Shown in pieces: positions 1 through 34,525 of a stretch of DNA of 34,525 nucleotides (its first letter is position 1; each line of letters opens with the position of its first letter). The translations under genes and the position numbers were made by a program. This DNA comes from Verrucomicrobiales bacterium (GTDB lineage: Bacteria; Verrucomicrobiota; Verrucomicrobiia; Verrucomicrobiales; DEV007): NCBI GenBank assembly GCA_029213065.1, contig JARGPH010000046.1:1-34525 (forward strand). Direction: 5' to 3'. The notes beneath the pieces were generated by a model. That model was not told the origin of the DNA. It made no database searches and saw only the letters and a list, made by a program, of their open reading frames with translations.

Positions 1-1480
1 ACTCAGCGTGAGGGTGAAGTTCTCGTCAGCTTCGACGATATCATCGTCCTTAAGCGCTACCGTGAAAGTCTGTGTTTCACCGGCACCGCCTGTGAATGTC
101 AGAAGCTGAGTTGTGCTTGTGAAATCGACTCCCCCTCCAGCGGCTGTCCCCGCAGCAAAATCAACGTTGACCGTGAAGCCATCCTGAACCGCGTTGTCCA
201 GGGTCGCGGTGAAAGTCATCGTTCCGTCCTCGGAAACGCTGACATCTTCAATCGTCACCGCAGCGGTGTCGTCGTCGATGATGGTGGTTGTGACGGCTGC
301 TTCGGTGCCCGAGAGAACAATGTCGGATCCGGTGGTCGAAGTGGCATTGCTGAGAACGATGTCGAAAGTTTCATCGGCCTCGACGACGGCGTCGTGCTCG
401 GTATCGAAGCTGAAGACGATGTCGGCCATGGCATTTCCGTCGCCGGTGTAGGTGAGGGTCATGCCATCCCAGCTCAGGTCTGTCCGCCCCGAAACGGCAG
501 CGTGGAGCGCGTTGACGAAGTTGGTATTGGTATCGTAATCATCGCTGTCAGCGGTATCACCGGGCGCACCGAGTGTGATATCCACGGAGGCATTTTCAGC
601 CGTCTGAAGAATGCCGTCGAGACTGATCGTGTAACTGCCAGTGGCGCCTTCATTGACGTTGCCCCCGCCGGTGATCGACCAGGTCGCGGTGTCATTGTCA
701 ATGATCGTCGTTGTCACCGTCGTGGCCATACCGAGTTGGACATCACCGCCCGTGATGCTGTTCGCGTTGGAAATGGTCACTGAGAATTCTTCAGGTCCTT
801 CGACGAGAATATCGTCGGTCGCCTCAAGGTTGATGACGAGGTCCGTCATGCTCGTGCCGCCGGCACCACCCGTGTAGGTGATGACTCCTGAGCCCGAATC
901 AAATGCGAGGGAGCCGGGGCCTGAATAGGCACCGACTGCTGTCGTGACTGCTGCCGCGAACGCCTCATAATCGGCACTGTTGGTTTTGTCAGCGCCGGTG
1001 CCGTCCGCCAAATTGATCTGCACCGTGCCGGTCTCGTTTTCGTCAAACGGTGCATCAAGGCTCAGCGTGTAAGTCACGTCATCCCCCTCCGTCACCGGCG
1101 ATCCACTCTGAGTGAGCGACCATTTCGCGACATCATTGTCAGTCACGGCGATGTCGTCGATTTCGACGGTATCGAGTCCCGCGCTGGTAAAGTCGATCGA
1201 GGCAATGTGTGGTCCTTCAATGAGGGCGTCGTCAAATGCTGTCACCGTCACCAACTGCGGCGTCGTTCCGTTGGTGGAGGTGAATGTCAGATTCACCGCG
1301 ACGCCTTTCCCTGCCCCCAGGTCGATGTCGATATCGGGAGTCACCGTGACCGTAACATCCGATCCGGGAAAGGCATTGAGACTGACGTAGACTTCGTCTG
1401 TCGTGCCTCCTTCGGTCACATCTGTAGATCCGCCACTCTCAGTGACAACGATAGCAAGCTCAACGAGTTTGATCGTTTTA
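1..1480 (-). repeat. Calx-beta-like modules at the window edge (four)
   Basis: Four modules of about 137-140 residues each end with an acidic Calx-beta signature: TAFDDALIEGPHIA (near 1,225), EATDDILVEGPEEFS (near 810), TEHDAVVEADETFD (near 395) and DDDIVEADENFTLTLS (near 30). Each also has a 'VTEGGxxxYTLSL'-type opening strand, such as DVTYTLSLDAPFDENETGTV at 1,021-1,080. Calx-beta domains bind calcium and are common in large adhesins. The last module is cut by the left edge, so more may follow. Confidence 0.85.
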
Positions 1481-4400
1481 TCCGTCGTATCGATTTCGAC
1501 ACCGTATCCGGTAGGAATACCTGAGACCGCTGCGAAAGTTGCACCGGTCAGGGTGCCCGTGTAGCTCGCGATGAGGTATTCCGCATCGTCCGCTGCAACC
1601 AGTTCTGAAAAATTAAACGTCGCTCCGGAGATATCGAGATCGCCATCGATGTCGATGACATCAGCGCTGCCTGCCGCAGTTCCGTCGACATCGACGAAGA
1701 ACGTGCTACCGGCTTCGAAAGTAACTCCGTTTTCAAAAGTCAAAGTGCCGACACCACCGACGCCGGGAAGAAGGTCACCGTTGTTACTCACTGTAGTCAA
1801 GCCGCCGACCGTGCCGGTGCCACCAAGGTTACCACCGCTGGTAACTTTCACTTCTCCGGTTGCGAGACTGTTGTCTCCATTGATCAAGAGAGTCCCGAAG
1901 GTCACACGAGTGACTCCGGAATAGTCATTGGTATTATTGGTAAAAATAACGGGGCCGCCGGTATGCGCATCGACGGATCCCGTCCCCGTGATCTTGCCAT
2001 CAATCGTCAGTGAGCCATTTTGAGGGGCTGCCAGGTTGAAGTGATTCTCGTTGCTTTCCGAGGTGGTGATGGTTCCGGACACCGTTGCCGTAGTTCCCAA
2101 CGCACCTACGACTTGAAGGAATTTACTGGTTCCGTTATCCGATACATCAATATCAGATTGAACGTCGATCCCCCCAACGATATTGATCGTCGCATTGGTC
2201 GCGCCCAACGTGCCCAATGCCCCCAGCCCTGTATTACTGGAAACAACTACCGTCGAATTGACCTCAATCTGAGTGTTGCTGTGCGTATTGTTACCGGACA
2301 ACTCCACGGTGCCCTCGTCACCGGCGGCGTTGCGCTCAATGTTGATTTGATTGCCGCTGATATCGCCGGAAATCGTGAGTGTGTCATCAGTCCCGGTGAT
2401 GATATCAAAATTCTCGGCCAAGTCTTCATTATTGATAATAGCCGCTGCGATTTCTGCAGTATTCGTTCCGGCCTCGGCGAAGCTGATTGTCTTCACACCA
2501 CCATTGGCATTCGCGGTAATCGTCGTCGTAGCCGCAACGATGATATTTGGAGCAACCTCCAAAGTGGTAGAACCGCTGTCAAAGATCATCTCTGCACCGA
2601 GCGCTGTGTTGCTTGCTGCGCGAACAGTGGTGCCACTGTCAGCGAGAATGACGCCCCCCAGCAAGAGACTGTTTTCACCGGAGAGAACCAATGTCCCAAC
2701 GTTAGTGTTGTTGCCATTATTGAGCACGGTGATGCGCCCCACGCCCTCGATATCACCGGACAAAGTCAATGTATCCCCGGCACCGGTAATCACTTTGAAA
2801 TCGCCCAGGGTGCTTTCCCTGATGTCAATGTTTCCTGAGATTTCCGCAGAGGCGTTACCCGAGTCCACCACCTGAATCGTCTTACCATCTCTGGTGTTGC
2901 TGATGATGAAGTTATTGGCGAGGTTCACGCCGTTGCTCAATTGCAAAACGGGATCACCAGTGGTCGCTGAGTCTGAATCCCGAATCGTCACACCACTTGT
3001 GCCCAAGCCACCACTGGCTTGAACAATCATAAGACCTTCGCCCAATCTCGTCGCGCCGGAGTAAGTGCCTGCTGTAGTGATAGTGAGCGTTCCCACACCT
3101 TCCTTGAACAAAGAGCCTCCGGCACCACTAATCGCTGCGCTGGCGATGCTGTCGGTTCCGCTGACATCAAGGATCAGTTCGTTGGCACCCAGATCGACAG
3201 TGTTTGCGAAAATGACATCTTCAGCCGTTAGAGTAGCATCTGCGGTCAATGCCAAAGCATCGTTGTAGCTTTGATCGCCTGTCGTCGTGACGTCGGCAGC
3301 AACACTCACGGTTCCATCCGCGTTCGTGGTTAATGAGGTCAACGCGGTTCCTCCACCGACAATCCCGCTGAAAGTGGTTACTCCACTGCCGACACTGTTC
3401 ACCGTCAGGGCATGCGCCCCGTCGATCGTATTTCCAAAGGTCACGTTGCCGCCTTCGATTACGACGTCGGCACCGAGAGTAACGACATCGTTGAGTGAAA
3501 CGTCACCCGTTGCCGTGATATCGACTGCAAGCGCGAGGCTTCCGTCGCTGTTCGTAGTCAGTGAGGACAATGCTGTCGTGCCTCCGACCTCGGCGGTGAA
3601 GGTAGTAACACCGCTACCCGTGGAATTTACAGTAAGTGCCTGCGCGCCATTCACGGTGTTAGCGAAAGTCACATCGTTTGCTGTGATCACTGAATCGCCT
3701 GCAAGATTGACGCTGTCTCCAAAAACAGCATTTCCCGTCGTGGTGATGTCAGCCCCGATCGAAGTCGTGCCATCGGCATCCGTTGTCAGTGAAGTCAGTG
3801 CTGTATCGCCTCCGACAACGCCGCCGAAGGTGGTTGTGCCGGCGCTGTTCACTTCGAGCGTCTCAGCGCCATCGACTTTACCAGTAAAGGTCGCGTTAGC
3901 CGCCGCAATCGTAGTCGCGCCACCAAGGACGACATCACCATTCAACAAGACATTCCCGTCGGCAGCGACACTGCTGGACAGATTGATCGTCTCCGCATTC
4001 ACCGTGAGATTGCCGGTGAGATTGGCTGGCAGGGAATCGATATCGACTGAGACAATATCATCGCTGGCATCACCGCCTGTATTAGCTGTCACGACGACAA
4101 TCGAATTCACGACACCGGATACGAAGACCGAGTTCGCATTCGGACGAGTCATTTCACCGGCAGCAAAACCGGTCGTGGTCAGATTCAATGAGGCATCGGT
4201 GATTTCATACTCGCCGGTTCCGGCATTGTAACTGATTGTCAGATTATCGAGGCTGTCGCTGTTGATATCGGTGATCGTGAGGACACCACCGGTCAGGTCG
4301 ACATTAGTCTCCGCCGCGCCCGCAAAAAGGAGCACATCATTGCCATCATCACCCACATAGGTGATCACGTAGTCATTGGTTCCGTCCGAGACGTTTGCCC

Positions 4401-7400
4401 CTTCGAGGAGGCCATTAAAGGTTCCCGAGACCGGCAACGCCCCGGCATTTTCGATCACGGTGATCGTGTTGCCATTGCCCGGCGTTCCTGCCAGGGCATC
4501 GACATCAAGGATCGAATCCGCGCCAAGCGTAACGGTTCCGGCAACGTTGACCAGGTCAGCCGAAGTGTTGCCGTTGATTTCAAACTCCAGCTCATCGGCG
4601 ATCGTGAGATCACCCGCAAAGCTGAGTGTTCCAGTGCCATCGACGCCGGGTTCAAGAGACCCACCTGCTTGAATCGTTGTGTCGCCACCGACGGTGCCCG
4701 TTCCGCCGAGGATGCCGCCGCTTTCTACAGAGACGAGACCAGTCGCGCCGCTGTTGTCTGCATTCACCAACAACGTTCCCGAGATCACCGAAGTCGGCCC
4801 GCCGTAGCTGCTTGCAGTTGTCAAGATGACCGCTCCACTGCCGATCGTCTCAATACCACCGGTGTTCACGATCGGACCCGCAACGGTGAGACTGTCACTA
4901 TCACCCGTGCGGAATGCGAGGCGAGCACCACCGCTGTTCTCGTTCAAGCTGATCGTGCCGGAAACCGTCGCGGAACTGACGCCTGAGTCATCCAATTCGA
5001 TCGACTTGCCGTCCCCAATCGTTCCAATCACAATGTTATTGGCAAGGTTGATGCCATCGGTGAGGCGAAGCGTAGGATTGATATAACCATCCTCAAGTCT
5101 CACACTGCCGCTACCGAGAGCGAGATTGTCTTCCACGACCAGTGTTCCCGACCAGAGCCGTGTTCCCCCCGTGTAGCTATTCGCTTCTGTGACAACAACG
5201 GTTCCTCTTGAATTAAATTCGATCGCACCGTCGCCGGAAATCTCGCCACCGAGGGTCAGTGTATCACCCGATCCTGCAATCACGTCGAAAACAAAGCCGG
5301 CGCCGGTCTCATCAACGACAATATTGCTGTTGATGGACGCAGTAGTCGCGCCGGCATCTTCAAGACGAATCGTCTTGCTGCCACCGGTAGGATTCACCGT
5401 GATCGTGCTGGATGCAGCGAGATTCACACCTGCCGCAAGCTCGAGAGTGGTATCATCGTTGTCGAAAATGAAATTAGAGCCAAGCGCAGTATCGCTCTCA
5501 GCACGAACCGTCGTGCCACTGTCTCGCAGATAAATAGAACCGATCGTGTTGTTCCCGGACAGGGTAACGGAGCCAGCTTCGGTCGTGCTACCGTCTTTGG
5601 CGATGTTGATTGCCCGGTTCGCTCCAGACCCACTGATGTCACCAGACAAGGTTAGGGTGTCGTTCTCTCCAGTGATAAACTGAACGTTTGTCTCACCTGT
5701 CTCGGCGATCTCAATGTTCCCGCTGATCTCGGCGCTCGCTGAGCCGGCACCCACCAGTCGAAGTTGTTTTACGCTCCCCCAGTTGTGGAAGAGGAAGTCG
5801 TTCTCGATATCGAGTCCGTCGATCAGGTCGATGATCGGAGTTCGGTAGTAATTCTTGACTGTGACCAGGCCTGTTCCAAACGCGTCGCTGTCCTTAACCG
5901 CAATCGTTCCCTGACGAACTTCTGTACCGCCCGAATAATCACTGGCGCCTTCAAGCGTGATCGTTCCACCCGAACTTTCAAGCAGTAGCCCTCCCGTGCC
6001 GGTGATAGCGCCCTGCAGTGCGTTTCCTGCACCAGTGGCTATCATAGAGAGAGTGAAAGTCTGCAGATCGACTGTATTGGCAACTACGACATTCACACCG
6101 GAAAGTTCCACATCCGCGGTTACGACCATGGCATCGTTGTAGGTCTGCGCGCCGGTCGTCGCGATATCAGCGCCGATATTTACCGAACCGTCGGCATTGG
6201 TAACGAGTGTGGTCAGCTTCGTAGTGCCGCCGACTGCATCGTTAAATGAAGTCACACCGGTCCCGGTGCTGTTCACTGTCAGCGCCTGAGCCCCGTCGAT
6301 GGTGGCATCAAAGGTGATATCATTGCCCTCGATTACCGTATCCTGTCCGAGGTTGACGCCACCGGTAAAGGTCACATCACCACCTGCGGTTACCGTCGCG
6401 GTGTTCAGGTTGATGGTTTCAGCAGCGACCGAAAGATCTCCCGCAAGCGATGCGGGCAAACTGTTGATGTTGACGGTATCAACCGTGCCGGGAGTACCAT
6501 TCTCCGTGACCACGTTGATGCTCGTCACGAGAGAGGCATCGACGCGCACCGTGAAGGCATCGGGACGAGTGATGTCACCACCACTGAATCCTGTCGTCGA
6601 AAGGACCACATTTGGATCTTTGATTTCGTAGTAAGGATTGGCACCACCGACGTAGGAAATCTCGAGTGCATCGGCTGTCTCGGTATTGATGTCCGTGATC
6701 GTGAGAGTGCCGGTCATCGAGTCAAACCCGACATTGGTCTCAGCGGCACCGGCGTAGAGAACAACGTTGTTACCGTCGCCTCCGATGTAGGAAATCGTGT
6801 ATTCATCGCCGTCTCCAGCGGTGATGACATCGCCCTGGCCGTAGGTGCCGAAGATTCCGGCGACGGCATTCGCGCCCTGATTATCAATCACGAGGATCTC
6901 GCTGCCCAGTGTCGCTACTCCCGCCACGATTTCATCAATGACGAGATCACTGCCGGCAGAAAGAGTAACCATACCGGTAACGTTGAGAAGGTCACCGTCG
7001 CGGTCGAACTGGTAGTCACCAGCGAGAATGAGATTGGTCAGTGTGAGCGTGCCACCGCCATTGTCTCCCGGCGCGAGAATGCCGTCGTCTTCGAGCGTGA
7101 CGGTGGTGTTGAGGACACCGTTCGAGCCCTTGAGTGTTCCACCCAATTTCACGGTGATCGCGGCGAGTGTTTCGCTGCTGTCCGCGTCGAGCGTTGCGGA
7201 GTCTTCGATCACGATGCTTGAGGCATCATTAACGACATCATCGTTCGCAAGATCAAATTCACCGGCGCTGATTTCGACAGCGCCCGCCCCCGCATCGAAC
7301 GAGTTCACGGTCACGTTTCCAACTGCTTCAAGGAACTGATTCCCGCTACCGGCTGCCGTGTCGGTAGCGATCGCGTCTGCATCGACGACAACCGCATCAC

Positions 7401-10400
7401 CGGAGGCTCCAATCGCACCGGCTCCGGCGTTCAGTGTCACCACAGCTGCCGTGACCGAAGTCGTGCCACCACCGTTAGTGATATCACCCGTATTGGCCGT
7501 TAACGTCGTATTTTTGTCATCCGTATCAAGACCTTCGACAGAAATGCTGCCACCGATGACTTCGAGATCGTAGTCACCTGTGCCGAGATCAACCGCGTCG
7601 ATATCGACGGCACCGCTTCCGGTCGTCGCTGTACCGATGGTGATTTTGTTAGATGAAGCCAGCGTCGCCAGCTCATCATCATCGAGATTCAAGTCGCCAG
7701 CTCCGCCTCCAAGTCCAATTGTTGAAGTGTCATCCTGAGGACGGATGAAAACTTCACCTGCACCGGAGTCGATCGAGGAAGTGGCATCAATGACCGCATC
7801 AGCAGCGACGATTGTAATCGTGCCATCATTCGAAGCAGTGCTGACGACCGCGCCTGCTACCGTGATGATTTCGTCAGCGGCATCGACGTGCAATTCATTA
7901 AAGACATTGCTACCCCGGAATTCGACATCAGAATCCGAATCGGACTGTGCGTGAAGATAAGTCACTCCCGCAACACCGACGCTGTCGTCCGCGCCATCGA
8001 CGCGAATCAGCGCGGTGTTATTGTCCGCTGAATCCGGATCACCGATATGGAGATCCTGTGCCGTGATTCGAGCCAGCTCGTCCTGTCTGATACGCATGTC
8101 GCCAAAGGTGCTTCCCTGGAAGACCCCGATGGTGCCCGTCGTGCTACGCGAAACGGTCACCACGCCCCCGGCGGCGCTGACACTGCCATCCAATGCAAGG
8201 TCGGTCCCGCGCAAGTCGACCGTTCCGCTGGTGGCGGTTAGAGTTGTGCCGGTGGACGTGTCGATGCGTGCCTGATGATTGATCACCGTGATCCCACCTC
8301 CGTTGCCGACCGTAATATCTGCGAGGTTGGCAACGCCAGTTCCACCGGTCGGCGTATTGACTTCAATCCGCACTGCGTCCGGATCGGTGCTGTCGGAAAC
8401 GATGCCGGCACCGGATTGCATTGTGAAAATCTGGGCGCCATCCCCGTCGAGGTTGGCGGCAATATGCAGGCGGCCCTGACCGTTCACCGTGAGCGTTTCG
8501 TTGGCATCGATGCGCACAAGATCGTGACTGTCGATGTCGATCAATCCGCTTCCAACATCGAAAGTCGTCGTATCAATGATGATGTTGGCAGCCCCACCGC
8601 CGTCGTTGCTCAGGTTCGACACAGCCACGGTTCCACCGTCACCGGTTGTCAAATTCCCACTCAGGAGCACATCTCCGGAGCCAGTCCCGATGCCCGCATT
8701 ATTAACCGCGAGATGAATCGCATTGGCACCGGTATTCGAGGTAGTCAGCACTGCGTCGTTGAGGAGCAAATTACTAACCCCATCTCCATCGCTGTTAGCG
8801 ATCACCGAGATAGTCGAAGCTCCCGCGAGAATCGTTCCTTCCAGCGTGACTGCTGCCTCTCCGTCCACCTGAACGGTGACATCGCCAGCTCCGGCAGCCT
8901 GGATCGTCGTTCCGGCCAACTGTGAGATCGGCCCCTCGCCGTCGACATCGATGTCGACCGTTGCGCCGGATCCTGTGGTAATATTGGCGATATTCGCACC
9001 GGCGTTCCCTGTCGCGAGCACATGGTTCACGTTGATATCGACGGCGTTCGCACTCGTCGAATCGGTCACGATCGCAGATCCGGGATCCATGTCGAAGCCC
9101 TGAGCCCCGGCACCGTCCTGCCCGGCATTGACGACCAGATCGCCGCTACCGATCATGGTGAGAGTTTGATTCGTATTGATTCTCACGTAGTCCTCAGAGT
9201 TGAGGACAAGTTGCTGAGTCGCCCCGCCAAGAGTCACGGTGACGTCGTTGACGAAAAGGTTGGCACTATCGGCTCCATTGCCACCAAGCGTTGATGCCTG
9301 AACGCCACCACCGGATGTAATGATTCCCGCCAATGTCAGATCCCCTCTTCCATCGCTCGCTCCATCAGCGTTGGCGCGAAGCGAAATCGCGTCCGCATCG
9401 GTGTTGGTGGATATCAGTTCAACCGTGTCGTGAAGCAGCAGAAATTCAGTTCCGCTACCGTCGCTGTTCGCTATGGCCAGGAGTTTTGAACCTCCGGTGT
9501 TGATCACACCTTCGAGGTGCAGAGATCCTTCCGAGTCTAGATTCACTGCGACATCCCCGGCTCCTCCGTTCGAAGCGATCACACCGTCATCACTGAGGCG
9601 CAGCGTCCCGGCACCGTTTAAGTCTACGTCGACACCGGCACCGTCGCCTGTCGTAATGGATCCCAGCGTGATGCCTGCATTGCCGCCATTGGCATTCAAA
9701 ACAGTAATGGTTACGGCATCTGACAAAGTACTGTCAGTAACAATCGACGCACCGGACTGCATATCAAACCCCTGGCTTCCCGTGCCATCCTGTCCGGCTT
9801 CAGCAACCAATTTTCCGCCACCGGTGAGAGTCACGGTCTGACCACTGAAAATCCGGATCATGTCTTCAGAATCCAAGGTTATCTCCTTACCAGCTCCAAG
9901 AGAAATGTCAGTGTTCCCGGAGAAGAAAATATTGGTTTGGTTAGCTGGAATGCCGTTACCGGTCAGGTTTGAAACCGCAATGCCACCGGCACTGTTGAGA
10001 TTACCTGACAAGCTTAAGTTACCACTGCCGGTTCCGCCTGTCGTATTGGTGACAAGGGAGATGGCATCATTATCGGTATTGGTGCTGTTGAGCGACGCCG
10101 TCGAATGAACGGTGAGGCTTTCATTTCCTGATCCGTCGCTGTTCGCACGGGCGTTGATTTTGCCGTTCCCTGCGTTCACGGTGCCCGACAACGTGATTGC
10201 GCCGACTGCATCCAGAATCACGTTGACCTCACCATTGCCTACCGCGTCAATCGTGGAGCCATCGCGATGCTGCAGGGTACCCGTCCCGTCGACGTCGACG
10301 GTGATGGTTCCGCCGTCACCTACTGTGACGTTTTCCAAATCCGCACCTGCCGTCCCGCCGAGGACATTAATCTTCACCGCATCAGCGGTCGAATTCGCCA

Positions 10401-13400
10401 CCGAAATCGTTGCACCGGCTTGCATGTTGAACCCCTGATTTCCACTGGCATCCAATGCCGCATTGGCAGTGAAGGTGCCGTCGCCAAGCAATTCGAGAGT
10501 TTGGCCAGCAATGATTCGAATCCAGTCACTGGCATCCAGCTGTATATCAGCGTTGGTCACTTCGAGATCACTGACGAAGATATAGGTCTGATTGTTGCCC
10601 GAATCACTCACTGCGGTTACCGAAACCTTACCCCCGGCTCCGGTCGACATTTCTCCGGCAAGATTGATAGAACCACTGCCGCCGGTGCCAACTCCGGAAT
10701 CATTCACCGTGAGGGTGATTGCATCCGCAGTCGTGTTGGTGGTATGCAGCGCTGCCGTGGTTGCCATATCGATGCTTTGCGCTCCGTCCGCGTCAGTATT
10801 GGCATCCAAATCAATCAGTCCGCTACCCGCATCGACGACTCCGGTGACGCTGAGTGCATCGTCGGCATCGATCACGACATTGCCGCTTCCCGTGGCGGTG
10901 ATATCGCGGGTGGTCAGGGTGCCACCGCTGTGATGAGTGACCGTGACGCTTCCATCAATCCCCGTGATGATGCCCGGGAGTATAGAATTGGCTGAACCGC
11001 CATTTTCGTTGGTGACGAGTTCGAAGCTCGCTCCGGGATTGTTCAACGTCAGGGTGTGGGCAGCGTTGTTATTATCGTATCCAGTGCCACCTAGATCGTT
11101 AGTGTTCGCTTCGATGCGCACCGAGCCGTCTACCACGACGCTACCTGTCTGGTGAATTCGGCCACCGCTAAGTAGAGTTAGATCGTAGCCCGATCCGGTC
11201 AAATCGAGGTCACCGATCCGGAAGGGGGTGCCTCCAAGCGTTGAGTCCGTGCGTCCGATCGTCACCGTTCCGCTGATGCTGAGATTGTCGGTCAGCTCCG
11301 ACGCGCTCAAATGGAGTCCGCCGGTTGTATCGCCGACACCAATTGAGGAATTTTCCTGCTGGGCAAAGGTCACGTTCGCTGCGGTCAGAATCGCAGTCCC
11401 CGCACCACTGTCGAGCGACACATCTCCGCTCTGAATCGACACATCGCCGGAGAAGGTTGCGTTACCTGCGAGAGTAACGACATCATTGCCGCTCTCACCG
11501 GTGATTACAGTAAGGTTGGTGACATTGTGGTCGTTGTCCACCTCGTTGATCGTCACTGAGTCGTTGCCGTCGGCGGTACCAGTTGACGTATTGATGATGA
11601 CATTAATCGTGTTGGAAATAACTGCTGTCTCGATCAGCGTTCCACCATCAATGGTCCCCCCTACGACCAGAGCATCCCCGGAAGGACCTGTGCCTTCAGA
11701 AATCGTCAGGGCATCGTCGTTGCCGGTCGTAGCAACCGTGACCGTCATGAAATTATCATACTCAACCGGCTCGAGACCCGTGAAGTTGATCGTGCTCGTA
11801 TCACCACCGCTGGTGATGATCACTTCTCCTGAGCCAAAGGTAGTCGCACTCGGAGTGTAGGTAGCTACCTCGCCACCCGAACCAAGGAAACGCAAGGTGT
11901 CGGAGTCGTCGTTGCCCTCGTAGTTGACACTCCCTGTGATATTTGCCAATGGATCGCCATTGCTGTAGTCGATCGTGACGAGATCGTTACCCTCCAGTGC
12001 ATCAATGTTGATGTCAGTCACGCTGGCCGCCGGACGGCGACTTTGCACCACGCCGTTGACAGTCGTGACCAGGCTGGTCGAGTCCGACGGATCAAGGCTG
12101 ATGACGACGGTGTCATCGTTTGCCGTAAGAACCGGAGCAAGGGGGCCTTTCACCGTAATGACAACATCGTTCCCGTCACCGCCGGTGTAGGAGATGTAGG
12201 CCTCGAGTCCACTGCCAAGAAAGTTTGGGCTGATTTGATCTCCGCTGCTCAGCCCGTCGAACAGGTCGTCGACGGCCACATCAGTGCCATCGTTGAGGAT
12301 GACTACGAACTCATCGTTCGCGACCGGTGTATAACCACTCGCAGTGTTGGAGAACAGCAAGCTTCCAATGCTGGCAACATCGAGATCACCTGTGAAATTG
12401 ATCTGATCGTAGGTTGAAGCGTCGGTTACATCGAAGATATACGCGCCGTCGCCCGCCTGAAGTTCGGTCACCGAGATCGTGCCCACTGCATCGGTTTCAC
12501 CCGGAGTGAACTTGCCGCCGCTTTCGACATAGATTGCCGCCGTCAAGGCACCGTCACCCTTGAGGACACCGCCATTTTTCACCGTTACCGAAGCAACCGT
12601 TTCTGCAGAATCGGCATCAAGAGTTGCGCCGTCTTCGATAACGATCGCATCGCTGTTGTTGATGACATTATCTGTCGGAAGTTCGAACTCTCCGCTCTCA
12701 AACGTCACCGTAGCGCCGGCCGCATTGATGCCGCTCACGGCGATTCCATTTACGGTGGTGAGAAATTGATTTCCTGCCGTCAGTGTCGTTAGCGTTGCCC
12801 CGTCGACAACCACTCCGGTGCCACTGACACCAATGTCACCCGCAAGGGTGATCAGCGTCACATTCTCCGCCTGGAGATCGTTACCTCCACCGACACCGGT
12901 AATACCACCGGTGCGCGCCGTCACTTTGAGATCATTCGCGGCTCCGACATTCAGGTCCTCAACAGAAACCGATCCGCCAATCACTTCGACACCGTAGTCA
13001 TAAGCCGGATCGCTGAGATCGAGCGCATCAACGTCAACAGTTCCGGTTCCCGTCTCGCTGCCGATGATCAGGGCTGTTGCCGGATTCAACGAATTGATCA
13101 ACCCGATATCCACGAGCAAATCGCCCGTGGCACCGGCACCCAGTCCGATATCACTGGAATCAGTGGCTCCCTGAATACGAATCGCTCCGCCAAAGGCTTC
13201 GACGATGTCTTCGCCGACCGGATTGCCGTCGATCTCCAATTGGTCTGCCGCAAGCGTGATGTTACCTGCGGTCGAATGAATTTCCGCACTCCGATGCAGG
13301 AAAATGCCTTCCTGCGATGTGCCGGTGACGACGATGTCTCCGGTGGTGGTCAAAAACGTGGCACTGTTGTTCCCCGAGACGTAAACCCCGTAGTCACCCG

Positions 13401-16400
13401 GATCGGCACCGCCGGTTCCGGTAACCAGAATGTTACCACCCCCGGTAACTTTCAAGTCCGCTCCACCAATCACATTAACCCCTATCCCATTTGTGGCCGA
13501 TCCGGACATCGAGAGATTGCCGTCCGCACTCAAAAGGTGGCTGTTGCTCTCAACCATTACACCGGCTTCGACCCCGGTGGTGGTGCCCACGATCACGAGT
13601 GTCCCCGAGTCGGCGACAGTAACATCACTGTTGCGAAAGAAGACCCCGTTGTGTGCGGCGGAGTCGCCGGTAATCGATACATTGCCCCCCGCTGTCGGAG
13701 TGATCGTGGTATTGCGAATGTCGACCCCGCGATCTTCACCGACTGCGCCGTCGCCTGTGCTGGTTCCATCAAGAGTGATCGTGGCACCCGTGATACTCGC
13801 AACACCGCCATCGCTGGCATTGAGGTAAATCCCTGCGCCGCCCGCCGAGGTTCCGGTAACAGTGAAGACACCGCCTGCGTCCACTTTAGTACCCACATTG
13901 ATGTTGACCCCTTCTGCATTGGAATGACTCCCGCCGGTACCAATGAACGTCACGTTGCCGTTCGTTGATATGGTCCCGTCGGCGAAATAGATGCCATCAT
14001 CGCCGACGTTATTAGCTACCCCGGAAATAGAAATCGCACCCGAACCTGTCGTGATTTCTCCCCCGTCGAGATCGATGTCGACCCCTTGATCTGTCGCTCC
14101 GCCGTCGCTGGTTCCATTAATCGTGATGGTTCCCGCTCCGGTGGTGATGACATCGGTGCGCCGGATGCGAACGCCATCATCACTGTTTCCAGTTCCATAG
14201 ATGCTGATCACGCCGCCACTGGCTTCAACACCGGATACGAGAAGGGTTCCCATATTTCCGCTACCAGTGATACTGATATCGCCTGCACCGGATGCAGCAA
14301 TCACGCCTCCGGTCTCTCCTCGAGCATCGACGCCAATTGCTCCCGTCGTGGTCGTTCCGTTGATGGTGATGTCTCCGTTCACGCTCGTGAGAGAAACTCC
14401 ATCCTCCAACTCCACCGCGGTACCGCTGGTGCTGAGACCTGTCAGAGAAATCGTTCCACTACCGGTCGTGACAACGTCGGAACGCAGTTCGATTCCATTC
14501 AAACCTCCGGAAGAAACAGCATTAAAAAGTGAGATGTTTCCGCCGTTTGCATTAACTCCATTCCCGCGAACGAGAATTCGACTTTCTGAACTCAAGGTGA
14601 TTGCTCCACCTGCTGTAGTCAGTCCCGAGAACGCACCGGTGGCATCACCGATTTGCAGATCGTTGGTCCCTGTATTGGAGACATTGATATCACCAGCGGC
14701 AGTCTGCGCGTCGAATTGAATCACCTGCGTGTCGAGCGCATTCGTGGCCGTGCCAACTCCCGCTGCGGAAGAAATCACCAATGAACCCGAACGGATGTCG
14801 AGATCCGCTCCGGGATCCGAGCTCGTCACCGCTCCCGAAGTCGCCGTCAACGAGACACTCCGGTTCGTCCCGTTCATAAAATCGGCCACGAGAATCGAGG
14901 CTCCCGTGATCTCCATATTCCGGTCCAAGGTGGCATCGTTGATCTCGATCGCACCGGTATCGGCATCGCCAATGATAATCTTACTATCAGCGCCTGAGAT
15001 CGAAAGGCGTCCCAATTCTGTGCTGCTGAGATTCAAATCTCCACTCGCACTGTCTCCGAGGCCGACCGTCCGACCCGCGGTCATCTGAGTGATCGACAGG
15101 TCACTGTTTGTCGTAGCGATTGTATTGCCTACTTCGAGATTATCGGTCACAATCGTAACCACCTCATTGCCTGCGCCTCCCGTAGATTCAAACTGATTGG
15201 CAAAGACAACGTTCGCGCTCGTGATCGACAAATTACCACCGATGCGGACGCGATCATTGCTCGTGCCAGGCTCGTCGTAACCAATCGTGACGGTGTCACC
15301 GTCTTCCGTGCCGGTATTGATCGTCAGATCACCGTTGCCGTGGCTGTTGTAAATCCGGGCGACCTTGATGTTGTCAGTGCCTGCGACAGCAGTCGTATCA
15401 ATCGTGATTGAGCCTGTATTGCGAACATGAGCCACTTCAAAAGGAACGAGATTACTCGTCCCTGAAATCACGATGGCATCTTCCATGCCGCCACCACTGA
15501 GCTGCCCCTCCGTGAGAAGCACATCGTCAGCACCATTCGGCAAGGAAAGTTCGAAACTCAACGCACCGTCGACATCCACCGGCTCAAGGCCCGTGAAGGT
15601 AATCAGTTTACCGGATCCCAGATCCAATACACCATTTCCAAAATCAACCGCATCCGGTGTGTAAACGATTTCCTCATTCCCTGAACCGATGAGACGCAAG
15701 AGATCGCCGTTTGCACCCTCTCCGTTACCATTAACAAAGATACCTCCGGCCGGAATCCAGGAATCATCACCCGCTAAATCGATCGTGAATACGTTATCCT
15801 CGGAATCTCCATCAAAGGTCAGAGTCGTCAATCCCGCAAGCAACGTGCTGCTAAGCAGGTTGCCGCTTCCGTCCCGGGTTTCAACTTTGCCAGTCATTGA
15901 GTTGTAGCTGACAACCAATTCACCATCCGCAGCAGGAGCAAAAATCAGATTGGTCTGGTCGCCCTGGAAGCCATTGCTTGCATCACCATCGGTATCCGCG
16001 CCATCAGCGAGGAAAGGAGTGTAAAGAACATTACCGGCAATCAAGTCTGCGACATCATCTGAAACTATCGTTCCATACCAGTTTCCACTGGCGTCTACCG
16101 TTGGGTTGGTTGAGGAAATGGCGTATTCATTCCCGCTAAGATCGTTGTCGTTCACCGTCACAGAACTGGAATCCGTTCCGTCAAAACCAACAGCAACACC
16201 AATTGTATTTCCGGTGATAAAATTATTCTCAATCGTCGCGTCGCTTCCGGCGCCATAGAATGTTGACACGAGAACGCCCGCCGAATTCGATCCGTCAGAG
16301 TCAGCAATGCCCGTATTGCCCGAAATGGTGTTACCGGATACCGTTGCCACAGCACCTGCACCAATGTCGAGCGCGTAGTCGATCCAGTCACCGTCGCCTT

Positions 16401-19400
16401 TACCCGTGTAGGTATTGCCGCTGAAGGTTCCAGTCGTTCCGCTACCAAAATAATGCACCCCAATTCGGCCAATCTCGGAGAAACTGGAATTCGTAACATC
16501 AACTGGACCTACGCCCCCGAATGCAGCGATTGCAGTACCTGCATATGGCTGCCCTGAAGTCTGATACTTGATATTTTCGAAAGCAACTTGATCAAATGAT
16601 CCTGTCCCCAGATGTCGAAACGCCTGCCAAATCTTGTGACCGTCACCATCAAAGGTCATCCCCTCAACATTCAATTCGATTCCGGAATTGACCAGAAACC
16701 ATCCTCGCCCGTTCCCATTCTGGTCGGTGTCGAATCCAGCTTCGACAGTTGTCGATGAAGCACCAGCACCCACAATCGTTAAATCCTTATCAATCACGAC
16801 CTGTTCGTCTGTATGAAAGGTTCCAGCCTCCAAGGTCAGCGTAGCGCCCTCAGCAGCAGCGTTGACCGCTGCTCCGAGATCATACCATACACCACCGGCA
16901 TCATCGGTGATCGTCGGCCCTGCCGCCAGAGTGTTGTCGGCCACGAATGTTGCAGCAGAATATGACACTCCGGTAGCATTATGAACCACTGTGTCAAAAC
17001 TGGAGTCGAAGTTGTTCCCTGTAATCGTAACGCCACTCGGGCCGGCGTTATTCTTACCAGCCTCACCAAATCGGATCGCAGTGCCTCCCTCAGCTCCACC
17101 ACCATTGATAAAAGAGTTCCCCGTGAGTATCACCGTCGTCAACGTTGCTGACTTAGCTCCGCCGTAGCCACCATCATCCCGCGCTTTGATTGCCAAAGCA
17201 GCTGATCCCAGGGCATTTGTGGTTGCAAGACCGGACCCATCAAACGTCGAGTCTGTGATCTGAATACTCTCGAAGCTTCCGTATTTCAGATTGATGTCAA
17301 TCCCGCCGTTGTAACCGTAGGCTCCATCTATCCCGTTGTTCAGGATAGTGACATTGTCGAACAGCGCATTGTCGAGCTTCTCAAAATAAAATCCCTTGAT
17401 CGCATTCCCTTGAACAACGGTGTCACGAATCGTGACGTTCGTGAAAGCATCCTCATTGGTCGTTGAAGTAGGATCAGCAGCAACAAACATACCCTGATTG
17501 TTATCGGTCAGGAAACTGTCAACAATAAGGAGACCATCCAGCTCATCGGCTGTGCCCATCCGATAGCCAACGTTGTTGTTTGAAAGCGTCACCCCATCAA
17601 GGACGAGATCGACGTGTCCCGTGCCAGCGACATTAAGACCTGCTCTCGTATTCCCGTCCGACGTCACATCGGAAAGCTCAATATGAGAGGCACCGGATGT
17701 AACCGAGATACCGTCATTCGCGCCAGTCAGACGAACCCCGGAAACAGTAATCCTGTCCCCCGGGTTCCCACTCGCGCTGATTTCAATCCCACCGTTGATG
17801 ATCGTATTAGTGAGAGGATCCGTTCCATCCCCGGCACCCGCGATGTTGACATCTTTGTTTAGAACAAAGCTATCGTAAGTCCCCGCCGGAATCGTGATCG
17901 TGTCGCCGGCTACGGAACCATTGATCGCATCTTCGATTGTCTGCCAGACGCCTGATTCACTGGTGATCGTTCCACCGGCAATCGTATTATCCGCAACAAA
18001 TGCGACGGTATCGAATGCTTCCTGCGTGGTATTGTTGAACAACGTTTCGTAGCTTCCGTCATTGAAGATGTTCCCCGAAACAATGACACCGCCCGGTCCT
18101 GCGTTCCCCTGCCCGGCCTCTCCGAGACGAATCGCGGTGGCTCCTTCAGCTCCCCCACCGTTGAGAAAGGTGTTTCCGGTGATGGTGACACCATTCAAGG
18201 TCGCTTCGTCCCCACCTCCATAACTCCCGTTATCCCGTGCCTTCACCGACAACGCAGATGAACCGGTCGCGCTCTTCAGCGCCCTACCGGAACCATCGAA
18301 TATCGAATTGGAAATCGCGATATTCGCGTAGTCGGCATACTTCAGATTGAGTTCGATCCCCGTATTGCCGTTATTCGTCGCATCGGTGCCGTTATTGAGA
18401 ATCGTGAGATTGTCGAACGTCGCTTCATTCAGCTTTTCAACGTAAATGCCTTTTCTGGTGTTCCCCTCAATCGCCGTGTCTTTGATCAGAACATTGGTGA
18501 ACTCATCTGATGTCGTAGCGCCTTTCTTCGCATTGACTGTAATGCCCTCGCTATTATCACTGATCACGCTGTTGAGAATTGTCAGACCGTCGACCCCTGC
18601 CTCAGTGGCGACTCGAAGCCCGACCTTGTTACCCGAAAGCGTCACACCGTCAAACTCCAGGCTCTGGTGAGCCTCAGAACGAATATTCACCCCATAGGTG
18701 TCCCCGTTTCCGTAGGCGGTGAAATCCTGAAACGTGAGGAAAGAGGCATCGCTTCCATGTGCAAGGTTAACGAGATCGCCGCTCCCTGCACCACTCTTGA
18801 TCACTCGAATTCCCGAGATGAGAAGTTGATCGCCATGACTCCCACTCGCCGTCACCGTGAGGGTGCCGTCGATGATTGTATTCGACAATGGATCCGCTCC
18901 ATCGCCCGCCCCGACGAGATCGACGTTCTTGTCCAGAGTCGTGGAACCATAAGTTCCCGGCATGACGATTACTTTTCCACCTTCATTCACCGCATCGATC
19001 GCTTCAGCGATCCTACCTGAACCACCGGTTTGTGCTCCGTCCGCCGTGACTACCAACTCGGAGAAATCGCCCTGGAAACCATAGGTTCCCCAACCCGGAG
19101 TTGCCTCAACGTCCGTATCGGCTCCCGAAGTCAGGTACGCGTTGAAATCAAAGTTAGCCGAGGCCGCACCGAGAATGTCAGGATGAGTACCCGGAGCAGG
19201 AGCGGTGGCAGTTCCTCCAAAAATCTGGGGAATCAAATCAGCATAGCCGGGCTCGACACTGCCGGAGGTGGAAACCACCGGGGAATCGGTTCCGAAGTAG
19301 TTCCCACTGAAGTCTTTCAAATTGGTAGTTCCGGCTGCCGGTAAGCTTCCTCCCTCCTGGCGGTCCACAATCTGACCATACCAGTTGCCTGAAATGTTAT

Positions 19401-22400
19401 TGTTGTTGAAGCTGGAATTCAGAGCCGACTGGACAGGAGAATTAGTCCCTCCACTTGCATCGAGAAAAAGGATTCCCACGGTCCAGTTGTTCGTAATCGC
19501 GTTCTGCGTAACGAGAAGATTGTCAGTCTGATTGCGGAAGAGTAGTCCCGTCCGGTTGTTGTCGATGACATTGTTACGGATCGTGTGCCCGTTGCTGTTG
19601 TTCACGTCAATCCCTGTCCGGTTGCCGGTAATCAGGTTGTCGTGAATCATCGCGTTCGTCACGCCCTGCCCCTGAATGGCAATCCCACCCGCACTGTTGA
19701 GGACTCCATTCACATTGAGCCAATCGGCGACAGTGTTGCCCTCTCTGGTGATCGTAAAGCCACTGACTTCTACATCCGAAGCAGCAATTCGAACCGTTGC
19801 ACCCTCTCCGCCGATCGCACCGCTGACAGTGGTCGTGGTTGCGTCATCTCCGCGAAGATCGATTGTCTTACCAATCGTAATATCCTCAACGTAAGTCCCC
19901 GCAGCTACGTTCACCGTTCCACCAACTGAAACCAAATCAATACCATCCTGAATACTGCCGGTTGCAGTGACATTCACGGTATTCACGGATCCGGCAATTG
20001 TTCCCGCTACAATATCAGCATCGAGATTCAGGGTAGGAGCCGTGAGAGTGACGGTGCCGGCACCGAAATCAATCGGGCCATTTACGGTGATAGAATCACC
20101 CTCGTCGCTGCCGGTGTTAATCGTAAGCGCACCATTGTTGTGACCACCATCAGCGCTGGTCACCGTGATGGAATCGGTTCCGTCCGTAATCGCATCTGTA
20201 TTGATCACGATTTCGGTCGCTCCACGCACGTGGGCCTGTTCAAAGGCGACTCCACCTGTGGTTCCTGAGAGGATAAGTGCGGCATCCGCTGCAGAGGCCA
20301 GTGTACCTGAAGTGATATCAATGACATCGTCCCCACTTGGAAGATTCAAAGTGAAGACACCTCCACCGATGATGTCGAAGTCTACTGGCTCGAAGTCAGA
20401 AAACTCGATCGTTTTACCATCGATCACGATCTCCCCGGTTCCGAAGGTAGTCGTGTCAGGAGTGTAGGTGATCGCATTCCCACTTGTATCGATAATGACC
20501 AAAGTATCCATTCCACCAACACCCTGAGCACCGCCGTTAATAATCAAACGATCAGGAAGCCAATTCCCTGAAGTCAGATCGATCACGATCGTGTCATTCG
20601 ACGAGGTGCCATTGATTGCAACAGGTTCTCCGGGATTGGCGGCGACCTGATCTTCAACCGCCTGTCGCACCGACGGTCCGTCACTCAAATCACCAATCGA
20701 AGCGACACTGATCGTGACGTCTGCAAACTGCAGTTTTTCAACCCCGTACAAGGTATCAGTACCTTCATCGCCATCCTCTGCATTAAGATCGGATATCGTG
20801 ATGGTGTCTCCGTCAGGAGAAATTTCAAAGTCAGCGAAATTACCTTTAAACACCGCCGTATCGATTCCCGAATCAGGCGTATCAGTCTCATCACCGATGA
20901 TAGTATCGTCGCCACCGTTACCGGTGAAAACATCATCCCCCGCGTGTCCACGGAGAAATGCCCCTTCCTCTCCGCTGACAAGAGTATTGGCTCCAGCGTT
21001 GCCCTGAATCGAGATTTCTCCCGAAGCAGCGCTCACAGCAATACCTAGACCAGTCACGTCAACACTGCCACCGATGCCGTCAAAATTCACCGGAGTATTC
21101 CACCCAGTGTCGGCCGAAACCGTAACCCCTGAAGCGGAAAGATTGTCAATATTGTCGAAACTATAAATGGCCAAACCGACTTTCTGATAGACCCCCGCAA
21201 TTGAAACGTTGGTCAAATTTACGGCACCCATGACACCTGTTGAACGCAGCTGGATCGCATTATCAGCAGGCCCATTCCCCCGGTCCTGGCCGGTGATGGT
21301 GACATTGGAAATCGTGGCATCACCATTGTACTGATAGAGAAGAATATCGCCATCCCCTTTCGTCCCACCCGGTTGAGGTTCACCGTTCCCGACAAATTCA
21401 GAATTGGTGATAATCACGTTATCCAGATCCAGAAGGTCCCCTGAACCTCCTATTTCGACACCATTGCGGAAATTCGCTTCAAACTTGCTGTTGCTGATGT
21501 TGAGCGTTCCCAGAATAGCCGTGTTGGCAAAATCGATTCCGGAGCCGTCGACCGATCCTTTAAACTCGATTCCCTCGATGTTCGCGGTGGCATCAGTTCC
21601 GAGATCTCCCGTAATCTCGATTCCACTTCCACTGAGAGGCGTGATAATCGTTTGACCTGCACCAGCCCCGACGAGAGATACCGCTTTGGTGAGATTAATA
21701 CTCTCATTGTAGGTTCCGGCAGCGATTTCTATGCGATCGCCTTCGGAAGCCGCGTCAATCGCTGATTGAATTGAATCGTGGTGTGATGTGCTATTGCCCG
21801 AAAAGAGCTGCACCGGGCTGGAGTCGATTGTTCGCAATGACACTTGATCAATCGCGATACCCTTATCCACCTGAATACCAGTAAACCACAAATAGCGATT
21901 CCCCCCGAACTCCGTATCGTTTTGATTATTACGAACCTCTGTAAATATCAGATTATCGCCTGAATCGAGAACGTTCATCTCGACATCGAGACTTCCCCCT
22001 GAATTCTCGTAAAAGATATGCTCAAAAGTATACCACCCGGCCGAACCTATCGCTGCATGATTGATCGCTTCAAGATCTTCGCGGGGATGAAAGTATGGAA
22101 CTGTATTTGCGTTGTTTGACGAACCGACAAGCAGCTCACCACTGCTGGTATCTTTAGTAACGTGAAATACAAAATCGCGAAGGTGCCCGCCGGAATCCCG
22201 GTTGGAAGCAACAGAAAACTCAAATCCCTCACCCGCCGCGAGGCTGCTTGGATCGAGGTAAATACTGACCTCAGTTGCGATCCCACCGCCCAGATCGGAA
22301 CGGTAACCGTCGAAGCGCGTAAACGGCCCGGTCAAGCCGCCCGCTTCGTCCGTCTGAGTAAAGACAGCATGTGAAGCTCCGTTTAAAGAAGGAACCCCGT

Positions 22401-23298
22401 CCGTTCCTGAAGGAACAACTGCAATCGAGCCCGACCAGGAAGTCGGCCCGGTATTGAACCCTTCAAAGCCACTTTCCGAGTCCTGATGATAACGTTCAAC
22501 CGCACCTGAAAAATCCGGCGCAGCACTGAGAAACTGTGTTCCCTCCAGAGAAAATGGCGTGGCCCCTTCAGCAGCTCCCGACTCAGGGAGCCTGCGAACG
22601 CCTTCTCCTATCTTGAATGCAAGAAGGCCATCGATCTCGTCGGCATCCATTTCATCCTCCAGCCCGAGAATGTGCCCCTGCTCGTGCATGATGGCAGTTA
22701 GAAGGTCAATCCCTTCCATGGCGGAATCCGTGATCGCCTCCAAATACCCATCGTAGGCTACAAACTCCTCATCAAGCCACTCAGTCTCATCGACGAACCA
22801 ATCGTAACCGGCTGCATCGTTGTCGATGTAAATCGAACTCCCCTCTGCGTAGGCAAGCGCCGATCCCTCCAGATCAGTGACTACGTAATTGATCTCTTCA
22901 AGCGCTGCGATCTGATCCTCAGTCAGACCGGAGGCTTCCCAGCGTGAAGCTGCCTCGCTCGCTAAACGTTCGAGGTCTGCCTCGGTAAAGTTAATCTCTT
23001 CATTCTCATCGAATGAGAACGCTTCGATGCCATCGATACTAGAATCCAACAGTTCAGCTGTCTGCGCCATGGCAGCACCCTGATCCTCCTGACCCGTCTC
23101 CATATCCTCTACCGGAACGGGGGTACCTGAAAAGAGAACCCTCGGCTCAAGCGCTTCGGCAAATAGCGGGCGTTGCGTGGCTTTCCTTGCGGGCTTCTTA
23201 CCGGATCGAGTGCGGCGTTCCAACCATTCCTGATAGGCGCGAGCCATTGAGCGGGCAAAAAACCAGCGTTTACGACGTGAGGACGTAGTACGTTTCAT
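1..23298 (-). CDS. Giant LEPR-XLL repetitive surface/adhesin-like protein (3' end beyond window)
   Basis: A single frame of at least 7,766 codons. I translated lines spread along its whole length and each continued in the same frame with coherent repeat protein. The ATG at 23298 is chosen because a stop (TGA) lies six codons upstream with no other ATG between. Order by residue: basic leader with LEPR-XLL (1-60); metzincin-like module with HEQGHILGLED (205-215); beta-sandwich-like stretch (~290-490); beta-helix starts (~530, 1140, 1450, 1800, 2160); RTX patch (~767-806); FTGLEPVD modules (~970, 2575, 3840); haemagglutinin-like segment (~2800-2870); short beta-strand repeats (~2920-3350); ~222-residue units (~4100-5000); PATR and ~80-residue repeats (~5670-7170); Calx-beta-like modules (~7280-7766+). 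Composition is Gly/Thr/Asp/Ser-rich, and I saw no Cys in translated parts. Family knowledge and composition suggest an exported adhesin or matrix protein. No classical signal peptide is visible; the secretion route depends on the missing C-terminus. No Shine-Dalgarno is evident upstream. Confidence 0.93.
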   Translation of the reverse strand, partial: MKRTTSSRRKRWFFARSMARAYQEWLERRTRSGKKPARKATQRPLFAEALEPRVLFSGTPVPVEDMETGQEDQGAAMAQTAELLDSSIDGIEAFSFDENEEINFTEADLERLASEAASRWEASGLTEDQIAALEEINYVVTDLEGSALAYAEGSSIYIDNDAAGYDWFVDETEWLDEEFVAYDGYLEAITDSAMEGIDLLTAIMHEQGHILGLEDEMDADEIDGLLAFKIGEGVRRLPESGAAEGATPFSLEGTQFLSAAPDFSGAVERYHQDSESGFEGFNTGPTSWSGSIAVVPSGTDGVPSLNGASHAVFTQTDEAGGLTGPFTRFDGYRSDLGGGIATEVSIYLDPSSLAAGEGFEFSVASNRDSGGHLRDFVFHVTKDTSSGELLVGSSNNANTVPYFHPREDLEAINHAAIGSAGWYTFEHIFYENSGGSLDVEMNVLDSGDNLIFTEVRNNQNDTEFGGNRYLWFTGIQVDKGIAIDQVSLRTIDSSPVQLFSGNSTSHHDSIQSAIDAASEGDRIEIAAGTYNESINLTKAVSLVGAGAGQTIITPLSGSGIEITGDLGTDATANIEGIEFKGSVDGSGIDFANTAILGTLNISNSKFEANFRNGVEIGGSGDLLDLDNVIITNSEFVGNGEPQPGGTKGDGDILLYQYNGDATISNVTITGQDRGNGPADNAIQLRSTGVMGAVNLTNVSIAGVYQKVGLAIYSFDNIDNLSASGVTVSADTGWNTPVNFDGIGGSVDVTGLGIAVSAASGEISIQGNAGANTLVSGEEGAFLRGHAGDDVFTGNGGDDTIIGDETDTPDSGIDTAVFKGNFADFEISPDGDTITISDLNAEDGDEGTDTLYGVEKLQFADVTISVASIGDLSDGPSVRQAVEDQVAANPGEPVAINGTSSNDTIVIDLTSGNWLPDRLIINGGAQGVGGMDTLVIIDTSGNAITYTPDTTTFGTGEIVIDGKTIEFSDFEPVDFDIIGGGVFTLNLPSGDDVIDITSGTLASAADAALILSGTTGGVAFEQAHVRGATEIVINTDAITDGTDSITVTSADGGHNNGALTINTGSDEGDSITVNGPIDFGAGTVTLTAPTLNLDADIVAGTIAGSVNTVNVTATGSIQDGIDLVSVGGTVNVAAGTYVEDITIGKTIDLRGDDATTTTVSGAIGGEGATVRIAASDVEVSGFTITREGNTVADWLNVNGVLNSAGGIAIQGQGVTNAMIHDNLITGNRTGIDVNNSNGHTIRNNVIDNNRTGLLFRNQTDNLLVTQNAITNNWTVGILFLDASGGTNSPVQSALNSSFNNNNISGNWYGQIVDRQEGGSLPAAGTTNLKDFSGNYFGTDSPVVSTSGSVEPGYADLIPQIFGGTATAPAPGTHPDILGAASANFDFNAYLTSGADTDVEATPGWGTYGFQGDFSELVVTADGAQTGGSGRIAEAIDAVNEGGKVIVMPGTYGSTTLDKNVDLVGAGDGADPLSNTIIDGTLTVTASGSHGDQLLISGIRVIKSGAGSGDLVNLAHGSDASFLTFQDFTAYGNGDTYGVNIRSEAHQSLEFDGVTLSGNKVGLRVATEAGVDGLTILNSVISDNSEGITVNAKKGATTSDEFTNVLIKDTAIEGNTRKGIYVEKLNEATFDNLTILNNGTDATNNGNTGIELNLKYADYANIAISNSIFDGSGRALKSATGSSALSVKARDNGSYGGGDEATLNGVTITGNTFLNGGGAEGATAIRLGEAGQGNAGPGGVIVSGNIFNDGSYETLFNNTTQEAFDTVAFVADNTIAGGTITSESGVWQTIEDAINGSVAGDTITIPAGTYDSFVLNKDVNIAGAGDGTDPLTNTIINGGIEISASGNPGDRITVSGVRLTGANDGISVTSGASHIELSDVTSDGNTRAGLNVAGTGHVDLVLDGVTLSNNNVGYRMGTADELDGLLIVDSFLTDNNQGMFVAADPTSTTNEDAFTNVTIRDTVVQGNAIKGFYFEKLDNALFDNVTILNNGIDGAYGYNGGIDINLKYGSFESIQITDSTFDGSGLATTNALGSAALAIKARDDGGYGGAKSATLTTVILTGNSFINGGGAEGGTAIRFGEAGKNNAGPSGVTITGNNFDSSFDTVVHNATGVSYSAATFVADNTLAAGPTITDDAGGVWYDLGAAVNAAAEGATLTLEAGTFHTDEQVVIDKDLTIVGAGASSTTVEAGFDTDQNGNGRGWFLVNSGIELNVEGMTFDGDGHKIWQAFRHLGTGSFDQVAFENIKYQTSGQPYAGTAIAAFGGVGPVDVTNSSFSEIGRIGVHYFGSGTTGTFSGNTYTGKGDGDWIDYALDIGAGAVATVSGNTISGNTGIADSDGSNSAGVLVSTFYGAGSDATIENNFITGNTIGVAVGFDGTDSSSVTVNDNDLSGNEYAISSTNPTVDASGNWYGTIVSDDVADLIAGNVLYTPFLADGADTDGDASNGFQGDQTNLIFAPAADGELVVSYNSMTGKVETRDGSGNLLSSTLLAGLTTLTFDGDSEDNVFTIDLAGDDSWIPAGGIFVNGNGEGANGDLLRLIGSGNEEIVYTPDAVDFGNGVLDLGSGKLITFTGLEPVDVDGALSFELSLPNGADDVLLTEGQLSGGGMEDAIVISGTSNLVPFEVAHVRNTGSITIDTTAVAGTDNIKVARIYNSHGNGDLTINTGTEDGDTVTIGYDEPGTSNDRVRIGGNLSITSANVVFANQFESTGGAGNEVVTIVTDNLEVGNTIATTNSDLSITQMTAGRTVGLGDSASGDLNLSSTELGRLSISGADSKIIIGDADTGAIEINDATLDRNMEITGASILVADFMNGTNRSVSLTATSGAVTSSDPGADLDIRSGSLVISSAAGVGTATNALDTQVIQFDAQTAAGDINVSNTGTNDLQIGDATGAFSGLTTAGGAITLSSESRILVRGNGVNANGGNISLFNAVSSGGLNGIELRSDVVTTGSGTISLTGLSTSGTAVELEDGVSLTSVNGDITINGTTTTGAIGVDARGETGGVIAASGAGDISITGSGNMGTLLVSGVEASGGVISIYGTGNSDDGVRIRRTDVITTGAGTITINGTSDGGATDQGVDIDLDGGEITTGSGAISISGVANNVGDDGIYFADGTISTNGNVTFIGTGGSHSNAEGVNINVGTKVDAGGVFTVTGTSAGGAGIYLNASDGGVASITGATITLDGTSTGDGAVGEDRGVDIRNTTITPTAGGNVSITGDSAAHNGVFFRNSDVTVADSGTLVIVGTTTGVEAGVMVESNSHLLSADGNLSMSGSATNGIGVNVIGGADLKVTGGGNILVTGTGGADPGDYGVYVSGNNSATFLTTTGDIVVTGTSQEGIFLHRSAEIHSTAGNITLAADQLEIDGNPVGEDIVEAFGGAIRIQGATDSSDIGLGAGATGDLLVDIGLINSLNPATALIIGSETGTGTVDVDALDLSDPAYDYGVEVIGGSVSVEDLNVGAANDLKVTARTGGITGVGGGNDLQAENVTLITLAGDIGVSGTGVVVDGATLTTLTAGNQFLTTVNGIAVSGINAAGATVTFESGEFELPTDNVINNSDAIVIEDGATLDADSAETVASVTVKNGGVLKGDGALTAAIYVESGGKFTPGETDAVGTISVTELQAGDGAYIFDVTDASTYDQINFTGDLDVASIGSLLFSNTASGYTPVANDEFVVILNDGTDVAVDDLFDGLSSGDQISPNFLGSGLEAYISYTGGDGNDVVITVKGPLAPVLTANDDTVVISLDPSDSTSLVTTVNGVVQSRRPAASVTDINIDALEGNDLVTIDYSNGDPLANITGSVNYEGNDDSDTLRFLGSGGEVATYTPSATTFGSGEVIITSGGDTSTINFTGLEPVEYDNFMTVTVATTGNDDALTISEGTGPSGDALVVGGTIDGGTLIETAVISNTINVIINTSTGTADGNDSVTINEVDNDHNVTNLTVITGESGNDVVTLAGNATFSGDVSIQSGDVSLDSGAGTAILTAANVTFAQQENSSIGVGDTTGGLHLSASELTDNLSISGTVTIGRTDSTLGGTPFRIGDLDLTGSGYDLTLLSGGRIHQTGSVVVDGSVRIEANTNDLGGTGYDNNNAAHTLTLNNPGASFELVTNENGGSANSILPGIITGIDGSVTVTHHSGGTLTTRDITATGSGNVVIDADDALSVTGVVDAGSGLIDLDANTDADGAQSIDMATTAALHTTNTTADAITLTVNDSGVGTGGSGSINLAGEMSTGAGGKVSVTAVSDSGNNQTYIFVSDLEVTNADIQLDASDWIRIIAGQTLELLGDGTFTANAALDASGNQGFNMQAGATISVANSTADAVKINVLGGTAGADLENVTVGDGGTITVDVDGTGTLQHRDGSTIDAVGNGEVNVILDAVGAITLSGTVNAGNGKINARANSDGSGNESLTVHSTASLNSTNTDNDAISLVTNTTGGTGSGNLSLSGNLNSAGGIAVSNLTGNGIPANQTNIFFSGNTDISLGAGKEITLDSEDMIRIFSGQTVTLTGGGKLVAEAGQDGTGSQGFDMQSGASIVTDSTLSDAVTITVLNANGGNAGITLGSITTGDGAGVDVDLNGAGTLRLSDDGVIASNGGAGDVAVNLDSEGSLHLEGVINTGGSKLLAIANSDGSGTEFLLLHDTVELISTNTDADAISLRANADGASDGRGDLTLAGIITSGGGVQASTLGGNGADSANLFVNDVTVTLGGATQQLVLNSEDYVRINTNQTLTMIGSGDLVVNAGQDGAGAQGFDMDPGSAIVTDSTSANAVDINVNHVLATGNAGANIANITTGSGATVDIDVDGEGPISQLAGTTIQAAGAGDVTVQVDGEAAVTLEGTILAGASTISVIANSDGDGVSNLLLNDAVLTTSNTGANAIHLAVNNAGIGTGSGDVLLSGNLTTGDGGTVAVSNLSNDGGGAANIIIDTTTFDVGSGLIDIDSHDLVRIDANETLTVNGQGRLHIAANLDGDGAQIFTMQSGAGIVSDSTDPDAVRIEVNTPTGGTGVANLADITVGNGGGITVINHQARIDTSTGTTLTATSGTVDLRGTDLALDGSVSAAGGVVTVSRSTTGTIGVFQGSTFGDMRIRQDELARITAQDLHIGDPDSADNNTALIRVDGADDSVGVAGVTYLHAQSDSDSDVEFRGSNVFNELHVDAADEIITVAGAVVSTASNDGTITIVAADAVIDATSSIDSGAGEVFIRPQDDTSTIGLGGGAGDLNLDDDELATLASSNKITIGTATTGSGAVDIDAVDLGTGDYDLEVIGGSISVEGLDTDDKNTTLTANTGDITNGGGTTSVTAAVVTLNAGAGAIGASGDAVVVDADAIATDTAAGSGNQFLEAVGNVTVNSFDAGAGAVEISAGEFDLANDDVVNDASSIVIEDSATLDADSSETLAAITVKLGGTLKGSNGVLNTTVTLEDDGILAPGDNGGGTLTLTNLILAGDYQFDRDGDLLNVTGMVTLSAGSDLVIDEIVAGVATLGSEILVIDNQGANAVAGIFGTYGQGDVITAGDGDEYTISYIGGDGNNVVLYAGAAETNVGFDSMTGTLTITDINTETADALEISYVGGANPYYEIKDPNVVLSTTGFSGGDITRPDAFTVRVDASLVTSINVVTENGTPGTVDTVNINSLPASLAGDLSVAAETINLNTATVTAGGDVTFTGGVNLGQDTVIEGNDITFDATIDGAQALTVNSTGTGVTSFNDAVGGTTKLTTLVTNADGSVNIGADIATTGAQTYNDAMVVTADVELSGVNVVVANTVDLQTFTLSMIATGAGNALQGAITGTGGLLLESSGGTITLEGASDYSGGTEVRQGTIAVKDSDAFGTGLVTVKNYYRTPIIDLIDGLDIENDFLFHNWGSVKQLRLVGAGSASAEISGNIEIAETGETNVQFITGENDTLTLSGDISGSGANRAINIAKDGSTTEAGSVTLSGNNTIGSIYLRDSGTTVRAESDTALGSNFIFDNDDTTLELAAGVNLAASSTITVNPTGGSKTIRLEDAGATTASINSNIVVDETGAGFVFDVIAGSGDTLTLGGEISGDGAIEFNSRGTVVVTEANSYTGGTRLWSGTLVVEDNLALGSGSVRLEDGYINPTLRLTDGINLANNIVIGTIGDGKSIELDDSGVSSATVSGTISLNENSGGARLAFRTGDSDSLTVAGPIVNTGGIETIGSGAVILTTASSYGGPTSVISGTLLVNADNSGATGLVSVESGGILGGTGTVGGDTTIQAGGSLEPGVDGTGTLSFAGDLTIADELEFEINGNTSADLVNVAGTVTLGADSILDVDALAGTPGNGNTITVIENAGALPVSGTFNGLLEGANVSDGTNDYVITYVGDDGNDVLLFAGAAETNVDLTGGVLTITDINSDSLDNLTISYNAGTGEYEITDASLNLTTTGFAAGEMTRPNANSVFVSGVVNSIVVVTANTGGDASDDIVSVDIDSLPANLTGNLTVNAETINLSSSVAADGNVLLNGDVVLGGATTIAAANATFTGKVDGAETLEVNSAGTTTFGGVVGGDTALTSLTTDADGTTSIGADITTTGNAVFGDSVNLAGDSVITANDVTFANTVNGAQALTVNSTGSGVTTFTAEVGGTTALSSLTTNSDGSLALAVDITATGDVSLNDVVTLGADVVIEGGNVTFGNTIDGAHALTVNSVGSGVTTFSGIVGGGTALTSLTTNADGTVSVAADVTTTGDQSYNDALALTADATLTAEDVIFANTVDLGANELILDVSGTDSIASAAISGAGGSLFKEGVGTLTITTAGTYSGATRLGEGLMIVQASGGLGTSGVTIRDSDSATTGDPVLQLSNGVNLANNFIISNTRDGKTIQVVDSGNASAEISGNIDIRESTLGDFKVITGAGDTLTLSGDIEGVGRITVLNNGNNTNVGTLVLSGENSLLLGGVILADSGTTVRAASNTALGAEMIFDSGSTTLEVAPNIIVAATTTITANANGGVKTISFAEAGTNTAEIAAAIINNEDLAENFDIITGTDDTLTISGDISGNQINIERNAAGDEGTVELSGNNTHSNTQIEVNSTVVVSSNTGLGALGTLGATNATINIVGGIDVQSDIDVSDNGTSKFLQVVGALGTTATVSGTITTSESNENHFNLAAPQNGSLTIDGKITGTGSVDAHTGGPVIFTNNTNDYSGVTRVTFGTLLINGDNSLATGEVKVTSGGNLGGTGTVGGLTTVSNNGDLLPGVGGVGTLTFENGVTFEAGSTFFVDVDGTAAGSADVIDIDGDLDISGATFNFSELVAADDAEYLIASYTGTLTGATFAAVSGIPTGYGVEIDTTDKTIKLVELAIVVTESGGSTDVTEGGTTDEVYVSLNAFPGSDVTVTVTPDIDIDLGAGKGVAVNLTFTSTNGTTPQLVTVTAFDDALIEGPHIASIDFTSAGLDTVEIDDIAVTDNDVAKWSLTQSGSPVTEGDDVTYTLSLDAPFDENETGTVQINLADGTGADKTNSADYEAFAAAVTTAVGAYSGPGSLAFDSGSGVITYTGGAGGTSMTDLVINLEATDDILVEGPEEFSVTISNANSITGGDVQLGMATTVTTTIIDNDTATWSITGGGNVNEGATGSYTISLDGILQTAENASVDITLGAPGDTADSDDYDTNTNFVNALHAAVSGRTDLSWDGMTLTYTGDGNAMADIVFSFDTEHDAVVEADETFDIVLSNATSTTGSDIVLSGTEAAVTTTIIDDDTAAVTIEDVSVSEDGTMTFTATLDNAVQDGFTVNVDFAAGTAAGGGVDFTSTTQLLTFTGGAGETQTFTVALKDDDIVEADENFTLTLS
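1801..6000 (-). repeat. Dispersed autotransporter-associated beta-strand (PATR) repeats
   Basis: Examples of the PATR pattern GxLxLTGxNTYTGGTxVxxGTLxV are: LEGAS then DYSGGTEVRQGTIAVKDSDA (near 5,880-5,990), TVVVTEANSYTGGT (near 5,170), GPTSVISGTLLVNADNSGAT (near 4,741-4,800), GTLTITTAGTY (near 3,080) and SGVTRVTFGTLLINGDNSLA (near 1,861-1,920). Several are followed by the companion 'GGxLGGTGTVGG ... GGxLxPG' turn, for example TTIQAGGSLEPGVDGTGTLS at 4,621-4,680. PATR repeats occur in autotransporter passengers and in many PVC-group surface proteins. They do not by themselves show an autotransporter mechanism. Confidence 0.82.
3241..3900 (-). repeat. Tandem ~80-residue VGGxTALTSLTTNADG modules
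   Basis: Three units centre near 3,800 (GTTTFGGVVGDTALTSLTT), 3,570 (FTAEVGGTTALSSLTTNSDG) and 3,330 (VGGGTALTSLTTNADGTVSV), with a period of about 230-240 nt. The unit also contains ALTVNSxGSGVTTF and a TxGDxxxNDxxxLxAD strand. A further diverged copy lies near 6,210 (DAVGGTTKLTTLVTNADGSV). Units of this kind occur in giant bacterial repeat proteins annotated as beta-strand repeat proteins. Confidence 0.75.
6960..7700 (-). repeat. Internal duplicated segment, copy B
   Basis: Copy B contains VIGGSISVEGLDTDDKNTTL (near 7,530), EFDLANDDVVNDASSIVIED (7,201-7,260) and SATLDADSSETLAAITVKLG (7,141-7,200). It matches copy A at 12,400-13,060 motif for motif at protein level. The copies are clearly diverged, so the duplication is old or under relaxed constraint. 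Confidence 0.7.
8280..10990 (-). repeat. Tandem ~222-residue modules (four copies) of the giant protein
   Basis: A conserved motif recurs near 10,424 (NQGFNMQAGATI), 9,762 (SQGFDMQSGASIVTD), 9,090 (AQGFDMDPGSAIVTD) and 8,421 (AQIFTMQSGAGI). The spacing is about 662-672 nt, or roughly 222 residues. A related half-unit (AQSIDMATTAALHT near 10,767) sits about 343 nt away from the first copy, so each unit seems to consist of two ~110-residue halves. Each copy also carries an 'A.NSDG.G', 'STN/TNTDADAI' and 'GNLTTGDGG'-type strand. I know no family name for the unit. Confidence 0.8.
11761..11960 (-). repeat. FTGLEPVD module, copy 3
   Basis: Copy 3 includes ITGSVNYEGNDDSDTLRFLG, followed by a YTPSATTFGSGEV run and then IITSGGDTSTINFTGLEPVE. 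It immediately precedes the ~222-residue tandem array in protein order. The final acidic residue is Glu rather than Asp in this copy. Confidence 0.6.
12400..13060 (-). repeat. Internal duplicated segment, copy A
   Basis: Copy A contains VIGGSVSV (near 12,975), then an NAIVIEDGATLDADSAE-type run (12,600-12,660) and a 'GGVLKGDGAL' turn. The same order of motifs recurs at 6,960-7,700, with an offset of 5,424 nt at the VIGGS motif and about 5,433 nt at ATLDADS. The tail of the segment ('GG.LKG.G.L', then 'GG.F.PGE') has the form of a PATR-terminating module. Confidence 0.7.
13240..14530 (-). repeat. Short beta-strand repeats (ITGTS / GV-turn type)
   Basis: This stretch is built of degenerate 30-40-residue units of the pattern GxIxITGTSxxGxGIxIxxxxxxxxGG, for example VTGTSAGGAGIYLNASDGGV near 13,830. 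The units are strongly diverged, with no long identical nucleotide stretches seen. The regular strand-turn alternation predicts a continuous beta-solenoid rod. Confidence 0.6.
14680..14900 (-). other. Filamentous-haemagglutinin-like segment
   Basis: The frame reads FMNGTNRSVSLTATSGAVTS, followed by segments with the 'SG.LVISSAAGVGTATNALDT' and 'INVSNTG' types of motif. These are common in large exoproteins of the haemagglutinin / beta-solenoid class. It supports an extracellular beta-solenoid but does not identify a ligand. Confidence 0.55.
15541..15790 (-). repeat. FTGLEPVD module, copy 2
   Basis: Copy 2 includes EGANGDLLRLIGSGNEEIVY and then TFTGLEPVDVDGALSFELSL. It aligns with copies 1 and 3 in the same order of motifs. 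It sits after the beta-helix array and before the haemagglutinin-like segment, so it may act as a hinge between rod-like sections. That role is inferred. Confidence 0.6.
20341..20580 (-). repeat. FTGLEPVD module, copy 1
   Basis: Copy 1 includes GGMDTLVIIDTSGNAITYT and ends with a FSDFEPVDFD motif. The module pattern is DTLxxxGSGxxxxxYTPxxxxFGxGxIxxxGxxxxFxxxEPVD, shared with copies near 15,540-15,790 and 11,760-11,960. I do not recognise a named family; it resembles the spacer modules of other giant PVC-group repeat proteins. Confidence 0.6.
20875..21005 (-). repeat. RTX (haemolysin-type) calcium-binding patch
   Basis: Residues ~767-806 read NAGANTLVSGEEGAFLRGHA followed by GDDVFTGNGGDDTIIGDETD. 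GGDDxxxGxxGDD-like nonapeptides are the calcium-binding RTX signature. The following ~60 residues (DTAVFKGNFADFEI, then DGDEGTDTLYGVEKLQFAD) are the segment that usually follows RTX repeats in large secreted proteins. RTX repeats normally fold only outside the cell in millimolar calcium, which is consistent with export, possibly by type I secretion. Confidence 0.85.
21840..22430 (-). other. Beta-sandwich-like domain in the giant protein (unassigned family)
   Basis: Residues ~290-486 do not show the short Gly/Thr repeats found elsewhere. They include FDGYRSDLGGGIATEVSIYL, YLDPSSLAAGEGFEFSVASN, and further on aromatic-rich strands ending in DQVSLRTID. The pattern of alternating strands with Asp, Gly and aromatic residues suggests a lectin- or laminin-G-like jelly roll that could bind glycan or another ligand. 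I cannot assign a named family. It sits between the metzincin-like module and the first beta-helix. Confidence 0.4.
22609..23046 (-). other. Metzincin-like zinc-protease module in the giant protein
   Basis: Residues ~85-230 include ASRWEASGLTEDQIAAL, then an AGYDWFVDE segment, then LLTAIMHEQGHILGLED. The last part gives His205, Glu206, His209, Gly212 and Asp215, which fits the extended metzincin pattern HExxHxxGxx(H/D), with Asp at the third zinc-ligand position as in snapalysin-type enzymes. Similar matrixin-like modules directly after LEPR-XLL are familiar from this protein class. Whether it is catalytic, autoproteolytic or only structural cannot be told. The module is small compared with free metzincins. 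Confidence 0.65.
23119..23298 (-). other. LEPR-XLL N-terminal region of the giant protein
   Basis: Residues 1-60 begin MKRTTSSRRKRWFFARSMAR and contain many Arg/Lys, an aromatic patch (WFFAR), an AYQEWLERR stretch, and then ALEPRVLFSG at about residues 49-58. This matches the LEPR-XLL signature (ALEPRxLxS) that marks the N-termini of very large surface proteins in Verrucomicrobiota and Planctomycetota. The region is thought to act in targeting or export, but that is an inference. It does not look like a Sec signal peptide because the hydrophobic core is too short. Confidence 0.88.
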
Positions 23299-24060
23299 GA
23301 GTGTTTCGAGAAAAATTCAGATTACAGGTATCCGACTATATCGATCTGTTTTCACTACTCGTTCCCGGGGAGAAATGGGCGGAGCCGTAATAGCGAAAAA
23401 TCGAATACCGTGTGTTTCGTTGTGCATCCATCAGCTGACAAAAAAATCCGTCAACTAATTTCATTGGTTAATTGAAACCCGTAATAGAGAAATGTCATAT
23501 TATTTTTCACCAAAATCACAATTGCCTAGTAAAAATCAACAACACCGATCTCTATAAACGGTTCTCAACAAAGGGATTTGAACGAAAAAACCGTCCAGGT
23601 TACATTTTTGTTTCGACGTTTTAGAAGAATCGAAATCCCGCGGACAAAGCGGCAATCGGGAGTGAATATCCTCACCTGAATCCACATCTATCAACCATCG
23701 GAAAAATCTATAACAACCTTTCAGTAAGCGGGTTACAGAACTATCGAAGCAAATACATTGCGAAGAAAGACACAGCAGCGGCTGCATGAAGACACCGGTT
23801 GAGCAACGACATCAAACCGGAGCATTCCGCATAACTAACAGAAACACAGGAAACGTTTTCGAAAATCAAAATCCGGAGTCAACCAAAAACTCTGTCTGCG
23901 TCATACATTTAGTTAACTTATATTAATTAAACAACTAGATATTACTCACCTGAGAAAAAACATCAGAAGCACAAACGCATCATCCACCGCGAGTTAACCA
24001 CCGATTACCAGACACGCAAAGGGCGACTTCAAACACCTATAGAGACATGTTCAATTTACC

Positions 24061-24080
24061 ATCCCCCTACCCAGGGGGAT
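24061..24080. promoter_or_regulatory. Perfect 7-bp inverted repeat, possible operator or hairpin
   Basis: ATCCCCC (24,061-24,067) and GGGGGAT (24,074-24,080) are perfect inverted arms around a 6-nt loop. No T-run follows on either strand, so it is not a typical intrinsic terminator. The TACCC/GGGGGATA symmetry is loosely like binding sites of LuxR/FixJ-type regulators, which is only a suggestion. It lies about 760 nt upstream of the giant gene start and 270 nt downstream of the glycosyltransferase stop. Confidence 0.35.
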
Positions 24081-24199
24081 ACACCATCGTGACCAGGTAA
24101 TCGCGGAGTTTTTCAACCCGCAAAACGGAAGTTTCGGGAAGCGGATCGACTTTCCCGGCTCAGGGAGGACGGGGGGGACTCTCCTCTTAAGTTCCTGAT

Positions 24200-24254
24200 C
24201 TCCCGGGAGCTAACTCTCTTAAAATTATGGAAATACCAATTCCTCCCGGGGAGG
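24200..24254. repeat. Paired CTCCCGGG(G)AG palindromic elements
   Basis: CTCCCGGGAG at 24,200-24,209 is a perfect 10-bp palindrome. A near copy, CCTCCCGGGGAGG, lies at 24,242-24,254. The 10-mer TCCCGGGGAG from the second element also occurs at 23,363-23,372, close to the giant gene start. They could be regulator sites, or 3'-end stem-loops of the minus-strand transcript. The stems are short and the functional case is weak. Confidence 0.3.
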
Positions 24255-24346
24255 TCTCCGCTCAATCACTCGATGTAACCGTCTTCAGCGCTCAATGAAC
24301 GGGCGCATCATTTATGGGACCGTCGCAATTTCACCGGGTATCTCAC

Positions 24347-25408
24347 TCAGGAATCCGGCAGAGCGGCCCTCGTTCTGTCAGCGACAGAATCCCATGAGAA
24401 ACCGGAGGCATGCGCTATCGCGTTTCTGCTCATCTGGAGGACGAGAGACGGCGCCATCTCAAGGACACGAACGAGAGAATCTGCTATATCATTGATGCTC
24501 AATGGATCAAAGTAGAACACAGCGCCTTCTGAATCGTCCCCGGTCCGCCCGTTGAACTCAATGCCCCCCACTTCGGGAAGGCTTGCCGCATGAGAGAGCA
24601 GAACCGGACATCCGCAGGCCATCGCTTCGAGAGGCGGAAGACCAAATCCCTCGTAAAAACTCGGAAAGACGAAAGCCGTTGCGCTTTGATAGTGCTCGAT
24701 CAACGCTTCATCGCTGACCCGGCCCAACCAGGAGATTCCCGGAAAGTCCTTTGCTTCAAATCCGGAGAAATTGGTGGGTTTTGCAGAACCAATGATCTTG
24801 AGCCTGGCATCCTCCGGCAGTTTTCCGGAGTCAGACAACTGAATCCAGGCATCGACGAGCCGGTTGAAATTCTTTCTCGGATCGAGTGATCCGACGCAGA
24901 GTATTGTCGGTGTGGCCACCGCCTTCGGCTGGACCGGAGGCTGAAACGAGGATGAGGCAGCGTTGCCGAGGACATGAATCCTCTCTTCGGAGATGCCCAG
25001 GTAGCGGGAAAGACGTCCGCGCGAGAATTCGGAGACCGTTCCTACCGCGGCAACGCGTTTCGCAAGCGCGGGCAGGAGTTGGCGGTAGAGCGTTCCAAAC
25101 TGACAGCTGAAGGCCTCAGGGTGGTCCCAGACGGCGGCATCGTGAATCACAACGAGCTGATTCCTGACAGTGAGAGGACCCGTGTTGCACGGGGAAAACA
25201 AAGTCGATCCCGTTTCAATCTTCCGGGGAAGAACCCACTGCTCCCAGGCATGACCACGCAGCCCCGCCAACGGTGCTGATGGCTCTATCTCCGCCACTTC
25301 CGCGCCTGTTCTCGCGGGAAGGCGTTTCACCACCTCGATCGCGAAGCGTTCCACTCCGGTGACAGGACGGTGGCGAAACCGGGCATTCAGGGTGAGAGGA
25401 CGGCTCAT
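24347..25408 (-). CDS. GT4-family glycosyltransferase (exopolysaccharide)
   Basis: 353 residues, normal for a GT-B fold GT4 enzyme. It transfers a sugar from a nucleotide-sugar donor to the lipid-linked repeat unit on the cytoplasmic face. The donor cannot be predicted. The C-terminal donor domain shows GSLDPRKN (173-180), the usual loop before the donor helix, and the EX7E motif E253-GFGLPPL-E261 inside SFYEGFGLPPLEAMACG. The N-terminus is short (MSRPLTLNARFRHRPVTGVER), with the TGVER acceptor-side loop that several rhamnosyl- and mannosyl-transferase-like GT4 proteins have. The ATG is part of an ATGA overlap with the stop of the upstream polymerase gene (25,405-25,408), so translation is probably coupled. 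It is the last gene of the minus-strand arm. Confidence 0.9.
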   Translation of the reverse strand: MSRPLTLNARFRHRPVTGVERFAIEVVKRLPARTGAEVAEIEPSAPLAGLRGHAWEQWVLPRKIETGSTLFSPCNTGPLTVRNQLVVIHDAAVWDHPEAFSCQFGTLYRQLLPALAKRVAAVGTVSEFSRGRLSRYLGISEERIHVLGNAASSSFQPPVQPKAVATPTILCVGSLDPRKNFNRLVDAWIQLSDSGKLPEDARLKIIGSAKPTNFSGFEAKDFPGISWLGRVSDEALIEHYQSATAFVFPSFYEGFGLPPLEAMACGCPVLLSHAASLPEVGGIEFNGRTGDDSEGAVFYFDPLSINDIADSLVRVLEMAPSLVLQMSRNAIAHASGFSWDSVADRTRAALPDS

Positions 25409-26724
25409 GGGGCGGGGCGCACTGAGGATGGATCAAGCGAGGGCCTCGAACGGAATCTCAATCGGCGGGGCAGAAAAACAGCCCAGACAACGAGGAGGCA
25501 GATCACCAATGTCGTCGGCACCACCCTGTTCGTACCGAACCAGTAGTGAATTCGAATGATCTCCATGAGCCCGAGAAAGTTGATCGGGAAAAACAGCCCG
25601 AAAATCCGCCCTTCCCGGAAGGCCTTCCAGACCACCCCGTAGAATGCTCCCAAAGCGGCTAAGAGAGGAAAGAAGAGGACATTGCCCGTGTAAGTCGCCA
25701 GATACCAGATTCCCGAGGGATTGTTGAACTCGACATCGAGGCTCGCCAGATACAGCCCTTTGTAGATGTACTCATACTCATCCTCCGAAATCGGAAAGGT
25801 CAGCCCGTCGTAGAAGCCCGAGATACCGAGAGTGGCCGAGCCCGTGTTCATCGCCTCAAAATAATAGGTGAAAAGCCGCAGCCACCCGAACTGAAACAGG
25901 CTTCCGTGCTGAGCTCCATAGTACTGCCACGACCGGAAGTATTCAAAGACGGTAAAGACGACTAAGAGAAGCACGGGAACGATCAGGGGAAAGAACTTCA
26001 TGAGCGTCCGCATCCAGGGCCCTGTCAGTCGGATCACTTTCGGCAACGCGCACAGGAAGAAAGGAACGACGCCTTCAATAAGCGCGAGTCGCTCCGACCA
26101 GAGCATCGCGCGGATGAAGAGCGTCCCGAAGAAGACAAGGTGAAATGCGGAGATCAACTTCACATTCCCCGGAAGAACACCGCCCCAGCGAAGCCCGCGC
26201 AAGGCCGCAAGAACCAGTGAAACCTGAGTCCAGGTCGTGACCCCCGGTATCGTTTTGAAGGTGTGCTTCAGCTCGACATCGCCGCCGAGAACGCTCATCG
26301 CCATTCCGGGATTGAGGAAGAAACCACGAAAAAAGATCAGGTGGGAAACCAGAAAAACGACGAGGAGAATCTTATCAAATTTCTCGGTAAGAAACGCCTC
26401 ACTGATTCGACCGTGAAACCGTGTCCCCTCAACGAGCTGGTTTCCCGATTTCACCCAGTGGCGCGGAACCAGGCGGGAAAAGACACCGGTCTCCCCCAGC
26501 AGTGCTCCTGCCGCGAGAACCAGTATCGCCAGAATCCCGAGCACCGTATCCCGACTCCCGTAAAAGAGTTGAGCTGAGGAGAGTGACAGTGTGCTGTCGG
26601 CATTGGCGAATAGCAGAAGAGCGGGAAGCGAAACCCCGAGCAGGAACCGGGAGGGCCGGTACCACCACGGGAGATTCAGCAGGAGACCGGGGCCGCCACT
26701 GAGTTGATGCCGTCGAGAACTCAA
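25405..26724 (-). CDS. Wzy-like oligosaccharide repeat-unit polymerase (membrane protein)
   Basis: 439 residues with about nine or ten hydrophobic segments (for example 27-41, 60-77, 117-136, 189-206, 213-228, 244-261, 343-365, 374-390, 401-418). The longest soluble stretch (~262-342) contains EYFRSWQYYG and LFTYYFEAMNTG, and SERLALIEG sits at 210-218. This layout and the motif positions fit the O-antigen/exopolysaccharide polymerase class that joins lipid-linked repeat units in the periplasm. Sequence conservation in this class is low, so the call rests on topology and on its place between flippase and glycosyltransferase. The start is TTG at 26,724, overlapping the flippase stop as TTGA; a GAGG ribosome site 4 nt upstream supports it, and the first Met in frame is only at residue 142. 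Confidence 0.78.
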   Translation of the reverse strand: MSSRRHQLSGGPGLLLNLPWWYRPSRFLLGVSLPALLLFANADSTLSLSSAQLFYGSRDTVLGILAILVLAAGALLGETGVFSRLVPRHWVKSGNQLVEGTRFHGRISEAFLTEKFDKILLVVFLVSHLIFFRGFFLNPGMAMSVLGGDVELKHTFKTIPGVTTWTQVSLVLAALRGLRWGGVLPGNVKLISAFHLVFFGTLFIRAMLWSERLALIEGVVPFFLCALPKVIRLTGPWMRTLMKFFPLIVPVLLLVVFTVFEYFRSWQYYGAQHGSLFQFGWLRLFTYYFEAMNTGSATLGISGFYDGLTFPISEDEYEYIYKGLYLASLDVEFNNPSGIWYLATYTGNVLFFPLLAALGAFYGVVWKAFREGRIFGLFFPINFLGLMEIIRIHYWFGTNRVVPTTLVICLLVVWAVFLPRRLRFRSRPSLDPSSVRPAP

Positions 26725-28058
26725 TTTTCCTCTATTGTTTTGGTTTCGCGGAATAAACTAACAAACACCCATATAATCCCAACCACTTCCTCGAGAAGGT
26801 AACTCGCCATGATCGCAATGGCCATTCCTATTCCTCCGTAAATCGGAATCAGCAACATCGAGATCGCAACGGTGATAAAAAGCTTAAAAACCCCTGACAC
26901 CGCCAGAAACCGGGTATTTCCGGTCATGACAAGGAGCTGATGGACCGGTCCGATGAACATGGAAACGAGACTGCTGATGAGAAGCCATCTGAGCGTCACC
27001 GCTCCCTCACGAAAATCATCCCCGAAAACAGACATGACCCACTCCGGAAAGAGGATTCCAACCATAGCGGGCACGAGTAGAATGCCGAAGGTGAAAAAGG
27101 TCGATTTGGCATAAACCTTAAAAACCCCCTTGAGATTCCCCTTCAAATCAGCAGCGCAGGAGAGTTGCGGAGCAAAGACGCCGTGTATGGCTGTAGCGAG
27201 CACTGATAGAAGGATACTGACCCGGAAAGAAGTCGTGAGATGGGAAATCTCTGCCGGCGAACGCGAAAATTCCAGAACGGCGAGAGGGACGACATAGCAG
27301 AGGGCACCCAGTGCATTGGATGAAAAGATCGGAAGTCCTTCGGAAAGAGCGGGACGCGACGTGTTCCAGTCAGGCACAGAGAATATACGCCCCCTCACAA
27401 GGCGGGTCGGTCCGAAGCGAACAACCGCTACGGCAATCACGTAAGCACTCGCATAGATGGTCAGGAGCAGCGGCGAACTGAGGTGGGTGAGGTTGATAAC
27501 GATCAGGAAACAAAAGAGACTGACCGGAACAAAATGCCCGAAGAAAACCCCGGAGGCCGGCTTGGAGAGCCCCTTGAGCGCTTCCCCGTTGACGACACAC
27601 ATCGCCATCGCCCCGAGAGTGAGCGGAAGAAGAAAATACCAAACGTGAAAATGAATCCCATCCGCTCCCCCTTTGAGATAAGCATACAGAATCAGGCCGA
27701 TGCCAATTGCCAGGGAAAGGGTCAGGCTGATTCCGCGAATCGTCGTAAGGTATCCTGTCAGTTTGTCAGGGTCCCCCGCCGCTTTAAGGCGCGGGACATT
27801 TCTCAGGACGAGATGTTCGAGCCCGAAGGTTGCCACGATCGCGAAGGACGTGAGAACAGCAGACCAGAAAAAGAAGGTGGAACTTCCCTCATCCCCGAGA
27901 AATCGAGCTATGAGCACTGTGCTCAGGAACTGCACCGCCGCCCCCGAAAGCCGAATCCCCGGAGGAAGAAAGACACGAAAGAACCTCTGGAATAGCGGAG
28001 GAAGTTTGAATTTCCCGTCAACGATAGCGGGCATGACCTCTGATTTTACGGAATTCAT
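26721..28058 (-). CDS. Wzx-like polysaccharide flippase (MOP/MATE superfamily)
   Basis: 445 residues with twelve or more hydrophobic segments, the usual size for Wzx. It moves undecaprenyl-linked repeat units from the cytoplasmic to the periplasmic leaflet. Typical elements are FLSTVLIARFLGDEGSSTFF (44-63) in the first helical pair, ERLKxx-like charged loops (RNVPRLKAAGDPDKL, 86-100), MSVFGDDFREGAVTLRWLL (342-360) and LLVMTGNTRFLAVSG (375-389), all of which have clear counterparts in exopolysaccharide flippases. The ATG at 28,058 follows the Wzz-like stop by 20 nt; a second ATG at 28,034 is possible. Its stop overlaps the polymerase start (TTGA). Confidence 0.9.
   Translation of the reverse strand: MNSVKSEVMPAIVDGKFKLPPLFQRFFRVFLPPGIRLSGAAVQFLSTVLIARFLGDEGSSTFFFWSAVLTSFAIVATFGLEHLVLRNVPRLKAAGDPDKLTGYLTTIRGISLTLSLAIGIGLILYAYLKGGADGIHFHVWYFLLPLTLGAMAMCVVNGEALKGLSKPASGVFFGHFVPVSLFCFLIVINLTHLSSPLLLTIYASAYVIAVAVVRFGPTRLVRGRIFSVPDWNTSRPALSEGLPIFSSNALGALCYVVPLAVLEFSRSPAEISHLTTSFRVSILLSVLATAIHGVFAPQLSCAADLKGNLKGVFKVYAKSTFFTFGILLVPAMVGILFPEWVMSVFGDDFREGAVTLRWLLISSLVSMFIGPVHQLLVMTGNTRFLAVSGVFKLFITVAISMLLIPIYGGIGMAIAIMASYLLEEVVGIIWVFVSLFRETKTIEEN
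26729..26733 (-). promoter_or_regulatory. Shine-Dalgarno site deciding a TTG start
   Basis: On the minus strand AGAGG is followed by four A residues and then TTG. It lies inside the 3' end of the flippase gene and is the clearest ribosome binding site in the polysaccharide locus. It supports the TTG start of the polymerase, which has no ATG nearby. Confidence 0.65.
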
Positions 28059-28078
28059 GGAACCGGAACTGGCGATTT

Positions 28079-30070
28079 TCAGCCCTGCATGATCAAGGAG
28101 AGCGGGGCACGGGCACAGCCGGCAAGCCTTGTCACAACGTGGTTGGTTTCCTTCCTCGTATCGCGCTCTGTTGAGACGATGAGCAGATTCGAATCGGCAA
28201 ACGAAGTCAAGACTGCGGGCACCTGAGAATCCTGCTTCACCGCAGTGCTTTCGATGACGATACGTTCAAAATTCTGACAATGTGGACCGATGAGCTGCCA
28301 GGCACTGTTCGGTGCGACAAGGAAATCGGCTGTAAGTGTCAGGGTAAACAGATTCTCGGTATTCGATTCCCGGGGAACGAATGAAACGAGCTCATTCGAG
28401 TTGGTTCCCGCCAGCACGGAGATAAGAAGCGTGCTGCACCCGTGTCGTGCCGAGACCGCGGCAAGGCATGCCGAAGTCCTCAGACCTTCCTGACATTCAG
28501 ACACGGATGAGACGTGCACGAACCTCGCCTGCCGGTGCTCGGGCGAATAGAATACTTTGGAAAGTTCGCTCATGAGCTGCTGGTCATTCTCCGATCCCAC
28601 GCCGGGGGCGGGAATCCGGGCGATGGTTTTCACGTTGAGATACTCTTCGGCCTGACGCCCGTCGACATACGGCCGCCCCCTGAGCAGGTCAATACCGACG
28701 AGTCCGACACTGAGAAAAGACCCGAGAACGCCGGCGATGAGAACCGAAATGGTTTTGCCGGGTTTAGCAGGTTTGTGAGGGACAATCGGAGCCGACATCA
28801 CCGTGGTGATAGCTGACGACTTTTCAGTGGAAAGCGATGTTTCCCCTATTCTCGCCTGAAGATTCTGATGAACGAGCCACTCCGTCTCAACCTTCTGCTG
28901 AATGGCACGGAATTTCGAACTCGCGGATTTCACTTTAGAAAGCACTCCCTGCAACTCGCTCACCTCCGCCTTGAGAAGCTTCTCGTTATACTCCGCAGCA
29001 TCGAGCGAGGAATCGAGCGCCGCTTTCAACTCAGTGGCAAGATTCTTCAGCTCCTCGTCCGCATTCTCAACCTGAAGTTTTGCCTGCAGGTAACTCGGGT
29101 GTGACTCGGTGAATTTTGATTTTGCGATCGCAAAGTTCGAGTTCGCCGTTGAGCGTTGCCCCATTACATCGGAAACCTGCTTCAACCCGGAGAATCCGCC
29201 TGCCTCAATGACCCGAATCGGCTCAAGGGCGGGATCAATCGACGCGAGTGTTCCGACACGACTTTTCAAATCGAGGACTCTCGCCGTCGCTGAATTCAGA
29301 TCCTGGCCCACTTTACTGAGGCGTTCCGCAAAGAGTTCGTGATCCTGCTCGACTGTGAACTCGGGATTGGCACTTCTGAACGCTTCCAGCTGCTTCTCCG
29401 ACTCGAGGGCCCGCTCGTATGCCTCTTCCGCTTGAAGCCTCAGTCCTTTCTCAGAAATACCGGCCTCATTGCGCTTTTGCTCGGCGAGAAAGAGCTCAAA
29501 CTCTGAAACAAAAGTTTCCGCGATCAGTTTTGCACGCTCCGGGCTGGGATCGAGAACGGTTAGCTTAAGGAGACGGGTCGGCCGAATCAAAGAGGCACTG
29601 ACGCGCTTGTCACGTATTGAAGAGAGAAGGCGGGAATCCGAGACGGTTTTCCCTTCTGCAATCCTCTTGCGGAGTGACTTCGGCATAAAGTCAGGCTCGT
29701 CACGGAGGTTCAATTTGTTTACCACCCGCACAATCATCGAATCGGAAGTGATCGCTTTCTCCAGCGAATTGAGAGAATCCAAATCTGAAGAGGAAGCCTG
29801 AATGTTTTCGATCTGCAGCGTTTTCTCAAACTTGGGATCGACGTAGATCAGTGCGGAACTCGAATAGAGAGGCACCGCGATCGTGAAGAGATACACGATT
29901 GTGAGGACAACACAGAGAAACGGGATGGCAACAAGCCACCAGAACCGTCGCTTAACGATGCTGGCCAAATCCTTGAAATCGAGGAGTGGCGGCACTTCAA
30001 CCATATCCCAGGGCTCTGTGCGAGCTGCCGGAGACATAACAGGAGTTGTAGAAAGAGAAGTCGAATTCAT
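28079..30070 (-). CDS. Wzz/GumC-like chain-length protein with degenerate BY-kinase-like tail
   Basis: 663 residues, longer than a plain Wzz. It sets polymer length and couples polymerisation with export at the inner membrane. The first membrane segment is at ~44-66 (WWLVAIPFLCVVLTIVYLF), followed by the Wzz N-terminal fold, a long coiled-coil periplasmic part (~200-410), the APIVPHKPAKPGK loop (427-439) and a second membrane segment (~440-462). Residues ~515-663 align in layout with the cytoplasmic BY-kinase/ParA-like domain of polysaccharide co-polymerases. However, the P-loop position reads HVSSVSECQEGLRTSACLAA instead of a GxxGxGK(S/T) loop, the Walker A' position is TLLISVL instead of VLLIDAD, the Walker B-like strand is FERIVIESTAV, and no C-terminal Tyr cluster is present. 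So it is probably a catalytically dead pseudokinase domain. It is the first gene of the minus arm; no Shine-Dalgarno is seen. Confidence 0.88.
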   Translation of the reverse strand: MNSTSLSTTPVMSPAARTEPWDMVEVPPLLDFKDLASIVKRRFWWLVAIPFLCVVLTIVYLFTIAVPLYSSSALIYVDPKFEKTLQIENIQASSSDLDSLNSLEKAITSDSMIVRVVNKLNLRDEPDFMPKSLRKRIAEGKTVSDSRLLSSIRDKRVSASLIRPTRLLKLTVLDPSPERAKLIAETFVSEFELFLAEQKRNEAGISEKGLRLQAEEAYERALESEKQLEAFRSANPEFTVEQDHELFAERLSKVGQDLNSATARVLDLKSRVGTLASIDPALEPIRVIEAGGFSGLKQVSDVMGQRSTANSNFAIAKSKFTESHPSYLQAKLQVENADEELKNLATELKAALDSSLDAAEYNEKLLKAEVSELQGVLSKVKSASSKFRAIQQKVETEWLVHQNLQARIGETSLSTEKSSAITTVMSAPIVPHKPAKPGKTISVLIAGVLGSFLSVGLVGIDLLRGRPYVDGRQAEEYLNVKTIARIPAPGVGSENDQQLMSELSKVFYSPEHRQARFVHVSSVSECQEGLRTSACLAAVSARHGCSTLLISVLAGTNSNELVSFVPRESNTENLFTLTLTADFLVAPNSAWQLIGPHCQNFERIVIESTAVKQDSQVPAVLTSFADSNLLIVSTERDTRKETNHVVTRLAGCARAPLSLIMQG

Positions 30071-30211
30071 GCGGGAACGAAGGGACAGAAATTATCAAAT
30101 TTCTAATATTCGTCGTTAAATTAGTTGCATTTCCTCTAATTACAATACAAATTTGATCTTATTATCACTTTTGATTCTCCTTATAGATAATTAACACCAC
30201 TAAATTAATTT
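30071..30211. promoter_or_regulatory. Divergent promoter region of the exopolysaccharide locus
   Basis: 141 bp, strongly AT-rich, between two outward-facing genes, so it must contain the start signals of both arms. It holds a perfect 9-bp inverted repeat, ATCAAATTT (30,094-30,102) and AAATTTGAT (30,149-30,157), with 46 nt between the arms. A repressor or activator dimer or tetramer could bind there and control both directions. I could not place convincing -35/-10 pairs. Neither flanking gene has an obvious Shine-Dalgarno. Confidence 0.6.
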
Positions 30212-31618
30212 ATGATTACGAGCCGTTACCATGGAGTGATTCGACTTCACTTTGTTTTGAAACTCGCGGGCGGCCTCATGATTTTCTGGGGCCTTGTCTG
30301 GGCGCTGCACTTCCTCGTTTATGGCGAGGAGCTGCTTCCCAGCAATTATCACTACATTTCACTTCTGATTCCGTTCGCCGCGTTTCTCGAGATGGCGATT
30401 CGTGACAAATCCTCCCGCTCTCTCTGCGGTGTTTCCCGTGCCCAAATATGGAACATCACGCAGCGGGAGATTCTTTTCGCTCTTGTCGCGATCTTCGGCG
30501 TCATTGTCATGAGCAAGGATCCCGCCCTGTCCAGAGTGTTTCTGGCGACCTTCATGCTTCTCTATTCCTCGTGGATCGCCTGGATGAATCAGGTCGGGCA
30601 CCGGATTCTTCAACGACGTCTCTTCAGCTCCCGGAGTCGGCACGCCAATACCATCGTTGTTGCTCCGCCATCGAAAATCGAGAGAGAAAACGTCCTCCAG
30701 ATGACAGGGAACCTTCCCGGCGCCGAGCTACTTGGCTACGTCCCCTACGGAGGCGCTGCCGCGATCGATATTCCCAGTTTCCCCTTTCTGGGAGACTTCG
30801 ACAACATCCGTCAGATCTGCCGCTCCTACCACGCCAAACTCGTTGTTGCCCTGGGGCTTGATAACAATCCCTCACTCGTGAAATCACTGCAGGAAATCTG
30901 TGACTCGCAGGGAATGAGACTGATCTGGGTGGAGGATCAAAAGGAACGGTTCGGCGGTAATATTGACTCTCACCAGTCGGGTTCACACACCTATCTAACG
31001 AACTGGCAGGAAGCACTTGAAGACCCTTTGAACCGTGGCATCAAACGCGCCTTCGATGTCTTTGCGTCAGGACTTGTCACCGTGTTAGTGCTTCCCATTC
31101 TCTGTGCAGGTGTCTGGATTCTCCATCGACTCTTTTCTCCCGGCCCCCTCTTCTACACGCAGCAGAGAACGGGACGAGATGGCGAAATCTTCGAGATGCT
31201 GAAGTTCCGGTCCATGAAGGTCAATGACATGCCCGGCGTTCAGGCGAAGGTGAACGATCCGAGAATCTTCAAAGGCGGCGATTTCCTTCGCAAGAGCAGC
31301 CTCGATGAAATGCCCCAGTTCTTCAACGTCCTCAAAGGCGAGATGAGCATTGTCGGTCCCCGCCCCCATTTCATTGATCACGATGAGAAGTTCGCAGAAA
31401 TCGTCAAGAGCTACCCCGTTCGTCAGTTTGCCAAGCCGGGAATCACCGGGCTGGCACAGGTGAAAGGATGCCGCGGCGAAACCGATACCGAGCGCAAAGT
31501 GAGACAACGCGTCAGATTCGATCACTTCTACCTCCGTCACTGGTCCCCTCTCCTCGATCTCTGCATCATTTTTGATACGGTGGTTCAAACCATTTTTCCT
31601 CCCAAATCAGCCCGCTGA
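30212..31618 (+). CDS. Polyprenyl-phosphate sugar-1-phosphate transferase (initiating enzyme)
   Basis: 468 residues, the length of WbaP/WcaJ/GumD-type enzymes. It starts repeat-unit synthesis by moving a sugar-1-phosphate from a nucleotide sugar to undecaprenyl phosphate. The N-terminal part has membrane segments (~14-36, 47-62, 86-100, 106-126), followed by a soluble nucleotide-binding-like region (~145-245). The C-terminal bacterial sugar transferase domain begins at [11 protein letters not shown] (277-287) with the re-entrant hydrophobic helix (~284-305). It continues with [15 protein letters not shown] (310-324), MLKFRSM (329-335), [20 protein letters not shown] (364-383; the Asp-Glu pair 365-366 is the catalytic dyad) and [11 protein letters not shown] (409-419). 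All key motifs are intact. The sugar (glucose, galactose or an amino sugar) cannot be read from the sequence. It is the first gene of the plus arm, 14 nt before the next. Confidence 0.95.
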
Positions 31619-31632
31619 AATCCCACCTCAAA

Positions 31633-32805
31633 ATGTCCCCTCTCACTTCTCTAAAATCCAATATCGCTCTCGCTCACGACTTCCTCATCCAAATGGGTGG
31701 GGCCGAGCGCGTCGTGGAAGTCATGGCGAAAGCCTGGCCCGACGCGCAGATCTATACGAGCGTTACCACCGGGGAAAGTCTCTTCCCGGTCTTTCGAACC
31801 GACCGTGTTCACAACAGCTGGATGCAGATGATTCCCGGGATCGAGAAGCTCCATAAAATGCTGTTCTTCCTCTACCCGCTTGCTTTCAAATCTCTGAAGG
31901 TCCCGAAAGACAGCCTTGTCTGGATCAGCTCGAGCAGTTTCGCGAAGTGCCTCCCCAAGTCGAAAGGGAGCACCTTTGTCTGCTACTGCCACACACCGCC
32001 ACGCTACTTCTGGAACCCGGATGAGTACCTGAGAAACGAGATCAGCAATCCCCTCCTTCGCAAATTCGTCCGCAAGCTGATGCCCCTCTACCGACGCCAT
32101 GACTGGAGGCAGGCGCAGAAAATCGACTACTTTATCGCCAACTCTGTCAACGTGCAGAAGAGGATCAAAGAGTGTTACGGCAGGGATAGCGTCGTGATCT
32201 GTCCTCCCGTCGATGTCAATCGCTTTACGGTGGGCAATCGCAGCGAAGACTTTCACCTCATCGTCTCGCGTCTCGTGTCCTACAAGCGAATCGACCTCGC
32301 TGTCGAGGCGTTTACGAAGGCAGGAAGACGTCTCGTCATCATCGGTGACGGTCCCGACCGCCCGCGGTTGGAAGCACTCGCCGGCGACACCGTCGAGTTC
32401 CTCGGACGTGCTCCCGACGATGTCGTGACAGAGAAAATGGCTACTTGTCAGGGGTTCATTTTCCCCGGTCTCGAAGATTTCGGGATTACCCCGGTGGAGG
32501 CTCAGGCTTGCGGGAAACCGATCATCGCCTTTCACGGGGGCGGAGCCCTCGAGACCGTCGTTGATGGCAAAACCGGGGTGTTCTTCAGCGAACAAACGCC
32601 CGAATCGGTCATCGAGGCGATCGCGAGATTCGATGCGGTGGAATGGAATAGAGAAACGATCCGCGCCAATGCAGAGAGATTTTCAACGGACCGCTTCCTG
32701 AAGGAAATGACTGAATTTCTCGAAGGCATCGAAGGCGCTGAAAAAGAGAAAAAGCCAAAGGAAACGGCGGCTCTTTCGCAAGCTGCTACCACCGCTCTCT
32801 CGTGA
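31633..32805 (+). CDS. GT4-family glycosyltransferase (WbaZ/mannosyltransferase-like)
   Basis: 390 residues, GT-B fold. The N-terminus SNIALAHDFLIQMGGAERVV (9-28), with its GGAERV acceptor loop, is typical of a GT4 branch that includes WbaZ-type mannosyltransferases. VCYCHTPPRYFW (116-127) is also characteristic of this branch. The donor side has VSRLVSYKRIDLAVEAF (211-227), the VIIGDGP loop (235-241), and the EX7E motif E281-DFGITPV-E289, followed by EAQACGKPIIAF. It probably adds the second or third sugar of the repeat unit; mannose is possible but not proven. The last ~25 residues are a charged, low-complexity tail. It overlaps the next gene by four bases (GTGA). No Shine-Dalgarno is seen before the ATG. 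Confidence 0.9.
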   Translation: MSPLTSLKSNIALAHDFLIQMGGAERVVEVMAKAWPDAQIYTSVTTGESLFPVFRTDRVHNSWMQMIPGIEKLHKMLFFLYPLAFKSLKVPKDSLVWISSSSFAKCLPKSKGSTFVCYCHTPPRYFWNPDEYLRNEISNPLLRKFVRKLMPLYRRHDWRQAQKIDYFIANSVNVQKRIKECYGRDSVVICPPVDVNRFTVGNRSEDFHLIVSRLVSYKRIDLAVEAFTKAGRRLVIIGDGPDRPRLEALAGDTVEFLGRAPDDVVTEKMATCQGFIFPGLEDFGITPVEAQACGKPIIAFHGGGALETVVDGKTGVFFSEQTPESVIEAIARFDAVEWNRETIRANAERFSTDRFLKEMTEFLEGIEGAEKEKKPKETAALSQAATTALS

Positions 32806-33869
32806 TCAAAAAAGGACTCACAGTCGCGTACATCCTCATTGCGACTGGATGCGCCACGGCCAAAGGCGAAGACCTCTCTCTTGGTGCCTACTACTACCCG
32901 TGGTATCACAGCGACGGACGCCACTGGGAAGACGGCTACAACGGACTTTCGCAGGGGCTCAAACCGGCCCTGGGTGAGTATTCATCCCGCTCCGCAAAAA
33001 CACTCGTGAACCACATCGAATGGTCGAAACAACTCGGGATCGATCACTGGATCTGCTCGTGGTGGGGCCGGGGAAGCTGGGAGGACGAAACCCTGAGACA
33101 CCATGTAGGACCCGCCCTTGAAAGCTCTGCCCCGGCAGCTCCGAAGCTCTGCCTCTTTTACGAAAGCCCCGGGACACTCTCATTCGATCCTGACAAGGGT
33201 ATCAATTTCGACCTCCCTCAGAATACGAGACAACTGGTTGAGGATTTTGACTACCTCGCCCGGCACTACTTCAACCAACCCAACTACCTGAAAATCAACG
33301 GTCGGCCTGTTCTCTACCTATACCTTTCCCGAACCTTCACCGGAGACTACGAAAACGCGATAGCCCTCGCCCGAACCGCAGCGCAGGCACAGGGATTTAA
33401 CCCGTTCCTCATCGGAGACGAAGTCTTCTGGGGTGCCCCTGACACACACCGAATTTCATGCTTCGATGCCATCACGGCCTACAATATGCACGGTCCCGCG
33501 CACTTCGCCGAACTCAGTGACTGGAACATTTTCCTCGAAGAAACCGAAGCGGTCTACGCCAACTACCGGGAGATCGCGAAGTCTCTGAAAGTGGGATTCA
33601 TTCCCGGGGTTCTACCCGGCTTCGACGCCCGTGATGCCTCCGGAGACTACTACGTGATTCCCCGCTCGCTGAGTCCTCAATCAGCCCCCGGCTCAACCCT
33701 GAAGGCGTTTCTCGATCTCGCCCGTCGCCAGACAGACCCGGACCTGAAAACCATCGTGATCACCTCGTTCAATGAGTGGCATGAAGGCACTCAAATCGAG
33801 CCCCGGAAAGAGGATCTTCCGCTCTCCCCCTTAATCCCAGAGAGCGCCTCTGCGATCGACAGGAACTGA
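32802..33869 (+). CDS. Exported GH99-like glycoside hydrolase
   Basis: 355 residues. The GTG start at 32,802 overlaps the stop of the glycosyltransferase (GTGA). The N-terminus (MIKKGLTVAYILIATGCATA) is a signal peptide; Cys17 could be a lipoprotein cysteine, though the lipobox is imperfect, or cleavage could follow ATA. The mature part has LGAYYYPWYHSDGRHW (27-42), GIDHWICSWWGRGSW (79-93), INGRPVLYLYL (165-175) and ITSFNEWHEGTQIEP (320-334). The EWHE pair, Glu325 and Glu328, corresponds to the catalytic glutamates of GH99 endo-alpha-mannosidases and mannanases. It most likely cuts or trims an alpha-linked glycan in the periplasm or outer envelope, perhaps the polymer made by this locus. That substrate link is inferred from operon position. 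The 3' end overlaps the convergent transferase gene by 39 nt. Confidence 0.85.
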   Translation: MIKKGLTVAYILIATGCATAKGEDLSLGAYYYPWYHSDGRHWEDGYNGLSQGLKPALGEYSSRSAKTLVNHIEWSKQLGIDHWICSWWGRGSWEDETLRHHVGPALESSAPAAPKLCLFYESPGTLSFDPDKGINFDLPQNTRQLVEDFDYLARHYFNQPNYLKINGRPVLYLYLSRTFTGDYENAIALARTAAQAQGFNPFLIGDEVFWGAPDTHRISCFDAITAYNMHGPAHFAELSDWNIFLEETEAVYANYREIAKSLKVGFIPGVLPGFDARDASGDYYVIPRSLSPQSAPGSTLKAFLDLARRQTDPDLKTIVITSFNEWHEGTQIEPRKEDLPLSPLIPESASAIDRN

Positions 33870-34525
33870 TCCCCTATCCACCGCAGCGCCCGCTATTGCG
33901 AATGACGCTGAGCAACCGCGTTCGCTCTCAAACTCCGGCATCGGAAAAACGTCAACGACCTTCCTGTTCTGCTTCGCCAATATTCTGGTTCGGTAAGAAC
34001 CGCGAAGGCCCTGAAGAACGGGCTCAACTATCTCGACCTGATCGGGTGGAATCTGAAAGCCCGATCCTATCGCCTTGAGAATTGCCTCTTTCGCAGTCCA
34101 GAGCCGACTGAGAGCGAGCTCCTTCGCCTGCCCATCAAGCTCCTTCACCCACGCCGCCTCGTTCGGGGTGCATATATTCCGGATCAAAGGAGCCATTCTA
34201 ACGTCCCCCGGCGAGAGCGCTTCGAGATCCACTCCGATTTCCAGATTCGGTGACACGCCGATAAGAATGTGGGTCCCACTGTGGGCGAGATTAAAGCGAT
34301 ACGCCCCGCCTGCCCCCGCTTCTGCCTTTAAAAAAGGCTTCCCGAAACTGCCGTAGGCAAACTCGACCGCCCCTGCTTCGATGCTCAGAAGCGAACCGAG
34401 GAGATGACGGAGCGACCCTCTCGCAACCACATACTGCCTGCGGTCTTTCTCGAAATGAAAACTGTCAGCGCGCAAACGCTCCTCCTCCGAGAGAACTGAT
34501 TCGCATGCCGCAAACCGGTCCTCCG
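33831..34525 (-). CDS. Sfp-type 4'-phosphopantetheinyl transferase (5' end beyond window)
   Basis: It moves the phosphopantetheine arm of CoA to a serine of carrier proteins in fatty-acid, polyketide or nonribosomal peptide synthesis. The frame stays open to the right edge, and its upstream residues (RFAACESVLSEEERLRADSF) match the usual N-terminal part of the family, so the true start lies outside. Key motifs, numbered from the TTG at 34,475: the FEKDRRQYVVARGSLR segment (8-23), the FNLAHSG segment (61-67), GVDLE (81-85; Asp83 and Glu85 bind magnesium) and WTAKEAILKAIGSGF (126-140; Lys129 and Glu130). All are intact. No carrier-protein or synthase gene is visible in this window, so its partner is unknown. 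Its stop lies within the 3' end of the GH99-like gene on the other strand. Confidence 0.92.
   Translation of the reverse strand, partial: EDRFAACESVLSEEERLRADSFHFEKDRRQYVVARGSLRHLLGSLLSIEAGAVEFAYGSFGKPFLKAEAGAGGAYRFNLAHSGTHILIGVSPNLEIGVDLEALSPGDVRMAPLIRNICTPNEAAWVKELDGQAKELALSRLWTAKEAILKAIGSGFQIPPDQVEIVEPVLQGLRGSYRTRILAKQNRKVVDVFPMPEFESERGCSASFAIAGAAVDRGSVPVDRRGALWD

Follow-up and report, generated by a model that had tools for sequence, protein, structure and literature searches.

A Wzc-like polysaccharide co-polymerase of a Verrucomicrobiales bacterium with a predicted BY-pseudokinase tail

How does a polysaccharide co-polymerase (PCP) use a kinase-like tail from which the catalytic residues are missing? 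The question is raised by a 34,525-nucleotide stretch of DNA from a Verrucomicrobiales bacterium (contig JARGPH010000046.1; the window hereafter), whose source genome has 5.9 Mb and is 96% complete. ORF calling placed the gene at 28079..30070 on the minus strand, encoding 663 aa, and we found that it is a Wzc-like (PCP-2) polysaccharide co-polymerase gene with a fused kinase-fold domain; by analogy, the protein probably takes part in the control of chain length or export. A preliminary description had given 28079-29620, which is part of a real ORF but covers only residues ~151-663, the C-terminal part of the full gene. Its naming of the product as a polysaccharide co-polymerase is borne out by the Wzz Pfam match and the fold match of the tail to BY-kinases. 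The gene and its domains are as follows.

28079..30070, minus strand: Wzc-like PCP-2 gene with a dead kinase domain (ORF, Wzz Pfam match, orthologues)
29711..29983, minus strand: TM1 and Wzz domain, residues 30-120 (Pfam PF02706, E 3.2e-11)
28697..28888, minus strand: GNVR region running into TM2, residues 395-458 (PF13807 sub-threshold; alignment to Wzc 7ni2)
28082..28675, minus strand: cytoplasmic tail with a predicted BY-kinase fold, catalytic motifs gone, residues 466-663 (AlphaFold2, Foldseek and VIA-align)

The Wzz domain expected of a PCP-2 is present, with PF02706 over its cut-off, and the GNVR region aligned with that of Wzc, its PF13807 match (E 0.0022) reaching 18.3 bits against a cut-off of 27.7. 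NCBIfam returned chain-length determinants and Wzc/Etk kinases, all far below their cut-offs and none with a best stretch extending past residue 498, while a Pfam search of the tail gave no kinase or AAA match.

The neighbouring genes place the PCP in a polysaccharide locus, in which the WcaJ-type transferase, a GT4 and the WbsX/GH99-like gene are divergent from the PCP, and the flippase, the membrane protein and another GT4 lie downstream of it.

26721..28058, minus strand: Wzx-type flippase (PF01943 Polysacc_synt in 3/5 family members, best 7.3e-10)
25405..26724, minus strand: conserved membrane protein, candidate Wzy polymerase/ligase (by position only)
24347..25408, minus strand: GT4-type glycosyltransferase (PF13692, 8.4e-24)
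30212..31618, plus strand: WcaJ-type initiating sugar-phosphate transferase (TIGR03025 over cut-off; PF02397, 6.8e-58)
31633..32805, plus strand: GT4-type glycosyltransferase (PF00534, 1.6e-25)
32802..33869, plus strand: WbsX / GH99-like protein (PF16317, 2e-13; PF14307, 8.4e-13)

The window copy of the flippase itself had no PF01943 match in Pfam. For the candidate Wzy (25405-26724), Pfam gave nothing on the window copy and only DUF7859 (E 0.04) in 2/5 family members, a PDB-sequence search with its product gave nothing useful, and its AlphaFold2 model had a pLDDT of 42.6. By gene content, the locus is Wzx/Wzy-like, with its Wzy member a candidate, and it is largely conserved: among the 14 loci other than the window in clade A, to which the window PCP belongs, we found Wzx-like genes in 13/14, Wzy-like in 13/14, WcaJ-like in 13/14 (2 of them cut), GT_24 in 12/14, GT_31 in 11/14 and WbsX-like in 3/14, some absences falling at contig ends and one locus (L055) being without Wzx, WcaJ and GT_24 within the stretch fetched. 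The two OPX matches of the window genome (C2:334813 and C2:335950) and its four LMW phosphatase matches are all outside the PCP locus.

Two genes at the margins of the locus deserve mention. A Sfp-type phosphopantetheinyl transferase (33831-34475, minus strand) lies at the locus edge, with a similar ORF near 1/14 orthologous loci. A giant open frame (1-23298, minus strand, at least 7766 codons) runs off the contig and adjoins the polysaccharide locus; its matches to beta-helix and Calx-beta domains, along with one to PATR below threshold, make it surface- or adhesin-like. It was rejected as a partner, with no similar ORF at the 14 orthologous loci.

The relation of the tail to kinases emerges from structure. 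In a phmmer search against the PDB, the window PCP matched Wzc 7ni2 (E 4.8e-6) chiefly via GNVR/TM2, and since the tail piece 583-646 contributed 1.3 bits only, kinship with kinases is unproven by sequence alone; a tail profile against the CapA1B1 chimera gave a weak, sequence-only E of 0.019. AlphaFold2 was run on an alignment of window residues 466-663 and five orthologues, and the best of five models had a pLDDT of 86.8 and a pTM of 0.87 (pLDDT 86.2, 79.2, 69.1 and 44.7 in the other four). With this model, the best 50 Foldseek matches listed from the PDB were all BY-kinases, headed by 3la6 (E 2.2e-9). VIA-align superposed the tail on CapAB 2ved with Z 20.5 and rmsd 2.5 over 191/198 residues, on Wzc with Z 20.0 over about 192/198 residues and on VpsO with Z 16.3, the first match that is not a BY-kinase being ArsA (Z 12.0). 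The structure prediction called for in the preliminary description thus returned a BY-kinase fold, predicted on the same chain as the PCP, and the Foldseek and VIA-align results on the model rule out a tail unrelated to kinases.

The catalytic positions of this fold were assigned by alignment to an intact Wzc of the same genus (L001).

28481..28510, minus strand: P-loop position, SSVSECQEGL, no Lys; the Lys547 position is Gly529 (alignment to L001)
28400..28429, minus strand: Walker A' position, LLISVLAGTN; Asp569 is replaced by Ser551 and Asp571 by Leu553 (alignment to L001)
28235..28261, minus strand: Walker B position, IVIESTAVK; Asp646 is replaced by Glu607 (alignment to L001)
28547..28576, minus strand: position of the EX2RX2R ring-contact helix, LMSELSKVFY, motif absent (alignment)

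The losses of the P-loop Lys, the Walker A' Asp pair and the Walker B Asp, all claimed from the first look at the sequence, are therefore confirmed. The claimed loss of the Tyr cluster needs a qualification: the last 45 residues of the window PCP indeed hold 0 Tyr, but intact sister Wzc of the genus hold just 0-2 in that stretch (9/9 rows), so that the dead protein does not stand out by its missing cluster. Provided that this near-absence is ancestral, the Tyr cluster dwindled first and the active site went later. Just past Walker A', the tail is also shortened. We searched for a P-loop elsewhere with the pattern [AG]x4G[KR][ST] and found no match in the window PCP or its close orthologues, which rules out an intact P-loop at another position. 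Among the features of an active BY-kinase, the Walker A Lys, the Walker A' Asp pair, the Walker B Asp, the C-terminal Tyr cluster and an EX2RX2R ahead of the P-loop are all missing, and the tail has what defines a BY-pseudokinase, namely a BY-kinase fold without the catalytic motifs. The Tyr cluster and EX2RX2R together are described as the octamer interface of CapB (PMC3795738).

The loss extends to a whole group of relatives. A protein search of 56 related genomes gave matches in 42, and five relatives in a named collection came from MAGs, four of Verrucomicrobiales and one of Verrucomicrobiia. The proteins related to the window PCP over the tail (PK1) number 26; the genus supplies 24 rows, and the other 2 (L035, L036) come from named Verrucomicrobia MAG contigs. 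In the survey of homologues for P-loop loss, Lys was absent in 26/26 PK1 rows and the first Walker A' Asp was found in 0/26; the Walker B position holds Glu in 20/26 and Asp in 6/26, these 6 belonging to other subclades than the window's. EX2RX2R was found in 0/26 PK1 rows as compared to 49/55 distinct Lys-bearing rows (three of the 59 'other' rows are repeats, and without them the count is 49/56). The tail is complete in all 26. The motif table used 58/74 rows collected; omitted were an antisense ORF, the repeat or cut copies L039, L073, L082 and L090, the class-level kinases L071 and L072, L093 and eight more intact Wzc rows of the genus. L034, L037 and L038, copies of L005, L015 and L013, were counted once.

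A careful tree of 46 rows was built on N-terminal columns with no tail, omitting long rows and the fragment L017, which is truncated at the start; a branch at 100/100 sets 25 PK1 rows apart from the others. In a quick tree of 107 rows on GNVR and tail columns with the motif columns removed, which includes L017, the 26 PK1 rows had SH-aLRT 100. An earlier quick tree of 53 rows, also without L017, agreed on PK1 and left the doubtful Lys-less L031 outside; this protein, with Lys replaced by Arg and the Asp residues kept, was assigned to neither dead clade. In the N-terminal trees, the closest intact group is formed by Wzc proteins of the genus itself.

Some genomes have more than one PK1 copy. 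Another member in the window genome (L044:7788-9791, contig C4), also without a P-loop, lies in a different polysaccharide locus that encodes a Wzx-type flippase together with a WecG-type transferase. In G023 (C294), two PK1 proteins of different subclades (L059:4990-6978 and 8943-10967) are encoded close together, and each gene adjoins a WcaJ-type transferase.

The tail profile matched in 21/33 genus genomes; in one of them (G004) the profile hit a kinase whose P-loop is intact, which leaves 20/33. This is a lower bound because the profile (A1), built from the window's subclade, missed distant PK1 members such as L044 of the window genome and L059:4990-6978 of G023. Among 384 genomes of the class, A1 gave 4 matches, 2 inside the genus and two weak ones outside it, to proteins with GKT P-loops; distant PK1 relatives outside the genus may have escaped a profile drawn from one subclade. 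GK[ST] was found in all 12 hand-picked PCPs from 11 same-family or same-order genomes, two of which proteins (L032, L033) were already in the row set.

The preliminary description had reasoned that polymer length would be controlled without tyrosine phosphorylation, or by a separate kinase. At the locus the second option finds no support: with an intact-kinase profile (E <=0.1, ORFs of at least 100 aa), no BY-kinase ORF other than the PCP was detected in 14 orthologous loci. The four TIGR01007 matches in the window genome are an intact fused Wzc (C2), a Lys-less PCP-like protein (C41), a ParA (C52) and a Mrp-type NTPase (C2), and a stand-alone BY-kinase for the locus was rejected accordingly. 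The suggested genome search for a stand-alone kinase and a phosphatase thus yielded only the latter, as the LMW phosphatase matches elsewhere.

All 20 of the tail-bearing genus genomes do possess an intact P-loop BY-kinase (TIGR01007 over its cut-off in 19/20, the best match in G023 being just below; GK[ST] in each). Together with the four phosphatase matches of the window genome, this is what one would expect if the dead tail were a regulatory partner in trans of the intact Wzc, the locus being controlled either through mixed oligomers or by the live protein phosphorylating the dead PCP. However, the intact Wzc of the window genome (C2) has a polysaccharide locus of its own, with an initiating transferase, glycosyltransferases and a PIG-L deacetylase; the dead tail has neither the ring-contact motif nor the Tyr cluster; and the authors of the EcpK study argue against dependence on active BYKs (PMC12004946). 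We therefore regard a role in trans as unlikely.

In the pairs open to measurement the tail is under purifying selection, and its constraint is looser than that of the live kinase. Estimates of dN/dS for the tail, rough since dS is mostly near saturation, range from 0.039 to 0.074 over six clade-A pairs; two clade-B pairs gave 0.19 and 0.09. For the window PCP and its nearest relative dS was not estimable; their identity is 50% in the tail and 64% in the rest. Looser constraint is indicated because the tail is the less alike part of its protein, whereas the live proteins resemble each other most in the kinase core: identity is 58% in the tail core and 64% in the periplasmic part in clade A (15 rows), as against 65% in the kinase core and 48% in the periplasmic part of intact sister Wzc (nine rows).

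Conservation within the tail is compatible with a different use of the old nucleotide pocket, which may have been rebuilt for another ligand or a peptide, making the tail a sensor and not a scaffold. Clade-A invariants (16 rows) include Arg513, His519, Ser540, Ser551, Pro566, Trp591, Pro596, His597, Arg603, Glu607, Thr609, Gln613 and Pro618; by alignment, those that differ from the residues of the kinase include Ser551 in the place of a Walker A' Asp and Glu607 and Thr609 in Walker B, with Gln613, Trp591, Pro596-His597 and Arg603 near these old catalytic positions in the sequence. The P-loop stretch, however, varies more than the tail does on average (entropy 1.30 vs 1.15; 0.56 vs 0.70 in the live kinase), unlike a conserved ligand loop, and the conserved residues may simply hold the fold, so that a sensor seems quite improbable to us. 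That the tail is a functionless relic on its way out is very improbable, since its looser constraint, the shortened stretch after Walker A' and two broken-looking copies from fragmented genomes (G012, G027) are outweighed by purifying selection, a confident complete fold, complete tails in 26/26 PK1 rows and a deep clade, and in the G012 copy not only the tail but also the periplasmic part is gone. That copy (L026:1498-2025) comprises the first ~174 residues only, and the one in G027 (L093:1495-2188) is a second PK1-like copy whose pieces are spread over two frames; both assemblies being fragmented, the copies are possibly artefacts, and they were excluded from the PK1 count.

Our preferred reading, to which we give a probability of roughly 0.72, is that the window gene encodes the Wzc-like PCP of a Wzx/Wzy-type locus, and that the BY-kinase domain of this PCP became catalytically dead a single time, in the common ancestor of its clade, and was then kept as a structural domain. 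What was observed for it is the fold, the clade-wide loss of the catalytic and ring-contact motifs, shared ancestry and constraint; 26 related proteins without the Lys, forming one clade under purifying selection, are not a single decaying gene. The retained pseudokinase proposed in the preliminary description is thus well supported by the fold, by motif loss in 26/26 rows, by purifying selection and by one clade at 100/100. In the published model, Wzc alternates between dephosphorylated octamers and phosphorylated monomers (PMC8285477). On its own, a PCP with no catalysis, no Tyr cluster and no ring contact is unable to go through this cycle, and from its sequence it would follow that no phosphorylation by the window PCP is needed to set polymer length. 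In the mechanism we propose, the periplasmic part would assemble the oligomer that sets chain length, this oligomer would couple to an outer-membrane OPX channel encoded elsewhere, on contig C2, and the tail may form a cytoplasmic base or a docking surface for partner proteins. Assembly and disassembly would proceed without drive from the PCP's own tyrosine phosphorylation, because no catalytic site, Tyr cluster or EX2RX2R ring contact remains. By analogy, we infer a docking base: the tail is most likely the structural or docking domain of a co-polymerase with no self-phosphorylation.

Proteins of this kind have been described before. PMC12004946 presents EcpK and HfsB as BY-pseudokinases proposed to be scaffolds, and lists fused PCP-2/BY-pseudokinases from Cuthbertson et al., including S. 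meliloti SMc01795 and V. vulnificus VV1_2305. As described there, the latter two resemble the window PCP in joining a transmembrane/periplasmic PCP to a dead BY-kinase domain in one polypeptide, but belong to other phyla. PssP2 of Rhizobium leguminosarum (PMC4182512) is likewise reported as a fused PCP whose kinase-fold tail is without Walker A, A', B and the Tyr cluster; unlike the window PCP, it is described as having 586 aa, a short periplasmic domain and a reported Pfam AAA_31 match in the tail, where the window tail has none. Loss of the last 153 residues of PssP2 is said to alter the EPS size profile, with the abstract, results and discussion of the paper differing on the direction of the change. 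EcpK/EpsV (Myxococcus xanthus) and HfsB/HfsA (Caulobacter crescentus) likewise pair a PCP-2 with a BY-pseudokinase as a proposed scaffold independent of phosphorylation. EcpK resembles the window tail in being reported without Walker motifs and C-terminal Tyr residues, although EcpK and HfsB are separate proteins whereas the window pseudokinase is fused. In EcpK the domain is also reported to be missing its first strand and its first two helices, so that loss of ring helices may not be unique to PK1. Wzc, Etk, CapAB and VpsO share the predicted fold of the tail, and Wzc and Etk its domain order as well; unlike these BY-kinases, the window tail is without catalytic motifs, Tyr cluster and EX2RX2R. 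Since stand-alone and fused BY-pseudokinases have already been published (EcpK, HfsB, PssP2, SMc01795), PK1 is a new clade of a known kind, and the dead tail is real, old, constrained and of a type already described. The literature matches listed contain no paper on BY-pseudokinases in Verrucomicrobia.

We found a second dead family (PK2) of shorter PCP-like proteins, with 25 rows and open frames of 445-661 aa (median 574). Its Walker A Lys is absent in 25/25 (Arg in L115) and its Walker B Asp in 25/25, and the first Walker A' Asp is retained in 23/25, with Glu in 2. EX2RX2R is retained in 23/25 PK2 rows, compared to 0/26 in PK1. In the quick tree of 107 rows (GNVR and tail columns), PK2 is one clade at SH-aLRT 94 and groups at 100 with five Lys-bearing kinases from other genera, apart from PK1; the Lys was therefore lost at least twice. 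The PK2 member of the window genome (L045:1345-3000, C41) adjoins a HflX-like GTPase, with no recognised polysaccharide genes beside it. A tentative wider picture, rather unlikely to hold as a whole, would have one genus convert many of its PCPs to pseudokinases, among them 3/4 of those found in the window genome, by at least two separate losses, with PK2 keeping the ring motif and perhaps forming rings, and PK1 dropping it and rebuilding the active site (Ser551, Glu607, Thr609, Gln613) as a docking or ligand surface. In the passages of the BY-pseudokinase papers covered here, we found no description of such a contrast in ring motif within one genus.

A clade with the kinase fold and with neither catalysis nor ring contact, found beside intact Wzc in the same genomes, amounts to a natural experiment. 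A comparison of PK1, PK2 and intact Wzc could separate the contributions of fold, ring and phosphorylation to polymer length and export.
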